This document shows, in pieces, positions 1 through 64,000 of a DNA stretch of 64,000 nt (the stretch's first letter is position 1; each line of letters opens with the position of its first letter). Made by a program: the position numbers and the translations under genes. Origin of the DNA: Caldilineaceae bacterium (lineage in GTDB: Bacteria > Chloroflexota > Anaerolineae > Caldilineales > Caldilineaceae); contig JAHBVG010000008.1 of the NCBI GenBank assembly GCA_019637695.1, forward strand, positions 1 through 64,000, read 5' to 3'. Below the pieces are notes generated by a model, which was not told the DNA's origin, searched no databases, and worked only from the letters and a program-made list of their open reading frames with translations.

Positions 1-4
1 TATG

Positions 5-757
5 TTATAGCCCTTGCCTTTGAGCAACCAATACGTATCCCAAAGGGTATCGGGGGGTACTCTGAGTTTGCCACATGCGCACAAATCGATTTTCAATGAT
101 CGGGCTGATCACAGAATAGGCTATGGAAAACAAAGGAGATAGCGATCTGCGATAGGTACTTTGCAGGGTGAGCAAAGTCACAACATCGACAACACCGCCG
201 GTTTCTACAAGATACTCTACGTGAAAGCCGCTATTGTTACTGAGATGGCTGAGACCGTAACGAGTATACCGATAGTAGTCCCAGGGTACTTCGTGCAGAC
301 TATACAGAAAAGGGACATTGGCGATCAGTCTCCCGCCCGGCTTGAGGAGGCGGTAGACTTCATGCAAAAGGTCCTGTGGATTGGCAATGTGTTCCAGGAC
401 GGATGTTAACAGAACAGTGTCAAAATACCCCTCTGCAAAGGGCAACGGAGTATTGAGATCACAAATTAGATCCCAGTACGCTCCGCCATGAATCGAATTT
501 GACCAATCTGCGCACACAACATCCGTTACCAGCGAACGGTAGGTTTGATATAATGGGACTTTGCCACAGCCAAGATCGAGCAACCGGCCAGAGGCATAGG
601 TCTTGAGCGCATATTCAAGCACAGAAGCGGTTGGGTTGATGCTGACCCTGGCAGGTATGGATACCTGGTTGGAATCAGAAGAGGCCTGTAGCTTCCCACT
701 CTTGATTACATATTTGCTGGGTTGCCATTGATCCTGATTGCGCAAAGTGTACCTCAA
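5..757 (-). CDS. SAM-dependent methyltransferase (class I, Methyltransf_11 type)
   Basis: A 250-residue class I methyltransferase. The SAM-binding glycine motif LLDLGCGKVPLY lies at about residues 58-69. A post-I acidic segment and the motif LEHIANPQDLLHEVYRLLKPGG (about 122-143, quoted in part as LLKPGG) are typical of the Methyltransf_11 family. The target cannot be read from sequence. It is the last gene of a four-gene minus-strand run with 6 nt between it and the upstream glycosyltransferase, so modification of a surface glycan or its lipid precursor is the likeliest job (inference from context). The fold assignment is firm; the substrate is unknown. Confidence 0.85.
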   Translation of the reverse strand: MRYTLRNQDQWQPSKYVIKSGKLQASSDSNQVSIPARVSINPTASVLEYALKTYASGRLLDLGCGKVPLYQTYRSLVTDVVCADWSNSIHGGAYWDLICDLNTPLPFAEGYFDTVLLTSVLEHIANPQDLLHEVYRLLKPGGRLIANVPFLYSLHEVPWDYYRYTRYGLSHLSNNSGFHVEYLVETGGVVDVVTLLTLQSTYRRSLSPLFSIAYSVISPIIENRFVRMWQTQSTPRYPLGYVLVAQRQGL

Positions 758-763
758 TTACTA

Positions 764-1939
764 TCAGACATAATGCCCGGCTGCTTTGGGGCCATCCAGG
801 ATATGTTGGTAAATATGTACCAGTTCCCGATTATTTTTTGCTATATCAAATTGTTGTGTTACCCAGGCGCGGGACGAGACGGGCGGAAACGTAAGAATAT
901 CAGCCATGCGGGCTGCATAGGCGGAAACATCCCGCTCCTCCACCAGATACCCATCCACCCCATCACGCACCAATTCCGGGATGCCAGAATGGTAGGTACT
1001 CAGCACGGGTAGATTCATGGCCATTGCTTCCATCAGGACTGTCGGAATTCCTTCTTGATCCCCGTCTTTGGATGTGACACTGTGATGCACAAATATATCG
1101 GACTGTTGCATCAGCGCCACAACTTCTTCTTTGTAAACTGGACCAACGAAATTCACAACATGGGAAATCCCCAACTGCTGACATACCCGCACCATATTGG
1201 GACGCAACGGACCGTCGCCAGCCAGGACCAGGCGGCTGGACGGATATTTTTGATAAAAGTCTCGAAACGCCTCAAGGGTATAGAGATGGCCCTTCTTTTC
1301 GACAAAGTTCGATACCTGCAGAAATTGTATAGGAAGACTTTGTTGTAGCTTTTCGGGGATTGTCAATTTTGCTACAGGCGCAAAATCCTCCAGGGGGACG
1401 CCGATATAATGTTGATGGAGCCGATCTGGCAGCGCGCCTAACGATTTCAGCCGCTCACCCATCTGCCTGGAGATAGCGATGATATGGGAGTATGCGAAAA
1501 GCTCCTGGAGATTCTGCCGATACATTCGATTGCGCAGCAATTGGCTGGCATCAAAGCCGTGAAAGGTGGTGAGCAGGGGTATCTTCAGGGCTTTGGCTAC
1601 TGGCAACATCTGCAGGCCGCCATACCCGAAATGTGCATGGATGAGAACGACGCCCTCATTCCTGGCAACCTGACACCAATAATTCAGTTGCTTTTTGCTC
1701 AAGAGGGCATACTTCTGACTAAGGATTCGTTCTGCCTTGTCAAGCAGCCGACGTGACCACCCGCTTCTACCTGGCTGTTCAAAGATGGGGGTAAAGGGGA
1801 AGGCTGATGAATTGTCCCGTTGGCTAGTAAAGACAATGGGGCGAAAGGCATCAGAAACACCAATAGTTTGTCGATAAATAAATGTCATTGATATAGATAA
1901 AAAGCGTCCTGTATAGATCGCAATCGTTGGTCCGGCCAT
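764..1939 (-). CDS. GT4-family glycosyltransferase (group 1)
   Basis: A 391-residue retaining glycosyltransferase with GT-B fold. The C-terminal donor-binding half carries the EX7E-type motif within EGIPTVLMEAMAMNLPVLS, and VLAGDGPLRPNM precedes it. The N-terminus (IAIYTGRFLSISMTFIYRQ) matches the start of WcaL/ExoL-like enzymes. No clear Shine-Dalgarno precedes the ATG, but 14 nt separate it from the upstream pyruvyl transferase gene, so it may be translationally coupled. The predicted role is transfer of a sugar from a nucleotide donor during exopolysaccharide or lipid-linked glycan assembly at the cytoplasmic membrane face. Donor and acceptor are not predictable. Confidence 0.88.
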   Translation of the reverse strand: MAGPTIAIYTGRFLSISMTFIYRQTIGVSDAFRPIVFTSQRDNSSAFPFTPIFEQPGRSGWSRRLLDKAERILSQKYALLSKKQLNYWCQVARNEGVVLIHAHFGYGGLQMLPVAKALKIPLLTTFHGFDASQLLRNRMYRQNLQELFAYSHIIAISRQMGERLKSLGALPDRLHQHYIGVPLEDFAPVAKLTIPEKLQQSLPIQFLQVSNFVEKKGHLYTLEAFRDFYQKYPSSRLVLAGDGPLRPNMVRVCQQLGISHVVNFVGPVYKEEVVALMQQSDIFVHHSVTSKDGDQEGIPTVLMEAMAMNLPVLSTYHSGIPELVRDGVDGYLVEERDVSAYAARMADILTFPPVSSRAWVTQQFDIAKNNRELVHIYQHILDGPKAAGHYV

Positions 1940-1953
1940 AGTGAGAGGGTATC

Positions 1954-3075
1954 TTAGCTTGGGTTACCAAGAAATGTCTGCCAGGTTTTTAGAGTATAGG
2001 CAGCTAATGGATCAAAATAGAGATGATTCCAGTCTGGCATATAGCAAGAGGAAGCGCTAAGGCTTTCCTGAATCTTCTGTTCGATTTCATCAAGACTTTC
2101 TGCGTAGGTCACAAAAGTAATTTCTTCAAACCAATCAAGTCCTGAAGTCAGTTTGTGATCGACGGTTTTTAGCACAACGGTTGGTAATCCCATGAGAACA
2201 GCAAAAATCAGGCCGTGAAACCGATCAGTCACCACTGCATCATGAGAGCGAAACAACTCAAGAGTCTCTTGCAACTTTCGCTCCCGTTCACCACGCTGAA
2301 TTGGCTGGCGAAAGGTGGTGTCGAATAAAGTAGTTTCATAAGGCAAACTATTCACAATTCTACGATGATCATCGATAGACAAATTTGATTCGGAGTCGTT
2401 GCGCAGGCAGAGCAGAACCTTTTGCACGATTCGCTTCACAGGTAACTCGCCCTGTTCTCCTGGCAAAGAGAGAACGAAGTCTGGATATACATCAACATGA
2501 GATTGGGGGAAATATTGACGCGCAAATTCGCCACTGATTGAGTCTCTTGCCAACACAGTTAGATGAGAATGGGCATTATAGACCTGGGTAGAGCTTGCCA
2601 ACTCACTTTGCCCGTGCGTTGTCTGGCTAAAGTGGATGGTTTGGGGCAGGCTAATAATCAAATTGTCAGGAAACGACTCTATTAAGAGCCGTCGTCCTTT
2701 TTCAGAGGTGATACCCCGATCACCAAGATTACCACCACTATGAATGAGTATCAGATCTTGCGGGGTGACAAATTTCTTTAGTATCTCTATACAGGTCAAA
2801 ACATCCAATTTATCGACTTCAAGCACAGGAAAGGACGGAAAGTGTTGATGGATCCATTTTTGAATCGCAACCACTTGAGCATGATCGCCGATATTGCTCA
2901 ATGCAGGGTGAGGCACCAATGCATAGACTATTTTGCGGCGACCTTTTAGATGCTGCCATTGCCGAACAAAATGATACTGCTGTACTTGTGAGCGAATTTT
3001 CTGCGCCCCAGGTCGTATTAGATTCCACAACGAGCTGGGGAGGTGACGCCGAAAGTTTCCAATAATGCTATTCAT
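1954..3075 (-). CDS. polysaccharide pyruvyl transferase family protein
   Basis: A 373-residue protein of the polysaccharide pyruvyl transferase (PS_pyruv_trans/CsaB) family. These enzymes use phosphoenolpyruvate to put ketal pyruvate on sugar residues of surface polymers. Support comes from the N-terminal SNIGDHAQVVAIQKW segment, IHSGGNLGD in the middle, and the C-terminal SHDAVVTDRFHGLIFAVLMG segment, where an R-F-H-G signature is diagnostic. Its start overlaps the end of the upstream nitroreductase gene by 8 nt, so the two are probably translationally coupled. It sits between the nitroreductase and a GT4 glycosyltransferase in one operon. The target sugar is unknown. Confidence 0.85.
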   Translation of the reverse strand: MNSIIGNFRRHLPSSLWNLIRPGAQKIRSQVQQYHFVRQWQHLKGRRKIVYALVPHPALSNIGDHAQVVAIQKWIHQHFPSFPVLEVDKLDVLTCIEILKKFVTPQDLILIHSGGNLGDRGITSEKGRRLLIESFPDNLIISLPQTIHFSQTTHGQSELASSTQVYNAHSHLTVLARDSISGEFARQYFPQSHVDVYPDFVLSLPGEQGELPVKRIVQKVLLCLRNDSESNLSIDDHRRIVNSLPYETTLFDTTFRQPIQRGERERKLQETLELFRSHDAVVTDRFHGLIFAVLMGLPTVVLKTVDHKLTSGLDWFEEITFVTYAESLDEIEQKIQESLSASSCYMPDWNHLYFDPLAAYTLKTWQTFLGNPS

Positions 3076-4021
3076 GGCCGGACAACGCCTGGACTTGGAT
3101 GGGGAGATTCTTCCAATTGACTACTAACTTTGAAACTTCTAATCTTTCTGGAACAGGAGGTAAAAATGCAGGAATCCCGATTGCTAACAAACCGGCCGGT
3201 GTCACAAATTCGGGAATTCCGATCTTTTGGCAGAATAATTCATATGCCTTTTTATTTTGAGGTCTTGAATTTACGAGATCCTTGCCAAGATGGTTCCAAC
3301 ATGTACCGAGTCCAGCGCTATGCGCTGCTTGAATCATTTGCGAAATAGCTGCACCAGCGTCCAGGAACATACAATCGTCCAAATGTCCAGATGCTTTGTA
3401 AAGTCTGCTATCCATACCTACGAAAATCAACAGAGGGGCATTGTAACAGTGCTCCTCTTTCAATCCCTTTAATAGTCGTTTCTCATCTTTGTCAGCAACA
3501 AGTGCAAACCGCCAAGCCTGACGATTGCCAGAGTTTGGTGCCCATCTTGCACAGTCAACAAGCATGATTCCAATGCTGAACAGTTCCTCCTGGCTTGGTT
3601 GTTGCTGATCCCATACGCGGCAACTGCGTCTTTGTCTGAACAGGTCAAGAGAGTCCTTTACCTTTACTACATCAAAGGCACGTCTCTCCAGGCTCATGGG
3701 TTGAATAAAGCTTGTTTCTAAAGAATCGTATTCCTGAACAATTCTCTGAATCCACTGTGTAGAGGGGCTACTACCATTGGGCAGAGCTTGCCGTTTCTCA
3801 AGAATCGCTAGATTTGTCTGAACCCGGCAGAGCAATCTATCGTAATAATCTTTCTTGTCATTAAAAATATCGTTGTAATGAGCTTTTTCAATACGATGGC
3901 AATCATGTAGAACTAGTGAATAGACCTCGTCTGAACTTAAGGTATTTAAGAAATTCGCATCAAAGTAATTTGGTTTCTTATAGATTAAGCTGATTATTTT
4001 TCGCGCAATTCTTCTTATCAT
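3068..4021 (-). CDS. nitroreductase-family FMN protein in polysaccharide operon
   Basis: A protein of about 317 residues. The nitroreductase fold covers the C-terminal half: RRSCRVWDQQQPSQEEL starts the domain, followed by ARWAPNSGNRQAWRF (FMN-phosphate contact region), then AAISQMIQAAHSAGLGTCW, all typical of the family. The N-terminal ~120 residues are helical and unassigned. The open frame extends upstream to 4123, but that extension runs through a strong inverted repeat (4061-4111) and lacks a ribosome site, so I place the start at the ATG at 4021. Nitroreductase-like genes do occur beside pyruvyl transferases in capsule clusters. The redox reaction here is unknown. Confidence 0.8.
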   Translation of the reverse strand: MIRRIARKIISLIYKKPNYFDANFLNTLSSDEVYSLVLHDCHRIEKAHYNDIFNDKKDYYDRLLCRVQTNLAILEKRQALPNGSSPSTQWIQRIVQEYDSLETSFIQPMSLERRAFDVVKVKDSLDLFRQRRSCRVWDQQQPSQEELFSIGIMLVDCARWAPNSGNRQAWRFALVADKDEKRLLKGLKEEHCYNAPLLIFVGMDSRLYKASGHLDDCMFLDAGAAISQMIQAAHSAGLGTCWNHLGKDLVNSRPQNKKAYELFCQKIGIPEFVTPAGLLAIGIPAFLPPVPERLEVSKLVVNWKNLPIQVQALSGHE

Positions 4022-4060
4022 AATCAACCCTAAGCGGTCTGTGACTGTCTTCCATAATAC

Positions 4061-4111
4061 GCCTGCTCCTCCGGGAATGTAAATAGACGCAACATTCTCA
4101 GAGGAGCAGGC
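4061..4111. promoter_or_regulatory. inverted repeat in the nitroreductase leader
   Basis: Arms 4061-4080 and 4092-4111 (GCCTGCTCCTC... against ...GAGGAGCAGGC) pair over about 17 of 20 positions around an 11-nt loop. It lies 40-90 nt upstream of the chosen nitroreductase start on the minus strand. There is no U-run, so it is not a simple terminator. It may be a leader hairpin or a protein-binding site. Confidence 0.45.
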
Positions 4112-4139
4112 AGAGCTGAACATATAGGCAGCAATTAAA

Positions 4140-4676
4140 TTACGGAGTAGAGGCTATTTCGGATGTTGGCCCCGTTGAGGTAGCGCCGCTTGCCTCAACA
4201 TCAAACCCTTCAGGCCAAATAGTAGAATCATCATATCTAGAACCAGCGAAATTAGCATTGTCCAAAATTGCATCAGTCAGATCAGCGCCACGCAGATCTG
4301 AACTCTGCAAAAGGGCACGGGTTAAATCTGCTCCCGTCAGATTGACACCACTCAAGTTGGCACTAACAAAATTTGTTCTGCTAAGGCGCGCTCCGCTAAG
4401 GTTAGCATTAGCAAGAGTTGCCCGAGTCAATAATGCTTCGCTCAGGTTTGCATTCGACAGATTAATATCGGGCAAATAAACATCTCGCATATCCATACGC
4501 ACCAGCCAGAGATCGCTGCGCTGGTTGACTAACAGGTAAAACTCTAGTGGAAGACCCATCAAACCCTGTTCACTGGGCGCGGCGACAGCCTGCTGTGGCT
4601 GCCATCCAAACCGAAATGAAAGAGCAAACAGGGCCAACAACAGAGTCGAACATAGAATGATGGAAAGTTTTTTCAT
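4140..4676 (-). CDS. secreted pentapeptide-repeat protein
   Basis: A 178-residue protein. The start at 4676 has a GGAG ribosome site 7 nt upstream and gives a clean signal peptide (MKKLSIILCSTLLLALFAL, cut probably after AVAA). From about residue 70 to 155 the sequence is a run of A(D/N)LXX pentapeptides such as NLSNANLSEA and NLSGARLSRT, which fold as a right-handed quadrilateral beta helix. A short acidic, S/T/P-rich tail follows. Pentapeptide proteins bind diverse partners, so no enzymatic function can be assigned. It is preceded by accessory DNA and transcribed toward the polysaccharide operon without obvious co-transcription. Confidence 0.85.
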   Translation of the reverse strand: MKKLSIILCSTLLLALFALSFRFGWQPQQAVAAPSEQGLMGLPLEFYLLVNQRSDLWLVRMDMRDVYLPDINLSNANLSEALLTRATLANANLSGARLSRTNFVSANLSGVNLTGADLTRALLQSSDLRGADLTDAILDNANFAGSRYDDSTIWPEGFDVEASGATSTGPTSEIASTP

Positions 4677-4922
4677 TTTGAGTCTCCAAATACAAGAGAT
4701 GAGAGGCAACAATGTCATGTTGTGTATTGTTAACGCTCCTGAGATTCAGTCTTCAGTTTGGCATTAAACCACGAAGCGTCAAATTAGACGAATTTGCAGA
4801 TAAGAATGACAGAAGAATCGACCGCTGAGTGGACCGGATAGGGTGGATAAGGTCTCTTGACGGCCCGAAGTTGAACGCAGATGACGCGGATATCCGCAGA
4901 TACTCGCAGATCAGATGAGTCG

Positions 4923-5021
4923 TGGACATTCTGCTATCTGCGTTCATCATGACAATCGCGGACGCTGCGTCCGCGTACTCTGCGTTCTATTTCTGCGCAT
5001 TGGCAAAGATAAGGGTCATTT
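4923..5021 (+). repeat. direct repeat, left copy, flanking toxin-antitoxin pair
   Basis: A sequence beginning TGGACATTCTGCTATCTGCG and ending GGTCATTT is found again at 5797-5881 in the same orientation. The left copy carries an extra piece of about 14 nt containing the perfect small palindrome CGCGGACG-CTG-CGTCCGCG. Outside that piece the copies are nearly identical. Confidence 0.9.
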
Positions 5022-5080
5022 AGCGCAACAGTGTCTCCGGATAGCCCAGGCCAGACGCCTGTTCATGCAGAGTATATCTC

Positions 5081-5109
5081 TTGAACAATCATCTAGCCTG
5101 CTCTACAAT
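5081..5109 (+). promoter_or_regulatory. sigma-70-like promoter of DUF433/DUF5615 operon
   Basis: TTGAAC at 5081-5086, a 17-nt spacer, and TACAAT at 5104-5109, followed 46 nt later by the antitoxin start codon at 5155. Spacing and boxes are close to consensus. Confidence 0.65.
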
Positions 5110-5154
5110 AGTGCAGAATTCGTTCACCATACCGTATCGAAAGAGGACATTTTT

Positions 5155-5400
5155 ATGAATACACCCCTTCTCATGCGTATCACCCATAATCCCGACATTA
5201 TGACAGGCAAACCGGTGATTCGGGGTACCCGTATTCCGGTTGATCTGATTGTACGCATGGTAGCACAAGGGATCGAACAATCAGAAATCCTGGCCGAATA
5301 TCCACGTCTACAGGCGGAGGATATTCAAGCTGCGCTATTCTATGCTGCGGCCGTCGTTGCCAATGAAACTGTCTTTCCCATTACCTTAAAAGCTGCCTGA
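5155..5400 (+). CDS. DUF433 family antitoxin
   Basis: An 81-residue DUF433 protein. The core RITHNPDIMTGKPVIRGTRI-PVDLIVRMVAQG and the later YPRLQAEDIQAALFYAAAV are the family signature, a winged-helix-like DNA-binding fold. The reading frame stays open upstream, but the ATG at 5155 has AGAGGA 8 nt before it and matches the usual N-terminus. Its stop overlaps the start of the DUF5615 gene by one base, the standard arrangement of this toxin-antitoxin family. It is predicted to neutralise the downstream protein and repress its own promoter (family knowledge plus inference). Confidence 0.9.
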   Translation: MNTPLLMRITHNPDIMTGKPVIRGTRIPVDLIVRMVAQGIEQSEILAEYPRLQAEDIQAALFYAAAVVANETVFPITLKAA

Positions 5401-5759
5401 TGCCCAAGTTCATCGTCGACGAGTGTACCGGTATGTCAGTCGTTCACTTTCTGCGCAAGCAGGGCTATGACACGATTAGCGTCAGCGAGTCTATGCCGCA
5501 AGCGGTTGATGTCGACATTTTACAGCGTGCAATCATTGAAGAGCGGATTGTCATAACCAATGACAAAGATTTTGGTGATATGGTCTTTCGTGATCAGCGC
5601 GCACATAAGGGTATCGTACTCTTGCGCTTATCCGATGACCTTGTTGAAACCAAACTTCGTGTGCTCGTTGCGGTGTTGACTGAACATGTTGAAAAACTTG
5701 CTGATCACTTCGTGGTTGCAACCGAAGAAAATATTCGGATTCGCTCAACTGTTCGCTAA
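5400..5759 (+). CDS. DUF5615 PIN-like toxin
   Basis: A 119-residue protein of the DUF5615 (Mut7-C/PIN-like) family. The N-terminal FIVDECTGMSVVHFLRKQGYD carries the first acidic residues, and VITNDKDFGDMVFRDQRAHKGIVLLRL carries the T-N-D-K-D-F motif of the PIN active site. PIN-fold proteins are metal-dependent ribonucleases, so this is the likely toxin of the pair. It is translationally coupled to the DUF433 antitoxin. The module lies between two direct repeats (4923-5021 and 5797-5881), which suggests acquisition or mobilisation as a unit. Confidence 0.88.
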   Translation: MPKFIVDECTGMSVVHFLRKQGYDTISVSESMPQAVDVDILQRAIIEERIVITNDKDFGDMVFRDQRAHKGIVLLRLSDDLVETKLRVLVAVLTEHVEKLADHFVVATEENIRIRSTVR

Positions 5760-5796
5760 CCAAAATGTCTTGGACGATATCGGCGCCGTCCTCGAA

Positions 5797-5881
5797 TGGA
5801 CATTCTGCTATCTGCGTTCATCATGACAATCTGCGTACCCTGCGTTCTATTTCCGCTCATTGGCAAAGTAGGTGGTCATTT
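5797..5881 (+). repeat. direct repeat, right copy, flanking toxin-antitoxin pair
   Basis: Second copy of the repeat at 4923-5021, same orientation, beginning 38 nt after the toxin stop codon. It lacks the GC-rich palindrome found inside the left copy. Confidence 0.9.
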
Positions 5882-5950
5882 GCTGTTCTCTGAAAAATCC
5901 GCCATCATCTGCTCAATCAGCCTTATCCGCCGTCAATTCTGGAAATAATG

Positions 5951-6511
5951 CTAGGCGAGTATATTATCGACGGCAACGGTGATGGCCAATCCACCCAAGG
6001 CGGAGATGAGTTGCCCAGGCAGGTAGCGTTGGCGCAGTAGATAACCGCTGGCCGATGGGGTCCGGTAGGCGTCGATCACCCCCCGCGTCTACGTCCACCA
6101 ACCAGACTTCAGGAATCCCAGCCCGTGCGTAGATGGGCAATTTGACGGCTTGATCTGTTTCAAGCGAACTGTCCGCAACCGCGATCAGCAGCAGGACATC
6201 TTCAGCGGTGGGGTGTGCTTGTGCGTAGAAATCCTCGCGATAGGTCAGCACAGATAAATCAGGCTCTGGTACAGAATAGGTATCCAATTGCACAGGATCT
6301 TGAACCCCTATAATCGCCTGCTCTCCTAGTTGATGCACCAGCAGTTGGGTCAACCGTTTTACACAAGCAGCATGGCGGCTACCATTGGGACTCATCTGCA
6401 CGATCTCCCGTCGAGTAGTTCAACCCGGTCCTCTTCGCCCAAGATGCCTGCGGTTATCATCTGCTCATATTCGGTTACGGTAAAGAGCTTGCGCGCCAGT
6501 TGGATGGTCAT
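5951..6511 (-). pseudogene. Uma2 family endonuclease, two frameshifts
   Basis: Reading the minus strand from the ATG at 6511 gives a normal Uma2 start (MTIQLARKLFTVTEYEQMI) that breaks near 6404, where one G seems missing from a GGGG run after LLDG. The middle, from QMSPNGSRHAA to VWLVDVDAG, is open in another frame (5964-6401). Near 6082 a run of six G shifts the frame again; with five G the protein continues VIDAYRTPSASGYLLRQRYL and ends at the TAG at 5951. Corrected for both indels the product would be 186 residues, the usual Uma2 length. Both lesions are in G runs, so assembly error is as likely as real decay. An intact Uma2 gene lies next to it. Confidence 0.8.
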
Positions 6512-6591
6512 AGATTGAGCCACTTCAAAAGATTACTATCCAATGAAAGTTCATGATCGAGACGGGGACACGCACGACGCACTACGCTGCC

Positions 6592-7101
6592 TTATACCCG
6601 GCATGTACAGCCACAGCGCAGGGCCAAATCCACCGGCGACGTATGCCGCCAAACGTCTTTGTGCTGTACGTGCAGGACAAGCAACGTATGCGGATCGAAG
6701 ACCACCACATCCTTGACGCCCTGACTCAAATAGAAGGGTGGTCCAATCTCCAAATCTTTGGCCTCAAACCCCCGGCTCACCACTTCAATCACAGCCTCTG
6801 GCAACAACTGTACGGCGTCATCCTCTTCGTCTGGCTCCTGACAAAAGATGGAGATGTCCGGTCGTTTGAGTGATCCATCAGGGAATTGCACGTAGACATC
6901 GGATAGGTGTACACAACCGCAACCCCCACCCTGGACGCTCGTCGGCGGTGTTGGGCGGATCGTATTGCGAATGCGGTCGATGGCGCGCTGGTGACGCACG
7001 ACTGGCTGCGCCTCCCACAGCGGCAGTCCTCGTACAATCTCCAGCCGGATGCCCAGTTCGTCGGCTCGCAGCAATGTCTTCATCTCCAGATTTGCAGACA
7101 C
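6592..7101 (-). CDS. Uma2 family endonuclease (restriction-endonuclease-like fold)
   Basis: A 169-residue Uma2 (DUF820) protein. The GTG at 7101 is preferred because GAGGAG lies 8 nt before it; a frame extension to 7137 has no ribosome site. Visible family marks are VRHQRAIDRI near the N-terminus, PDISIFCQEPDEED (metal-binding aspartate), PEAVIEVVSRG (the E-x-x motif) and the conserved KDVVVFDPHTLLVLHV strand. The PD-(D/E)XK-like fold suggests nuclease activity, but the biological role of this greatly expanded family is unresolved. It is one of three Uma2 genes in the window. Confidence 0.82.
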   Translation of the reverse strand: MSANLEMKTLLRADELGIRLEIVRGLPLWEAQPVVRHQRAIDRIRNTIRPTPPTSVQGGGCGCVHLSDVYVQFPDGSLKRPDISIFCQEPDEEDDAVQLLPEAVIEVVSRGFEAKDLEIGPPFYLSQGVKDVVVFDPHTLLVLHVQHKDVWRHTSPVDLALRCGCTCRV

Positions 7102-7462
7102 CTCTTCTTCTCCTCTCGGCGCACCTTCCTTGGGCAAAGTCCCCGGCGCTTCACGAAATCAGGTGTCAGTTATCCACCTGGACCGCTCGCGTGGACAAAA
7201 AATTGGGTACTCTCCTCCCTGGCTATGTGGTGTAGCGCCATATCCTCGAAGAGTATACCACAGTAACTTTCAAAATCTGGCTTGAACAGCGTGAACCGAC
7301 AAGCGCCCAGCCCCCTTCAGGGCATAGGCGCTAACGTCTCACGAAAGTGCCGGGGACTTCCCGTTGAACATGCGGTCTCGCTGCGGCGAAAAGTCCCCGG
7401 CACTTGCCCGTATACTTAGTCCCCAGCCCCCTTCAGTGGGCATCCTTCTGTAGCCCGGCTCT
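7102..7462. other. gene-free stretch made of palindromic repeats
   Basis: No coding sequence is supported here. It holds the spaced inverted repeat at 7344-7405 (AAGTGCCGGGGACTT and its complement 32 nt apart) and two CCCCTTCAG-containing blocks (near 7310 and 7428). At 7451-7480 a palindrome of the type TAGCCCGGCTCTTCAGGGCC runs into the end of the next gene. Confidence 0.7.
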
Positions 7463-8932
7463 TCAGGGCCGGACTACTACATGCCGCGTATCCACCACCA
7501 GGGGCGCAGCGTTGGCGATCTTGCGCCAATTGTAAACAGAATGATCGGTGGCGACGACGACGCAATCAGCCTCGCGCAGACTCTGCTCTAAGTCAGCCAC
7601 ACCGACCATCTCCAGGCCATCGTGTTGAAAGGCGGGAATGTGGGGGTCGTGGTAGCGCACATGGGCGCCCTTCGCCTCAAGTAGACCGATAATGTCCAGC
7701 GCCGGCGATTCGCGCAGATCGCTCACATCCTTTTTGTAGGCCACGCCCAGGACAAGGATCTTGCTGCCCTTGACCGCCTTGCCGACATCGTTGAGGATAT
7801 CCTGAACCTTTTGCACCCAATAGCGCGGCATCTCCGTGTTGATCTCGCTGGCAAGTTCGATGAAGCGAGCGTTGTATTGGAGGGTGCGCAGTTTCCAAGA
7901 GAGGTAGAGCGGGTCAATGGGGATACAATGGCCGCCCAACCCTGGGCCTGGCGTAAATTTCATAAAGCCAAAAGGTTTGGTGGAAGCGGCCTCGATCACC
8001 TCCCAGGCGTCCAGCCCAAGCTTATCGCACATAAGGAGCAATTCATTGGCAAGGCCAATATTCACCGAGCGGAAGGTATTCTCCAGCAGTTTGGTCATCT
8101 CGGCAGCCTGGGGCGAAGAGACCGGCACCAGCGTCTGGATTGCAGATCCATAATAGGCCAGCGCTGCCTCCAAACAGGCTGGCGTCACCCCGCCCATCAC
8201 CTTGGGCGTGTTGATCGTCGTCCAATCTGTGCGTCCTGGGTCCACCCGTTCGGGTGAGAAGGCCAGGAAGAAGTCTCGACCGACAGAGAGAAGAGATTGG
8301 GGACTGGGGACTGGGGATTGGGGATTGGGAACGGATGCCTGATCACGAAGTGGGCGCTCTGCGCTATCCCCAGTCACCAATCCCCAGTCACCGATCCCCT
8401 TCTCCAACAACGGCAACAACACCTCCGTCGTCGTTCCGGGGTAGGTAGTCGATTCGAGGACGACGACCATGCCAGGGTGGAGGTAGCGGGCGATCTGTTC
8501 GCCGCAGGCAATGATATACGAGATGTCAGGATCACCCGTTTTGTTCAGCGGCGTCGGCACGCAGATGGAGACGGCGTCGCAATCGGCAAGGACAGAGAAG
8601 TCGGTCGTCGCCGAAAGGCGAGGGGACTGATGACTGGTGATTGGGGATTGGGCAGACGCCGTATGGTTCTTCCCCGTCACCTGTCCCCAGTCACCAATCA
8701 CTTCTGCCGCCCCCACCAAGGCCGCTAGCCGCGCCGACGGAATATCCTCAATATACGACTCCCCACGATTGATGGCATCGACCCTGCGTTCGTCCACGTC
8801 AATGCCGGTGACGCAGTAGCCCGCCTCAGCGAAGACGATAGCCAGGGGCAAACCGACATAGCCCAATCCAATCACGGCGACGTGGGCCTGGCGGGTGCGA
8901 AATTTTTCGGTAAGTTGAGCCAGTTCTGACAT
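7463..8932 (-). CDS. UDP-sugar (UDP-ManNAc/UDP-GlcNAc-type) dehydrogenase with two in-frame repeat insertions
   Basis: A 489-residue nucleotide-sugar dehydrogenase of the WecC/TviB group, which oxidises a UDP-sugar C6 alcohol to an acid with two NAD. The start at 8932 has AGGA 8 nt upstream; the ATG at 8941 does not. The Rossmann motif VIGLGYVGLPLA is near residue 20, the central VPTPLNKTGDPD and ESTTYPGTTTEV segments follow, and the catalytic cysteine lies in PGLGGHCIPIDP (about residue 336). Two insertions, IGDWGQVTGKN...SHQSP (about 79-104) and GIGDWGLVTGD...PSPQS (about 179-213), are translated copies of the GATTGGGGACTGGGG repeat and account for the length above the usual ~430. The last residues are also encoded by a palindromic repeat. 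Likely role: uronic-acid precursor for a surface polysaccharide. Confidence 0.9.
   Translation of the reverse strand: MSELAQLTEKFRTRQAHVAVIGLGYVGLPLAIVFAEAGYCVTGIDVDERRVDAINRGESYIEDIPSARLAALVGAAEVIGDWGQVTGKNHTASAQSPITSHQSPRLSATTDFSVLADCDAVSICVPTPLNKTGDPDISYIIACGEQIARYLHPGMVVVLESTTYPGTTTEVLLPLLEKGIGDWGLVTGDSAERPLRDQASVPNPQSPVPSPQSLLSVGRDFFLAFSPERVDPGRTDWTTINTPKVMGGVTPACLEAALAYYGSAIQTLVPVSSPQAAEMTKLLENTFRSVNIGLANELLLMCDKLGLDAWEVIEAASTKPFGFMKFTPGPGLGGHCIPIDPLYLSWKLRTLQYNARFIELASEINTEMPRYWVQKVQDILNDVGKAVKGSKILVLGVAYKKDVSDLRESPALDIIGLLEAKGAHVRYHDPHIPAFQHDGLEMVGVADLEQSLREADCVVVATDHSVYNWRKIANAAPLVVDTRHVVVRP
8294..8398. repeat. GATTGGGGACTGGGG palindromic repeat inside a coding region
   Basis: Left part reads GATTGGGGACTGGGGACTGG, right part TCCCCAGTCACCAATCCCCA, forming a long imperfect inverted repeat around a ~35-nt centre. 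It is a multiple of three long and stays open in the dehydrogenase frame, adding about 35 residues. Confidence 0.88.
8621..8698. repeat. second GGGGATTGGG/CCCCAGTC repeat inside the same coding region
   Basis: Shorter copy: GGGGACTGATGACTGGTGAT then, after a short centre, TGTCCCCAGTCACCAATCAC. It adds about 26 residues in frame to the dehydrogenase between the Rossmann domain and strand TDFSVLADCDAV. Confidence 0.85.
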
Positions 8933-9106
8933 AGAGGGCATCCTGTTGAGTTAGAAGTTGATTTTGTAGCAGTAAGATAGACGCCAGCCAGGATGGCCCG
9001 CGCCTCGCTTGTCGGTCTGGATTTTGCTCAGCACCGCGTCGCTATCCTTACCCTGGCAGTATAACAGATCCGCCACAAAATGCAGCGCATCCGCGTTGAT
9101 AAAAAG

Positions 9107-9215
9107 TGCAATCCCCAATCCGGGATGCAGTTCATTTTTGAGACGAAAGTGCCGGGGACTTCAAAAGTCCCCGGCACTTCACATGCCCCCGATTTGAACT
9201 GCAATCCCCAATCCG
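9107..9215. repeat. hairpin element (AAGTGCCGGGGACTT) between 16-bp direct repeats
   Basis: A perfect 15-bp hairpin (AAGTGCCGGGGACTT at 9147-9161 and its complement at 9165-9179) has a 3-nt loop. It is bracketed by the direct repeat TGCAATCCCCAATCCG at 9107-9122 and 9200-9215. The same arms occur at 7344-7405. The remainder of 8933-9106 shows nothing recognisable. Confidence 0.8.
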
Positions 9216-9261
9216 CCCAAGATTGACAACGCTGACCCTTTAGCATAGGATACCCCGTAGA

Positions 9262-9501
9262 GACTGTGACGGAGATCGTGGACGGCTGACGACCGCCAGA
9301 GAGAGCGCCCCGCCGGCTGAAAGGGCGCTTCGGAATCGCACCGTTGAATTCGCTCCTGAGTCGAACCGCTGAAAAGATGTAGGCGGCTCCGGTCCCCGCC
9401 GTTACCGGGTTGAGAGAGCCTGCGCGGATTGCGATCCATGCGGGAAATCAGGTGGCACCGCGAGCGAGCACCTCGTCCTGATGGGCGTAGGTGCTTTTTT
9501 T
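9262..9501 (+). promoter_or_regulatory. T-box riboswitch leader controlling pheS
   Basis: The leader contains the T-box motif AGGTGGCACCGCG (9450-9462), whose NCCA-binding bulge pairs with uncharged tRNA, and the stem III-type segment CCGCCGTTACCGGGTTGAGA. A rho-independent terminator follows at 9467-9501. A GAATTCGCTCC segment near 9349 places a TTC (Phe) specifier codon in a plausible specifier loop, though I did not fold stem I in full. Uncharged tRNA-Phe should favour the antiterminator and raise transcription of pheS and the gene coupled to it. Confidence 0.9.
9467..9501 (+). terminator. T-box-regulated rho-independent terminator
   Basis: AGCACCT at 9467-9473 pairs with AGGTGCT at 9489-9495; an inner CGTCC/GGGCG helix with a short loop extends the stem. 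A run of seven T follows. The 5' arm overlaps the antiterminator partner of the T-box motif. Confidence 0.88.
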
Positions 9502-9536
9502 ATTGGAGAGATTGGCAACACAAGGAGCATAAAACG

Positions 9537-10571
9537 ATGAGCGAGCTTGTAAAAAAGTTAGAGGCGCTTCAGGTTGAGGCCGAGGCGATGCTGACCAAGG
9601 CGCAGAGCAGCGCCGAGACAGAAGCCTGGTTTCGGGACTATCTCGGTCGCAAGGGCGCGCTGACCAACGCGCTGCAAGGGATCGGCAGCCTCTCTGCCGA
9701 AGAACGCCCGCTGATCGGCAAAGTAGCCAATCAGGTCAAGGTGGCGCTGACTACGGCTCTGGAAGCGCGCCAGCAGGAGATCGCCAACGCCGAGATGGAG
9801 GCCGCGCTCAGCGCCGAAGGCGTAGATGTGACCCTGCCCGGTCGCCCGCAAAATGTGGGCAAGATCCACCCCAGCAACGCCGCGCTGCGCCAGATCAACA
9901 ATATCTTCATGCAAATGGGCTTTCAAGTCTACGACGCGCCCGAAGTGGAGACCGACGAATACAACTTCGGATTGCTCAACATGCCCGACGGCCACCCCGC
10001 CCGCGACATGTGGGACACGTTCTACACCACCACACCGGGGGTGCTGCTGCGCACACATACCAGCCCCGGCCAGATCCACGCCATGCGCGAATATTGCCCA
10101 CAGCCCATCCGCGTGATCCTGCCCGGCAAATGCTTCCGCTATGAGGATGTCACCGCTCGCTCCGAGATGATGTTCCATCAGGTCGAGGGTCTGGTTGTGG
10201 GCAAAAATATCACCTTCAGCGATCTCAAGGGGACGGTTGTCGCCTTCGCCAATCAGATGTTTGGGGAGGGGCGCAAGTTGCGCTTCCGCAAGAGCTACTT
10301 CCCCTTCACCGAACCCAGCGTGGAAGTGGACGTGGATTGCGTCCTTTGTGAGGGCAAAGGCTGTCGAGTCTGCAAATATACCGGCTGGCTGGAGATCATG
10401 GGCGCGGGGATGGTCAACCCGACCGTGCTGCACAACGGCGGCTACGATCCGGCGGTCTACAGCGGTTACGCCTTCGGCATGGGCGTCGAGCGCTCCGCCA
10501 TGCTCAAACTGGGCGTCGACGACATCCGCTACTTCTTCAGCAACGACATCCGCTTTTTGGAGAGAGTATGA
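9537..10571 (+). CDS. pheS: phenylalanine--tRNA ligase alpha subunit
   Basis: A 344-residue PheS, the catalytic class II subunit that charges tRNA-Phe. The ATG at 9537 follows AAGGAG by about 9 nt; the frame upstream overlaps the T-box terminator and cannot be coding. An N-terminal coiled coil (about 1-90) is followed by the class II core, with motif 2 around GKCFRYEDVTARSEMMFHQVEG and motif 3 near YSGYAFGMGVERSAMLKLGV. A CVLCEGKGCRVC segment supplies four cysteines, as in many PheS. The pheT partner is not downstream: the next gene overlaps the stop by 4 nt and is an acetyltransferase. Confidence 0.97.
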   Translation: MSELVKKLEALQVEAEAMLTKAQSSAETEAWFRDYLGRKGALTNALQGIGSLSAEERPLIGKVANQVKVALTTALEARQQEIANAEMEAALSAEGVDVTLPGRPQNVGKIHPSNAALRQINNIFMQMGFQVYDAPEVETDEYNFGLLNMPDGHPARDMWDTFYTTTPGVLLRTHTSPGQIHAMREYCPQPIRVILPGKCFRYEDVTARSEMMFHQVEGLVVGKNITFSDLKGTVVAFANQMFGEGRKLRFRKSYFPFTEPSVEVDVDCVLCEGKGCRVCKYTGWLEIMGAGMVNPTVLHNGGYDPAVYSGYAFGMGVERSAMLKLGVDDIRYFFSNDIRFLERV

Positions 10572-11800
10572 CCGAAATCCGTCAGTTAACCGAAGCGGAT
10601 CTGCCGCTCTATGCACAGATTGGCGCGGACGCGTACCCAGGCGTGCAGCTTTCGGCGGAACAAATTTTAGAGCGCTATCAGCGCAATTTTGCCCAGGATC
10701 ACATCCACTTTTGGGGTCTCTTTCGGGATGGCAAGTTGCTGGGCGCGTACCAACATTATGATTTCGTGATGACTCTCCTCGACCGACCGGTGACCGTGGG
10801 TGGGATCGGCGGCGTGGCGGTGGCGCTGTTGCACAAAAAACAGCGGGTAGCCTATCAACTGCTCCAGCATTTTGTGCGCGACTGCCGCCGCAAGGATCAA
10901 CCGCTGGCCTGGCTCTATCCCTTTCGCCCGGACTTTTACCGGCGCATGGGCTTTGGTTACGGAACCAAGTTGAACCAATATCGCCTTGAACCGACAGCTT
11001 TTGCGCGCCGCAGTGGGGTGGATCATCTGCGCTTTGCCACTGAAGAAGACCGCGCTGCCCTGACCGACAGCTACAACCGCTACGCCGCTGTCACCAATGG
11101 CATGATCCGCCGGCGCGAGAAGGATTTCGATCAATTTTTCAACAAACCCGAAATCCGCTGTGTGGTCTATTGGGAAGAGGATCAGATTCGCGGCTATCTG
11201 ACCTATCAGTTCACCCCCATACCGGGGAACTACCTTTCCAGCGATCTACACGTACGCGAGGTGATCTACGAGAACCCGGCAGCGTTGAACGAGATCCTCA
11301 GCTTCATCCACCTTCAATTTGATCAGACATCGCGCGTTGTCCTCAGCACGCAGGATGAATTTTTCGCCCTGCTGCTGGAAAATCCGCTCAACGGTTCAAA
11401 TCGGCTGACGGGTGGGTATCACGAAAGCAACACCCAGGCGGTGGGCCTGATGCCGCGCGTCGTGGACACAGCGAGGATCTTCGCGGCGCTGGCCGATCAC
11501 AATTTTGGCGCGCAGTCGGTGCGCCTGCGCCTCGATCTGCTCGATGACTTCTTGCCCGAAAACGCAGGGACGACCATCCTGCATGTGGCGGACGGGCGAG
11601 CGCGGCTTGTCTCCGACGGCGCGTGGGATGTGATGCTGCGGCTGCATGTGCGCGACTTCTCACCGCTGCTCGTCGGCGCTGTCAACCTGCGCTGGCTGGC
11701 GCAGACCGGCCTGGCCGAGTTGGATGATTGGGGCTACCTTGACGCCGTGCATCAACTCTTCCTCTGGCATCAAAAGCCAATCTGCTTCACCGGCTTCTGA
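10568..11800 (+). CDS. Eis-like GNAT family N-acetyltransferase
   Basis: A 410-residue protein of the Eis type: two tandem GNAT folds plus a C-terminal sterol-carrier-like domain. The acetyl-CoA loop region is seen in VGGIGGVAVALLHKKQRVAY (about residues 77-96), and FRPDFYRRMGFGYG is the typical Eis segment after it. Relatives acetylate lysines or aminoglycosides; the substrate here is unknown. The ATG overlaps the pheS stop (ATGA), so it is translationally coupled to pheS and should also respond to the T-box. Confidence 0.88.
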   Translation: MTEIRQLTEADLPLYAQIGADAYPGVQLSAEQILERYQRNFAQDHIHFWGLFRDGKLLGAYQHYDFVMTLLDRPVTVGGIGGVAVALLHKKQRVAYQLLQHFVRDCRRKDQPLAWLYPFRPDFYRRMGFGYGTKLNQYRLEPTAFARRSGVDHLRFATEEDRAALTDSYNRYAAVTNGMIRRREKDFDQFFNKPEIRCVVYWEEDQIRGYLTYQFTPIPGNYLSSDLHVREVIYENPAALNEILSFIHLQFDQTSRVVLSTQDEFFALLLENPLNGSNRLTGGYHESNTQAVGLMPRVVDTARIFAALADHNFGAQSVRLRLDLLDDFLPENAGTTILHVADGRARLVSDGAWDVMLRLHVRDFSPLLVGAVNLRWLAQTGLAELDDWGYLDAVHQLFLWHQKPICFTGF

Positions 11801-11831
11801 GATGATGAACCGCTGGCGTCGCTTCTTCTAT

Positions 11832-11870
11832 GCGAATTGCGAGTTGCGAGTTGCGAATTGTGAGTTGCGA
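11832..11870. repeat. GCGAATT/GCGAGTT 7-mer tandem
   Basis: About five and a half tandem 7-mers of the form GCGA(A/G)TT. The same word run occurs within a coding sequence at 49808-49836. Confidence 0.8.
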
Positions 11871-11916
11871 AAATAATTGTCACCTGCAAACTTGCAATTT
11901 GCCCCTTGCCTCCCGC

Positions 11917-14310
11917 TCACTCCGCCCAATCGATGCCCTGTTCGAGCCAGTTGGGCAAATCGGCGCCGATGGTGATCACCGCTTGGGCGTTGCCGCCCGT
12001 GATGGGGACCACCCAGATCCCCCAACTGCCGCCGCGATTGCTGACAAAGGCCACGCGGCTGCCATCCGGGCTGACCGCGGGAAGCCCGTCGAGCGCAGGG
12101 CTATCGGTGAGACGGGTCACAGCGCCGCTGTTCACATCCACGGTGTAGATCTCCCAATTGCCGTGGCGCGACTCGCTCATAAAGACAATCGTGCGCCCAT
12201 CCGCCGACCAGATCGGGCGGGAATCGGTCTTGTCTGCGGTCAGCGGTGTGCGGTTGCCGCCGCTGCTGTTCATGGTCCACAGACCACAGCGTTCGCCGCT
12301 ATCATCACAGCCCTTGTAGACGATCCGATCTGCGCTGGGATGCCAATCGGGATCTAGCCCAAAGGTAAGTTCCTGCGCCGTCTGGTTGCTGCCTGCAGGC
12401 GTTGTGTAGATCCGCCAGCGTCTATCGCCGTGGCGAGTGCTGGCAAAGACCAACCGTCCGCCGTCAGGACTCCAATTGGGGTTGCTGTCTTCCAGATGGC
12501 TGGTGATGCCCGTAAGCTGACCGCTGGGGATGTCGAAGATGCCAATGCCCAACAGATCGCTGCGGTTGCTACGCACGGCCAGCCGTCCATTGCGGATGGC
12601 AGGTTGCGACGCATCCACGAGGATCACCTGGGGGGATGCGCCAGGTGCCAGACTCTGCGCCAGGATCGACTGGAGACCGTCCGGGCTGGGGGCAGAATAG
12701 AAGATGCGCCCGACGGAGCGCGGCAGCGGCGGCGGCGTCACCACAGCGATATCTTCAATATTTTGAGCCTGGGTAAACTGCGAATCGCCGATGACCCAGG
12801 CCCGTTCCTCGCTATCGGGCGGGTAGACGATCTGCCACCAGCCGCCATCCGGCGAAACACCGGTAATGCGCGCCGATTCCCCTGTATCCAGATCGCCCAC
12901 AATCGCGTAAGCTGTGCTGGGTCCACTGCGCACGTTGACGAGGACTTGCGCGATCAATGTCGCCCCTTCCCCATCCATATCGTCTACGGTTGGATCGTCT
13001 TCTGCCTCCACTTCGGTCGGCGCTGTGACCACCGGCGCTGTGGCCGACGGTCCCCAGCGCAACTGTTCGCCATAGGCGGGGAGAGAGATAGCCGATCCGC
13101 CGTTGGCGGGCAACCAGAGGATCGGACCTGCAAAGCCGAGCGGTCCTGAAACATTGACATTGGCCAGCGCGGCGCCGCTCCCATCACGCGCCCAGAGGAT
13201 GTCGCCATCTGTCTCAAATTCGTCATTGCCCAGAGGGTTTAACTCATCAGCGCCGATCTCAAGGCGGGTCATGCGGTAGCGCACCTGTTGATCCATGCTT
13301 TGCATCTGGCTGACAAAAGCGAAGAGCAAATCCGCGCCTTGGGGATGAGGGCTGCGGAAGAGATAGAGCGGATGTTCAGCCGTCACCGCGCCATCCGACT
13401 GAAAACCGGGGATGAGCAGCGTCGCCGCGCCGCTGTTCACATCCACACGCGCGAGGCCAGGGACGCCGTAGGCCAGCAGGTTGCTGGCAATGAAGGATGC
13501 CGTACCTTCCCGGCTCCAGGCCCAATCACAACAGAGCGGCGTGTTGGGATCATCCGCAGTCAGGGGGATCAGCGAATTGTTCGCCAGGTCGAGGATCGCC
13601 AGCCCACCCGCTTCGGGCCAATAGCTGAAGCGGACCATTAAATTCTGACCATCGGGAGACCAACTGCCAGGCACAAAAAAGCGCACATTGGTGCGCGGCG
13701 GGTTGTTGAGATCGGGGTAGGGATCGCTCTGCAAAAGGGTTGTATAGGTGATCACATCCCCCACGGGGATCATGTTGACGCCATTCAGCCCAAACGCAAT
13801 CTGCGATCCATCGGTCGAAAAGCGGGGATCGCTGATGCGCTTCGTGATGGCGTCGCCGGGCACATTCTCGTCGAACGTTTCCCCTCTCACCTTGACAATG
13901 CGCGTGCCATATTGTGGGTTGGCCTCGATCAGCGTGTTGTCCGTCACATAGACGAGGCTGGCGTCAATGGGCGACACGTCGAAATCGGTGATCGGCTCCG
14001 CTTCCTGCGTCAACTGGGTGAGGATCTGACCATCCGTCTCCAAACGCTGGATCTGCCCATCGCTGAGGAAGTAAAGCGGCGCTGGCAAGACAATCGCCGG
14101 TGTTGGCAACGCCGTGGGGATCGGCGTTGGCGCATCCACCGCAGAAACTATCGGCGTTGCCGCGGCGATTGCAGCGGCGTCCTCGACCTGGGGTGTAGGC
14201 GAAGGCGTCGGTTCAACGGCCTCAAATACACCTTCACCACAAGCAGCCACACTCATCGAAAAGAGTGCAGCAAGCATCAGCAGACAAAAATTTCTGATAG
14301 GCAAGATCAT
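11917..14310 (-). CDS. lipoprotein with TolB-like propeller repeats and an SH3b domain
   Basis: A 797-residue predicted lipoprotein. The signal peptide ends in the lipobox SVAAC, followed by a P/T/A-rich linker. PD40/TolB-like beta-propeller blades appear in the N-terminal part (FDVSPIDASLVYVTD, RFSTDGSQIAFGLN, GSWSPDGQNLMVRF). A bacterial SH3 domain then occurs at about residues 455-520 (QVLVNVRSGPSTAYAIVGDL, WVIGDSQ). The C-terminal part has clear blades (NWSPDGGRLVFAST, IWSADGRTIVFMSE, AVSPDGSRVAFVSN). It is probably an extracellular, membrane-anchored sensor or scaffold. There is no catalytic signature. Confidence 0.85.
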   Translation of the reverse strand: MILPIRNFCLLMLAALFSMSVAACGEGVFEAVEPTPSPTPQVEDAAAIAAATPIVSAVDAPTPIPTALPTPAIVLPAPLYFLSDGQIQRLETDGQILTQLTQEAEPITDFDVSPIDASLVYVTDNTLIEANPQYGTRIVKVRGETFDENVPGDAITKRISDPRFSTDGSQIAFGLNGVNMIPVGDVITYTTLLQSDPYPDLNNPPRTNVRFFVPGSWSPDGQNLMVRFSYWPEAGGLAILDLANNSLIPLTADDPNTPLCCDWAWSREGTASFIASNLLAYGVPGLARVDVNSGAATLLIPGFQSDGAVTAEHPLYLFRSPHPQGADLLFAFVSQMQSMDQQVRYRMTRLEIGADELNPLGNDEFETDGDILWARDGSGAALANVNVSGPLGFAGPILWLPANGGSAISLPAYGEQLRWGPSATAPVVTAPTEVEAEDDPTVDDMDGEGATLIAQVLVNVRSGPSTAYAIVGDLDTGESARITGVSPDGGWWQIVYPPDSEERAWVIGDSQFTQAQNIEDIAVVTPPPLPRSVGRIFYSAPSPDGLQSILAQSLAPGASPQVILVDASQPAIRNGRLAVRSNRSDLLGIGIFDIPSGQLTGITSHLEDSNPNWSPDGGRLVFASTRHGDRRWRIYTTPAGSNQTAQELTFGLDPDWHPSADRIVYKGCDDSGERCGLWTMNSSGGNRTPLTADKTDSRPIWSADGRTIVFMSESRHGNWEIYTVDVNSGAVTRLTDSPALDGLPAVSPDGSRVAFVSNRGGSWGIWVVPITGGNAQAVITIGADLPNWLEQGIDWAE

Positions 14311-14438
14311 ATCTCCGGCTCCAACTAGGGGATTCCTGGGCGGAACGGCGTGCAGCGATGGAAGAGAGCGGAGTCCCGTTCCTAGTTGATCGTCGAGAAA
14401 AGGTAACTAAAGTGAAATCAGTTTGAAAACGTTACTTC

Positions 14439-14495
14439 GTAGGGGTAGGCCCCTGTGCCTGCCCACTGCGGGCGACCACAGCGGATCGCCCCTAC
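14439..14495. repeat. GTAGGGG...CCCCTAC palindromic repeat
   Basis: Starts GTAGGGGTAGGCCCCTGTGC and ends GGATCGCCCCTAC, so the ends are inverted. It lies in the 218-nt gap between the propeller lipoprotein (start) and the YkgJ-type gene (end). I see no gene in that gap. Confidence 0.6.
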
Positions 14496-14528
14496 ATACT
14501 ACCGGTTTCTATTTGCGTTCACTTTAAA

Positions 14529-14852
14529 TTATGGTAATTGTAACTGTAGAGGGTACTTCTTCAAAAATAGTTGTGATCGTTGAAGCGGAGTCTGCAGCGC
14601 GGGTGCGGTAAGGGTTTCGAGGTCGAAAAGATAACGCATGGCATCCTCGGCGCTTTCGCCGCACATTTCAGCCATGGGGCGCAGACGAGTGCAGACCGTG
14701 GGGCGTTCTGGCTTGCCAAAGAGCTTGCAGCGGTTATCATCGGTCAACTGCACACAGCGCACACCCGACGGCTTCCCATCGGGCATTCCAGGGATGGGGG
14801 AAGAGATAGAGAGGGCGATGCAGCAGGCGCCACAGCCAACACGACAATCCAC
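14529..14852 (-). CDS. YkgJ-type cysteine-cluster protein
   Basis: A 107-residue protein of the YkgJ/CxxCxxCC (UPF0153) family. The N-terminal [16 protein letters not shown] holds a dense cysteine cluster, with further cysteines in [16 protein letters not shown] and [15 protein letters not shown]. The eight-odd cysteines likely bind zinc or an iron-sulfur cluster. The family is widespread but uncharacterised. It lies 84 nt downstream of the solute-binding lipoprotein gene on the same strand, with a 24-bp palindrome between them. Confidence 0.85.
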
Positions 14853-14871
14853 GCGGTTACCTCACGAAGAA

Positions 14872-14931
14872 ATCCACCACAGGGAGACGGCGAAACTTGA
14901 CCACAGATTTCGCCGTCTCCCTGTGGTGGAT
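14872..14931. repeat. perfect 24-bp inverted repeat
   Basis: ATCCACCACAGGGAGACGGC... at 14872-14895 pairs without mismatch with 14908-14931 around a 12-nt loop. It lies just after the stop of the solute-binding protein gene on the minus strand. Without a U-run it is more likely a mobile palindrome or mRNA-end structure than a classical terminator. Confidence 0.85.
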
Positions 14932-14936
14932 CTACG

Positions 14937-16583
14937 TTACTGCTTGCTGATCAGGCTGACGTCCACGCGCCACTGGGGATTGTAGATGAAGCCCTGGACG
15001 CGGCTGGAAAGGCCAATTTGCAGACCCGGTTGGAGGATGGGCGCATAGGGACCCTGCTCCATCAGGTAATCCTGCATCTCTTGGAACATACCCTCGCGCA
15101 CATCGTCGTCAGTCTCGACGCGCAGCGCATCGCGCAGGGCGAGAATCTCCGCGTCGGCGGTCTCGTCCACCCAACCGGTGCGTGTGCCCACCACGCCCGC
15201 AGGCAGGAATTCAACATAATCCAACGAATCGCGGTAGTCGGGCAGCCAGAGCCAGAGGCCGAAAGGCTCTGTTCCACTGCGGTAAGCCTGGAGCGCAACC
15301 TGCACCTCGGCGGGGGCCAGCGCCGCATTGATGCCAGCCTCGGCCAGATCCGCCTGGACCTTTTGGGCGAAGGTGCCAAAGTTGACGCCAGCAAAGGTAA
15401 AGTCAGGATAGGCCAGGTCGATGGTCACACCGTCGGCGTAGCCCGCCTCGGCCAGCAGTTCACGCGCCCGATCCAGATCGCGTTGAATGCCCGAATTGGC
15501 CTCGTACGCGCCCAGGAAGCCAACCGGCAGCATAGAGGCAGGGGTCACCGATTCGCCGCCCGCCAGCAAGCGGATGCCTTCATAGTCCAACGCATAGCGG
15601 ACAGCAGCCTGCACCAGCGGATCGCTCATGGGGCCGCCCACCTCTGGGTTTTGGTTGCCCTTGAGGAAGACCAACGTATCGCTGAGCCCCTGATAGATGG
15701 TGACGTTGGGGTTGCCTTCGAGCGAAGGTAGTTGATCCTGGCTGAGATCAAAGGCGATGTCGATGTCGCCCGCTTCCAACTGGATCTTCTGGGTGGCGGA
15801 TTCGGGGATGTTGCGGAAGATCACGCGCTCGATGGCGGGTGCATCTCCCCAGTAATTGTCGTTGCGCACCAGCACCGTCTCCACGCCCGGTTCCCAGCGT
15901 TCGAGTACATAAGGACCGCTGCCCGCGCTGTTCTGGTTGAGCCAGGTTTCAGCGGTGTCGGCAGTGGAGGCATCCTCAGCGGCGCTGCCGCCCTGGGCTT
16001 CCACCACGGCTTGATTGACGACGCTAAAACCACCGAAGACCATCTTGGCAAGGATGGCAGGGTCCGGCTGCTCCAGCGTGAGGACGACGGTCTGCTCGTC
16101 GGCGGCTTCCACCGAGACGATGCCATTGGCCAGGAAGGAGGGGTTGCCGGTGACGTTGGCAAGCCGATTGAACGAGAAGACCACATCATCAGCGGTCACC
16201 GGGGAACCATCCGAGAAGAGAGCGTTCGGGTCGAGCGAAAAGGTGTAGACAGTACCATCCTCAGAGATTTCCCACGATTCGGCCAAACTGGGGATCACCT
16301 GTTCCACAGAGTCGGCGGGGAAGGTGATCAGCGTCTGGTAGGTCACCTTGTGAACGATAGAGGGCAGGGTTTCATACGCCCGTTGTGGGTCGTAGGAAGC
16401 TGTGTCCTCGGCAATGGCGACAATGAGTGTGTTCGCCAGAGGGTCGGCGGCTGGCTGTGGCGCGGGCGCAGCGCCACTATCCGCAGTACCAGTCGTCGGC
16501 GCAACGGGCGCTGGGCAGGCGGCCAGCATCAACGCCAACGCCAGCAACAACGCAAGCAAAATTGTTGATCGACGTCTAATCAT
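14937..16583 (-). CDS. family-5 ABC transporter substrate-binding lipoprotein (orphan)
   Basis: A 548-residue SBP_bac_5 (peptide/nickel/oligosaccharide) binding protein. The start at 16583 follows AAAGGAG by 5 nt and yields a lipoprotein signal with LMLAAC. Family marks are ETLPSIVHKVTYQTLITF, LAESWEISEDGTVYTFSLDP, FSDGSPVTADDVVFSFNRL, and later QAAVRYALDYEGIRLLAGGE. It should sit outside the membrane and deliver a ligand to an importer, but no permease or ATPase gene accompanies it here. The ligand is not predictable. Confidence 0.92.
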   Translation of the reverse strand: MIRRRSTILLALLLALALMLAACPAPVAPTTGTADSGAAPAPQPAADPLANTLIVAIAEDTASYDPQRAYETLPSIVHKVTYQTLITFPADSVEQVIPSLAESWEISEDGTVYTFSLDPNALFSDGSPVTADDVVFSFNRLANVTGNPSFLANGIVSVEAADEQTVVLTLEQPDPAILAKMVFGGFSVVNQAVVEAQGGSAAEDASTADTAETWLNQNSAGSGPYVLERWEPGVETVLVRNDNYWGDAPAIERVIFRNIPESATQKIQLEAGDIDIAFDLSQDQLPSLEGNPNVTIYQGLSDTLVFLKGNQNPEVGGPMSDPLVQAAVRYALDYEGIRLLAGGESVTPASMLPVGFLGAYEANSGIQRDLDRARELLAEAGYADGVTIDLAYPDFTFAGVNFGTFAQKVQADLAEAGINAALAPAEVQVALQAYRSGTEPFGLWLWLPDYRDSLDYVEFLPAGVVGTRTGWVDETADAEILALRDALRVETDDDVREGMFQEMQDYLMEQGPYAPILQPGLQIGLSSRVQGFIYNPQWRVDVSLISKQ

Positions 16584-16694
16584 CGGATCTCCTTTGGGAT
16601 ACAAATCAATTCAATGACAATAGGAACAGCAATTGGGGAACGCCATCACTTTACACGAATCGGGGGCAGTGTGCAAAAAGAGGGAGGGAGGGAG

Positions 16695-16761
16695 GTATTG
16701 GATATTAGATATTGGGTATTGGGCGACAGTCGCCCAATACCCAATATCTAATATCCAATAC
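16695..16761. repeat. perfect 33-bp palindrome (ATATTGGGTATTGG family)
   Basis: GTATTGGATATTAGATATTG... (16695-16727), a single A, then the exact complement (16729-16761). Related, less perfect copies lie at 41859-41936 and 45093-45160. It separates the ends of the region upstream of the solute-binding gene and the enolase stop. Confidence 0.92.
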
Positions 16762-16768
16762 CCTTCCT

Positions 16769-18112
<1,344 letters not shown>

Positions 18113-18207
18113 CTATATCACAAAAACCCGTACAGACCCATCCAACACTATAGCGCAGATCGACAGAAATCACAATCGATTTGGAGGAGAAAGTAGTAAC
18201 AAGTTGG

Positions 18208-18236
18208 TTGACGTGTGCTGAAAATCCCTCTACAAT
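18208..18236 (+). promoter_or_regulatory. sigma-70-like promoter of the DUF4058 gene
   Basis: TTGACG (18208-18213), 17-nt spacer, TACAAT (18231-18236), 45 nt before the start codon at 18281. Confidence 0.6.
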
Positions 18237-18280
18237 CTCAGCAACAAGGGTATTGTAGGCGCAAGTGACGGAGGTGAAAC

Positions 18281-19099
18281 ATGGCTTCGCCTTTCCCAGG
18301 CATGGATCCCTATATTGAGCAGAGCCGTATCTGGGCAGATTTCCACAGCGATCTGGCCTCTGAAATTCGTGCGTATCTCAATGCACAGATTCGCCCTGCC
18401 TATTTTGCTCGGCTGACGCCCTACACGACCTATGAAGTCATTGAAGTTGCCCAGTCTCGCTTGCAAGGGGTACGCCCTGATGTTGGCGTGATGCAGCGGA
18501 GGCCCCTTCTGCCACACGCGGGAACAGCCACCTTGACTGAACCTGCGCCTGTGGAAAGTATCGTCAAAATGGAAGCCCCGCTTGAGATTATGAGCATTGA
18601 AATTCGCCATGCCAGCGAAGAATATCTGGTAACGGCGATAGAGATCCTCTCTCCGGTGAACAAGCAGAGGGGCCACGAGGCGCACCGGGATTACCAGCGC
18701 AAACGGCGCGAACTGCTACGCTCCAACGTTCACTTCATCGAAATCGATTTCCTGCGCGCGGGTGAACGCTCCCCGCTGGACCGGCCCGTGCCGCCAGCGC
18801 CTTACTACGTTTCATTGAGCCGTGAAGGACAGCGTCCTAAGATTCTGGTCTGGCCAATTCCGCTGAACGCACGCCTGCCCACGATTCCCGTTCCCCTTGC
18901 GCATGGCGACCCAGACGCCACCCTCAATCTGGCGCAGGTGGTCGCAGCCGTCTATGAGCGGGGCGGCTATGACGTTCAGATCGACTATCGGGAAGCTGCG
19001 CCCCCGCCGCCACTCTCCGAGGAAGAAGAGCAGTGGGTGGATCAGAGCCTCGCTCCTTATCGATCTACTGGGCAAAAAATGGAGCCACAGAATGATTAG
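18281..19099 (+). CDS. DUF4058 family protein
   Basis: A 272-residue DUF4058 protein. The family start MASPFPGMDPYIEQSRIWAD is clear, followed by HSDLASEIRAYLN, VRPDVGVM, and an ILSPVNKQRGHEAHRDYQRK segment with an E-x-LSP-x-NK signature that recalls PD-(D/E)XK enzymes such as Uma2. Function is not established. These proteins are multi-copy in cyanobacteria and Chloroflexota. It has its own promoter and no obvious operon partner. Confidence 0.85.
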   Translation: MASPFPGMDPYIEQSRIWADFHSDLASEIRAYLNAQIRPAYFARLTPYTTYEVIEVAQSRLQGVRPDVGVMQRRPLLPHAGTATLTEPAPVESIVKMEAPLEIMSIEIRHASEEYLVTAIEILSPVNKQRGHEAHRDYQRKRRELLRSNVHFIEIDFLRAGERSPLDRPVPPAPYYVSLSREGQRPKILVWPIPLNARLPTIPVPLAHGDPDATLNLAQVVAAVYERGGYDVQIDYREAAPPPPLSEEEEQWVDQSLAPYRSTGQKMEPQND

Positions 19100-19169
19100 T
19101 GTCCCCGTCGCCTGGGATCGAGGTGATCGATATCATGGCGAGTTGACACACCGATGATTGGGACCCAAT

Positions 19170-20480
19170 TCAATCTGCCGAGGATTCTGCAACCTTGCCT
19201 TTCCCCCTGACCTCAATTTGTTCCTCTTCAGGACGCGCATCATGCAGCGAACCAAACGCGCGCAGCCGCGGCGAGATCCACGCAGTGACGCCCACGACGA
19301 TCAACGTGCCAATACCGCCGCTGACCACTGACACCACAGGACCAAACGCCTGCGCCACCGCGCCCGATTCAAAACCACCCAGTTCATTCGACGCGCCCAC
19401 GAAGACGCTGCTCACTGCCGCCACCCGTCCGCGCATGTGATCGGGCGTGAGCAACTGCTGCAACGTCCCGCGGATGATCATGCTGACGTTGTCAAAGGCG
19501 CCGGTGAGGAAGAGCATGGCGAACGAGAGCCAGAAGTTGGTGGACAGGCCAAAGATGATGGTTGCTACGCCAAAACCCGCCACAGTGATGAGGAGCGTAC
19601 GCCCAGCCCGCTGCATGGGCGGCAGGTAGACCATGGCAATAGCCATGAGAAAAGCGCCAATCGCCGGAGCCGCGCGCAGCCAGCCAAAGCCGGTCGCGCC
19701 CACCTTGAGGATATCCTCAGCATAGATGGGCAGCAGATAGACAGCTCCACCCAGCAACACGGCGAAGAGATCAAGCGAGATCATCGCCAGGATAATGCGT
19801 GTGTTCCACACAAAATGGATACCGGCGACCAGGGTTTTGAATGAAGCCGCGCCCGTGGGTTTCGTATCTGAGTTAAACTTGAAGTAAGAGAGCATCAGAA
19901 TAAAGAGCAGCGAGGTCGATGCGGCGATCACATAGGCCAGCGGCACACTAAAGACGATCACCAAACCGCCCAACGCTGGCCCGGCCACACCGGATATCTG
20001 CATCAAACTCGTATTCCACGCCACAGCGTTGGGGAAGGCGTGGGCCGGCACGATTTGCGGCAACAACGCCACCCGCGCCGGTCGCCCGACCATCACGACG
20101 GCGGCATCCATGAAAAGCAGAAAGTACATCCACGAAACCGAACCCTCGGTGTATGAGAGCCACGCCAGCCCCAGCGAAGTCAACGTCATCGCCAGCAAAC
20201 TGAGCATCACCAATCGCGAGCGATCGAAGCGATCCGCCAAATAGCCAGCGGGCAGCGCCAACAACATGGTCGGGATGGCCTGGGCCAACCCAACCAGCCC
20301 CAGCGAAAGCGCTTCCCCCGTGCGCTGGTACATCTCCCAACCGATGGCAACGCTCTGGATGCGCGTCCCCGCCATGGCGATGAACCAGCCGACAATGTAA
20401 AGTCGATACTCGGGGATGCGAAAAGCAGCATAGGGATCATGGGCGCGCGAGCGCTCCTTGTGAGGGGGTTTTGTCATCAT
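19170..20480 (-). CDS. MFS transporter (EntS/MFS_3-like)
   Basis: A protein of about 436 residues with 12 hydrophobic segments. The likely start is the ATG-ATG pair at 20480/20477 after AAAGGG; the open frame upstream to 20669 is not membrane-like and crosses the divergent promoter. The segment FRIPEYRLYIVGWFIAMAGTRIQSVAIGWEMY begins the MFS_3 family, and AGYLADRFDRSRLVMLS is the A-motif-like loop between helices 2 and 3. Family members export siderophores or drugs; the substrate here is unknown. It is divergent from the cysteine desulfurase gene. Confidence 0.85.
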   Translation of the reverse strand: MMTKPPHKERSRAHDPYAAFRIPEYRLYIVGWFIAMAGTRIQSVAIGWEMYQRTGEALSLGLVGLAQAIPTMLLALPAGYLADRFDRSRLVMLSLLAMTLTSLGLAWLSYTEGSVSWMYFLLFMDAAVVMVGRPARVALLPQIVPAHAFPNAVAWNTSLMQISGVAGPALGGLVIVFSVPLAYVIAASTSLLFILMLSYFKFNSDTKPTGAASFKTLVAGIHFVWNTRIILAMISLDLFAVLLGGAVYLLPIYAEDILKVGATGFGWLRAAPAIGAFLMAIAMVYLPPMQRAGRTLLITVAGFGVATIIFGLSTNFWLSFAMLFLTGAFDNVSMIIRGTLQQLLTPDHMRGRVAAVSSVFVGASNELGGFESGAVAQAFGPVVSVVSGGIGTLIVVGVTAWISPRLRAFGSLHDARPEEEQIEVRGKGKVAESSAD

Positions 20481-20588
20481 TGGCCCTTTGGGTAGATCAA
20501 GGCGGTGTTTCTGTACCGGTTTACAGAGAATTTGATCATTGTAGACGGCAATGTGGTTCTCGGCAACTTTCAACAATTTCCGATGATA

Positions 20589-20617
20589 TTGACCCACTCC
20601 GCGGGCAGTGCTAAAAT
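20589..20617 (+). promoter_or_regulatory. sigma-70-like promoter of the cysteine desulfurase gene
   Basis: TTGACC (20589-20594), 17-nt spacer, TAAAAT (20612-20617), 55 nt before the start codon. Confidence 0.6.
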
Positions 20618-20671
20618 CGGGCGAATGTGGAGATGGGGATTGGCGACAATTGCAAACAAGGGAACTCACCT

Positions 20672-21835
20672 ATGAACGTCTACCTGGATCACGCGGCGAC
20701 AACGCCAGTGCGCCCCGAAGTGGTGGAGGCGATGCTGCCCTATTTGACTGACTTTTACGGCAACTCGTCGAGCATCCACGGGATTGGGCGCAAAGCCCAC
20801 GCCGGGTTGGATGGGGCGCGGCGCACAATTGCCGATATCCTCGGCGCAAAGACCAACGAGATCATCTTCACCAGCGGTGGTTCGGAAAGCGATAACACAG
20901 CCCTGCGCGGGATCGCGTTGGCCCGCCGTCGCCAAACCGGGGCCAACCGCATTGTCACCACGGTGGTGGAACACAAAGCAGTCCTCGAAACGGCGTTGGA
21001 TCTGCGCGATCACTTTGGGTTTGACGTCACCCTCATCCCTGTGGATGGGGATGGGATGGCGCGCGTCGATGATGTCGCTCCACTCCTGGGCGAGGATGTA
21101 GCCGTGGTCAGCGTCATGCTCGCCAACAACGAGGTTGGCACGATCCAGCCGGTTGGCGAGATTGGCGCGATCTGCCGGGCGCGGGGCATCCCCTTCCACA
21201 CGGACGCGGTGCAGGCCGCGGGCAAATTACCCCTTGATGTCCACTCCCTGCGCGTGGACGCGCTCAGCGGCGGCGCGCACAAGTTTTACGGTCCCAAAGG
21301 GGTGGGGTTCCTCTATTTGCGCCAGGGCACGCCCTTTCAGCCCACGTTGACCGGCGGCAGCCACGAAGGCAGCCGTCGCGCCGGCACCGAAAACGTGGCA
21401 GGGATCGTGGCCATGGCGAAAGCGCTCGAATTGGCCGAAATCGAACGCGAGGTAGAGATGAGGCGGCTACAACTCTTGCGCGATTGGTTGATTGGCGGCA
21501 TCCTCGAAAAGGTGGATGGGGTACATCTCACCGGTTCGCCCTTCCACCGCCTGCCCAACCATGCCAGCTTTCTCATCAACGGCGTCGAGGCCGAAGGCGT
21601 CTTGATCGGCCTGGATCTGGCGGGAATCGCCGCCAGCAGCGGCAGCGCCTGTACCAGCGCCGCGCAGAAGCCCAGCCATGTCCTCGAAGCCATGGGCATC
21701 CCCGCGCAGGATGCAGTCGGCGGTCTGCGCCTGAGTCTTGGCCGAAGCAACACCCCAGAGCAGATCGAGTACGTCCTCGCCAAATTGCCGCGGATCGTCG
21801 AACAGATCCGCGGGAGTGTCCCCATCGCGTTCTGA
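20672..21835 (+). CDS. cysteine desulfurase (NifS/IscS family)
   Basis: A 387-residue PLP enzyme that removes sulfur from cysteine for Fe-S clusters, thiolated tRNA and cofactors. The ATG at 20672 follows AAGGGA and opens with the classic VYLDHAATTPVRPEV. The PLP-binding lysine is K204 in SGGAHKFYGPKG; the persulfide cysteine is C327 in SSGSACTSAAQ. The short loop after SGSACTSA fits group I (IscS/NifS) enzymes. No iscU or thiI partner is adjacent, so it may serve tRNA thiolation or general sulfur supply. Confidence 0.95.
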   Translation: MNVYLDHAATTPVRPEVVEAMLPYLTDFYGNSSSIHGIGRKAHAGLDGARRTIADILGAKTNEIIFTSGGSESDNTALRGIALARRRQTGANRIVTTVVEHKAVLETALDLRDHFGFDVTLIPVDGDGMARVDDVAPLLGEDVAVVSVMLANNEVGTIQPVGEIGAICRARGIPFHTDAVQAAGKLPLDVHSLRVDALSGGAHKFYGPKGVGFLYLRQGTPFQPTLTGGSHEGSRRAGTENVAGIVAMAKALELAEIEREVEMRRLQLLRDWLIGGILEKVDGVHLTGSPFHRLPNHASFLINGVEAEGVLIGLDLAGIAASSGSACTSAAQKPSHVLEAMGIPAQDAVGGLRLSLGRSNTPEQIEYVLAKLPRIVEQIRGSVPIAF

Positions 21836-21848
21836 TACTTACCCAGAG

Positions 21849-21944
21849 ATGATCCACGAAGCCACACGAAGAAGCACGAAGACAGAAAGCAACAAACTCG
21901 CCTTTTGGGTTTCTGTGTGTCACTTGGTGTGGCTTCGTGGATCA
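21849..21944. repeat. GATCCACGAAGC palindromic repeat
   Basis: Left end ATGATCCACGAAGCCACACG, right end GTGTGGCTTCGTGGATCAT, with CACGAAG words inside. The same family occurs at 33742-33818. It fills the gap after the cysteine desulfurase stop. Confidence 0.85.
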
Positions 21945-21989
21945 TACGAATTCTTCACATGATTATTAGCATTCATTGAGGTTTCACTT

Positions 21990-23261
21990 ATGCCCATTGC
22001 CAATCGAATCGTCTTCCCCAAGCTGCGCCCTGTGGATGTGCGTCCTTATCAGCAGAACGGGCAGCCCTACTATTTGCTGCGCGATCCGCTGGACCTGAGC
22101 GAAGGCTCGCTGCTCGTCCCCCAATATTTTGGACCGCTGCTGGCGCTTTGTGATGGTACGCTGGAGGATGCACGGGCCTTGGGCGTAACGCTGATGGCTC
22201 GATATGGGATGAACATCGACGCAGGCATGATCGGCGATCTGCTCTCGGCATTGGACGAGGCGCTGCTGTTGGAAAATGAGCGGACGGTGGCAGCATTAGC
22301 GCGCAAGCGAGAGGCGTACCGGCGGCTTCCCTTCCGCACGGCGACGCTGGCCGGTCTTTCTTATCCAGCGGAGCGGCGCGCACTGGCCCAATTGCTGGAT
22401 GGCTACATTGAGCAGACCGTCCCCACGCGGAACGGGCGCGCCAACGGCGCTGCCCCTGGACGGCGCAATGGGCAGAGTGGACATCCACCCAAGCCCGGCA
22501 TCTTCAGCCCACACATCGACTATCCGCGCGGGGGAACTGTCTACGCGCCCACATGGAAAACCGTGGAGGATGCTGTCCAATCCGCGGATTTGGCGATCCT
22601 CATCGGCACCGATCACTATGGGGATGATCTCTTTACGCTCACTCGTCAAAATTACGCAACCCCCTATGGAATGCTGCCGACAAATACGATCATCGTGGAC
22701 GATCTGGCAGCGGCGCTGGGTGAGGAGGCCGCCTATGCCGGAGAGATGCGCCACTGTAACGAGCATTCGCTGGAATTGGTGGCGGTCTGGTTGCATCACA
22801 TGCGCGGCGGGCGTCCACTAGAGATTGTACCCGTCCTCTGTGGATCGCTGCATCGTTTCTACGCCAACGGCCACAGCCCAGCGGACCACGCGCCCATTGG
22901 GCAATTCCTAGAGACGATGGAACGCCACTGCGCCGGGCGCAACGTCTTCGTAGTAGCGTCGGGCGATCTGGCCCATGTTGGTCCTGCTTTTGGCGGCGCG
23001 CCCCTCACCCAACAGGATCGTCTTCAGGTCCGCAGCGCCGATCGGGATCTGCTCACCCACCTCTGCGCCGGCGACGCCGACGGCTTCTTCGACTCGATCC
23101 GGCGCATCCGCAACCGGCACAACGTCTGCGGCGCAACGCCCGGCTATCTTGCCCTCAAACTCATGGGCAATGTCCACGGCCAGGAGATGGCCTACCAATC
23201 CTGCCCCGCGGATGATCACAATACATCCGCGGTAACGGTGGCCGGGGTAGCCTATCTTTAA
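21990..23261 (+). CDS. AmmeMemoRadiSam system protein B (MEMO1 family)
   Basis: A 423-residue protein whose C-terminal ~260 residues are a MEMO domain. SPHIDYPRGGTVYA supplies the first histidine, GTDHYGDDLFTLT and CNEHSLELVAVWLHH the next ones, and VVASGDLAHVGPAFGG the last, together the metal site seen in MEMO1 and related LigB-type dioxygenases. The N-terminal ~165 residues are an extra helical domain found in some bacterial forms. MEMO proteins cluster with AMMECR1 and radical-SAM genes in other genomes; neither partner is present here. Function in bacteria is not settled. Confidence 0.88.
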   Translation: MPIANRIVFPKLRPVDVRPYQQNGQPYYLLRDPLDLSEGSLLVPQYFGPLLALCDGTLEDARALGVTLMARYGMNIDAGMIGDLLSALDEALLLENERTVAALARKREAYRRLPFRTATLAGLSYPAERRALAQLLDGYIEQTVPTRNGRANGAAPGRRNGQSGHPPKPGIFSPHIDYPRGGTVYAPTWKTVEDAVQSADLAILIGTDHYGDDLFTLTRQNYATPYGMLPTNTIIVDDLAAALGEEAAYAGEMRHCNEHSLELVAVWLHHMRGGRPLEIVPVLCGSLHRFYANGHSPADHAPIGQFLETMERHCAGRNVFVVASGDLAHVGPAFGGAPLTQQDRLQVRSADRDLLTHLCAGDADGFFDSIRRIRNRHNVCGATPGYLALKLMGNVHGQEMAYQSCPADDHNTSAVTVAGVAYL

Positions 23262-23292
23262 CCGCGGACGGTATTTTGAATGATTTTTTGCC

Positions 23293-23335
23293 TTGACATT
23301 GAAAAAATAGTGCGCGACAATGAAACCGGTTTCAT
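23293..23335 (+). promoter_or_regulatory. promoter with LacI-family operator
   Basis: TTGACA at 23293-23298, 17-nt spacer, GACAAT at 23316-23321. The perfect 16-bp palindrome ATGAAACCGGTTTCAT at 23320-23335 overlaps the -10 box and predicted start. The central CG and TGAAACCGGTTTCA form are typical of LacI/GalR operators, so the regulator downstream probably represses itself and perhaps the importer operon. Confidence 0.8.
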
Positions 23336-23619
23336 ATCATATGGCCTCTTCCTGGGGTCTGCGGTTTCTGTCGAACATCCCCCTGTCGCGCAGAGCCGAA
23401 GGACAAGAATCCGATTTCTTCATTGGATTCTTGCATGGATCTGAGACCGCAACACCATCCCACATTTTCATTTTGCTTAGGACGATGGAGTCCGTGTAGC
23501 AGATGTTGTCAACCCATTCGCATAACTTTCTAAATATCCTATACTGTTGAATCCTATGGCGACCAGCCTGGCCTTCTAAGGGTCGGGTTCTTTGGGCGTT
23601 ACTGTTTTTGAGTGAGTTT
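23336..23619 (+). other. long leader of the LacI-family gene, no gene seen
   Basis: About 280 nt lie between the operator and the start codon. It contains an inverted repeat with GGTCTGCGG/ACCGCA-type words (about 23355-23450, including AAGAATCCGA and GGATTCTTGC) but no coding sequence and no riboswitch I recognise. Confidence 0.5.
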
Positions 23620-24675
23620 ATGGAGCGCCGAACCTCTTCGATCACAATTCGTGATGTGGCGAAACGCGCAGGGGTGTCGCCTGCTACGGTGAGCCGTTAC
23701 ATCAACAAAGATGTTCCGGTTTCCGGGCAGACTGCGCAACGTATTCAGGCGGTGATGGATGAGTTGCGCTATGTTCCCCACATGGCAGCCCGGCACCTGG
23801 CAACCCAACGATCCCACGCCGTTGGGCTGTTATTGACAGATATGAATCATGCGTTCTTCATGCCGTTGATCGGCGGGATCGAGGCAATGGTTCGCAATGA
23901 GGAGTACAATTTGTTGGTTGCCACTTATTCCTCGGTAAATCAGACCAACAAGCCTATCCCCATCGGGCAGCACAACGCGGATGGCATGATCGTCTTTGTC
24001 GAGACGTTGAGCGACTGTGAAATCCTGGAGTTGCATGGGGCCGGATTCCCGCTGGTATTGATTTATCGCTCGTCTCCATCAGGATCCGCCATTCCGTCCA
24101 TCCGAGTAGACAACAAAACGGCAACGACAAAGTTGATCGATCACCTGATTGAGGCACATTGCAGACGCAGAATTGTCTTTGTGCAAGGCCCCGCAACGCA
24201 AGAAGATTCTCACCAACGCCAGGAGGGCTATCGAGCGTCATTGGAAGCCCACGGCATTGAGTATGATCCACGTTTGATCATCTCCGGCAGGTTCGACCGG
24301 GGCCATGCCTATCGAACCATGACTGATTTTTTGAACAACAATCCGCCTGAGTTCGATGCTATCTTCGCTGGCAACGACGATTCGGCCATCGGCATTATGA
24401 ATGCGCTCTATGAAGCCGGTCTGCATGTTCCAGAAGATGTCAGCGTGGTTGGGTTCGATGATCTTGAGTTATCTCTATTCTTGAATCCGCCACTTACGAC
24501 AGTGCGCGCGCCGACCGAAGAGGTGGGCCGGGCCGCTGCAAAGAGTTTGTTCGATTTACTGGCAGGACGAGACGTAGATCCCCTGATCTTACTCTCCACC
24601 GAAACTGTGATCCGGGGTTCCTGCGGATGCCCGCATGAACACGCATATCCGGTCTATAAAAAAGAAAGGAGGTGA
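23620..24675 (+). CDS. LacI-family transcriptional regulator
   Basis: A 351-residue regulator. The N-terminal helix-turn-helix ITIRDVAKRAGVSPATVSRYIN (about residues 8-29) and hinge YVPHMAARHLATQRS are followed by a periplasmic-binding-protein-like effector domain (VGLLLTDMNHAFFMPLIGGIE; FDAIFAGNDDSAIGIMNAL; VPEDVSVVGFDDLELSLFLNPPLTTVR). I prefer the ATG at 23620; a TTG at 23608 is possible. It ends CGCPHEHAY and lies about 105 nt before the sugar-type binding protein gene, so it is the likely local regulator of oligosaccharide import, sensing a sugar. Confidence 0.93.
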   Translation: MERRTSSITIRDVAKRAGVSPATVSRYINKDVPVSGQTAQRIQAVMDELRYVPHMAARHLATQRSHAVGLLLTDMNHAFFMPLIGGIEAMVRNEEYNLLVATYSSVNQTNKPIPIGQHNADGMIVFVETLSDCEILELHGAGFPLVLIYRSSPSGSAIPSIRVDNKTATTKLIDHLIEAHCRRRIVFVQGPATQEDSHQRQEGYRASLEAHGIEYDPRLIISGRFDRGHAYRTMTDFLNNNPPEFDAIFAGNDDSAIGIMNALYEAGLHVPEDVSVVGFDDLELSLFLNPPLTTVRAPTEEVGRAAAKSLFDLLAGRDVDPLILLSTETVIRGSCGCPHEHAYPVYKKERR

Positions 24676-24781
24676 ATGATCCTCGAAGTGAATTTCACAG
24701 AAATGAATGACCACGGCAGTCAATCAACCCCAGTAAAACAGTTTTACTTCGAAGTATCCATTGTCTTCTAAGGAGAGATCT

Positions 24782-26719
24782 ATGAAGAAGAAGATCTATT
24801 TATTCACCGTTTTGCTCCTGGTTTTCAGCCTGGTATTTGCCGCCTGTGGCGGCGCAGCGGAACCAACGCCAGCACCCGCGGCGCCGGCTGCCCAACCCGC
24901 CGCGCCGACCCCAGAGGCCGCCCCCACCACAGCGCCAGCAGAAGAGGCAACCGCACCCGCAGAAGAAGCTGCGCCGGCCACGGCAGCCGATCCTAATTCC
25001 CTGCCCCGCAACGAGACCCTCTACTACAATGGTCTCCAGTGGGGATCGGTTGTGGGCTGGAATCCTTACTCCAGCAGCAACAACAATGGGTTAGCCATTG
25101 CTCAAGGGGATAGCGCCCGCGTCCTCATGTTCGAGACCCCGTACCTCTACAACATGCTCGATGGTCAGGTCTATCCTCTGCTGGCGGATGGCGACTACGA
25201 GTGGAATGAAGATCGCACTGAAATCACTTTCAAGATCAAGGCCGCGGCCAAATGGAGTGACGGCGCCCCAGTCACTGCTGAAGATGTTGCTTATACATGG
25301 GCCACCCACGTTAAGTACAACACCCCCACCGGCGCAGCCAACGTTGATTACATCGAAGATATCGTCGCCGTTGATGGTCAGACCGTGGTGGTCAAGGCCA
25401 AGTTGAACGATGCAGGTGAGGCCATCAATCCGTTGTTGGTAGCGGCTTACCTGAGTACCAACTACGTGATTCAGAAGGCGTGGACCGAGACGCTGGAAGG
25501 CCGCTCCGCCGACGCAACGGCGCTGCTGGCCGATCCTGCTGAGGATGTCGTCTTCTCCGGGCCGTACAGCAAGTACTTCACCGATGACACCAAAGTCGTC
25601 CTTGTGCGCAATGACAGCTATTGGGGGCAGGATGCCTCTATGTGGGGCAAACTGCCTGCGCCGAAGTACATTGCCCACGCCATCTTTAAGGACAACGCCG
25701 CTGGCACCACTGCTTTGAAAGCCGGTGAAGTGGATGTGAGCCAGCAGTTCAACTCCAACGTACAGGAACTCTGGCTGCAAGACAATCTGCCCGTCTCTAC
25801 CTACTTGCCCGAAGCGCCCTATGGTATCGGCGCCAGCCTGCCCACCGCGTTCTTCAACTTGAACTCGCCGGGGCTGGATCAGGTTGCCGTCCGCAAGGCG
25901 ATTGCCATGGCCGTCGACTACCCCACGATTATTGCCAACGCCATGACCAACCAATCTGCCACCTTCGATCAGGTTCCGCGCTCGTTGATGAACCCGACTC
26001 CCGGTGAGCAGGCCCTCTACGACCGCGAAGCGGTCGCCGACTTGCAATGGGCCGGCAACGACATTGAAGGCGCCAAGGCGCTGCTCGATGAAGCCGGTAT
26101 TGTGGACAGCGACGGCGACGGCTGGCGCGAATTCAACGGTGAGAAGTTGAGCTACATCGCCACCTGCCCCAACGGCTGGTCAGACTGGCAGGCGGCCATT
26201 GAGGTAGTTGCTGCTGCCGGCGCCAAGATTGGCATCGACATCACCACCAACTTCCCCGAATGGTCTGTCTACCAGACCGTGGTCACCAAGTCGGACGCGC
26301 CCCTGCCCGCTGGCTACGACATCTTCATGATGTGGAGCGGCGGCGCTGGACCGACTCAGCCCTGGGGCCGTATCCGCGGTTTGATCAGCTCTGAATTCGT
26401 CGGTATGGCAAGCAACTGGACCGGCAACTGGGGCGGCTATGTGAACCCCGAGGCCGATGCGCTGATCCAGGCCATCCCCAGCGAAACTGACGAAGCGGCG
26501 CTGAAGGATATGTACACCGAACTGGTCCGCTTGTACCTGACCGATGTGCCCTCCTTTACGCTCATGTATCGCCCGCAGGTCTTCCACACGGTGAACGAAA
26601 GTGTGTGGACGAACTTCCCGTTTGATGGCGATGGCACGAACCCGCCTGTGCCGCCAATGATCTGCTCTGACGGTTGGGGCGTTGCGTGTCTCTACAATCT
26701 AGAGCTCGTGAATCCGTAA
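24782..26719 (+). CDS. family-5 ABC transporter substrate-binding lipoprotein (probable oligosaccharide)
   Basis: A 645-residue SBP_bac_5 protein. The ATG at 24782 has AAGGAGA upstream. The signal peptide ends LVFAAC, with a lipid-modified cysteine, followed by an A/P/E-rich linker of about 55 residues. The core has [40 protein letters not shown] and [22 protein letters not shown], all family hallmarks. It heads a complete importer operon behind a LacI regulator and ahead of a GH3 glycosidase, so an oligosaccharide such as a beta-glucoside is more likely than a peptide (inference from context; family-5 proteins of Thermotoga bind cello-oligosaccharides). Confidence 0.93.
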
Positions 26720-26747
26720 GTAGGTGATTGGTGATTAGGGATTAGGG

Positions 26748-26790
26748 ATTGGTGACTGGGGCAGAGATAAGATCTGCCCCAGTCACCAAT
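26748..26790 (+). repeat. 18-bp hairpin between binding protein and permease genes
   Basis: ATTGGTGACTGGGGCAGA at 26748-26765 pairs perfectly with 26773-26790. It is a member of the GATTGGTGACTGGGG family, preceded by GATTAGGGATTAGGGATTGG words. A stable hairpin here could protect the binding-protein mRNA and lower permease expression, as at malE-malF in enterics (inference). Confidence 0.75.
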
Positions 26791-26825
26791 CACCATTCAC
26801 CATTCACCATTGATACAAGGAGGGG

Positions 26826-27833
26826 ATGTTGAAAGGATACGCAGGTTATTTCGTCAACAAGTTTGCGTGGTTCCTGGTCACATTGGTGGCCGCCTTTATG
26901 CTGAATTTTATCTTGCCACGTCTCATGCCTGGGGACCCGGTGGCGGCGATTGTGGCGAGGCTGGCGCAGGGGATCTCGAACACGGCAGGGGTGCAGGCGA
27001 TCTATCAGCAGTACACGGAACTTTTCGGCACCAATCGGCCCCTGATTGAGCAATTTTTCCTCTATGTGCGAAACGTCCTCCAGGGTGATTTCGGGTTCTC
27101 CTTCAGCCAATATCCCCGCACGGTAGCTGATGTCATCCGATCCTCGATTTTGTGGACAATCGGCCTACAGTTCCCTGCTATCATCGTCGGCTGGTTGATC
27201 GGCAACACCCTGGGCGCGTTGGCTGCCTATATCCGCGGCGGCTTCGACAAGGTACTCATGCCGGTTAGCCTTTTCGTCAGCAATCTACCGGCCTTCGGCA
27301 TGGCCGTCATCCTCATGGTGATCTTTGCGGTGACGCTGAGGTGGTTCCCCACTTCAGGCGGCTACGGGTTCGATCTCATCCCCAACATGAGTTTGAAATT
27401 CTTCTGGTCTGTCTTCATTCACTATCAACTGCCCTTCTGGTCGATTGTGTTGATCACCATCGGCGGGCAGGCGATTGGGATGCGATCCATGTCGATCTAT
27501 GAACTGAACGCGGACTATGTGAAGTATAGCCGCTTCATGGGCATCAAAGATCGCACCATCGTCGGCTACGTTTTTCGGAACGCCATGCTGCCGCAGGTGA
27601 CCGGTCTGGCGCTCTCTATCGGTACGATGGTCGGCGGCGCGCTGGTGGCAGAGATTATCTTCAGCTATCCAGGGCTGGGTTCCACGATTTTAACGGCGGT
27701 GTTGGGCCAGGACTATCCCTTGATCTCGGCAACAACGCTGATCATTACCATCATGGTGCTGGTTGCGAACTTCCTCCTCGAGATCGTCTATGGCCTGCTG
27801 GATCCGCGTATCAAAGCCGCGCAGGCTGACTAA
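26826..27833 (+). CDS. ABC transporter permease (DppB/OppB family)
   Basis: A 335-residue inner-membrane permease with six predicted helices. The N-terminal [32 protein letters not shown] is typical of the DppB class. The EAA loop that contacts the ATPase is in [39 protein letters not shown] precedes the ATG. It forms the translocation channel with the next permease. Confidence 0.95.
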
Positions 27834-27849
27834 AGGAAAGATTGTCGTT

Positions 27850-29100
27850 ATGAAGCCATTTATTCAGCAGATATTTCGCTCTGGCAAGTTCATTGTCGGC
27901 TTTTCCATCCTGGCGACGATTTTGCTGGTTGTGACTGTCTATCCCTTGTTGATCAAGGACCCGCCGTTGACGATCATCGGCCAGGGGACATTTTTCCGGC
28001 CTGGCATTTATGTCAACGTCTATGACAGTCTCGGCGCGCCGCAATACATCCTCAACCTTGACGACGCCGCCACCAAACGCATTGCCAGCCGCCTAAATGA
28101 CAATGATCGGCTTGCCATCAAAGCATGGCTGATCGCCGCCGACATCCCCGAAGATGACATCCAGATTGAAAATACCGAAAAGTTGCTCGATCAGTGGTTC
28201 AGCAACTACGATCCAGCCCGGCGGATCGCTGGCATGACCAATGCCCAGCGCAATTACTACATCCGGCTCAACGGCTCGATCCAGGGTCTTCTCTCCACCG
28301 AAAACGCAATTCTGGCGAGAAGGGATGCGGAGACGGGCGCGCTCGAAGAAGCCAGCAGCGTCATACAGACTTCCTATGTGAACGTCAACCAGGTAGCCAA
28401 CGTGCGCATCCTCCCGCTGGGGACGGACAACTTCGGGCGCGATGTGTTGACCCAATTGGTGGCGGCGACCCGCGTCTCGCTGCAAATTGGTTTTGTGGCC
28501 GGCTCGATTGCCACCATGATCGGGCTGATCTTGGGGCTGTTGTCTGGTTACGTGGGCGGTATTGTGGACGATATCATCATGTTCATCACCAACCTCTTCA
28601 CGGTGATCCCCAGTTTTGTGCTGCTGATTTTGATCTCGTTTAGCATCGGCCAAAACCAGCGTGGCGCATTCACCATTGCCACGGTGATCGGCTTCACCTC
28701 TTGGGTATGGACGGCCAGGGCCGTGCGATCCCAGGTAATCTCCTTGCGCAACCGCGATCACGTCAATTTGTCCAAGCTGTCGGGCCACTCGATTGTCCAC
28801 ATCATCCTCAGGGATATTCTGCCCTATATCGCTTCCTACGTGGTGATGGCCTTCATCTTACAGATCTCCTCAGGCATCCTGGCCGAGGCCGGGTTGTCGA
28901 TCCTGGGTCTGGGGCCGCGCACCACCGAAGTGCCAACGCTGGGCCTGATGATGAACTGGGCGATGATCTACCAGGCGCACGTCCTGGGCAAGTGGTGGGC
29001 CTACTTCCCGGTGATCTTGACCATTGCGCTGATTACATTCTCGATGAATTTAATGAACACCGGCCTCGATCAGGTATTTAACCCGGCCTTGCGGGATTAG
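27850..29100 (+). CDS. ABC transporter permease (DppC/OppC family)
   Basis: A 416-residue permease. The ATG at 27850 follows AAAGGAAAG; an earlier in-frame start at 27763 would overlap the preceding gene by 70 nt. After the first membrane helix comes a long extracellular insertion (about residues 40-185, containing two helical motifs of the [13 protein letters not shown] type), larger than in most DppC proteins. The core [31 protein letters not shown] and the EAA loop [19 protein letters not shown] follow. Pairs with the upstream DppB-like protein. Confidence 0.94.
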
Positions 29101-29109
29101 GGAGCAACG

Positions 29110-30117
29110 ATGTCAAAGGTGATATTAGAAGTTAAAGATCTGACGACCAAATACATCACCCGCTTTCGCGAAGATGTCTACGCCGTGGATCATGTCTCCT
29201 TCAAGGTAGAGGAAGGCAAATCGCTGGGGATCGCCGGCGAGTCAGGATGCGGTAAGTCGACGCTGGCCCTGAGCCTGATGGGCTATTACTTTCCACCGCT
29301 GCATTACACCAGCGGGGAAATTATCATCGACGGGCGCACCATCACCAACATGGCCCCAGACGATGTCCGCAAATCGATCCTGGGCAAAGAGATCGCCTAT
29401 ATTCCCCAGGCGGCCATGAATGCGCTCAACCCCACGCGCCGGATCATCAACCTGATCGAGGATGTGGTGCGGGCGCACGATCCGACGGCCAAGAAGCAAG
29501 AGATCTACCAGATGGCGCGTGAGAGTTTTGAAGTACTGGGGCTACCGGCGGAAGTCCTACAGAAGTACCCGGTTGAGCTTTCGGGCGGCATGAAACAGCG
29601 CACGGTCATTGCCATTTCCGTCATCCTCGGCCCCAAAGTCTTGATCGCGGATGAACCATCCTCCGCGCTCGACGTCACCTCGCAGAAGATGGTGATCAAA
29701 ATGTTGCGCAATTTGATGGAGATGGGCTACATCAAGGCCATGATCTTCATCACCCACGAACTGCCGCTGCTCTACAATGTGACCGACGAGATTATGGTGA
29801 TGTACGCCGGCCAGTTGGTAGAGTTAGCCAGCGCGGACCATGCCGTCTTCGATCCGCTGCACCCTTACTCCAAAGGGTTGATGGGATCGATCATTGTGCC
29901 CGAAGCCGGTCTGCGCGATGTCAAGCTGACCGCCATCCCCGGTGTGCCGCCCAACTTGAAGAAGCCGCCGGCGGGCTGTCGTTTTGCCGAACGCTGCAAG
30001 TACGCGCGACTCGAATGTAATGTCTCGCCGCCGCTGCGCACACCCGGCCATGGCCGTACTTACCGCTGCATCCTTTCGGAAGAAGAGTTGAGGGGGATCT
30101 ACGAACATGAGCGATGA
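29110..30117 (+). CDS. ABC transporter ATP-binding protein (DppD/OppD family)
   Basis: A 335-residue ATPase. Walker A GESGCGKS is at residues 43-50; the signature is [10 protein letters not shown] and Walker B is [12 protein letters not shown]. The C-terminal oligo_HPY region has [15 protein letters not shown] with further cysteine in TYRC, a motif that in some DppD-type proteins binds an Fe-S cluster. Its 3' end overlaps the next ATPase gene by 11 nt. Energises import on the cytoplasmic face. Confidence 0.95.
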
Positions 30118-30919
30118 GAAGAAAATCTGCCTGAGCGCGCGCGGCGTCTCCAAAGTCTTTGGTATAGGCCGTAAGAAGACAGTAGCCGTCGATCGCGTAG
30201 ATCTCGAACTGCACGAGGGCGAGGTCATCTCCATTGTGGGCGAATCGGGCAGCGGCAAAACGACGCTGGCCAAGGTGATCTTGGGGTTGATCAACGAAAC
30301 CGAGGGCGAGATCTATTTCCAGGGGAAGAAGCGCGACATTCGCTCTCACAGCAAACGACGGGAATATTGGAAGAACATCCAGGCCATCTTCCAAGACCCG
30401 TTCTCCTCTTTCAATATCTTCAACAAGATCGACACCGTGCTGCTCGACTGCATCAACATGCGCGGCGGGCGCTGGTTGCCGCGCGAGAAGAAAGTCGAGC
30501 TGATGGCAGAAGCGTGCAGTTTCGTCAACTTGAAATACGAAGAGTTGACCAACAAATATCCCTTCGAGCTTTCTGGTGGACAGCAGCAGCGCTTGATGAT
30601 CGCCCGCATCTTTTTGCTCAAACCGCAGATCCTGGTGGCGGATGAACCCACGTCGATGATCGACGCCTGCTCGCGGGCAACGATCCTCGACATGTTGATG
30701 CAACTGCGCAGCGAGATCGGCATGACAGTCATCTTCATCACCCACGACATCGGCTTGGCCTACTACGTCTCCGACAACATCTACATTATGGAACGCGGTC
30801 GCTTCGTCGAAAGCGGCTCCGCCGACGATGTGATCCTGAACCCCAAAGAACCCTACACCAAACGGCTCTTGAGCGATGTCCCTAAGATCTACGAGGAGTG
30901 GGATCTTTCGACTGTGTAG
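30107..30919 (+). CDS. ABC transporter ATP-binding protein (DppF/OppF family)
   Basis: A 270-residue ATPase forming a heterodimer with the preceding one. Walker A GESGSGKT is at residues 45-52; the signature is [10 protein letters not shown], Walker [13 protein letters not shown], and the switch histidine is in FITHD. It is shorter than usual OppF because the C-terminal oligo_HPY tail is reduced. Last gene of the importer before the glycosidase. Confidence 0.95.
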
Positions 30920-31240
30920 GCAGGTGATTAGAGACTGGCTGATTGGTGATTGGGCTTGTCGGTCTCTTCTATTTTCGGCATGGTTGATTTTGGGTCGGGC
31001 TCATCTTTACAAATTCCGGCGGAGGGAGCACGCCTACGTGCGGCTTGGACTCGACTAGAACCAGAGCACGAGGCGTGCCTACTCCACATTCTCAATTGTA
31101 AAGGTCATACCTAGCCGATCTGAACCATGCCTTATTTTCAAAACAGGCAAAGGAGACAGTCGAAAACGAGGGCATTGTTCTTCTCGACTATCGCGCCTTG
31201 CAACTTGCCTGGCAAAACAGTGGATAAAGGAATATAGCAG
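30920..31240. other. gap before the GH3 gene: word repeats plus MITE-like element
   Basis: 30921-30955 is GGTGATTAGAGACTGG-type repeat. 30977-31131 is the MITE-like element described separately. The last ~100 nt contain no clear promoter and no gene. The element may separate the GH3 gene from importer transcription. Confidence 0.6.
30977..31131. mobile_element. MITE-like element, copy 1
   Basis: About 155 bp starting GGCATGGTT and ending AACCATGCC, with imperfect terminal inverted repeats of about 35 nt (inner ends CTTTACAA and TTGTAAAG). The inner part reads GGAGGGAGCACGCCTACGTG. It is about 80% identical to the reverse complement of 38347-38496. TATTTTC lies directly before it and again one base after it, a probable target duplication. 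No open reading frame. Confidence 0.78.
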
Positions 31241-33544
31241 ATGGACATTGATCTAATCGTCAAACAGATGACGCTTGAAGAGAAAGCAGCGCTCTGTACG
31301 GGCGCCAGCGCCTGGTCGAGTACGCCTGTGAAACGGCTGGGCGTCCCCGAGATGATCGTCTCCGACGGCCCACACGGCGTGCGCCGGGTGCCGAACGTAC
31401 ACGAAATAATGTTGGATAGCTTTCCCGCTACCTGCTTCCCCACCGCCTCATGCCTGGCCGCCACGTGGGATGTGGATCTGATCCGCAAGATGGGTGAAGC
31501 GCTGGCCGAGGAGTGTATCGCCCTCAATGTGGATGTGATCCTGGGGCCAGGGGCGAACATGAAACGATCCCCGCTGTGTGGGCGCAATTTCGAATATTTC
31601 TCCGAGGACCCTTACCTGGCCGGGGAATTGGCCGTCGCCTTCATCGAGGGTGTGCAGCGCAAAGGCGTGGGCACATCGCTCAAACATTATGCCGTCAACA
31701 ATCAGGAATACCAGCGCTTTAGCATCAACGCCGAAGTGGACGAGCGCACGCTGCGCGAGATCTACCTGGCCGCGTTTGAAAAGGCTGTCAAACAGGCCCA
31801 ACCGTGGACGGTGATGTGCGCGTACAACAAGGTCAACGGCGTATTCGCTTCGGAACATCACCGCCTGCTCACCCAGATCCTCAAAGACGAGTGGGGATTT
31901 GAGGGGCTGGTTGTCTCTGACTGGGGCGCGGTACGCGACCGCGTGGCTGCGTTGAAAGGCGGACTGGATTGGGAGATGCCCGGTCCGCAACCGCGCCGCG
32001 TGCAAGCGGTGATCGACGCTGTCCGCGCCGGTGAATTGGACGAAGCGGTCTTGGATGAATCGGCGCGCCGGATTCTGCGCATCGTCTTCAAAGCGGCGGA
32101 AACGCCCAAAGGCGGCAGTTTCGACGTGGACGCCCACCACAAACTGGCGAGCGACATTGCCGCCGAGGGGATGGTGTTGCTCAAGAACGACGGCTTGCTC
32201 CCCCTCAAAGGTCACCAGCAGATCGCGGTGATTGGCCGCGCCGCCGAACATGCTCACTTTCAGGGCGGCGGCAGTTCGCACATCAACCCTACGCGGGTAG
32301 CCGTCCCCTTCCAAGAGTTCCAATCTCGTGCTGGCGACGCCGAAGTGACCTATGCCGAGGGCTACCCCATCGACAACTCCTTCCGACAAGAGATGATCGA
32401 CGAAGCAGTAACGCTGTCGCAGGCTGCTGATGTGGCCGTCCTCTACATTGCGCTGCCCACCTTCAAGGAATCCGAAGGCTATGATCGCGTCGATCTCGAT
32501 CTGACCGACCAGCAGATCGCGTTGATCAAGGCCGTGGCCGCCGTCCAACCCAAGACAGTGGTCGTCCTCAACAACGGCGCGCCCGTCGCCATGAGCGCGT
32601 GGATCAACGATGTCGCCGCCGTCCTCGAAGGGTGGATGATGGGGCAGGCGGGCGGCGTGTCGATTGCCGACATCCTCTTTGGCAAGGTGAACCCCTGCGG
32701 CAAACTGGCCGAAACCTTCCCGCTGAAAACTGCGGACACCCCGGCCTATCTCAACTGGCCCGGCGACGCCGGTGTGGTGCGCTACGGCGAAGGGATCTTC
32801 ATCGGCTACCGCTATTACGACGCCAAACAGATGCCGGTCCTTTTCCCCTTTGGTCATGGGTTGAGCTACACCACCTTTGCTTACAGCAACCCGCAGGTGT
32901 CGGCAACCACCTTCAAGGACGTGGACGGCGTCACAGTCTCCGTGGATGTGACCAACACCGGCGAGATGGCGGGCAAGGAGATCGTGCAGATCTACGTCCA
33001 TGACCGGCAATCGGGGTTGGCGCGCCCGCAGAAAGAGTTGAAAGGCTTTGCCAAAGTCGCGCTCCAACCCGGTGAGACCAAAACTGTCTCGATTGCGCTC
33101 GACTTCCGAGCCTTTGCCTACTACCATCCCGAATACAAAGAGTGGATCACCGAGGACGGCGACTTCGATCTATTCATCGCCGCCTCTGCCGCCGACATTC
33201 GCCACACGCTGACAGTGACACTGCAATCGACCGTCGAGCTGCCCTGCATCCTCGACAAAGAATCGACCATCCGCGAGTGGCTGGCCGATCCGCGCGGCCA
33301 GGTTGTCTTTGGACCGATCTACGCGCAGATGCAAGCCGCCGCGCGCCAGATCTTCGGCGGCGGGCAGGAGAGCAACGAGGGCGCTATCGGCATGGACATC
33401 ATGGTGATGTTCGCTGATATGCCGTTGGTCAGTGTACTCATGTTCCAGCAGAAGTCGCTCCCCGCACACCCTGAAGAGATGGTGGCTGGCCTGCTGGCCG
33501 CCGTCCACGCGCCGGTCGCGGAGCAGGCCGCTGTAGCTGTTTAG
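31241..33544 (+). CDS. beta-glucosidase-type glycoside hydrolase, family GH3
   Basis: A 767-residue GH3 enzyme. The N-terminal TIM barrel has SDGPHGVRRV and GTSLKHYAVNNQEYQR; the catalytic nucleophile is D227 in GLVVSDWGAV. The C-terminal sandwich domain has EGMVLLKNDGLLPLKG and the ligand-binding GGSSHINP, then a fibronectin III-like domain at about 590-660 (VSVDVTNTGEMAGKEIVQIYV). No signal peptide, so it should cleave imported oligosaccharides in the cytoplasm. The last ~100 residues resemble the extra C-terminal segment of BglX-like and thermostable GH3 enzymes. Exact specificity (glucoside, xyloside) is not predictable. Confidence 0.95.
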   Translation: MDIDLIVKQMTLEEKAALCTGASAWSSTPVKRLGVPEMIVSDGPHGVRRVPNVHEIMLDSFPATCFPTASCLAATWDVDLIRKMGEALAEECIALNVDVILGPGANMKRSPLCGRNFEYFSEDPYLAGELAVAFIEGVQRKGVGTSLKHYAVNNQEYQRFSINAEVDERTLREIYLAAFEKAVKQAQPWTVMCAYNKVNGVFASEHHRLLTQILKDEWGFEGLVVSDWGAVRDRVAALKGGLDWEMPGPQPRRVQAVIDAVRAGELDEAVLDESARRILRIVFKAAETPKGGSFDVDAHHKLASDIAAEGMVLLKNDGLLPLKGHQQIAVIGRAAEHAHFQGGGSSHINPTRVAVPFQEFQSRAGDAEVTYAEGYPIDNSFRQEMIDEAVTLSQAADVAVLYIALPTFKESEGYDRVDLDLTDQQIALIKAVAAVQPKTVVVLNNGAPVAMSAWINDVAAVLEGWMMGQAGGVSIADILFGKVNPCGKLAETFPLKTADTPAYLNWPGDAGVVRYGEGIFIGYRYYDAKQMPVLFPFGHGLSYTTFAYSNPQVSATTFKDVDGVTVSVDVTNTGEMAGKEIVQIYVHDRQSGLARPQKELKGFAKVALQPGETKTVSIALDFRAFAYYHPEYKEWITEDGDFDLFIAASAADIRHTLTVTLQSTVELPCILDKESTIREWLADPRGQVVFGPIYAQMQAAARQIFGGGQESNEGAIGMDIMVMFADMPLVSVLMFQQKSLPAHPEEMVAGLLAAVHAPVAEQAAVAV

Positions 33545-33690
33545 GAATGGCGACGAAATCACTGGAGTGTTCTGGAGATTAGGGGAAAGAAGACGCTATA
33601 CAAGACGCTAAAACCGGAGTAGACCCTTTACCCGAAACCTTTGACTCTTTTGAGGAGATGGCCGATTTTTGGGATAGCCATGATGTTACG

Positions 33691-33724
33691 AGACCTGCCA
33701 GGTTTTCTGCAATCTGGCGGGTCT
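33691..33724. repeat. 11-bp hairpin AGACCTGCCAG
   Basis: AGACCTGCCAG at 33691-33701 pairs (one G-T) with CTGGCGGGTCT at 33714-33724. It lies in the 302-nt gap after the GH3 stop. Weak T content follows, so it might act as a poor terminator for the importer-GH3 region. Confidence 0.55.
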
Positions 33725-33741
33725 TATTGCCGATAATATCT

Positions 33742-33818
33742 GATGATCCACGAAGCGACACGAAGAAACACGAAGGGTATGATTTTCTTTGTGAATTTCG
33801 TGTCCCTTCGTGGATCGT
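33742..33818. repeat. GATCCACGAAGC palindromic repeat, second copy
   Basis: Left part GATGATCCACGAAGCGACAC, right part TCGTGTCCCTTCGTGGATCGT. Same family as 21849-21944. Otherwise the gap 33545-33846 shows no gene. Confidence 0.82.
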
Positions 33819-33846
33819 GTAAAGTCTGATTGTCCTGAGGACTCGC

Positions 33847-34119
33847 TCAGGTGCGATCCGTGGGGACAAAGATGCGGGCAATCGTTTCTTTGATCAGCGC
33901 CTGATAGGGCACGCCCATTTCGTTGGCCCGCTCTTTGACGGCGTCGATGACATACTCAGGGAAGCGGATGGAAACGGGCCGGGTGGTAGGCTTCAAATTG
34001 GGGAAGACTACCGGCTCGAAATCCTCGGCCTCCGCATAATCGGCCAGATCCAGGTTGGCCCAGAATTCTCGTTCTTCGTCTTCATTGGCAAATTCGGGTA
34101 ACCTAAGTTCGTTTTGCAT
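33847..34119 (-). CDS. BrnA-type antitoxin
   Basis: A 90-residue antitoxin. Start at 34119 has AAAGGAG about 10 nt upstream and overlaps the toxin gene end by 17 nt. The C-terminal RPVSIRFPEYVIDAVKERANEMGVPYQALIKETI is the ribbon-helix-helix DNA-binding domain of BrnA/CopG proteins; the N-terminal FWANLDLADYAEAEDFE is the toxin-binding part. It should form a complex with BrnT and repress the operon. Confidence 0.88.
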   Translation of the reverse strand: MQNELRLPEFANEDEEREFWANLDLADYAEAEDFEPVVFPNLKPTTRPVSIRFPEYVIDAVKERANEMGVPYQALIKETIARIFVPTDRT

Positions 34120-34408
34120 AGAGTTTGCGCTCCTTTGGCGTACAGTCCCGTGCAGAAATGACCCGCACACTGTCGCCGCGTACTGTAAAGACGATCAACA
34201 ACAAACGCGAGCGACGGGTTCTGCCGAGCAAAATATAACGGGCTTCAAAATCGGTTGTATGTAGATGGTCATGCAGTAGACGTTTGTCTCTGTCGAAAAA
34301 GCACTCTTCTGCTTCCGTTGCCGACACCCCATGCCTTACCCAGATTTTCTCTTCGTTGCCATCATCCCACTCAAAAGCAATTGGCTGCGGTATGCGTATG
34401 ATTGCCAT
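34103..34408 (-). CDS. BrnT family ribonuclease toxin
   Basis: A 101-residue BrnT toxin. The ATG at 34408 has AGGTGA 8 nt upstream; the longer frame to 34600 is not conserved in style. The core IAFEWDDGNEEKIWVRHGVSATEAEECFF, the strand RSRLLLIVFTVRGDSVRVISARD and the tail CTPKERKLYAKR are the family fold, a RelE-like ribonuclease. It is the first gene of the pair, the usual brnT-brnA order. Confidence 0.9.
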   Translation of the reverse strand: MAIIRIPQPIAFEWDDGNEEKIWVRHGVSATEAEECFFDRDKRLLHDHLHTTDFEARYILLGRTRRSRLLLIVFTVRGDSVRVISARDCTPKERKLYAKRT

Positions 34409-34465
34409 TATTGTATCACCTGGTATATACGTGTCAAGGCCAATTATTGTGATACCTAGTGTATG
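34408..34465 (-). promoter_or_regulatory. paired direct repeats upstream of brnT-type gene
   Basis: TATTGTATCACCTGGTATAT at 34408-34427 and TATTGTGATACCTAGTGTAT at 34445-34464 match at about 15 of 21 positions with 37-nt spacing. On the minus strand a TTGACA (34432-34437) lies between them. They are likely sites for autorepression by the BrnA-type antitoxin (inference). Confidence 0.45.
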
Positions 34466-34677
34466 TAAGCGGTTATTCCCTGTCAATCTATTTGTCTGAT
34501 CATCCCGGAGGATTCTTCCTTCGTAGCGCCCATGCATCCATGCTATACTATCCCCAACCGGAAGGGTACACGCGGACGCAGCGTCCGTCTGTACCTTCAT
34601 CGCCCTCCTCTTCGTCGCATTCCGGTGGCTGCGTAACGTACAATCACTGTCCCCTCATCTAACCAAGGAGTTTGGAG

Positions 34678-37600
34678 ATGAACACTCGCCTGACTGCTTT
34701 CCTTGTGGCCTGTTTGCTGATTGCGCTGTTGCCCCCCGCCGCGCTTTTTGCCGACAACCCGACGGTCCCCGTTCGCCAGGGGACGACTCCCTTTCAAGGC
34801 GAGATCGCCTATGTGCTGGACGGCGATCTCTGGCTCTACGACTTGACGGGCGCGCAAGCTCGCCAGTTGACGACAGACGGCGATACCATGGAGCCAAACT
34901 GGTCTCCTGATGGCCGCTATCTGGTCTACAGCCGCGGCGCGGATCTGGAGTCCGCCGATCTCTACCTGTTGGATGTGGAGAATGGAGGCGAAGCCGAATT
35001 GCTGATGGAGCAGGCCTGCTGCGGTGCATGGTCGCCCGACGGCGAACGCATCGCCTATGTGGACCTGAGCGGGGAGGAGCCGGCGCTGCGCAGCGTACGC
35101 CCTGACGGTTCAGGGGAGGAGACGCTGGTGGACCCGCTCACCTATGGGCGCGGCGCTTACCCGGTGGGCAAATTGGACTGGGTGAGCGATCAGTACCTGT
35201 TGGCGCCGCTCGAAATCATCGCCGAAACGAGCCTGGATATCCATCGCGATGTGATTGTGATCAATTTATGGACCGAAAGCGGCGAGGAGGCGCTGGGCGA
35301 AGAGGGCTGTAGCGCCTTGAGCGCCGACGCGGTGACGGTTCCAGAAAGTAATGGCGACGATCTGTTAGCCCTGGCCGTGGCTTTCGAGCAAACTGGCGGA
35401 TCTTGCGAAGGTATGCAGGCGGCCAAAGGCATCGACATTGATTGGTTCAACGACAACGATGGCCGTGATTTCCCCTGGCTGGCCGCGCCTAGCTTTTCGG
35501 CGGATGGCACCTTCCTGGCCGCGGAACGCTACCTGGAAAGCGACGATCCGGCTACGGCGGAGTTGTGGGGCGTGGTCGTAGTCAATACCCTCAACGGTGC
35601 CGAAGTGGCCGTGGCGGAAGGCGCATCCCAGCCGGCGTGGCGACCGGCCCCACCGCTGGATCCCTCTGCTTTGCGCTTTATGGGACCGGGTGAGCGGCTG
35701 GTTACGCTGGAGCCGCCGCTGCTCTACAACGGCAAACGCTACCGGATCTCCTATCTCACCACCGGCACGTTACAGCGCCGCGACGCAGAATTTTTCCATC
35801 TGGCCTCGCCGTCGTTCTTCGCCGATCAGGAGATCCGCGGATTGGTGGTCACCAGCGACGGCAGAGCGGTGACGGGTGACGATCTGCTGCGCCAGATTTT
35901 TCAACGCTACCACGCCGCCTACCATCTTTACGTGGAACCGCCGCCGGATCTGTTGCCCCTGCTGGGCGAAGAACTGGAGACGGTGTTGGGCAATCCGCTG
36001 CTGATGGCGATGTCGCCGGCGCGCTTCCTCACCTCGGCGCGCAACCAGAACGCCGCCGCGCTGCGCGCCATGCTCAGCGTGTGGAACGGCGAGGACGGGA
36101 CGCTGCGCATCCTGGACGACGCGCTGGCCGACGCCAATGATGCGGAAACGGCGCTGGAGGTATTGGCGGCGATCATCGAGGAGCAGTATGGGACCAACCA
36201 GGCGCTGATTGCCCTGCACGCCGATTTGAAGCTGGCCTATGAATCCAGCCAGGAGACCGTGGCGTGGGGCGGCGCCGGCCTGACGTTGTTGCGTCTGGTG
36301 GGGGAACTGCTGCTTCTCAGCCAACACCAACAAGCACGGGCGGGTTGGCTGCAAACGTACGTGGATAGCTTCCCCAGCGGCGTGGGCGGCTTGAACCGCG
36401 ACCAACTGCGGGCGACGGCGACGGTATTGGCCGAAGCCGAAGAGGAGTACCAACAGCGCCTCAATCTGGTGGTGGACTTTGCCAGGTTAGAGGGGACGAA
36501 GGCGCTTGTACAGGGTGGATCGCGCTTGACCCAGCAAGCCGCCGCCGATTTGATTGCCGGGCTTGCCGCCAAGTATGGCACATCGCTCTCCGCTCAGGCA
36601 GTCGCCAGCCTGCTCTCGGCGGTATCGGTGGGGCTGACGGTGAACAGCCTGCTCTACGGCACCGACGATCTGGTGGCGAACTTCCAACTGGCCCGACGCA
36701 GCGAAGATCTGCGCGCCACTTTCGGCGCCGCCGCTGCCGATGTACAGCGTCAGGCCAGCCAGCGCGCCGACGTCTACGACGGCGACCTGGCAGAGCGCTA
36801 CCGCATTGCCCTGTTGTTGGATGCCCTGGCCGCGGTCTCGGCCTACCATGCCTACGCCGACGGCGTCGCCGCCAGCGGGCGCATCCCCAATCTGCTCACA
36901 CTGATCAACACCCTGCGCGGGGAGGATTGGCAGGCTGCAACGGAGGGCCTGCATAGGGTGGCCGACAACGCCGAGCGCACGCTGCTGACCGATCTGGACA
37001 ACCCGGCCATGCTCGACGCCGCCGTGACCCTGGCGTTGGCGCGTACGCGCCCTCAATCTGCTACTGACGGGGACCTGCTGGTGGAGCCGACCACCGGCAT
37101 GGCGTTCGTTTTCGTTCCTGCTGGTGAGTTTGTCATGGGATCGGAGGATGGCCCGTCGGACGAACAGCCCCAACGCCTCGTCTACCTGGACGACTACTGG
37201 ATCGGGCAGACCGAGGTGACCAATGCCCAGTTTCAGTACTTTGTCGACGCCGGCGGCTATACCACAGAGCGGTACTGGAGCGATGAAGGGTGGCAGAGGC
37301 GCAGAGCGGAAGATTGGACAGGACCCCGCTGTCTGGATGATGATGATTTTAACGCCCCGGACCAGCCAGTGGTCTGTGTCAGTTGGTACGAGGCCGACGC
37401 CTATATGCGCTGGTTGAGCGAGACCACCGGCGAAAGCTACCGCCTGCCCACCGAGGCCGAATGGGAGAAGGCCGCACGCGGGACAGATGGACGTACCTTC
37501 CCCTGGGGCGATGACTTTGACGGCGCGCTGCTCAATTTCTGTGATGTGAATTGCCCACACGATTGGAAAGACAGCGATTATGACGACGGCTATGCGTACA

Positions 37601-37878
37601 CGGCGCCGGTGGGCAGCTACCCCGACGGCGCCAGCCCCTATGGGGCGTTGGACATGGCCGGCAATGTTTGGGAATGGGTCAATGACTGGTATAATAGCGA
37701 CTACTACAGCGGAGCGCCGGATGCCAACCCGCAGGGGCCGGCCACAGGCGACTACCGCGTGTTGCGGGGCGGGTCGTGGGGCTACAGCGGTAACGGCGTC
37801 CGTTCCGCCTACCGGGGCGACCTCCATCCTGACTACTGGAACGGCTACGACGGTTTTCGGTCTGTCCGCTCGCCATGA
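34678..37878 (+). CDS. secreted propeller / FGE-sulfatase domain fusion protein
   Basis: A 1066-residue predicted exported protein. AAGGAG lies 7 nt before the ATG at 34678. A signal peptide (about 1-25, LVACLLIALLPPAALFA) is followed by TolB-like propeller blades (PNWSPDGRYLVYSRG, GAWSPDGERIAYVD, about 40-320), then ~450 helical residues without recognisable family, and finally a formylglycine-generating-enzyme-like (SUMF1/FGE-sulfatase) domain at about 802-1066: FVFVPAGEFVMGSEDGPSDE, YWIGQTEVTNAQF, YRLPTEAEWEKAARG, MAGNVWEWVNDWY, RVLRGGSWG. This C-type-lectin-like fold often serves as a binding scaffold. Its last 33 codons look like a hypervariable region (see findings). Confidence 0.88.
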   Translation: MNTRLTAFLVACLLIALLPPAALFADNPTVPVRQGTTPFQGEIAYVLDGDLWLYDLTGAQARQLTTDGDTMEPNWSPDGRYLVYSRGADLESADLYLLDVENGGEAELLMEQACCGAWSPDGERIAYVDLSGEEPALRSVRPDGSGEETLVDPLTYGRGAYPVGKLDWVSDQYLLAPLEIIAETSLDIHRDVIVINLWTESGEEALGEEGCSALSADAVTVPESNGDDLLALAVAFEQTGGSCEGMQAAKGIDIDWFNDNDGRDFPWLAAPSFSADGTFLAAERYLESDDPATAELWGVVVVNTLNGAEVAVAEGASQPAWRPAPPLDPSALRFMGPGERLVTLEPPLLYNGKRYRISYLTTGTLQRRDAEFFHLASPSFFADQEIRGLVVTSDGRAVTGDDLLRQIFQRYHAAYHLYVEPPPDLLPLLGEELETVLGNPLLMAMSPARFLTSARNQNAAALRAMLSVWNGEDGTLRILDDALADANDAETALEVLAAIIEEQYGTNQALIALHADLKLAYESSQETVAWGGAGLTLLRLVGELLLLSQHQQARAGWLQTYVDSFPSGVGGLNRDQLRATATVLAEAEEEYQQRLNLVVDFARLEGTKALVQGGSRLTQQAAADLIAGLAAKYGTSLSAQAVASLLSAVSVGLTVNSLLYGTDDLVANFQLARRSEDLRATFGAAAADVQRQASQRADVYDGDLAERYRIALLLDALAAVSAYHAYADGVAASGRIPNLLTLINTLRGEDWQAATEGLHRVADNAERTLLTDLDNPAMLDAAVTLALARTRPQSATDGDLLVEPTTGMAFVFVPAGEFVMGSEDGPSDEQPQRLVYLDDYWIGQTEVTNAQFQYFVDAGGYTTERYWSDEGWQRRRAEDWTGPRCLDDDDFNAPDQPVVCVSWYEADAYMRWLSETTGESYRLPTEAEWEKAARGTDGRTFPWGDDFDGALLNFCDVNCPHDWKDSDYDDGYAYTAPVGSYPDGASPYGALDMAGNVWEWVNDWYNSDYYSGAPDANPQGPATGDYRVLRGGSWGYSGNGVRSAYRGDLHPDYWNGYDGFRSVRSP
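37777..37851 (+). other. candidate variable region (VR) of a diversity-generating retroelement target
   Basis: The 3' end of the FGE-domain gene between the fixed motifs RVLRGGSW and GFRSVRSP. At the surface-loop positions (residues 1035-1040, 1047-1050, 1052-1058), 16 of 17 codons end in C or T, the pattern left by adenine mutagenesis of AAY template codons. The intervening VRSAYR is the conserved scaffold. No reverse transcriptase or template repeat is present in the window. Confidence 0.45.
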
Positions 37879-37924
37879 TTCTGGGGTTCTGGTCTCTGGA
37901 ATTCTGGCTTTCTGAAGGTTCTGT

Positions 37925-37968
37925 GGGGGCGAAGCCCCCCTTCTGGGCCGCCGCCATAGGCGGCGGCC
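37925..37968 (+). other. two GC-rich hairpins downstream of the candidate variable region
   Basis: GGGGGC-GAA-GCCCCC at 37925-37939, then GGCCGCCGCC-ATA-GGCGGCGGCC at 37946-37968, both perfect. They begin 47 nt after the stop codon. Retroelement targets need a hairpin or cruciform just past the variable region, but these could also act as transcript-end structures; no strong U-run follows directly. Confidence 0.6.
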
Positions 37969-38226
37969 GCGCGAATTTTTTCGTATTGTGCCTACTTGCC
38001 TGCAAAAATCCGCACCTGGGGGTGCTCACTCCGCGCTTTATCTGATCCAGCAGGTCTACATGGGGGTCAAATTGGGGGCAGTAACCTGCCCTGAAAATAG
38101 AGCACGGATCAACGGAATGGACGGATTCAGAAGTTTTTTCATCCATCGTGGCGACTTCTGGGCATGGATATCTTCCTAGAAGGAAAAACATCTTCCTGGA
38201 AGGGGGGAGTATCGAACGCCCTCTGC

Positions 38227-38259
38227 CCTTCCGGGAAGCTTCTTTCGCTTCCCGGAAGG
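38227..38259. repeat. 13-bp hairpin CCTTCCGGGAAGC
   Basis: CCTTCCGGGAAGC at 38227-38239 and its exact complement at 38247-38259 with a 7-nt loop. Confidence 0.75.
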
Positions 38260-38276
38260 TTCTCTCCCCAAACCTT

Positions 38277-38329
38277 TACACTGGCTCGATAACAGTCACC
38301 ACGGCCTGACCTCGTTCACGCTGTTTTTC
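38277..38329 (-). pseudogene. fragment: PIN-toxin C-terminal tail (copy 1)
   Basis: The minus strand reads EKQRERGQAVVTVIEPV then TAA at 38277. The same peptide appears at the end of the fragment at 39777-39902 (QRERGQAVVTVIEP). The DNA match covers about 45 nt with only a few differences. No start or active-site residues remain. The PIN assignment rests on the fuller copy. Confidence 0.5.
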
Positions 38330-38346
38330 TGATTTTTGGAATTCTG

Positions 38347-38496
38347 GGCATGGTTCAGATCGTCGGTGCATGACCTTTACAATTAGGATGCAGAGTAGGC
38401 AAGCCTCGTGCAGGTTCCTGTCGAGTCAAAGCCGCACGTGGGCGTACTCCCTCCACAGCATTTGTAAAGGTGACCTCGCCACAATCTGAACCATGC
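38347..38496. mobile_element. MITE-like element, copy 2
   Basis: 150 bp starting GGCATGGTTCAGATCG and ending AATCTGAACCATGC. The terminal inverted repeats of about 35 nt agree closely (GCATGGTTCAGAT and CTTTACAA shared by both ends). GAATTCTG lies directly before the element and again after it, a clear 8-9 bp target duplication. Removing the element restores a TTCTGG-rich sequence like that at 37903-37930. Inverted relative to copy 1 at 30977-31131; no coding capacity. Confidence 0.85.
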
Positions 38497-38557
38497 TGAA
38501 TTCTGGTATCCTGAAGGTTCTGATGGGAGGGAAAAGGGTGTTGAGAGGGGAAAACAG

Positions 38558-38830
38558 ATGAATCAGGTATTGGAAGTGTCTCAGGATATACTCGATTCTG
38601 CCCGCTTGACTGTGGACGAGCTACGCGTAGAACTGGCTATCCATCTTTATGCCGAGGGCAGACTTGGTTTGGGCAAGGCGCAAGAACTGGCGGACAAGTC
38701 CCTTTGGGAATTCAGACAGATTCTTGCGCTGCGCGAGATCCATCCGCACTATGATGTAGCTGAACTTTCAGAGGATGTTGCCACGCTGAAAAGATTATCG
38801 CTGTTGAGTACCAAAATCGTAGAGCAATAG
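38558..38830 (+). CDS. UPF0175 family protein (probable antitoxin)
   Basis: A 90-residue UPF0175 protein with a GAGGGG ribosome site. Helical N-terminal ARLTVDELRVELAIHLYAEGRLGLGKAQELADKSLWEFRQILALREI is the family core, with a helix-turn-helix-like GKAQELADKS segment. In other genomes these genes precede a DUF3368 PIN-like toxin. Here the 3' end overlaps a convergent decayed toxin gene, so it is probably an orphan antitoxin. Confidence 0.8.
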   Translation: MNQVLEVSQDILDSARLTVDELRVELAIHLYAEGRLGLGKAQELADKSLWEFRQILALREIHPHYDVAELSEDVATLKRLSLLSTKIVEQ

Positions 38831-39190
38831 TCCAGGGATAGGCTGAAAGTGACGCGTAAAGTCGGCTTGCTGTTGGTCCGGCTTTTGGCTAAAGTATATG
38901 CCCTCGTAGACTTCCCCGTAGTTGATGAGGCTCACAGCAAGCCCGAATTCAACCCAGTCTGATAACATCTGGGGACACTCTGCCCAACTGCCTGCGGCGG
39001 AACGAAAAGCCGCATAATCGGCTTCGCTTTTGGTCGAGAGTTCCTCTGGGGCAAGAGAACGGAGCAGGGCCAGTTCACCGTCTGCGGTTTCGACAACCAC
39101 AACGGCGTTTTCATGGATCACACGATCCAGAACGCTGGATAGATTGTTAGCAAATTCCTCATATGCGATGCGCTTTACTTCGGTATTCAT
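38795..39190 (-). pseudogene. Phd/VapB-type antitoxin fused to an internally deleted VapC toxin
   Basis: 131 residues. Residues 1-70 are a Phd/YefM-like antitoxin (VKRIAYEEFANNLSSVLDRV... then LALLRSLAPEE). From about residue 76 the sequence changes to VapC pieces: SLINYGEVYEGIYFSQKPDQ is the mid-part of a PIN domain with its conserved glutamate, and RHFQPIPGLLLYDF is the C-terminal end of one. The first acidic strand of the PIN domain and the ND-x-D-IAA region between these pieces are missing. The natural two-gene unit seems to have lost DNA so that the antitoxin now reads into toxin scraps. The antitoxin part may still be functional. Confidence 0.7.
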
Positions 39191-39223
39191 CTCTGGACTC
39201 TCCTAAGCTTGCTGCACAAAAAG

Positions 39224-39442
39224 TCAGACGCTCTCCCATTCGTCCCGACTGATGCCGGCCTGCTTGAGGATGGTAGCCAGGAGGCCGCGCCCGATGTCTC
39301 CGTTGTGCGGATTGGGGATGTCCACGCGTACAGCGCCGCGGATCATATGCTGGTGGCGACCGCCAGACTCCGGCCCTTTGAAGCTGAGTTGGCGCAACGA
39401 ACGGATCAAGACTTTGCGCTTGACAGGGCCAAATGGCGGCAT
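39224..39442 (-). CDS. hicA: HicA-type mRNA interferase toxin
   Basis: A 72-residue YcfA/HicA protein. KRKVLIRSLRQLSFKGPESG and the catalytic-histidine strand GRHQHMIRG are followed by VDIPNPHNGDIGRGLLATILKQAGISRDEW, the family C-terminus. It starts 2 nt after the hicB stop, so hicB comes first and the two are co-translated. The fold is a double-stranded-RNA-binding-like ribonuclease. Confidence 0.92.
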   Translation of the reverse strand: MPPFGPVKRKVLIRSLRQLSFKGPESGGRHQHMIRGAVRVDIPNPHNGDIGRGLLATILKQAGISRDEWESV

Positions 39443-39444
39443 GT

Positions 39445-39705
39445 TTACACCGTCACGGGGACTGGGTTGATGTCAATGGCGTCAATGGTAGGCAGGTCCA
39501 GGCCGTTGCGTACGCTAACCAGGATCCAGCTTTCCAGCGATTCGCGGGTATCGGCAATACAGTCCTCGCGGGTTGCGCCGATACCGATAACGCCCCGACA
39601 AGGGGGGATGGTGCCGATAAAGCGCTGATCAGGGAATTCGTCCCCGTCCTCGCTCTCTTCGATTTCGATGTAACGCAGGGCGGCTTCAATGTATTGAGTA
39701 AGCAT
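39445..39705 (-). CDS. hicB: HicB-type antitoxin
   Basis: An 86-residue HicB. The ATG at 39705 has GGAGG 6 nt upstream. The partial RNase H-like fold is shown by YIEAALRYIEIEESEDGDEF, FIGTIPPCRGVIGIGATREDC and the ADTRESLESWILVSVRNGLDLP helix. There is no separate DNA-binding domain at the C-terminus (INPVPVTV), as in short HicB forms. Neutralises the downstream HicA. Confidence 0.92.
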   Translation of the reverse strand: MLTQYIEAALRYIEIEESEDGDEFPDQRFIGTIPPCRGVIGIGATREDCIADTRESLESWILVSVRNGLDLPTIDAIDINPVPVTV

Positions 39706-39740
39706 TCTAGCCTCCGTCCACAAATTCACACTTTGGCGAC

Positions 39741-39768
39741 AGTCTACCACGTCAAGGGTGTATTGCAA
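39741..39768 (-). promoter_or_regulatory. candidate promoter of hicBA
   Basis: On the minus strand TTGCAA (39763-39768), 16-nt spacer, TAGACT (39741-39746), 36 nt before the hicB start codon. Confidence 0.4.
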
Positions 39769-39776
39769 GCGCCTAG

Positions 39777-39902
39777 TTATGGCTCAATCACGGTCACCAC
39801 GGCCTGACCTCGTTCACGCTGTTGTTTGTCGAGTGTGACTAACGTTGGCCCGCATCGGTCGGACTTCAGCCGCACAGCTTCGTCTTCAGAGCAGAACCGC
39901 AG
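39777..39902 (-). pseudogene. fragment: PIN-domain toxin C-terminus (copy 2)
   Basis: The minus strand reads SEDEAVRLKSDRCGPTLVTLDKQQRERGQAVVTVIEP (quoted here as motifs EAVRLKSD, TLVTLDKQQ, QAVVTVIEP) to the TAA at 39777. TLVTLD is the last PIN strand with its acidic residue. Upstream the frame hits a TAG inside the tandem repeat at 39883-40000, so the N-terminal two thirds are gone. The tail is duplicated at 38277-38329. Confidence 0.6.
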
Positions 39903-40000
39903 CTAAAAGCAGCGGCTACGATGACCAATCTTCAGAGCAGAACCGCAGCAGCGGCTACGATGACCAGACCAGAACCGCAGCTAAAAGCAGCGGCTACGAT
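39883..40000. repeat. three tandem units with GCAGAACCGCAGC...AGCGGCTACGATGACC
   Basis: Units 39883-39928, 39929-39966 and 39967-40000 share CAGAACCGCAGC and AGCGGCTACGAT. The middle unit lacks an 8-nt CTAAAAGC piece. Each unit is itself an imperfect palindrome (CCGCAGCTAAAAGCAGCGG). They truncate the PIN-toxin fragment. Nothing else is seen between here and proS. Confidence 0.85.
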
Positions 40001-40061
40001 CAAATAAGGCCGGGCTCTGTGATCTCGATCTTCTGGCCGCGGTCTGCTGTCAGCGGTCGGC

Positions 40062-41840
40062 TTACCCCATTGCTTCGTTTTTCAACAGCGCGTGGATCAG
40101 CGCCCACTCTTGGTCGAGTGCGGTACGGACGCCGGCGACGATGTCGTTCAGCGCTACCTCACGCACCTCGCCGGTGCGGCGGAACTTGAGTTCGGCGATG
40201 CCGTTGTCCACGCCGCGCTTGCCCACAGTGAGGCGCAGGGGAAGGCCGATCAGATCGGCGTCGTTGAACTTGACGCCGGCGCGCTCGTCGCGGTCGTCGT
40301 AGAGGACCTCAACGCCAGCTTCGCTCAGTTGAGCGTAGACCCGATCCGCAGCGGCGGTGACTTCGGGCGTGCGGTCGGTGGCGAGGCTGGCTAAATAAAG
40401 GTGATAGGGTGCAATGCTTACCGGCCAGATAATGCCATTGTCGTCGTGGCTCTCCTCAATGACGCTGGCCATCAGCCGCCCGGAGCCGATGCCGTAGCAG
40501 CCCATCACCATGGGGTGGCTCTCGCCCTTTTCATCGAGGAAGGTCGCGCCCATGGCCGCGCTGTACTTCGTCCCCAGTTTGAAGATATTGCCCACTTCGA
40601 CGCCGCGCACCGATTTCAGCGATCCGCCGCAGACGGGGCAGGCGTAGCCTTCCGCCGCCGCCGCCAGATCGGTGACAATGTCGGCTTCGTAGTCGCGGCC
40701 ATAGTTGACGTTCCTGTAGTGCCAGTGATCGCGGTTGGCCCCGGCCACCAAATTAGGGCTGACCGCGATGAGATCGTCCACGATCAGCAGCACGTTGGCG
40801 CGGTCGATGCCCACGGGCGATCCGTAGCCAGGGGATGCGCCAATCGCGCGGATCTCGTCGGGCAGCGCCGGGCGGATGCGCCGCGCCTTGATGGCGTTGG
40901 TCAGCTTGGTCTCGTTGAGTTCCATATCCCCGCGCACGACCACAAAGACAAACTGCTCGCGAGGCTCACCATCCTTGCCCTCCACCGTCGCCATCAAAAA
41001 GATCGCTTTGGCCGTGCGGCTTTCAGGGATCCCCAAAAATTGGGCCAGGGATGCGATGGTGTTGACGCCTGGGGTTTCCACCTCTTCAATGGCCTGCGCT
41101 TCTTCGGCCTCTGGCTGAGGCTTGACGAAGGTGGCGATCTGCCGATTAGCCTTGTAGCCGCAATCCTCGCAGATCAGCAGCGTATCCTCGCCGATGGGGG
41201 TAATCGCCATAAATTCGTGGGCCATGGTGCCGCCCATCATGCCGGTGTCGCTCTCGACCGCGATCACGTCCAGCCCGGCGCGGCGGAAGATGTTGAAGTA
41301 GGCTTGATAGACGCGCGGATAGTAGCGATCCAGATCCTCAAAGTCGGCGTGGAACGAATAGCCATCCTTCATGGTGAACTCGCGCACGCGGATCAGCCCG
41401 GCGCGCGGTCGCGGCTCATCGCGGAATTTGGTCTGAATCTGGTAGAGCATAAAGGGCAGTTGACGATAGCTGCTGACGACCTGCCCGGCCATGTCTGTGA
41501 TGACCTCTTCGTGGGTCATGCCCAGGCAGTAATCGCGCCCACCCCGATCCTTGAGGCGGGCCATGTCGTCGCCGATGGCCTGCCAGCGCCCGCTGCGTTC
41601 CCACAGTTCGGCGGGCTGCACAATGGGCAGGCTCACCTCTTGACCGTCGATGGCGTCCATCTCCTCGCGCATGATCTGCTCGAACTTCTGTTTGACGCGC
41701 AGCCCCAATGGCAGGAAATCAAAGATCCCGGCGGCGACCTGGCGCACCAGCCCGGCCCGCACCATCAACTGATGGCTGATCACATCGGCGTCAGCAGAAA
41801 CCTGCCGCAAGGTTTGGAAGAAAAGCTTCGAAATGCGCAT
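40062..41840 (-). CDS. proS: proline--tRNA ligase (bacterial type with editing domain)
   Basis: A 592-residue class II synthetase. The start MRISKLFFQTLRQVSADADV is canonical. Motif 2 is around YQIQTKFRDEPRPRAGLIRVREFTMKDGYSF, motif 3 in GCYGIGSGRLMASVIEE. The YbaK-like editing domain (about 240-380, ESRTAKAIFLMATVEG to GYGSPVGI) that removes Ala-tRNA-Pro is inserted between motifs 2 and 3, as in ProS type 1. A C-terminal anticodon-binding domain completes it. Length is normal. Apparently a single-gene unit. Confidence 0.97.
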   Translation of the reverse strand: MRISKLFFQTLRQVSADADVISHQLMVRAGLVRQVAAGIFDFLPLGLRVKQKFEQIMREEMDAIDGQEVSLPIVQPAELWERSGRWQAIGDDMARLKDRGGRDYCLGMTHEEVITDMAGQVVSSYRQLPFMLYQIQTKFRDEPRPRAGLIRVREFTMKDGYSFHADFEDLDRYYPRVYQAYFNIFRRAGLDVIAVESDTGMMGGTMAHEFMAITPIGEDTLLICEDCGYKANRQIATFVKPQPEAEEAQAIEEVETPGVNTIASLAQFLGIPESRTAKAIFLMATVEGKDGEPREQFVFVVVRGDMELNETKLTNAIKARRIRPALPDEIRAIGASPGYGSPVGIDRANVLLIVDDLIAVSPNLVAGANRDHWHYRNVNYGRDYEADIVTDLAAAAEGYACPVCGGSLKSVRGVEVGNIFKLGTKYSAAMGATFLDEKGESHPMVMGCYGIGSGRLMASVIEESHDDNGIIWPVSIAPYHLYLASLATDRTPEVTAAADRVYAQLSEAGVEVLYDDRDERAGVKFNDADLIGLPLRLTVGKRGVDNGIAELKFRRTGEVREVALNDIVAGVRTALDQEWALIHALLKNEAMG

Positions 41841-41858
41841 GGTGTACTCCCAAGAGAG

Positions 41859-41936
41859 GTATTGGATATTGGGTATTAGATATTGGGGAGAGAGGAATCA
41901 CCAAACGATTTTTAATATCCAATACCCAATATCTAT
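41859..41936. repeat. ATATTGGGTATTGG palindromic repeat, copy 2
   Basis: GTATTGGATATTGGGTATTA... on the left and AATATCCAATACCCAATATC on the right, around a ~30-nt centre. Same family as 16695-16761. Its right end abuts and includes the OsmC gene stop codon. Confidence 0.85.
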
Positions 41937-42343
41937 TCTTCTTTCCGAATCTCAAAATCATGGGTGATCGTCGCCACGCCGGACAGGGTGGCGTGGGCGC
42001 CGCAATACTTTTCGACGCTGAGATCGATGGCGCGCTCGACTTTTGTGGGGTCGAGATCGCTGCCGCTGACGATGTAGTGCAGGTGGATGGTCTGCCAGGG
42101 GCGGGCGCCTTCGCCGCCACGCTGACCGTCGATCTCAATTTCCACATTGGTGAGGGATTGTCGCTGTTTCTGCAAAATGTTGACAACGTCGTACATGGTG
42201 CAGCCGCCTAGCCCCAACAGCAACATCTGCATGGGGCTGACGCCGGGGCCATTGCTACTGGCGCTGATCACTGTACTCCTGCCGTTGGCGTCAATGCCCA
42301 GGTAAGTTGTCTCTTCGATCCACTTCACGCGTGCTTTGGACAT
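41933..42343 (-). CDS. OsmC/Ohr family protein
   Basis: A 136-residue OsmC-like protein. The ATG at 42343 has GGAAAG about 7 nt upstream. The two redox cysteines are in LLLGLGGCTMYDVV and VEKYCGAHATL. The family reduces organic hydroperoxides using thiols. The OsmC subgroup with GVSPMQMLLLGLGGC resembles YhfA/SACOL-type proteins, whose substrate is less certain. Acts in the cytoplasm. Confidence 0.9.
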   Translation of the reverse strand: MSKARVKWIEETTYLGIDANGRSTVISASSNGPGVSPMQMLLLGLGGCTMYDVVNILQKQRQSLTNVEIEIDGQRGGEGARPWQTIHLHYIVSGSDLDPTKVERAIDLSVEKYCGAHATLSGVATITHDFEIRKEE

Positions 42344-42400
42344 GAAAAATCTTTCCGTAGTGCGTGAACAAGCTTGGTTGCCACTTGCCACCTGCACCAC

Positions 42401-42469
42401 TTTTGCCTTTTGGTTGCCGACCGCAGCGGTCGGGCTGCTTTTTGCCTTCTCTGTCCTCTGTGCTAACTG
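42401..42469. repeat. word repeats with CCGACCGCAGCGGTCGG palindrome
   Basis: The gap between the OsmC and CoA-binding genes holds CCGACCGC-A-GCGGTCGG (about 42418-42434) then CTGCTTTTT, plus TTGCCTTTT and GCTAACTGC words. The hairpin and T-run would terminate plus-strand transcripts, but the flanking genes are on the minus strand, so it is more likely a dispersed repeat. Confidence 0.5.
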
Positions 42470-42868
42470 CTAACTGCTTCCTTGCGGATTCTGCACATGA
42501 TGGACAAGGATACAGCTTTCCACCACGTCCATTCCGTTCTCCCGCGCCCATTGGATGGCTTCGGGATCTTCGGCGCCGGGCTGAAACCAGATGGCCTTGG
42601 CGCCGATCTCTTTAGCCTGCTGCACGGTACTCAGGGCAAAGCGGGGCGGGATCACCATATCCACCACCGTGGGCGCTTCGGGCAGATCCGAGACCCATTT
42701 ATACGCCTTGTCGCCCTCGATCTCCTCTTCGCGCGGATTGACGGCATAGACCGTGTACCCGGCGTTGCGCAGTGTTCGATAGATGCGATTGCCAAACTTG
42801 CTGCGGTCGTTGCTGGCGCCCACGACAGCCCACACTGGCTCGTTGGCATATTTTTGAATGAGAGACAT
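42470..42868 (-). CDS. CoA-binding domain protein (YccU family)
   Basis: A 132-residue single-domain protein with the Rossmann-like CoA_binding_2 fold. VWAVVGASNDRSKFGNRIYRTL is the glycine loop, YAVNPREEEIEGDKAY and PTVVDMVIPP follow, then AKAIWFQPGAEDPEAIQWARENGMDVV. These resemble the CoA-ligase regulatory domain but lack any catalytic part. Physiological role unknown; probably a CoA or acyl-CoA sensor. Confidence 0.9.
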   Translation of the reverse strand: MSLIQKYANEPVWAVVGASNDRSKFGNRIYRTLRNAGYTVYAVNPREEEIEGDKAYKWVSDLPEAPTVVDMVIPPRFALSTVQQAKEIGAKAIWFQPGAEDPEAIQWARENGMDVVESCILVHHVQNPQGSS

Positions 42869-43351
42869 TTTTCTTCCTTATTGCGAGATTACATTCGCCT
42901 GGATCGTCCACAGAGTATAAACTTCGCCAATCCAAGATGTCAAAGTAGGGGAGAATAGCGAGTATGTTTCACTTTTGCTGATCAGATTCTCATATTCAGT
43001 AGTTCACGATTTCATAGGCTCTGGGTCGGTCCGTGACCGGCCACCACCAGGTCATGGACCTGGCGGGAGCCTAAATCGTGAGCTACTGGTATTGGGATCA
43101 TGCCCCAACATATTCGCAACACTGCCACAATTTCAGATCGTAAACTGTGGATACCGTCCTCCAGGCTTGACGAAAATTCGTACTGTTGTTTAGCCCTTTC
43201 TTGCGCTATACTATAGCCACCCTCGATTCCTGTTTGATTTTGTATTCGGTCGTGTCGCTTTCCGATTTGCCAAGTTGACCAATGACGGAGTCGCAGGCTC
43301 ATACCTGCGGCCTCCCTCAAATCCTATCACTCATTCCGTAGGAGGAAACCC
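42869..43351. other. 483-nt gap upstream of the acyl-CoA ligase gene
   Basis: No gene is supported. The main feature is the inverted repeat at 42999-43085. Nearer the ligase a TATACTAT (43207-43214) could be a -10 box, but no -35 at proper distance is convincing. The ribosome site TAGGAGGAAA precedes the ATG. Confidence 0.55.
42999..43085. repeat. large inverted repeat with nested palindromes
   Basis: GTAGTTCACGATTTCATAGG and CTAAATCGTGAGCTAC form the outer stem (GTAG-TTCACGATTT with AAATCGTGA-GCTAC, then AGGCTC with GAGCCT). Inside lie GGTCGGTCCGTGACCGGCC and CCAGGTCATGGACCTGG, each self-complementary. The whole could fold as a cross-shaped structure. Confidence 0.75.
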
Positions 43352-45085
43352 ATGTACGATCAGAAACCCTGGCTCTCCAGCTATGAAGCGGGCGTTCCCC
43401 AGACCATTGAGTACAAAGGGCAGTTGTTGCACCAAACACTTGATGCGGCTGCCCAAAAATACCCCAACAATGTCGCCGTGCGTTTTCTTCTCAAGTACCT
43501 GCCCCTGGGGATCGCGATTCAATCCAAGATGACCTATCAAGAATTGAAGGACGCCACCGACCGGTTTGCGGCGGCGCTGCGCAACCTGGGCGTGAAAGAA
43601 GGGGATCGCATGGCGATTATGATGCCCAATACCCCGCAACAGGTGACCGCCTTCTACGGCGCGTTGAAGGCAGGGGTCATCATCGTCAATACCAACCCCA
43701 CCTACACGACGCGCGAGTTGGAACACCAGTTAAAGGACAGCGGCGCGCAGACCATCCTGATGCTCAGTGGCCTTTACAGTCTATTGGATCCCATCCCAGC
43801 GGAGATCAGGCCCAAGAACGTGATCATCGCCGACATTCCCGACGCGTTGGGATTTCCCTTCAACCGGCTGGTCGAGCGCACCGTGCGCGCCAGCGGCAGG
43901 ATGGTCGACATCCCCGATGGGCCGGGGATCTATCGCTTTGATACCTTGCTCAAGACCAGCCCGCCACAGCCGCCCAAGATCAACGTCAAGCCGGACGATG
44001 TGCTGCTCTTCCAATACACGGGCGGCACTACCGGCACGCCCAAAGCTGCCATGCTGACCCACAAGAATCTGGTCAGCAATGTGCTGCAAATGGAGGCATG
44101 GCTAACCAATATTGAGTATGGCAAAGAGAAGACGTTGGGCGCGCTGCCCGCCTTCCATGTCTACGGCATGACCGTCAGCATGTTGTTGACCATCTATGCC
44201 GGCGGCGAGCTGATCATCACCCCCGATCCACGGCAGACACAGTTGATCCTGGAGATCATCCACCGCGAGAAGGTCTCGCTCTATCCAGGCATCCCCACCA
44301 TGTACACGGCCATCATCAACCATCCCAAAGTACAGGAATATGACCTGCACTCGGTAAAGGCGTGTCTCTCTGGCGGCATGGCCCTGCCGGTAGAGGTGCA
44401 GCGGAAGTTCGAAGAGATCACCGGCGGCAAGCTGGTGGAAGGCTATGGCCTTACGGAAACCTCGCCAGTGGCCCATGCCAACCCGGTAAACGGTGAGCGC
44501 AAGCCAGGCTGTATCGGTCTGCCCGTCTCCTCGACCGAAGCTGCGATTGTGGCATTGGACGCCAGCCCAGACGGCAGCTACAAACTCATGCCCGTAGGCG
44601 AGGAAGGCGAGATCGTTGTGCGCGGCCCGCAGGTTATGAAGGGCTACTGGCAAAAAGAGGACGAGACCGCCAATGTGATCGATAAAGAAGGCTGGTTCCA
44701 CACCGGCGACATTGGGGTGATGGACGAACAGGGCTGGTTCAGAATCGTGGACCGTAAGAAGGATCTAATCATTGCCAGCGGCTACAACATTGTGCCGCGA
44801 GAGGTGGAAGAAGTCCTCTACATGCACCCTAAAGTGCAGGAAGTCGTGGTAGCCGGCGTGCCTGACGCCCATCGCGGCGAGACAGTGAAGGCGTATGTCA
44901 TCCTCAAGGAAGGGCAAAGCAGCACCGTGGACGAGATCCGCAGCTTCTGCAAAGAGAATCTTGCCCCGTACAAAGTGCCCACGATGGTCGAGTTCCGCAG
45001 TGAACTGCCCAAGAGCCAGGTAGGCAAGATCCTACGCCGCGTGCTGGTAGAGGAAGAGAAGAAGAAGCAGGCCGAGAAGGCGTGA
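43352..45085 (+). CDS. fadD: long-chain fatty-acid--CoA ligase
   Basis: A 577-residue acyl-adenylate-forming enzyme. The P-loop YTGGTTGTPKAA is at residues 222-233; EGYGLTETSPVAHANP is motif A5, GWFHTGDIGVMDEQGWFRIVDRKKDLIIASGYNIVPREVEE covers A7-A8, and the C-terminal lysine for adenylation is in ELPKSQVGKILRRVL. This order and length match FadD. It activates fatty acids with ATP and CoA at the inner membrane for beta-oxidation or lipid synthesis. GGAGG precedes the ATG. Acyl chain length cannot be fixed from sequence. Confidence 0.93.
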   Translation: MYDQKPWLSSYEAGVPQTIEYKGQLLHQTLDAAAQKYPNNVAVRFLLKYLPLGIAIQSKMTYQELKDATDRFAAALRNLGVKEGDRMAIMMPNTPQQVTAFYGALKAGVIIVNTNPTYTTRELEHQLKDSGAQTILMLSGLYSLLDPIPAEIRPKNVIIADIPDALGFPFNRLVERTVRASGRMVDIPDGPGIYRFDTLLKTSPPQPPKINVKPDDVLLFQYTGGTTGTPKAAMLTHKNLVSNVLQMEAWLTNIEYGKEKTLGALPAFHVYGMTVSMLLTIYAGGELIITPDPRQTQLILEIIHREKVSLYPGIPTMYTAIINHPKVQEYDLHSVKACLSGGMALPVEVQRKFEEITGGKLVEGYGLTETSPVAHANPVNGERKPGCIGLPVSSTEAAIVALDASPDGSYKLMPVGEEGEIVVRGPQVMKGYWQKEDETANVIDKEGWFHTGDIGVMDEQGWFRIVDRKKDLIIASGYNIVPREVEEVLYMHPKVQEVVVAGVPDAHRGETVKAYVILKEGQSSTVDEIRSFCKENLAPYKVPTMVEFRSELPKSQVGKILRRVLVEEEKKKQAEKA

Positions 45086-45092
45086 TGGGAGG

Positions 45093-45160
45093 TTGGGTAT
45101 TGGGTATTGCATATTGATATGGCTGCAAGTCGCCGCCATCTGACAATATCCAATACCCAA
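45093..45160. repeat. ATATTGGGTATTGG palindromic repeat, copy 3
   Basis: TTGGGTATTGGGTATTGCAT on the left and ACAATATCCAATACCCAA on the right. It lies between the convergent ends of fadD and the pectate-related gene fragment. Confidence 0.8.
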
Positions 45161-45163
45161 ATT

Positions 45164-45244
45164 TCAATCGACCAGCGCCTGATAGACCGCGTTGCGAAAC
45201 TGCGCCTGGATCGGATAGAAACCGCCGGGCATGAACTGCATCAT
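45164..45244 (-). pseudogene. possible 26-residue gene fragment
   Basis: The minus strand reads MMQFMPGGFYPIQAQFRNAV... and stops at TGA 45164. It begins 6 nt after the oligogalacturonate lyase stop and ends at a palindromic repeat. The composition is protein-like, suggesting the tail of a truncated protein, but I cannot name its family. Confidence 0.35.
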
Positions 45245-45250
45245 ATAATC

Positions 45251-46420
45251 TTATTTTTGCAGCACATCGGCCATTAGCGGCAGTTCCTCAAAGTCGCCCA
45301 TCTCCACGAGATACATGTTGGAATAGGCTGTCAGATCCGATGTGTAGAGGATCGACTTGCCGTCGGGCGTAAAGCGCGGATGGCAGTGGGCGTGCTGATC
45401 GTTGAAGGTGCTGCGATGATAGGCCAGGATGCGCGGCCCTACATAGCGTTCCCCATCCCAGCGGAAGAGTTGGATATAGGGCTGGGCATCGGTGCGGAAG
45501 GCTGGCGTGCCATCCCCCACCATCATCGACTCATCCAGGCTATGGAAATGGGTCGAATGGAAGGGGAAGTTGACCTCGATGTGGTCGCTGTTATCCCACT
45601 TGATGTGGCCGAAGACATGGTTTCCCTGCCCATCGCGCGGCCGTCCGTGATAGCCGATGCGCTCGCCGTCGGCGAACCAGTACTCATGGCCGACGGCGTA
45701 GTTGTCGCCATCCTGCGGGCGGATCTTCCAGGTCTTGCCGCTGTGGATGTCCAACCCCCAAATGCGCTGATCAATGCGCGCCCACGGCCCTTCATGGCAA
45801 TAGGTGAGTAGATTGGGCAGGGCAGGCGACGTGTTGACGTGGCCCATATAGCGCCGATCCTCGTGGATCACCTCCTGCGCGCCGCTGTTCATGTCAATGC
45901 GCACGATCTGAGTGAAGGGTTTGGTCTCGAAGAATTCCACAAAGCGGGAATAGGCAAACGAGACACGCGGCTTATCCTGGGGCTGTTCCTCGACGAGCAT
46001 GGTGCAGATATACTGGCCGTCCGCCGTAGGATTGGCGCGTCCGGCGGGCAGCATGGGCCGTTCCGCTGTACGGATGATTCGTTCGGCCAGCGTGTCCAGC
46101 TTCAACTCGATGAGGTCGTTCTGCCACCAGAAGTAAACAGCGTTGTTGACCTCGCTCACACAGCCGCCCGGTCGTCCTTTCCCCTGCAGGTCGGTGACCT
46201 GCGTGATCTTGCCCCCATCCAAATCATAGCGGAAGAGATTGCTCTGGTTCTCCCGATCCGAAGTAAAGAGGAAGGATCGATTGTGGTTGAACCAACACGG
46301 GTCGGTGAAGTAGAAATGGTTGGAATGGCCCAGATAGTCGGTGAGGCGCAGGATCTCGCGGTTGCTGACGTTGTCGATATAGCGAAACTGCGGATCGTGG
46401 AAAATTCGTCCTTTAGACAT
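45251..46420 (-). CDS. oligogalacturonate lyase, PL22 family
   Basis: A 389-residue seven-bladed propeller of the PL22 type, which cleaves unsaturated or saturated digalacturonate to keto-deoxy-uronates in the cytoplasm. Diagnostic segments are YIDNVSNREILRLTDYLGHSNHFYFTDPCWF, YMGHVNTSPALPNLLTYCHEGPW, and HCHPRFTPDGKSILYTSDL; histidines in GHVN, CHEGPW and AHCHP fit the Mn-binding site. There is no signal peptide. It implies use of pectin fragments, and fits the mannonate dehydratase and enolase-superfamily genes at the end of the window, although they are 15 kb away. Confidence 0.88.
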   Translation of the reverse strand: MSKGRIFHDPQFRYIDNVSNREILRLTDYLGHSNHFYFTDPCWFNHNRSFLFTSDRENQSNLFRYDLDGGKITQVTDLQGKGRPGGCVSEVNNAVYFWWQNDLIELKLDTLAERIIRTAERPMLPAGRANPTADGQYICTMLVEEQPQDKPRVSFAYSRFVEFFETKPFTQIVRIDMNSGAQEVIHEDRRYMGHVNTSPALPNLLTYCHEGPWARIDQRIWGLDIHSGKTWKIRPQDGDNYAVGHEYWFADGERIGYHGRPRDGQGNHVFGHIKWDNSDHIEVNFPFHSTHFHSLDESMMVGDGTPAFRTDAQPYIQLFRWDGERYVGPRILAYHRSTFNDQHAHCHPRFTPDGKSILYTSDLTAYSNMYLVEMGDFEELPLMADVLQK

Positions 46421-46459
46421 GACAATACCTTTCGTGTGGTTGGATAGCGGCGGGAAGGG

Positions 46460-46888
46460 TTATCCCGTGGGTTGGCCTGATTGTTTGGCCGTGCGGATGG
46501 CCTCCTGATAGTTACGCTCGCCCTGTGCAAGGTGCGCCAGCGTCTGGCGGATCGACCAGCCACCTTCCGGCGGAATCTGGTCCAGATCGGCGTCGGTGAG
46601 GTTGACGGTAGCGGCCAGGAGTTTGCCCCAGGCCACTTCGGCCTCGGCCAACATCCGTTCAGGCGGGGTCGGGGAGCGCATCAACGCAGCGCGGATGCCT
46701 TCGATCTGGCTGGCATGTTCGCGCATGTGATCGCCAAAGCGCAACAGCACCCGGCGCGCGTCGTCCCAGCGGTACATATCGGTGGGGCGCGAAAAATCCA
46801 CCTCGGTGAGATCCGCGCACAGGGCAAGACTCTCCTCGCGAAGCTGGCGGATTTCGATCAATAACGAATTCAGTTCATCTCGACTCAT
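46460..46888 (-). CDS. DinB-like four-helix protein
   Basis: A 142-residue protein of the DinB/YfiT superfamily. Helical throughout, with DHMREHASQIEGIRAAL supplying the conserved histidine and GGWSIRQTLAHLAQGERNYQEAI the signature W-S-x-x-x-x-LAH segment of the third and fourth helices. Members bind metal and transfer thiols or are uncharacterised. It lies 39 nt upstream of the PL22 gene on the same strand and might be co-transcribed. Confidence 0.82.
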   Translation of the reverse strand: MSRDELNSLLIEIRQLREESLALCADLTEVDFSRPTDMYRWDDARRVLLRFGDHMREHASQIEGIRAALMRSPTPPERMLAEAEVAWGKLLAATVNLTDADLDQIPPEGGWSIRQTLAHLAQGERNYQEAIRTAKQSGQPTG

Positions 46889-47011
46889 GGAGATCCTCGC
46901 TGGTGGTTGGTGGTCGGCGATGTCGGCGGGGTGCGGAAAGCAGGTTGGCCTGCCTCTACTCTAGCGCAAATTGGGCCGTTTGAAAAACTACCGAGGACGT
47001 GAGGGGATGGC

Positions 47012-47036
47012 TAGGACGGGCTGTCAGCCCGTCCTA
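47012..47036. repeat. TAGGACGGGCTG palindrome
   Basis: TAGGACGGGCTG then CAGCCCGTCCTA with one base between, just after the stop of the iron alcohol dehydrogenase gene. There is no U-run. Confidence 0.7.
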
Positions 47037-47040
47037 CAGA

Positions 47041-48207
47041 TCAGAAATCAATCGGTTTTCCTGCATAGGCGCAGAGGAAAAGCTGCTGCAACTCCTCCCA
47101 CTCCACCGGGCGCGGGGCAGCGACGGTGGAGTTGTCGCCGATGGCATTGGCGCAGAGGAGATCCATTTGATCTTCAAGGTCGGCGGCGGCGATGCCCAGC
47201 TCGGCGATGGAAGTAGGTTGCCCGATCTCCTTTTGCAGGCATCGGATCGCTTCGATAAGCGCTGTTGCAGAGGCTGAGAAGTTCTCGCCATCGGTAAAGC
47301 GCAGATAGCGCGCGATCTCGTCGTAACGCCCAACATCCATCCGCGCAGAAAACTCGATCACATAGGGCAAGAAGAGGCTGACGGCGCGGCCATGCGGCAC
47401 TTTGAAGATCCCGCCGAAACTGTGTCCCAACGCGTGGGCCAGGCCAACCAAAGAATTTCCAAACCCAAGACCAGCGATGGTGGCAGCGTTCGCCATCTTC
47501 TCGCGCGCCTGGGGATCGGATGAGCCGTGGGCGACGGCGCGGGGCAGATAAGCAAAGACCAATTCCGCCGCCTTTAAACAGAGTGGATCGGTGAAATCGC
47601 TGTGAAAATTGGCGCTGTACCCCTCAATGGCGTGGGTCAGCACGTCAAGGCCAGTGTCGGCGGTGATATGCGGCGGCAGATCAGCGCTGAGGGCTGGATC
47701 GACAATGGCGAGCGTCGGCGTCAGTTCTCGATTGCCCAGCGCCAACTTCCGCTTCGATTCCACATCGGTCAGCACGGTGGCCCAGGTCGCTTCGCTGCCC
47801 GTGCCGCTGGTGGTGGGGATGGCGATCATCTTCACCTTGTGCAGCCCCAACGCGAAGACAGGAGAGATCTCCTCAGGCGCAAGATCGGGGCGTTCATAGA
47901 GCGCCCACATGGCCTTGGCCGCGTCCATGGCGCTGCCGCCGCCCAGCCCCACAATCCAATCCGGCTGGAAGGAGCGCATCCGCTCGACCCCACAGCGCAC
48001 GGTCTGCAAACTTGGCTCTGGCTCCACTTCGGCAAAGACTTCAACGGCCAGCCCAGCTGCACGCAGAGGAGCGCCGATCCGCTCGGTGAATCCTAACTTG
48101 TGCAGCGTGGGGTCGGTGACGATCAGCGCGCGCGCGCCCCGCACTTCCTCCAAATAGCTTAGCGCATCTTCCCCAAAAATGATCTCAGGCGAAGAAAAGA
48201 ACCACAT
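47041..48207 (-). CDS. iron-containing alcohol dehydrogenase
   Basis: A 388-residue group III alcohol dehydrogenase. The ATG at 48207 has AAGGAG 8 nt upstream; the frame upstream is repeat-derived (PSPQSP). NAD-binding GGGSAMDAAKAMWAL and the metal site with HAIEGYSANFHSDFTDPLC and GLAHALGHSFGGIFKVPHG are clear. It may oxidise or reduce a short-chain alcohol, lactaldehyde or sugar-derived aldehyde. Context (PL22 gene nearby) allows a role in uronate or rhamnose breakdown, but that is inference. Confidence 0.93.
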   Translation of the reverse strand: MWFFSSPEIIFGEDALSYLEEVRGARALIVTDPTLHKLGFTERIGAPLRAAGLAVEVFAEVEPEPSLQTVRCGVERMRSFQPDWIVGLGGGSAMDAAKAMWALYERPDLAPEEISPVFALGLHKVKMIAIPTTSGTGSEATWATVLTDVESKRKLALGNRELTPTLAIVDPALSADLPPHITADTGLDVLTHAIEGYSANFHSDFTDPLCLKAAELVFAYLPRAVAHGSSDPQAREKMANAATIAGLGFGNSLVGLAHALGHSFGGIFKVPHGRAVSLFLPYVIEFSARMDVGRYDEIARYLRFTDGENFSASATALIEAIRCLQKEIGQPTSIAELGIAAADLEDQMDLLCANAIGDNSTVAAPRPVEWEELQQLFLCAYAGKPIDF

Positions 48208-48225
48208 GGACAAGCTCCTTGTGAG

Positions 48226-48352
48226 AGGGGATTGGGGACTAGGGATCGGGGACTGGGTTAAGATTCTGAAATCTCTTAATCGCCCAATCGCTGTCAAGAG
48301 ATTGAGTAATTAGGAGATTTGAGGGACTATACCCAATCCCCAGTCCCCGATC
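48226..48352. repeat. GGGGATTGGGGACTAGGG palindromic repeat
   Basis: GGGGATTGGGGACTAGGGAT at 48227 and CCCAATCCCCAGTCCCCGAT near the right end form the arms around a ~65-nt centre containing ATCTCTTAATCG and AGAGATTGAG. Fills the gap between the SCP2 gene end and the alcohol dehydrogenase start. Confidence 0.8.
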
Positions 48353-48353
48353 C

Positions 48354-48743
48354 CTAAAATTCTGTATCCACTTTCGCCGCGCAACGCACCAGTTCCTGCG
48401 CGGCCTTGACATTCTTCATAATCTGGACCAGGTTGCCGTCGAGTTTTAACTGGCGCGTTATCATCCCCTGCACCGGATCCAGCTTGCCGTCGAGGACCTT
48501 CTTCCAATTCTCAACCTTGGCCGTGATTTTATAGGCCGGATTTTTGTAGCCCGGATCAGTGGTGAAGGTAGCTTCACGGCAGGCGCCATGCCAGAGATCC
48601 ATATAGACGATCTCACCTGTCTCCTGGATGACGAAATAAAAATCTCCTTCCCAATCTTTGGCAGCTTTGGCGTAAGCCTCGCTGCTGTTGATCTGGGCGT
48701 TCATGGCGTCGGCCCACTCCTGGCTGGGGAATTTAGCGGCCAT
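48354..48743 (-). CDS. SCP2 sterol-binding domain protein
   Basis: A 129-residue protein with the SCP-2 lipid-binding fold. The ATG at 48743 has AAAGGA 9 nt upstream; the frame to 48839 is repeat-derived. Visible motifs are [66 protein letters not shown]. It likely binds lipids or acyl chains in the cytoplasm. No partner gene is adjacent. Confidence 0.88.
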
Positions 48744-48764
48744 TGGCGTTGTCCTTTCCTGATT

Positions 48765-48856
48765 ATGAGTGATTGGGGATTGGTGATTGGGGATTAGGTC
48801 CAGAGCAGACAGGTTCCTTTCCCAGTCACCTATCCCCAATCACCAATCCCTAATCA
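48765..48856. repeat. GATTGGGGATTGGTGATTGG palindromic repeat
   Basis: GTGATTGGGGATTGGTGATT at the left and CCCAATCACCAATCCCTAAT at the right, in the gap between the SCP2 and nuclease-TPR genes. Confidence 0.82.
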
Positions 48857-48890
48857 TCGTTTCAAAAACCATAAACCGGCGAAGTGCCGA

Positions 48891-50276
48891 CTATGTTTCT
48901 GGCATGTGATCGCCCTGCCCGGCCAGCTTCGCCTTGAGACGTTCGAGGCGATGGGTGAGGGCGTCAATGTTCTGGCGCGAGCGTTGCCAGGATGAGGCGT
49001 TCTGCTGATTGTGCAAAGCCCAGCCTGTCCACATGAGGGCCTGCTCCAGATCGATGATCTGCCATTCACAATATTTGGCGAGTTCCTCATAAGGCCGCAC
49101 GTCCGGGCCAGGGATGGTCGTGATCCACTCCTGCCAGATTTCGGCGGCCTCGGACCAGCGCTCCTGGCGTTTGAGCAGACGCCCCAATGTACAAAAGACC
49201 TCCGCCCGCGCCGCCGGTTCAAGCAGCGACAGGGAACGGCGCAGGGCCCGTTCCGCTTGCTCGCTGCGTCCCATCTGCTCGTGGACTTGCCCCAATGCCA
49301 GCAGATCGGCGCCGTATAGCTCTGCATCCTCGCCCTCATCCAGCGGATCGGCAAAGTGGCGGCAGATCCGCTCGGCCAAAAAGGTCATGGAAAGGATATC
49401 TTCCAAATTATGATAGAAGACCTGGCGCATGGTGCGGGCGTCGCCATTGATTAAAAATTGCTGGTAGAGCATAGGGATCAGGCTGCCCGGCACATCTTCC
49501 CCACTGCGCTCGTGGGCGAGGATCGCCCGTTCCAGCGCGCTGAGCGCGCAACTCGGCAGCCGTCCTTTCCAGAGCCGCCGCGCCGGGTGCAGCAGATCGA
49601 GATGAGGCGCAGCGTCGTTCCAGAGTGCGTAGGGGGCATCCACATTCAAGTAATGGCGGTTCAATTTGTAACGTCCGCGCAGCAGAGGAACATCAAAAGA
49701 ACGCCCGTTGAAGGTGACCAGCCCGATCCGATCCCCCAACAACTCCGCCAACGCTGTCAGCAGCGCCAACTCCTCGCCAGGATGACGCATGAAAAACTGG
49801 CGGATGACAAATTGCGAATTGCGAGTTGCGAATTGCGCAGAATCCTCGTCTTCACCATTTTTGCCTTTTGAAAATTGCCTTTTGCCTTCTTCAAATATCC
49901 CCACGCCGACCATAAAGGCATAGACGCCGGCGCCGCCGCCCAATCCTGTGGTTTCGGTGTCGATGAAGGCAATGCGGCTGAAATCGGTTGCGTCGTCCAA
50001 TGCCGAGGATGGGTAGAGCGGGGCGAGCGTCTGCGGCGTGCGCGCCAGGAGTTCCTCAATACAGCGTTGACCGCGCATCGTCTCCAATGGGTAGCGTGCG
50101 GTGACCACATAGCATGGACCATGCTCGGTCTCCAACTCTGCGCCAGGGACGAGCGTATCCAGCCGGCGACTCTTGGGCGGCGCAGTGTGGGAGATCGGCT
50201 CCGGCAGATCGGGTTCGGTGTGCGGTTGGGGGCGCAGTCCGTGGAGGCGGCGCAGACGATCCAAAGTGGATGACAC
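48891..50276 (-). CDS. RNase H-fold exonuclease-like protein with TPR tail (YprB-like), repeat insertion
   Basis: A 461-residue protein from a GTG at 50276 (GGAG 7 nt upstream; the frame to 50366 is weaker). An RNase_H_2/YprB DEDD-type nuclease domain is seen: AFIDTETTGLGGGAGVYAFMVGVG, VTFNGRSFDVPLLRGRYKLN, YHNLEDILSMTFLAE. The C-terminal third is TPR-like (ELYGADLLALGQVHEQMGRSEQAERALRRSL). Between the first two nuclease motifs about 28 residues (KRQFSKGKNGEDEDSAQFAT...) are translated GCGAATT/GCGAGTT and TTGCCTTTTG repeats. Likely 3'-5' nucleic acid processing; substrate unknown. Confidence 0.82.
   Translation of the reverse strand: MSSTLDRLRRLHGLRPQPHTEPDLPEPISHTAPPKSRRLDTLVPGAELETEHGPCYVVTARYPLETMRGQRCIEELLARTPQTLAPLYPSSALDDATDFSRIAFIDTETTGLGGGAGVYAFMVGVGIFEEGKRQFSKGKNGEDEDSAQFATRNSQFVIRQFFMRHPGEELALLTALAELLGDRIGLVTFNGRSFDVPLLRGRYKLNRHYLNVDAPYALWNDAAPHLDLLHPARRLWKGRLPSCALSALERAILAHERSGEDVPGSLIPMLYQQFLINGDARTMRQVFYHNLEDILSMTFLAERICRHFADPLDEGEDAELYGADLLALGQVHEQMGRSEQAERALRRSLSLLEPAARAEVFCTLGRLLKRQERWSEAAEIWQEWITTIPGPDVRPYEELAKYCEWQIIDLEQALMWTGWALHNQQNASSWQRSRQNIDALTHRLERLKAKLAGQGDHMPET
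49803..49886. repeat. in-frame GCGAATT/TTGCCTTTTG repeat insertion
   Basis: ATTGCGAATTGCGAGTTGCG (49811-49830) and two TTGCCTTTTG words (about 49861 and 49877) fill an 84-nt stretch in the nuclease gene. Length is a multiple of three and the frame stays open. Same word family as 11832-11870. Confidence 0.8.
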
Positions 50277-50485
50277 AGGTTCGCTCCGTGAACAAAGAAT
50301 TGTCCCAATTGTACCCGAAGATCGACCCGCACGGAAAACACCGACGCCAGCCTTCGACAAGTTCACGTTTCCGTGAGGGATCAGTATAATGAGGAGTGCG
50401 AAGTGCGGAATGCGGAGGAGCAGAGAAGCGGGGAAGGGAGCATTCCCAATCCCTAATCTTCAGTCCCCAATCACGGAGGTAATTT

Positions 50486-52216
50486 TTGCAGTCCAAACGC
50501 TGGCAGCACCATCCGATTGCGCCCAAGGAATTTATTGAAGGCTGCGCCGAGCATCCCGTCCTGTTGCAGATTGTCTACAACCGGGGCGTGTGGGATGCAG
50601 CAGCGGTGGCTGGTTTCCTCAACGGCGAGGATGCGCTGCTGGAGAACCCCTACCGTCTCAAAGATATGGATGCGGCTGTCGCGCGGATTATGCGCGCCAT
50701 CGAAAAGAAAGAGGTGATCTGCGTCTACGGCGATTTTGACGCCGATGGCGTAACGGCGACAACGCTGCTGGTGGAAGCGTTACAGGCCGCCGGGGGACGC
50801 GTCGGCGCGTACATCCCCGACCGCGTGGACGAGGGCTACGGCCTCAATATCTCTTCCATTGAGGAACGCATCGCAGGCAAGGCAAAGCTCCTCATCACCG
50901 TCGATTGTGGTATCCGCAGCCTGGCCGAAATCGCCGCCGCCGTCAAGATGGGCATAGATGTGATCATCACCGATCACCATTCGGTTGGCCCGGATCTGCC
51001 GCCAGCGCTGGCCGTGATCAACCCACAACGCGCCGATTGTGGCAGCTCTTTCAAACGACTGGCCGGGGTAGGCGTGGCTTTCCGGCTGGCGCAGGCTGTC
51101 CTGCGCGCCGTGGCCGAGGCGCCGTGGAGCAAACAGTCTCCTGACGAGGCCGCCGAGACCGAACGCTCTCTGCTCGATCTTGTCGCCGTGGGGACAATTG
51201 CCGACATGCTGCCCCTGATCGGGGAAAACCGATCCCTTGTGCGGCGCGGATTGGAAGAGATGCGCCGCGGCCAGCGTGTCGGCCTCTTCGCCCTGCTCGA
51301 AAGCGCTTCAACGTCCCCCAAATCGGTGGATAGCACCATCATCAGTTTTCGCATCGCCCCGCGCATCAACGCCGCCGGACGGCTGCAACATGCCCGGCTG
51401 GCCTATGAGCTACTGCGCTGTCAAGCCTACGAAGCTGCCTACGATCAAGCGATGCAGCTCGAACTCCTTAATCGGAAGCGGCAAGATCTGACCCATGCTG
51501 CGCAGAAACTCGCCGAATCACAACTGATCTTCGACCGAGAAGCCTATCCACCGCTGATCTTTGCAGCCAGCGACCAATTTCAATATGGGATTGTCGGATT
51601 GGTGGCCGGTCGTCTGGTGGATCGATTTTACCGGCCTTCGATTGTGGTCATGCAGGGTGAAGAGGAATCGCGCGGCAGCGCGCGCAGCATTGACGAATTC
51701 AACATCACCGCCGCCCTGGATCAAGTGAGCCATCTGCTTGTCCGCCACGGGGGACACAGCCGCGCCGCCGGTTTTACAGTGAAAAATGAACATCTGCCCG
51801 AACTCATAGAGGAACTCACCCAACGCGCCGCCAGCGAGCTTAACCAACACCCGGAACTGCGCCCCACGCTCTGGATCGATCATGAATTAAAGTTAACCGA
51901 TATCGACTGGGCGCTCCACGCCCAACTGGCGCGTCTCGAACCGGTGGGCCAGGAAAATCAATCGCCGCTCTTTCTCACGCGTCACTGCTATGTACGCGAT
52001 GTGCGCGCCGTGGGCCGCGAAGGGCAACATCTCAAACTCACCTTTAACCCGCCTGGCGAAAAAGTCTACGACGCCATTGGCTTTGGCCTGGGCAGCCTGG
52101 CGGCCCAACTCGACGCCGGCGCCATCCTCGACGTTGTCTACCATCTTGAGCGGAACGAATGGCAGGGGCGGCCCAGTTTACAGTGGAATGTGCAGGATTT
52201 GAGAGCAGCGGAGTGA
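50486..52216 (+). CDS. recJ: single-stranded-DNA-specific exonuclease RecJ
   Basis: A 576-residue DHH-family 5'-3' exonuclease for recombination and repair. A TTG start at 50486 follows GGAGGT by 5 nt. Motifs: VYGDFDADGVTATTLLVEAL (motif I), ITVDCGI (II), VIITDHHSVGPDLP (DHH, III), LDLVAVGTIADMLPL (IV), and the DHHA1 domain with RHGGHSRAAGFTV. The C-terminal OB domain is present (RDVRAVGREGQHLKLTF). Length is normal for RecJ. It ends at a GATTGGGGACTGGG repeat. Confidence 0.95.
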   Translation: MQSKRWQHHPIAPKEFIEGCAEHPVLLQIVYNRGVWDAAAVAGFLNGEDALLENPYRLKDMDAAVARIMRAIEKKEVICVYGDFDADGVTATTLLVEALQAAGGRVGAYIPDRVDEGYGLNISSIEERIAGKAKLLITVDCGIRSLAEIAAAVKMGIDVIITDHHSVGPDLPPALAVINPQRADCGSSFKRLAGVGVAFRLAQAVLRAVAEAPWSKQSPDEAAETERSLLDLVAVGTIADMLPLIGENRSLVRRGLEEMRRGQRVGLFALLESASTSPKSVDSTIISFRIAPRINAAGRLQHARLAYELLRCQAYEAAYDQAMQLELLNRKRQDLTHAAQKLAESQLIFDREAYPPLIFAASDQFQYGIVGLVAGRLVDRFYRPSIVVMQGEEESRGSARSIDEFNITAALDQVSHLLVRHGGHSRAAGFTVKNEHLPELIEELTQRAASELNQHPELRPTLWIDHELKLTDIDWALHAQLARLEPVGQENQSPLFLTRHCYVRDVRAVGREGQHLKLTFNPPGEKVYDAIGFGLGSLAAQLDAGAILDVVYHLERNEWQGRPSLQWNVQDLRAAE

Positions 52217-52342
52217 AGATTGGGGACTGGGATTGGGGACTGGGCATATGCCTTTTCTGCGCTACCTGCTAACCGCCAACAGCTAACGGCTCTCTGCCAC
52301 CTGCAACTTGCAAACCTGCAAACCTTTTACGGAGATATGATT

Positions 52343-52588
52343 ATGGTTCGACGACTTTCGCTTCCATTGAAAATTGCCATAGGCTTCGCCGCGCTGGGCA
52401 TCGCGCTGACCGTCGTGGGCATCATCCGCGGCAATGTACCGCTCACCCCGGCCAGCATTGGCATGGCCCTGCTCATCGGCGGGGGAAGCTGGTTCCTTGT
52501 CTCGTGGGCCGTAGCCGCCGCCGCCGTGGACGTGGAGGAGGATGTGGCCGAAGCCGGGATCGCGGCTGGATCAGAGGACGGGGGATGA
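52343..52588 (+). CDS. small two-helix membrane protein
   Basis: An 81-residue protein. The ATG at 52343 has GGAG 8 nt upstream; an ATG 6 nt earlier is too close to it. Two hydrophobic helices (IAIGFAALGIALTVVGIIRG and ASIGMALLIGGGSWFLVSWAVAAAA) are followed by an acidic tail (VDVEEDVAEAG). No family recognised. It lies between recJ and a Uma2 gene. Confidence 0.7.
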   Translation: MVRRLSLPLKIAIGFAALGIALTVVGIIRGNVPLTPASIGMALLIGGGSWFLVSWAVAAAAVDVEEDVAEAGIAAGSEDGG

Positions 52589-52665
52589 AGTAGAATTGCA
52601 TACAGAGTAAGAGAACATCGACTGAATGGACGAATCCGGAACACGTACCACGCCAGGAGATTCTC

Positions 52666-53298
52666 ATGATTGCAACCACACACGCCGAAGCAACCACAGC
52701 TGAGAGGTCAGATTTGGACGCGCCCTCCCCACGCTTCCATGGCCAGCGCATGACGATTGAGCAATTCGCGGCGCTGCCCGACGACGATCACCGCTACGAA
52801 TATATCAACGGGGAGGCCAGAGCCATGTCGCCAGCCGGAGGACGCCACGGGTGGATCGCAACTCGTTTGATTATCTTATTGGGAGAAAGTCTTGAAGAGT
52901 CGGATCATCTCTTTGACTCCAGCACGGGATACCGCCTGCCCAATGGTAACGTGCTTTCGCCCGACGTTTCTGTGATCCTGGTGGGGCGGCTGCTGGGAGA
53001 GGAAGAACCTGTTGGCTTCATCACCATTGCGCCTGATCTGGCGGTGGAGATCGTCTCGCCGGGCGATCTCTACGGCTATTTGCAGCAAAAAGTAGCGGCC
53101 TATCTGGACTGGGGCGTCAAGGCCGTCTGGGTGGTGGAACCCGCCCAGCGCCAGGTAATGGTCCACACCGCCGGGCAGATCATTCGCATCCACGGCGACG
53201 ACATCTTATCGGGCGGCGACGCTGTGCCCGGTTTTAGCGCCAGATTGGACAAGATCTTCCTGCCCCAACGCGCCCAATCCCTAATCACCAATCCCTAA
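52666..53298 (+). CDS. Uma2 family endonuclease
   Basis: A 210-residue Uma2 protein. Motifs: MTIEQFAALPDDDHRYEYINGEARAMSPAGGRHG, NVLSPDVSVILVGR, LAVEIVSPGDLYGYLQQKVAAYLDWGVKAVWVVEP, typical of the PD-(D/E)XK-like core. The final residues RAQSLITNP come from an AATCCCTAATCACCAATCCC repeat, so the C-terminus appears to have been replaced by repeat DNA. It is the third Uma2 locus of the window. Function of the family is unresolved. Confidence 0.9.
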   Translation: MIATTHAEATTAERSDLDAPSPRFHGQRMTIEQFAALPDDDHRYEYINGEARAMSPAGGRHGWIATRLIILLGESLEESDHLFDSSTGYRLPNGNVLSPDVSVILVGRLLGEEEPVGFITIAPDLAVEIVSPGDLYGYLQQKVAAYLDWGVKAVWVVEPAQRQVMVHTAGQIIRIHGDDILSGGDAVPGFSARLDKIFLPQRAQSLITNP

Positions 53299-53325
53299 TC
53301 ACCCTCTCAACACGGAGAATCTACA

Positions 53326-54150
53326 TTGACCAACATTTCCCGCCTCAAGCATGTGCGCGCCGTCCTCTTCGATATGGACGGCGTTGTCTACGTGGGCAAC
53401 CAGGCCCTGCCCGGCGTACAGGATCTGCTCGACTATCTCGACGCCACAGGCCGCGTCTGGTCCTTTGTCACCAACAATTCCACACGCACGCCGCAGATGT
53501 TCGCCGACAAGGTGCAGGGGATGGGCATGCGCGTGCCCGCTGATCATATCCTCACCAGTTCGCTGGTTACGGCGTGGTGGATGGCCGAGGAGTTCCCCAA
53601 CCGCGGCAAGGTCTACGCGCTGGGCGAAGCCGGGCTGATCACCGCTATCACCGACGCCGGCTTCACCCTGGTAGAGGATCCCTTTGATGCCGAATTTGTC
53701 GTCTCTGGCATCAACTTCAGCCTCACCTATCGCATGTTGGAAGACGCCACCCTGGGCATCCGCAACGGCGCCCGCTTCATCGGCACCAACATCGATCCCA
53801 CCTATCCCACCGAACGCGGGCAGATCCCCGGCACGGGATCGGTGCTGGCCCTGCTCGAAGCCGCCAGCGGCGTCAAACCGACCATCATCGGCAAGCCTTT
53901 CCCCGGCATGTTCCGGCAGATCCTGCACCGGCTGGGTACAGAGCCGGAAAACACGCTGATGATCGGTGACCGCTACGAGACCGACATCGTCGGCGCGATT
54001 GCCATGGGGTTTGTCACCGCCGCCGTCACTACCGGCATCAACAGCCGCGAGGAATTTGAGGCCGCCGCGCCCCCGCCCGATCTGATCCTCAGCGGGCTGC
54101 CCGCGTTGCTCGACGCGTTCCGTGAGGCGGACGGGAAAGACGAAGGATGA
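53326..54150 (+). CDS. HAD-superfamily hydrolase, NagD-like (subfamily IIA)
   Basis: A 274-residue phosphatase. TTG start at 53326 with GGAG 8 nt upstream. Motif I AVLFDMDGVVYVGNQALPG carries the nucleophile aspartate, motif II is in WSFVTNNSTRTPQMF, the C2a cap lies between about 90 and 190, motif III lysine is in IIGKPFPGMF, and motif IV is MIGDRYETDIVGAIAMGF. The family includes NMP, p-nitrophenyl-phosphate and phosphoglycolate phosphatases. Exact substrate unknown. Confidence 0.92.
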   Translation: MTNISRLKHVRAVLFDMDGVVYVGNQALPGVQDLLDYLDATGRVWSFVTNNSTRTPQMFADKVQGMGMRVPADHILTSSLVTAWWMAEEFPNRGKVYALGEAGLITAITDAGFTLVEDPFDAEFVVSGINFSLTYRMLEDATLGIRNGARFIGTNIDPTYPTERGQIPGTGSVLALLEAASGVKPTIIGKPFPGMFRQILHRLGTEPENTLMIGDRYETDIVGAIAMGFVTAAVTTGINSREEFEAAAPPPDLILSGLPALLDAFREADGKDEG

Positions 54151-54152
54151 AA

Positions 54153-54208
54153 TGAGAAGGGTGAAGGGTGAGATAAAGATGTTCACCCTTCACCCTTCAC
54201 CCTTCTCA
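54153..54208. repeat. GAGAAGGGTGAAGGGTGA palindromic repeat
   Basis: TGAGAAGGGTGAAGGGTGA at 54153-54171 faces TCACCCTTCACCCTTCAC...TCTCA at 54183-54208. It directly follows the phosphatase stop codon. Confidence 0.82.
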
Positions 54209-54253
54209 CTCCACTCTTCTTCCTTCTTCTACTCCTCGCCTCGCCACATCTTT

Positions 54254-54283
54254 TTGACCCGCTCCGAACATCTGCGCTAGAAT
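54254..54283 (+). promoter_or_regulatory. sigma-70-like promoter of rlmN
   Basis: TTGACC (54254-54259), 18-nt spacer, TAGAAT (54278-54283). Transcription would begin near 54290, right at the first ATG, so the functional start may be the second ATG at 54330. Confidence 0.6.
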
Positions 54284-54290
54284 CAAGGGT

Positions 54291-55412
54291 ATGACTGAAA
54301 TCAATTTGGAGATCGAGAGTGGCGCGACAATGGAGAAGGTGGCGCTGCTCGATCTTTCGCTTGAAGAATTAACTGAATATCTCGCTCGCCTGGGCCAACC
54401 CGCTTATCGGGCGCGTCAGATCTGGGAATGGATCTACAAACGTTATGCGCGTAGCTTCGACGAGATGAGCAACCTGCCCAAAGTGTTGCGCGAACAGTTG
54501 AAGGACGAGGCCATCCTCTACCCGTTGACCATTGTCACGCAGATCGTGTCGCAGGCACGCGACACGCAGAAGGTACTCTTTCGTCTGCCCGACGGCCAGA
54601 CCATCGAGACCGTGTTGATGGTCTATGACAAGCGGCGCACACTCTGTATCAGCAGCCAGGCCGGGTGCGCCATGGGCTGTACCTTCTGCGCCACGGCTCA
54701 GGGTGGATTGGCGCGTAACCTCAGCGCCGGCGAGATCGTGGCGCAGGTCCTCTTTTTCGCGGGCTTTTTGGCCGATCCTGAGGCGGAACCGCAGATGGAT
54801 CTGGAACGACCCACGGCGGTGACCAACATTGTACTCATGGGTATGGGCGAACCGATGCACAACTACGACAACGTTTGGACCGCGCTGCGCCGCCTCACCG
54901 ATGGGGATGCGTTTGGGTTGGGCGCGCGTAATATCACGTTGAGTACAGTGGGGCTGATCCCCATGATCGACCGCATGGCCGAGGAAGGGCTTCAGATCAA
55001 CCTGGCGGTGAGTCTGCACGCGCCCAACGACGATCTGCGCGGGCAACTGGTCCCCATCAACCGGCGCTGGAAGGTGGACGATCTATTGGCCGCAGTGGCG
55101 CGTTACATTGAGAAGACCCATCGCCGCGTCACCTTCGAGTACGCGCTTATGCGCGGCGTCAACGACAGCCCGGAACTGGCCGCGGAATTGGGTGAAAAAC
55201 TGGCGCCGCTGCTCTGCCACGTCAACGTCATCCCGCTCAACCCGATCCCGGACAGCCCGTTTCAACCCACCAGCGACGAGGACACAGAACGGTTTGTGCA
55301 GATTTTGCGCGAACATGGGGTACCGGCGACGGTGCGCCTGCGCCGCGGCATTGAGATCAACGCCGGTTGTGGTCAACTGCGCCAGGCAAGCGCAGCGCGT
55401 AGGGCCGCATGA
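54291..55412 (+). CDS. rlmN: dual-specificity 23S rRNA A2503 / tRNA A37 C2-methyltransferase RlmN
   Basis: Up to 373 residues; the ATG at 54330 ([19 protein letters not shown]) may be the true start because the promoter lies so close to 54291. The radical-SAM motif CAMGCTFC has cysteines at 126, 130 and 133. Further marks are [55 protein letters not shown], and the mobile catalytic cysteine C360 in INAGCGQLR. It methylates adenine C2 in rRNA and tRNA through a methyl-cysteine intermediate and helps translational fidelity. Confidence 0.96.
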
Positions 55413-55470
55413 TCAAACAACCAACGACTCAACCACAAAGCCCAGTGCACTTCAGCGCACTTTTTCTGTT

Positions 55471-55537
55471 AGCCGCCGGTTTCAACCGGCGGATGATGGG
55501 AGATCCATCCATTCACAACGGTTTCAACCGGCGGATC
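55471..55537. repeat. two copies of GGTTTCAACCGGCGGAT
   Basis: GCCGCCGGTTTCAACCGGCGGAT near 55473 (quoted core CCGCCGGTTTCAACCGGCGG is palindromic) and a second GGTTTCAACCGGCGGATC near 55520, in the gap after rlmN. Confidence 0.75.
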
Positions 55538-55579
55538 CTTGAGGACGCGTCGGACCATGCCTGTTTTAGCCGATGGCCC

Positions 55580-55612
55580 AAAAGCAAAAACGCCAGTCTA
55601 GATAGACTGGCG
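55580..55612 (-). terminator. rho-independent terminator of rpmB
   Basis: On the minus strand CGCCAGTCTA-TC-TAGACTGGCG (55591-55612) is followed by TTTTTGCTTTT. It lies 40 nt after the rpmB stop codon. Confidence 0.85.
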
Positions 55613-55651
55613 CCTGTGCTTCCCGATTCGGCGGCTTTCGCCTCAACTGGC

Positions 55652-55831
55652 CTAGACCTTGCTCAGCGTCTTGATGCAGCTAGTGCAAAGCCGTTTGGAG
55701 AGCGTTTGACCCTTCTCCGTAACTCGCACCTTCTGGATGTTAACGTTCCACTTGGTGCGGGTGGCTTTCTTCGACCAGGGGCGATTGTTGCCAAATTGAG
55801 GGCCTTTGCCACAATTTTCGCACTTAGCCAT
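55652..55831 (-). CDS. rpmB: 50S ribosomal protein L28
   Basis: A 59-residue L28. It starts [20 protein letters not shown] and ends KTLSKV. The zinc-binding form is evident: C4 and C7 near the start, C49 and C52 near the end ([10 protein letters not shown]). GAGGGAG lies about 8 nt before the ATG at 55831. It is a structural protein of the large subunit. It is transcribed away from degV-recG, has its own terminator, and appears monocistronic. The neighbourhood of rpmB, degV and recG recalls the conserved rpmB...recG region of Firmicutes. Confidence 0.95.
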
Positions 55832-56052
55832 GATTCACACTCCCTCATAAAAAGTGGTCGATCCCTTTCGCGCCTGCACAAAGGCAACAAAATTGGGCTC
55901 GCCTAGTTCGTTATATAACTGTTGAACTCTATCACACGGCTGTTCGGCTGTCAAAAAATGGGCGATAGGAAACCCTGGCATTGCTTGTTCGTTTTGCCGA
56001 CACCGGGTGAAAGTCTATATCACTGGAAACTGTACAAGTTTGGAGTATTGAC

Positions 56053-56913
56053 GTGGGTAAAGTTTGTATCGTCACCGATAGCAATGCATCCCTGCCAAGG
56101 GAGATTCTAGAAGAATATCCAATCAAGGTCATTCCCCATACCATCCGCTTTGGGCAGGAGCGTATTGATGAAACACCCGATCTAACCGTCGAGCGCCTCT
56201 TTCAGATCCTGCGCGAGAAACAGAATGGGGGGCCGCTGTTGATGCCTGAGCTAGAGGCCCCGAACATCAACCGAATTCTGGATTGTTACCAGCAGATCAC
56301 ACGCGAGGCTGATGAAATTGTCTCCATCCACATGAGTAGCCATCTCAGCCCCATGTGGGCGCAGTCGCGTAAGGCCGCCGAAATGATGATGGGGCGCTAT
56401 CGCATCCGCGTCATCGACAGCCTGAGTACATCCTTAGGGTTGGGCGTGCTGGTCGAACTGGCGGGCAAAGCTGCGGTGGAAGGGGCCAATCTACACGAAA
56501 TCGCCAGGATCATCAACGGCGCTGTGCCCCATCTTTACGTTACCTTTTTCGCAGAAACCCTCAATTATCTGGAACGGTCAGCGCACCTGGGCGCGGCCCA
56601 AAGCGTATTGGGGACCATGCTCGGCATCAAGGCCATGTTAACAATGGAGGATGGCAGGTTGATCCCGCTGGAGAAGGTGCAAAGCCGCGAAGAAGTTGTG
56701 GATAAACTCTATGACTTTGTGGCCGAATTTGCCCACATCGAGCAGGTGGGGATCGTCCAGCACCGCTACGAGCAGACGCAAGAGATGTTCCTCGACCGCT
56801 TGAAAGAAGGCTTGCCCAGACTCTCCACCCGCTTGCTGCACTATCCCCCCAGCCTGGCCGTTCATCTTGGACCAAGCGTCATGGGTGTGGTTGTGTACGA
56901 AGGGATTATTTAA
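56053..56913 (+). CDS. DegV family fatty-acid-binding protein
   Basis: A 286-residue DegV protein with a GTG start at 56053 (GGAG 7 nt upstream). VCIVTDSNASLPREILEEYPIKVIPHTIRFGQERIDE is the family N-terminus; EIVSIHMSSHLSPMWAQSRKAAEMM and RVIDSLSTSLGLGVLVELAGKAA hold the conserved serines that contact the fatty acid carboxylate. In Gram-positive bacteria the homologous FakB presents fatty acids to the FakA kinase; FakA is not in the window. Two bases separate its stop from recG, so they form an operon. Confidence 0.93.
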   Translation: MGKVCIVTDSNASLPREILEEYPIKVIPHTIRFGQERIDETPDLTVERLFQILREKQNGGPLLMPELEAPNINRILDCYQQITREADEIVSIHMSSHLSPMWAQSRKAAEMMMGRYRIRVIDSLSTSLGLGVLVELAGKAAVEGANLHEIARIINGAVPHLYVTFFAETLNYLERSAHLGAAQSVLGTMLGIKAMLTMEDGRLIPLEKVQSREEVVDKLYDFVAEFAHIEQVGIVQHRYEQTQEMFLDRLKEGLPRLSTRLLHYPPSLAVHLGPSVMGVVVYEGII

Positions 56914-56914
56914 G

Positions 56915-59395
56915 ATGCCAAACACTGTATTACAGCGTCTGCGCGATGTCCTGGCCCTGGAAGAGAAACGTGAATGGCTGGCGGATGCCATCGCTGGCGG
57001 CTTTCGCTCCTTCCAAGAGATCTGGGAAGCCGACGCCATCAAGTCGGGTCTCGACGCCGCCTGGGTGCGCCAGATCAGCGAGCGCATCCTCCATTACGAG
57101 TCGGCCACTCGCGCCGACCGCGCCAAGATCGCGCGCCAGATCCTGGGGATGCTGGATCGACCTGCGCGGCCGAATCCGGCGTTGCGCCATTTGGATCAAG
57201 TGGGTACGGAAGCCACAAATCAACCATTAGACGATGATGAAGATCCAATGCCCACGCTCCCGCCGCCAGGGCCGACGCCCCCCGTACATCGTCAGCGCCG
57301 GCAGAGTACCCCAAGCGCGGACATCCTCACGGCGTCCGTAGAAAAGATCAGTGGGATTGGGCCGACGACAGCTCAACTGTTGACCAAGCTTGGCATTGAG
57401 ACCGTGGAAGATCTCATTTGGCATCTGCCCAGTCGCCACGACGATTACAGCGAAGTACGGACCATCGCCGACATGCTGCCCGGCGAACAACTTTCGGTAG
57501 TCGCCAATCTCTGGAAGGTGGAGCAGCGCAAAATCGGCTTCAACCGTACGATGGTGCAGGGAATTTTCAACGATGGCACAGGCACACTGCGCGCTACCTG
57601 GTGGTCCCCTTACAAAGCCAAAGAATTGACCGAGGGCAAGACTTACCGGCTGATGGGCAAGGTGGGCCTCTACATGGGGCAGAAGACATTGGAAAGCCCC
57701 CACCTGGAGCCGCTGCGCACCAAAGCATTGACCAAAGGCGCCATCCTCCCTATCTACCCACTGACCGAGGGGTTGAAGAGCAGCGAAAAGATGAGCCGCT
57801 TCATCCAAAAAGCGATGGATGAAGCGTTGTCCGCCATCATAGATCCACTGCCAACATCTCTGCGCCAGCGTTATGATCTCGCCGATCTGAAGAAGGCGCT
57901 AGAGCAGATCCACAACCCAGAGAGCATTGAGGCACTTGAGGCAGCGCGCAAACGGCTGGCCTTTGACGAGTTTTTCTATATCCAACTTGGCGTTCAGCAG
58001 CGCCGGCGCGAACTCCAGCAGGCCACCGCCCCGGCGTTGGTCCATGAGCCGCAACTGCTGGCAACATTCCGAGCAGCGCTGCCCTTCGCCTTGACCGGCG
58101 CTCAGGAACGCGTCCTCGACGAGATCAGCCGCGATCTGGCGCGCACCGTGCCTATGAGTCGTCTTGTGCAAGGGGATGTGGGCAGCGGGAAAACGGCGGT
58201 GGCGGCAGGCGCCATGTTGATCGCCGCGGCCAATGGCGCGCAATCAGCCTTGCTGGCCCCCACACAGATCCTGGCCGAACAGCATTACCGCGGATTGAGC
58301 AAATTGCTCGGCGCGCTCACCCGCCCGGATGGGACACCCCTGCGCGTGGAACTGCTCACCGGTCGCGTCGGCGGCAGCGAACGGGAAAATGTGTTGGCCG
58401 GTCTGGCGGATGGCACAGTGGATGTGGTGGTGGGTACAACTGCGCTGATTCAAGAGGGCGTCGATTTTCACAATCTGGCCTTTGTGGTGGTGGACGAACA
58501 ACACCGCTTTGGCGTGGAACAGCGCGCCATCCTGCGCAGCAAAGGCGCAGAGGGCGAGCGGACGCCCGTTCCGCACATGTTGGTCATGAGCGCCACGCCC
58601 ATTCCGCGCAGCCTGGCGCTGACCATCTACGGCGATCTCGATGTCAGCGTCATCGACGAATTGCCGCCGGGCCGCCAACCGATCACCACCAAACGCTTTA
58701 AGCCCGAAGAGCGCGAACGGCTCTACGCCTTCTTGGGGCGGCAGATCGCCAGTGGACGGCAAGCGTACATCATCTATCCGCTGGTGGAGGAGAGCGACAA
58801 ACTCGATGTGGGCGCGGCTGTAGAAGAACACACTCGTCTGAGCAAGGAGATCTTCCCCAATCTGCGGTTAGGGCTGCTGCATGGGCGGCTGGCCGGTTCG
58901 CAAAAGGATGAGATCATGCGCGCCTTCGCCAATCGCGATCTGGATATTTTGGTGAGCACCAGTGTGGTCGAGGTAGGGGTGGATGTGCCCAACGCCACGG
59001 TGATGTTGATCGAAGACGCCGAACGCTTTGGGCTGGCGCAACTTCACCAGTTCCGTGGGCGTGTGGGCCGCGGCGAGCATCAGAGCTATTGCGCGCTGAT
59101 CAGCCGGGCTACCAACGAGAACGCCGTCGAACGCCTGGAAGCGCTGGTCGAGACCACCGATGGCTTTGCCCTCGCCGAAAAGGATCTGCAACTGCGCGGC
59201 CCCGGCGACTTCCTCGGCACACGGCAGAGCGGTCTGCCCGATCTGCGCATGGCCCAACTGGGCGACACGGCTACCCTCGCCCTGGCGCAGCAGGCCGCGC
59301 AGACTCTCTTTGCCGAAGATCCCAATCTGCTGAAATATCCCCTGTTGCGGGCCAGGGTAGAAAAATTCTGGCGCGGCCATGGGGATATCAATTGA
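56915..59395 (+). CDS. recG: ATP-dependent DNA helicase RecG
   Basis: An 826-residue helicase that remodels stalled forks and Holliday junctions. The ATG at 56915 follows AAGGGA. After a family-atypical helical N-terminus with a P-rich linker (about 1-130), a helix-hairpin-helix-like ISGIGPTTAQLLTKLGIETVEDL starts the wedge domain with RHDDYSEV. Walker A GDVGSGKT is near residue 420, the DEQH box (VVDEQHRFGVEQR) near 527, then SATPIPRSLALTIYGDLDVSVIDELPPGR and the TRG motif region QLRGPGDFLGTRQSGLPD. The N-terminal extension makes it longer than E. coli RecG (693). Confidence 0.95.
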   Translation: MPNTVLQRLRDVLALEEKREWLADAIAGGFRSFQEIWEADAIKSGLDAAWVRQISERILHYESATRADRAKIARQILGMLDRPARPNPALRHLDQVGTEATNQPLDDDEDPMPTLPPPGPTPPVHRQRRQSTPSADILTASVEKISGIGPTTAQLLTKLGIETVEDLIWHLPSRHDDYSEVRTIADMLPGEQLSVVANLWKVEQRKIGFNRTMVQGIFNDGTGTLRATWWSPYKAKELTEGKTYRLMGKVGLYMGQKTLESPHLEPLRTKALTKGAILPIYPLTEGLKSSEKMSRFIQKAMDEALSAIIDPLPTSLRQRYDLADLKKALEQIHNPESIEALEAARKRLAFDEFFYIQLGVQQRRRELQQATAPALVHEPQLLATFRAALPFALTGAQERVLDEISRDLARTVPMSRLVQGDVGSGKTAVAAGAMLIAAANGAQSALLAPTQILAEQHYRGLSKLLGALTRPDGTPLRVELLTGRVGGSERENVLAGLADGTVDVVVGTTALIQEGVDFHNLAFVVVDEQHRFGVEQRAILRSKGAEGERTPVPHMLVMSATPIPRSLALTIYGDLDVSVIDELPPGRQPITTKRFKPEERERLYAFLGRQIASGRQAYIIYPLVEESDKLDVGAAVEEHTRLSKEIFPNLRLGLLHGRLAGSQKDEIMRAFANRDLDILVSTSVVEVGVDVPNATVMLIEDAERFGLAQLHQFRGRVGRGEHQSYCALISRATNENAVERLEALVETTDGFALAEKDLQLRGPGDFLGTRQSGLPDLRMAQLGDTATLALAQQAAQTLFAEDPNLLKYPLLRARVEKFWRGHGDIN

Positions 59396-59480
59396 GATTG
59401 CGGAACGATGAATGCGGAATGTGGAATAGCGTAGGCGCGGTTTTTAACCGCACAGCCTCGTGAACGGTAAAGATGTCACA

Positions 59481-59508
59481 AACGGCTGGCTGTTGCCAGC
59501 CGTTTTTT
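59481..59508 (+). terminator. rho-independent terminator after recG
   Basis: AACGGCTGGC (59481-59490), loop TGTT, GCCAGCCGTT (59495-59504), then six T. It lies 86 nt after the recG stop. Confidence 0.92.
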
Positions 59509-59603
59509 CATGGCAAGATTGAGAGATCGATACTGACCTGGCTTTTCGCATCACTTATAATCTCATCAAGTTGCCATCCATGCACAAATTCAGGAGGCGA
59601 GCA

Positions 59604-60890
59604 ATGAGCGATGTCCCACGGGTTGTCATTGTAGGCGGTGGTTTCGGCGGACTCTACGCCGCCAAGAAGCTAAAGGATGAGGCGCTCGACATTACTCTGA
59701 TCGACAAAGAGAACCATCATCTCTTTTTGCCGCTGCTCTATCAAGTAGCGATTGCCGGCCTTTCGCCAGGGGATATAGCCGTCCCCTTGCGCGAGATCTT
59801 CAGCAAAAACAAGAATGTACGCACGCTGATGGGCAAAGTGACCGACATTGACGTGACCAACCGGCGTGTCATCTACCCCGGCGACGAACTCCCCTACGAT
59901 GCGCTGATCATCGCCACTGGCGCCGCGTATAACTATTTTGGCAACGATCAGTGGATCCCCCATGCGCCGGGCATGGACGGTCTCGAAAGCGCGCTGGAGA
60001 TCCGACGGCGCATCCTCATGGCCTATGAAGAAGCTGAACAGGAGCAAGACCCTGAGCGACAACAGGCGTTGATGACCTTTGTCATTATTGGCGCGGGGCC
60101 AACCGGGGTGGAATTGGCGGGCGCCATTGCCGAAATGGCGAATCGTACCTTCAAAGAAGATTTTCGCGTGACTAACCCCAACCGGACTCGGGTGATTTTG
60201 ATCGAGATGTTGGATCGGGTGCTGCCGCCTTTTCCACCGGATCTCTCAGAGAAGGCGCGTCGTTCGCTGGAAGATCTAGGCGTCACGGTGCGCACCAAGA
60301 CCAGGGTATTGGATATTACCGCCACCCATGTCCTCGTCCAAACAGAGGATGGCGCTGAGGAACGCATCCCCTGCTCGGCGGTGATGTGGGCAGCGGGGGT
60401 GAAAGCAGCGGGGTTGAGCAAAGTGATCCACGAGCGCACTGGCGTCGAATTGGATCGAGGCGGGCGCATCAAAGTCATGCCGGATTTGAGCATCCCCCAC
60501 CATCCTGAAATTTTTGTCGTGGGCGACACAGTCTATTTGGAGCAGGGAGGCAAACTGCTGCCCGGGTTGGCGCCGGTAGCCATGCAGCAAGGGGAACACG
60601 CCGCTCGCCAGGTAACACGCCGGCTGTTGAACGGTCAACCAACACAGCCGTTCCGCTACCGAGATCGAGGCGCAATGGCGACAATCGGGCGCGCTGCTGC
60701 TGTGGCTGATCTGCGGATTGTGCGGCTGAGTGGCTTCATCGCCTGGGTGCTATGGATCTTCATCCACCTCATGTATCTTGTCGGCTTCCGCAACCGGTTG
60801 ATCGTCTTCTTGCAATGGCTGTGGAACTACCTCACCTTCCGCCGTGGGGCGCGCTTGATCGTCGAGCGCAACGCTGTGAACAGAGATTGA
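59604..60890 (+). CDS. type II NADH:quinone oxidoreductase (NDH-2)
   Basis: A 428-residue FAD enzyme with two Rossmann folds. The ATG at 59604 has AGGAGG 7 nt upstream. FAD site: VVIVGGGFGGLYAAKKL; NADH site: FVIIGAGPTGVELAGAIAEM. The quinone-site segment PVAMQQGEHAARQV (AQxAxQ type) and the C-terminal membrane-binding helices (FIAWVLWIFIHLMYLVGF, then RNRLIVFLQWLWNYLTF) are characteristic. It passes electrons from NADH to membrane quinone without proton pumping. Stands alone between a terminator and the uronate genes. Confidence 0.94.
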   Translation: MSDVPRVVIVGGGFGGLYAAKKLKDEALDITLIDKENHHLFLPLLYQVAIAGLSPGDIAVPLREIFSKNKNVRTLMGKVTDIDVTNRRVIYPGDELPYDALIIATGAAYNYFGNDQWIPHAPGMDGLESALEIRRRILMAYEEAEQEQDPERQQALMTFVIIGAGPTGVELAGAIAEMANRTFKEDFRVTNPNRTRVILIEMLDRVLPPFPPDLSEKARRSLEDLGVTVRTKTRVLDITATHVLVQTEDGAEERIPCSAVMWAAGVKAAGLSKVIHERTGVELDRGGRIKVMPDLSIPHHPEIFVVGDTVYLEQGGKLLPGLAPVAMQQGEHAARQVTRRLLNGQPTQPFRYRDRGAMATIGRAAAVADLRIVRLSGFIAWVLWIFIHLMYLVGFRNRLIVFLQWLWNYLTFRRGARLIVERNAVNRD

Positions 60891-61027
60891 GCAATCAGCA
60901 ATTATAGATCTTAAACGAGATCCCAATCCCCGCTCTCCCCTCCCCAACTGGCGCGCGCTCCCCGCTTCATTTATACTGCAATCATGTAGTCATTCTTCCA
61001 CCCCAAACTAGAATCGAAGGATCTACC

Positions 61028-62014
61028 ATGATCAAAATTGCAGAAGTACTACCGCCTCGCCCTTCACCGCTTTGGCGTCTGGTCAAGCAATGTGGCGTTG
61101 AGTATGTGGTTGGATCGATGGATTTCAGCACGTTGGAAACCGCCCGCACCAAAGACGAATTGCCCTGGGGCTACATGTCGCTCCTGCGCGTCAAGACAGC
61201 CTATGAGGACGCTGGCTTCAAATTTGATGTATTGGAAAGCCGCCCACCGCTGACCAAGGCCAAATTAGGTCTGCCCGGCCGCGATGAGGAGATTGAAACG
61301 GTCATCGATCTGCTGCGCAACATGGGCAAACTGGGGATCGGCGTCTGGTGCTACGAGTGGATGCCCGTCTTCAATTGGATGCGCACCTCGACCACCGTTC
61401 CTTCGCGCGGCGGCGCCTTTGCCACCGGCTATGATCACGATCTCATGCGCAACGCGCCGCTCACCGAATATGGCGAAGTCAGCGAGGAGAAACTCTGGGA
61501 GAATCTCGAATACTTCCTCAAGATCATTGTCCCCGTGGCCGAGGAGGCCGGCGTCAAACTGGCTATGCACCCCGACGATCCGCCGCTCTCGCCCATCCGC
61601 GGGTTAGGGCGCATTATGCGCAGTGTGGAAAACTACCAGCGACTGATCGATCTCGTCCCCAGCCCGGTCAACGGCGTCACCCTCTGCCAGGGCAACTTCA
61701 CGATGATGACCGATGATCTGCCCGGCGTGATCCGCCATTTTGGCAACCAGGATAAGATCTTCTTCGTCCACTTCCGCGATGTGATGGGCACGCCCGAAAA
61801 ATTTGTCGAGACCTTCCATGATGAGGGCAAGACCGACATGTTGGCCTGTATGCAAGCCTACCGCGACATCGGTTTCGAGGGGGTATTGCGCCCGGATCAC
61901 GTCCCTACGATGGAAGGGGACAGCAACGAACACGCCGGTTACTCGGCCATCGGACGGCTCTATGCCATTGGTTATATCAAAGGGCTGCGCCAGGCGGTCT
62001 ATGCGGAGAATTGA
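61028..62014 (+). CDS. uxuA: mannonate dehydratase (UxuA family)
   Basis: A 328-residue TIM-barrel enzyme that dehydrates D-mannonate to 2-keto-3-deoxygluconate in hexuronate breakdown. Family marks: [43 protein letters not shown] (metal-binding histidine), [22 protein letters not shown], and [11 protein letters not shown]. It lacks the insertion seen in E. coli UxuA (394) and matches the shorter archaeal/Gram-positive form. It is followed by an enolase-superfamily gene and an aminotransferase, all on the plus strand. Confidence 0.93.
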
Positions 62015-62022
62015 TGATTTTA

Positions 62023-62078
62023 GATTTACGATTGACGATTGGGTGGCGCGTGCGCCACCCAATCGTCAATCGTAAATC
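62023..62078. repeat. perfect 27-bp palindrome (TTACGATTGACGATTGGG)
   Basis: GATTTACGATTGACGATTGG... at 62023-62049 pairs exactly with 62052-62078 around GT. A further CGCCAATCGTAAATC partial copy follows to 62092. It lies between uxuA and the next gene of the same operon. Confidence 0.9.
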
Positions 62079-62105
62079 GCCAATCGTAAATCAAAGGACC
62101 TTTTC

Positions 62106-63245
62106 ATGAAAATCACCAACATCGAATGCTACCCCGTTTGGGGTGGACACCGCAATTTTTTGTTCGTCGTCGTGGACACGGATGAAGGGATCTACGGCGT
62201 TGGGGAATCGGGGATCACCGGGCGCGAACAGGCGATCATCGGGGCGATTGAACATTTCAAGCCCCTTTTGATCGGCCAGGATCCCTTCCGTGTGGAGCAT
62301 ATCTGGCAGATGCTCTTCCGCGGCGGCTTCTTCCCAGCGCAGCGCATTCTCACGTCGGCCATGTCGGCCATCGACATCGCACTGTGGGACATCAAAGGTA
62401 AGGCGCTGAATGTGCCGATCTACGAATTGCTGGGCGGTCTCGTCCGCGACAAAGTTGTCTGCTATCCCCACAACCGCGGCGAAGTGGACAATATCCAGAC
62501 GTTGGTGGACTCGTGCCTGGAGACGAAGGAAGAGGGCTGGAAGTTTGTGCGCTGGGGTCTGCCCAACGATGGCAAAATTCTAGAACCGCGCAAAGCTGTC
62601 CGCGAGACGATCAGACAGTTCCAGGCGGTACGCGAAGCCGTGGGCGAGGATATTGAACTCTGCTTCGATGTCCATACCCGGCTTGACCTGCCCGAAGCTG
62701 TCTGGCTCTGCCAGGAGGTAGAGCAGTTCGCGCCCTTTTTCATCGAAGATCCGCTGCGCTCGGAGAACCCGGATTCGTTCAAGACGCTGCGTCCGCGCAC
62801 GCGTGTACCGCTGGCCGCGGGCGAACAGTTCTCGTCCAAATGGGAGTTCCGCCAGTTGATCGAAGAAGAGTGGATCGACTACGCCCGCATCGATCTTTGC
62901 ATCGTGGGCGGCTTCACCGAGGCCAGAAAGATTGCCGGCTGGTGCGAGACCCACTACATCCAATTGGCTGTCCACAACCCGCTGGGGCCGATCTCCAGCG
63001 CAGCCTGCTTGCAGTTGAACCTGGCTACGCCGTTGGTGGGCGTGCAAGAACAACCGCGCAAGACAGGAACCGTCCTCACGGATGTGGTTCCTGTGCAGCC
63101 CGAATGGGAGGACGGCTATCTGCTGGCAACGACGCTGCCCGGCTTGGGCGTTGAATTCGACCGCGAAGCGGCCAAGAAGCATCCCTTCCAACAGAGAGAA
63201 CTGCCTCAACTGCGCCGCCCGGATGGATCGTTCACCAATTGGTAG
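62106..63245 (+). CDS. mandelate racemase/enolase-superfamily sugar-acid dehydratase
   Basis: A 379-residue enolase-superfamily protein, probably a galactonate/mannonate-type dehydratase. The N-terminal capping domain starts KITNIECYPVWGGHRNFLFVVV. Barrel metal ligands: D and H in CFDVHTRLDLPEA, E in FFIEDPL, E in LAAGEQFSSKWEF; the catalytic histidine is in AVHNPLGPISSAA. HxD/H placement fits the D-galactonate/D-mannonate dehydratase subgroup rather than mandelate racemase. 91 nt after uxuA, likely the same transcript unless the palindrome between interferes. Confidence 0.88.
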   Translation: MKITNIECYPVWGGHRNFLFVVVDTDEGIYGVGESGITGREQAIIGAIEHFKPLLIGQDPFRVEHIWQMLFRGGFFPAQRILTSAMSAIDIALWDIKGKALNVPIYELLGGLVRDKVVCYPHNRGEVDNIQTLVDSCLETKEEGWKFVRWGLPNDGKILEPRKAVRETIRQFQAVREAVGEDIELCFDVHTRLDLPEAVWLCQEVEQFAPFFIEDPLRSENPDSFKTLRPRTRVPLAAGEQFSSKWEFRQLIEEEWIDYARIDLCIVGGFTEARKIAGWCETHYIQLAVHNPLGPISSAACLQLNLATPLVGVQEQPRKTGTVLTDVVPVQPEWEDGYLLATTLPGLGVEFDREAAKKHPFQQRELPQLRRPDGSFTNW

Positions 63246-63266
63246 CGCTAGATATGGAGAACAACC

Positions 63267-64000
63267 ATGACTTTTTCAATTACAACCGATCATGAAACGC
63301 TGTTGGAGAACGACAAGAGACAGCTTCACGGATTGCACCATCCCAACAGCCACAAGAACCCGCTGATTGTGGAGCGGGCCGAGGGCGTCTGGCTCCACGG
63401 CACCGATGGCCGCACGGTATTGGATGGGATGGCCGGGCTGTGGAATGTCAACATTGGCTACGGCAACCAGGAATTGCCCGACGTGGCGCGGGATCAGATG
63501 CAGAAGCTGGCCTACACCTCCGGCTTTGTGGGGGTGACCAATCCGCCGTCGATTGAACTGGCCGCTAAGTTGGCGGGGATGGCCCACCCGACGCTCAATA
63601 CTGTCTATTTCTCATCGGGCGGATCCGAAGCCAACGAGACCGCGTTCAAGACGGTCTTCTACTATTGGCGGCGGATGGGCAAACCCCAAAAACGCAAGAT
63701 CATCTCGCGCTATCAGGCGTACCACGGCATCACCCTGGCCGCCGCCAGCGCCACCGGCGTCGAAGCCTATTGGAAGGCGTTCGGGCTGCCGCTGGATGGC
63801 TTTGTCCACATCCCCAACCCCAACACCTATCGTTATCGCGGCGACGTGAAAGATGGCGAAACCATTGGTCAGGCCGCAGCGCGCGCGCTAGAAGAAGCCA
63901 TCCTGCGCGAGGGGCCAGAGACGGTGGCCGCCTTTATTGCGGAACCGGTCCAGGGCGCGGGCGGGCTGGTGGTTCCCCCCGATGACTACTTCCCATTGGT
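63267..64000 (+). CDS. class III PLP-dependent aminotransferase (partial, runs off the window)
   Basis: At least 244 residues, open to the window edge. GGAG lies 7 nt before the ATG. Segments LHHPNSHKNPLIVERAEGVWLHGTDGRTVLDGMAGLWNVNIGYG, SSGGSEANETAFK, YQAYHGITLAAASATG and AAFIAEPVQGAGG are those of omega-amino acid:pyruvate aminotransferases (class III); EPVQGAGG holds the residue that stacks near PLP. The PLP lysine lies beyond the window. It is 21 nt after the dehydratase gene, so it belongs to that operon. Confidence 0.92.
   Translation, partial: MTFSITTDHETLLENDKRQLHGLHHPNSHKNPLIVERAEGVWLHGTDGRTVLDGMAGLWNVNIGYGNQELPDVARDQMQKLAYTSGFVGVTNPPSIELAAKLAGMAHPTLNTVYFSSGGSEANETAFKTVFYYWRRMGKPQKRKIISRYQAYHGITLAAASATGVEAYWKAFGLPLDGFVHIPNPNTYRYRGDVKDGETIGQAAARALEEAILREGPETVAAFIAEPVQGAGGLVVPPDDYFPL

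Follow-up and report, generated by a model that had tools for sequence, protein, structure and literature searches.

Whether a gene can be recognized as a target of a diversity-generating retroelement (DGR) from its own sequence and that of its sister copies, when a template does not lie beside it, is the question raised by the gene at positions 34678..37878 (plus strand; ATG start at 34678, in-frame TTG ahead of it at 34672, stop at 37878) of the window analysed here. The window, i.e., the whole stretch of DNA under analysis, comprises bases 1-64000 of contig C140 of its own genome, designated here G000, which is a 6.83 Mb draft of 161 contigs, 88.8% complete and with 5.3% estimated contamination. 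The original prediction was that this gene, fused at its end to an FGE domain of the C-type lectin type, may be diversified by a DGR encoded elsewhere. The domain itself was confirmed: the FGE-sulfatase region occupies 37072..37875 (plus strand) at the C-terminus of the product, and the match to PF03781 (E 4.5e-64) spans residues 811-1066, which places the presumed variable region (VR) at the 3' end of the domain. Results of our analysis indicate that the gene is likely a distant DGR target, because it combines a near-constant framework with 17 loop codons that vary in the pattern left by DGRs.

Variable region and codon statistics

The DGR-type VR (37756..37878, plus strand) consists of 40 codons plus the stop, with 23 scaffold and 17 loop positions, and its loops fit AAY template codons. 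The end of the translated frame reads RVLRGGSW-GYSGNG-VRSA-Y-R-GDLH-P-DY-W-NGYD-GFRSVRSP (stop at 37878), in which the proposed alternation of scaffold and loops is real. The excess of loop codons ending in C or T, given earlier as 16 of 17, is also real and amounts to 17 of 17 when TGG is counted as scaffold, but its weight is small when it is taken alone, since the codon use of the gene predicts 14.4 of 17 for the given residues. We therefore rejected C/T-ending codons as a stand-alone argument. The same expected value speaks for the explanation of the whole pattern as an artefact of base composition, in which C-ending codons would simply reflect a GC-rich gene with a normal FGE domain. However, the signal described below is one of copy comparison, not of composition, and has its control in the upstream codons of the very genes compared; the codon-position contrasts and the loop-residue counts refute the compositional explanation, and we find it scarcely credible.

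Comparison of sister copies

A DNA search of G000 with the last 150 bases of the gene gave 16 matches, namely the window itself, a copy on contig C151 (83% similarity), three copies on contig C141 (72-79%), and 11 short ones. In the 188 aligned codons upstream of the VR, the C151 copy differs from the window gene at 55, 55, and 89 first, second, and third codon positions, respectively, while in the 40 VR codons the corresponding numbers are 11, 9, and 0 (third-position rate, p 2.5e-10). Within the VR, 14 codons differ, each of them NNY in both copies and unchanged in its third base; upstream, the same is true of 22 of 121 differing codons (p 1e-9). A similar contrast appears across genomes, between the C141_5854 copy and a copy on contig C19 of G001, the single other genome compared from the genus: 24, 22, and 79 differences by codon position in 183 upstream codons vs. 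15, 9, and 2 in the 40 VR codons (share of third positions among the differences, p 1.1e-7), with codons of the NNY kind making up 14 of 17 in the VR vs. 13 of 102 upstream.

Not all copies behave in this way. Upstream of the VR, the three copies of C141 are at much the same distance from G001:C19, and only C141_5854 contrasts cleanly; the contrast is intermediate for C141_228 (VR 12/10/6, p 3e-4) and hardly present for C141_4656 (VR 12/9/11, p 0.05). Third-position differences to the window in the 40 VR codons number 11 in C141_4656, 13 in G001:C50, and 12 and 15 in the copies of G001:C69, and variation confined to template-adenine positions was not seen in these copies. The three copies with a VRCAYR-type scaffold have 20-22 third-position differences to the window of 37-40. 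We take copies without a clean contrast to be older, drifted, or derived from other templates. The expectation that changes should cluster at positions 1 and 2 of the loop codons holds accordingly for the window and C151 and for C141_5854 and G001:C19, though not cleanly for every copy. In three sequences of other sources that are related to the window gene, 20-21 of the 23 scaffold residues and 1-3 of the 17 loop residues are retained, with 162-192 of 225 residues of the domain upstream of the VR identical to those of the window. It is the comparison of sister genes, and not the C/T statistic, that carries the finding beyond chance. The three FGE targets of C141 (G000:C141:228-6720) lie on one strand of one contig, and the VR of one of them has drifted.

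The residues at loop positions add a second line of evidence. An AAY codon mutated at its adenines only can give 15 residues, and W, Q, K, E, and M are not among them. These five were absent from the loops of nine copies (0/153 residues; the window, C151, two of C141, G001:C19, G001:C82, and the three relatives from other sources) and account for 3 of 240 loop residues in all 14 copies of the window-type scaffold, as compared to 195 of 920 residues in the part of the domain that precedes the VR (four proteins). The set of nine leaves out P0005, which is one residue shorter, as well as C141_4656, G001:C50, and two G001:C69 copies, which are of other length or drifted. Both counts omit the VRCAYR-type copies (C35 and two on G001:C106), the copies of C159, C127, C130, and C150, and P0007 and P0008, as their scaffolds differ. 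The first loop of the VRCAYR-type copies does contain Q, K, or M. In the more distant relatives P0007 and P0008, a VR of the window-type scaffold is absent, and the tail of P0007 happens to be free of the five residues as well; among other FGE tails of G000, that of C107 contains three and that of C129 four of them.

An ordinary family of paralogues, in which diversifying selection alters the tips and gene conversion keeps the scaffold alike without any retroelement, would be consistent with the 14 dispersed FGE places of G000 and with the frequent variation of tips in binding domains. However, selection would preserve neither the third base at 14 of 14 changing codons nor the exclusion of W, Q, K, E, and M from the loops, and relatives of the host carry reverse transcriptases (RTs), a bAvd, and templates of the window scaffold type, as described below. 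We consider this explanation very improbable.

Reverse transcriptases and Avd

The search of the rest of the genome, with which a distant DGR was to be sought, succeeded in part. Neither a complete RT nor an Avd was found in G000, which is about 89% complete: the RVT_1 profile gave no match in the 161 contigs, and the bAvd profile gave two, both below the cut-off, the better of which, on contig C85, is of the four-helix IVP type as read by eye. Avd is not present in every DGR. NF033590, a guess at an RT model, is a transposase model and was dropped as irrelevant. With the RT of G001 as a query, an RT-start-like stretch was found at C35:101389-101457; the contig ends two bases further on, at 101459. 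This match is weak by itself (23 residues, 52% identity, E 0.76). The fragment reads VKTYRHLYEPITDFANLYAAFR from a GTG, has 17 of 22 residues in common with the way in which DGR-type RTs of genomes G028 and G031 begin (MKTYRHLHEQISDFANLYLAFR), and is situated behind a NACHT-bearing FGE target, the same placement as that of the RT of G001. It looks like the first 22 codons of a DGR-type RT cut by the contig end. The enzyme may serve a VR other than that of the window, since the scaffold of the adjoining target differs (VRCAYR...GFRLARTSL).

Contig C106 of G001 carries an FGE target, an RT with the motifs VGNLTSQ and YCDD, a bAvd (PF22296, 2.4e-19; PHROG 'Avd protein of DGR', 9.5e-25), and a second target. 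The (I/V/L)GxxxSQ motif is a mark of DGR RTs (PMC3521204). At the family level, 13 frames at least 49% identical to the RT of G001 over more than 300 residues are present in 8 of 46 genomes, that of G001 included; the order-level set consists of the same 46 genomes. Of 12 loci scanned, 11 gave an RT frame with the SQ motif, such frames being the only ones listed.

Templates

The absence of a template from the window, as stated in the original prediction, agrees with our scan of the window for AAC/AAT-rich stretches, which found none. A template matching the window VR was not found in G000 (about 89% complete) or in G001 either. The searches of G000 with the DNA of the VR (16 matches) and with a hypothetical AAY template (six matches) returned copies of the VR, short matches, and one template-like 5' piece. 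This piece, in G000:C152 near 8740 (minus strand), and a 22-nt template-like piece in G001:C106 at 9340-9319 (minus strand), right behind the RT and Avd genes, look broken.

AAC-rich templates are present near the RTs of genomes G023, G027, G028, G032, G034, and G035. Some of the templates in RT neighbourhoods cover the whole RVLRGGSW...GFR stretch, and those of G034, G035, and G028:C348 cover its second half only. In G001, AAC-rich templates were found on contig C16, where an RT match was not seen, and on contig C20, about 1.2 kb from an RT fragment. The target of G001:C16 (83120-85890) is a CHAT-FGE fusion whose VR is followed by a template at a distance of about 380 bases, and 14 of 29 template adenines but 1 of 64 other bases are changed between the two.

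At the class level, 29 of 396 genomes match the hypothetical template probe at E <= 1e-15, and AAC-rich templates were identified in 25 of 26 new class loci, a count that is partly circular because the probe itself is AAC-rich. The template on contig C11 of the class member G188 reads RGGSWNNNDNNVRSANRNRNAPDNINNNVGFRCARS, which is nearly the scaffold of the window with N at most loops; it lies near the contig start, and an RT was not seen within the 15 kb examined. In the 14 template/VR pairs that were of equal length and at least 85% identical at non-A bases (from 13 of 19 loci), 208 of 411 adenines differ vs. 8 of 891 other bases.

VR end and downstream hairpins

The constant 3' end of the VR (GGTTTTCGGTCTGTCCGCTCGCCATGA; 37852..37878, plus strand) is a candidate initiation-of-mutagenic-homing (IMH) segment. 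C151 and C141_4656 share it without change, whereas it differs by one base in C141_5854, G001:C19, and G001:C82, by three in C141_228, and by more in G001:C50. An exact search of IMG/VR for this end gave no match.

The two perfect hairpins claimed past the stop were found where expected, the first of them starting at the 47th base after the stop. Hairpin 1 (GGGGGC-GAA-GCCCCC; 37925..37939, plus strand) is a candidate homing hairpin. Hairpin 2 (GCCGCCGCC-ATA-GGCGGCGGC; 37947..37967, plus strand), which also flanks the VRs of C151 and G001:C19, may have a similar role, and that of a terminator is possible, as a T-run follows it. Some DGRs are known to have a homing hairpin (PMC3521204). The homology of the window, C151, and G001:C19 runs beyond the stop and across both hairpins, and a comparison of 248 loci, which were pieces rather than whole genomes, showed the 9-bp GC hairpin at these three sites and at no others. 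In hairpin 2, the three-base loop of the window is ATA, whereas C151 and G001:C19 have TAT, the inverted triplet.

Origin and present state of the VR

The footprint in the sister copies, together with the RTs, the bAvd, and the AAC-rich templates of relatives, supports the DGR-target interpretation. That the VR of the window is of DGR origin, whether the system is still active or not, we regard as highly probable. In the mechanism that we propose, a distant RT would use a template rich in adenines and make random errors wherever it copies one of them, so that the template RNA would give rise, via the RT-Avd complex, to adenine-mutagenised cDNA. This cDNA would take the place of the VR, bounded by the conserved sequences GGCGGGTCGTGG at its start and GGTTTTCGG...CCATGA at its end, and the downstream hairpins may assist in the exchange. 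The product would be an exported propeller-helical-lectin protein whose lectin tip may bind changing ligands outside the cell.

Within a DGR origin, the VR could also be a relic made by a past DGR, the matching template and/or RT of which has been lost, with the tip now fixed. The template that was not found in G000 or G001, the broken-looking template pieces of G000:C152 and G001:C106, and the existence of Treponema denticola isolates that have target genes without the core DGR (PMC4891356) would all fit such a loss. However, the third bases of the window and C151 VRs are identical, whereas 89 of 188 upstream third positions differ, so that on this third-base clock the homing is recent; moreover, the G000 assembly is about 89% complete and apparently cut inside an RT gene. 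A fixed relic appears to us unlikely, though by no means negligible, as the present state of a VR of DGR origin.

Architecture of the target protein

The N-terminus of the target protein, MNTRLTAFLVACLLIALLPPAALFA, resembles a signal peptide as judged by eye, and the protein is predicted from its sequence to be exported. Residues of about 40-360 form a TolB-like beta-propeller, according to a PD40 match and the AlphaFold model, the best solved match of which is TolB (E 1.4e-12 in the fold comparison); they are followed by a helical region (residues of about 370-790), assigned with low confidence, and by the FGE domain. The AlphaFold models are modest. For the full-length protein, the mean pLDDT is 55, although most of the stretch 40-360 is modelled with confidence; for the FGE domain, the mean is 68, with much of the C-terminal third, including the VR loops, below 50. 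We restricted their use to the fold of the propeller and the fold of the FGE domain.

Relatives of the protein with a named source include those of Caldilinea sp. (62%) and of a Caldilineaceae bacterium (59%, in a match that covers half of the queried part), so that the host is probably a Caldilinea-like member of the Chloroflexota. A scan of genome contigs with the whole protein yielded 80 loci kept of 474, which match within residues 624-1068 only. Three proteins of 1693-1694 residues (P0009-P0011) share about three quarters of the target protein at 41-42% identity, and the FGE domain is absent from their precomputed Pfam lists; it is as if the propeller-helical platform could take different heads.

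The FGE domain is the same as that of formylglycine-generating enzymes (6muj and 2q17, E 8.2e-37 by sequence). In those enzymes, a Cys pair is catalytic, which agrees with the titles of the C336S/C341S structure entries. In the alignment of the target with 6muj and 2q17, the active-site Cys pair after RGGS is absent from the target, and the Cys-bearing loop of 6muj (GGSYLCHDSYC) has a Cys-free variable loop in its place. With this loop replaced, the domain is expected to bind rather than to catalyse.

Comparison with known DGR targets

Remote DGR targets with FGE or lectin domains are already known from Treponema (PMC4891356) and cyanobacteria (PMC7517822). TvpA, a DGR variable protein of solved structure (PDB 2y3c), matches the FGE domain of the target (E 3.3e-10). 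The targets of TvpA type in Treponema denticola likewise have an FGE/C-type lectin domain with the VR, and several targets, some of them remote, occur together (PMC4891356). However, only the lectin domain is common to TvpA and the target protein in the sequences compared.

The remote variable proteins of cyanobacteria, some of which have transmembrane or signal peptide regions, are similarly dispersed, lie far from the RT, and end in a lectin fold that contains the VR, which matches a DGR template (PMC7517822). Their N-terminal domains are varied and include WD40 repeats, while the window protein has a TolB-like propeller and predicted export. They are also tied to a template in the same genome (PMC7517822), whereas a template of matching scaffold was not found in G000.

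In multicellular bacteria, DGRs diversify putative sensors of the NACHT/STAND type, with filamentous Chloroflexi among the hosts (PMC10907252). As in the present case, these sensors have VR domains of the FGE type; several DGRs occur per genome in their hosts (PMC10907252). In contrast to them, the window protein gave no NACHT match in our domain search, and its export is predicted. The target of DGR 5 of multicellular bacteria is predicted to be secreted or located on the outer surface (PMC10907252). An exported propeller-FGE target is not described in the portions of PMC7159879, PMC7517822, and PMC10907252 available to us, and it is an unusual architecture among remote DGR targets.

Fusions of NACHT and FGE with DGR-like ends are encoded in G000 as well (C159:22638-25607, C127:13537-17031, and C35:98248-101031). 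The NACHT match in C127 is barely above the cut-off. The C159 gene stops 31 bases before the contig end, and repeats at DGR loci may break assemblies.

Possible role and significance

It is possible, and we propose it tentatively, that one cell varies its recognition on both sides of the envelope by means of dispersed FGE tips fed by DGRs, with NACHT sensors inside and an exported receptor with a TolB-like propeller outside, and that the template scaffold and homing hairpins are kept across species; this would constitute an anticipatory extracellular repertoire in a filamentous Chloroflexota-type bacterium. The target would add an export-predicted propeller protein to those discussed as putative defence sensors in multicellular bacteria (PMC10907252). 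Were the DGR active, the machine would keep changing the tip of this export-predicted protein, and the 17 defined positions are open to testing for ongoing diversification.

The comparison of sister copies can reveal a probable DGR target even where a retroelement is not seen nearby, and such cases are missed by contig-based surveys. Roux et al. (2021) state that their own approach would not detect remote targets (PMC8144416).

Two minor observations concern the surroundings of the gene. A pair of a BrnT-type toxin and a CopG-type antitoxin is encoded just 5' of it (window 33850-34600, minus strand), and a small UPF0150-like protein is encoded at 39448-39768 of the window (minus strand).
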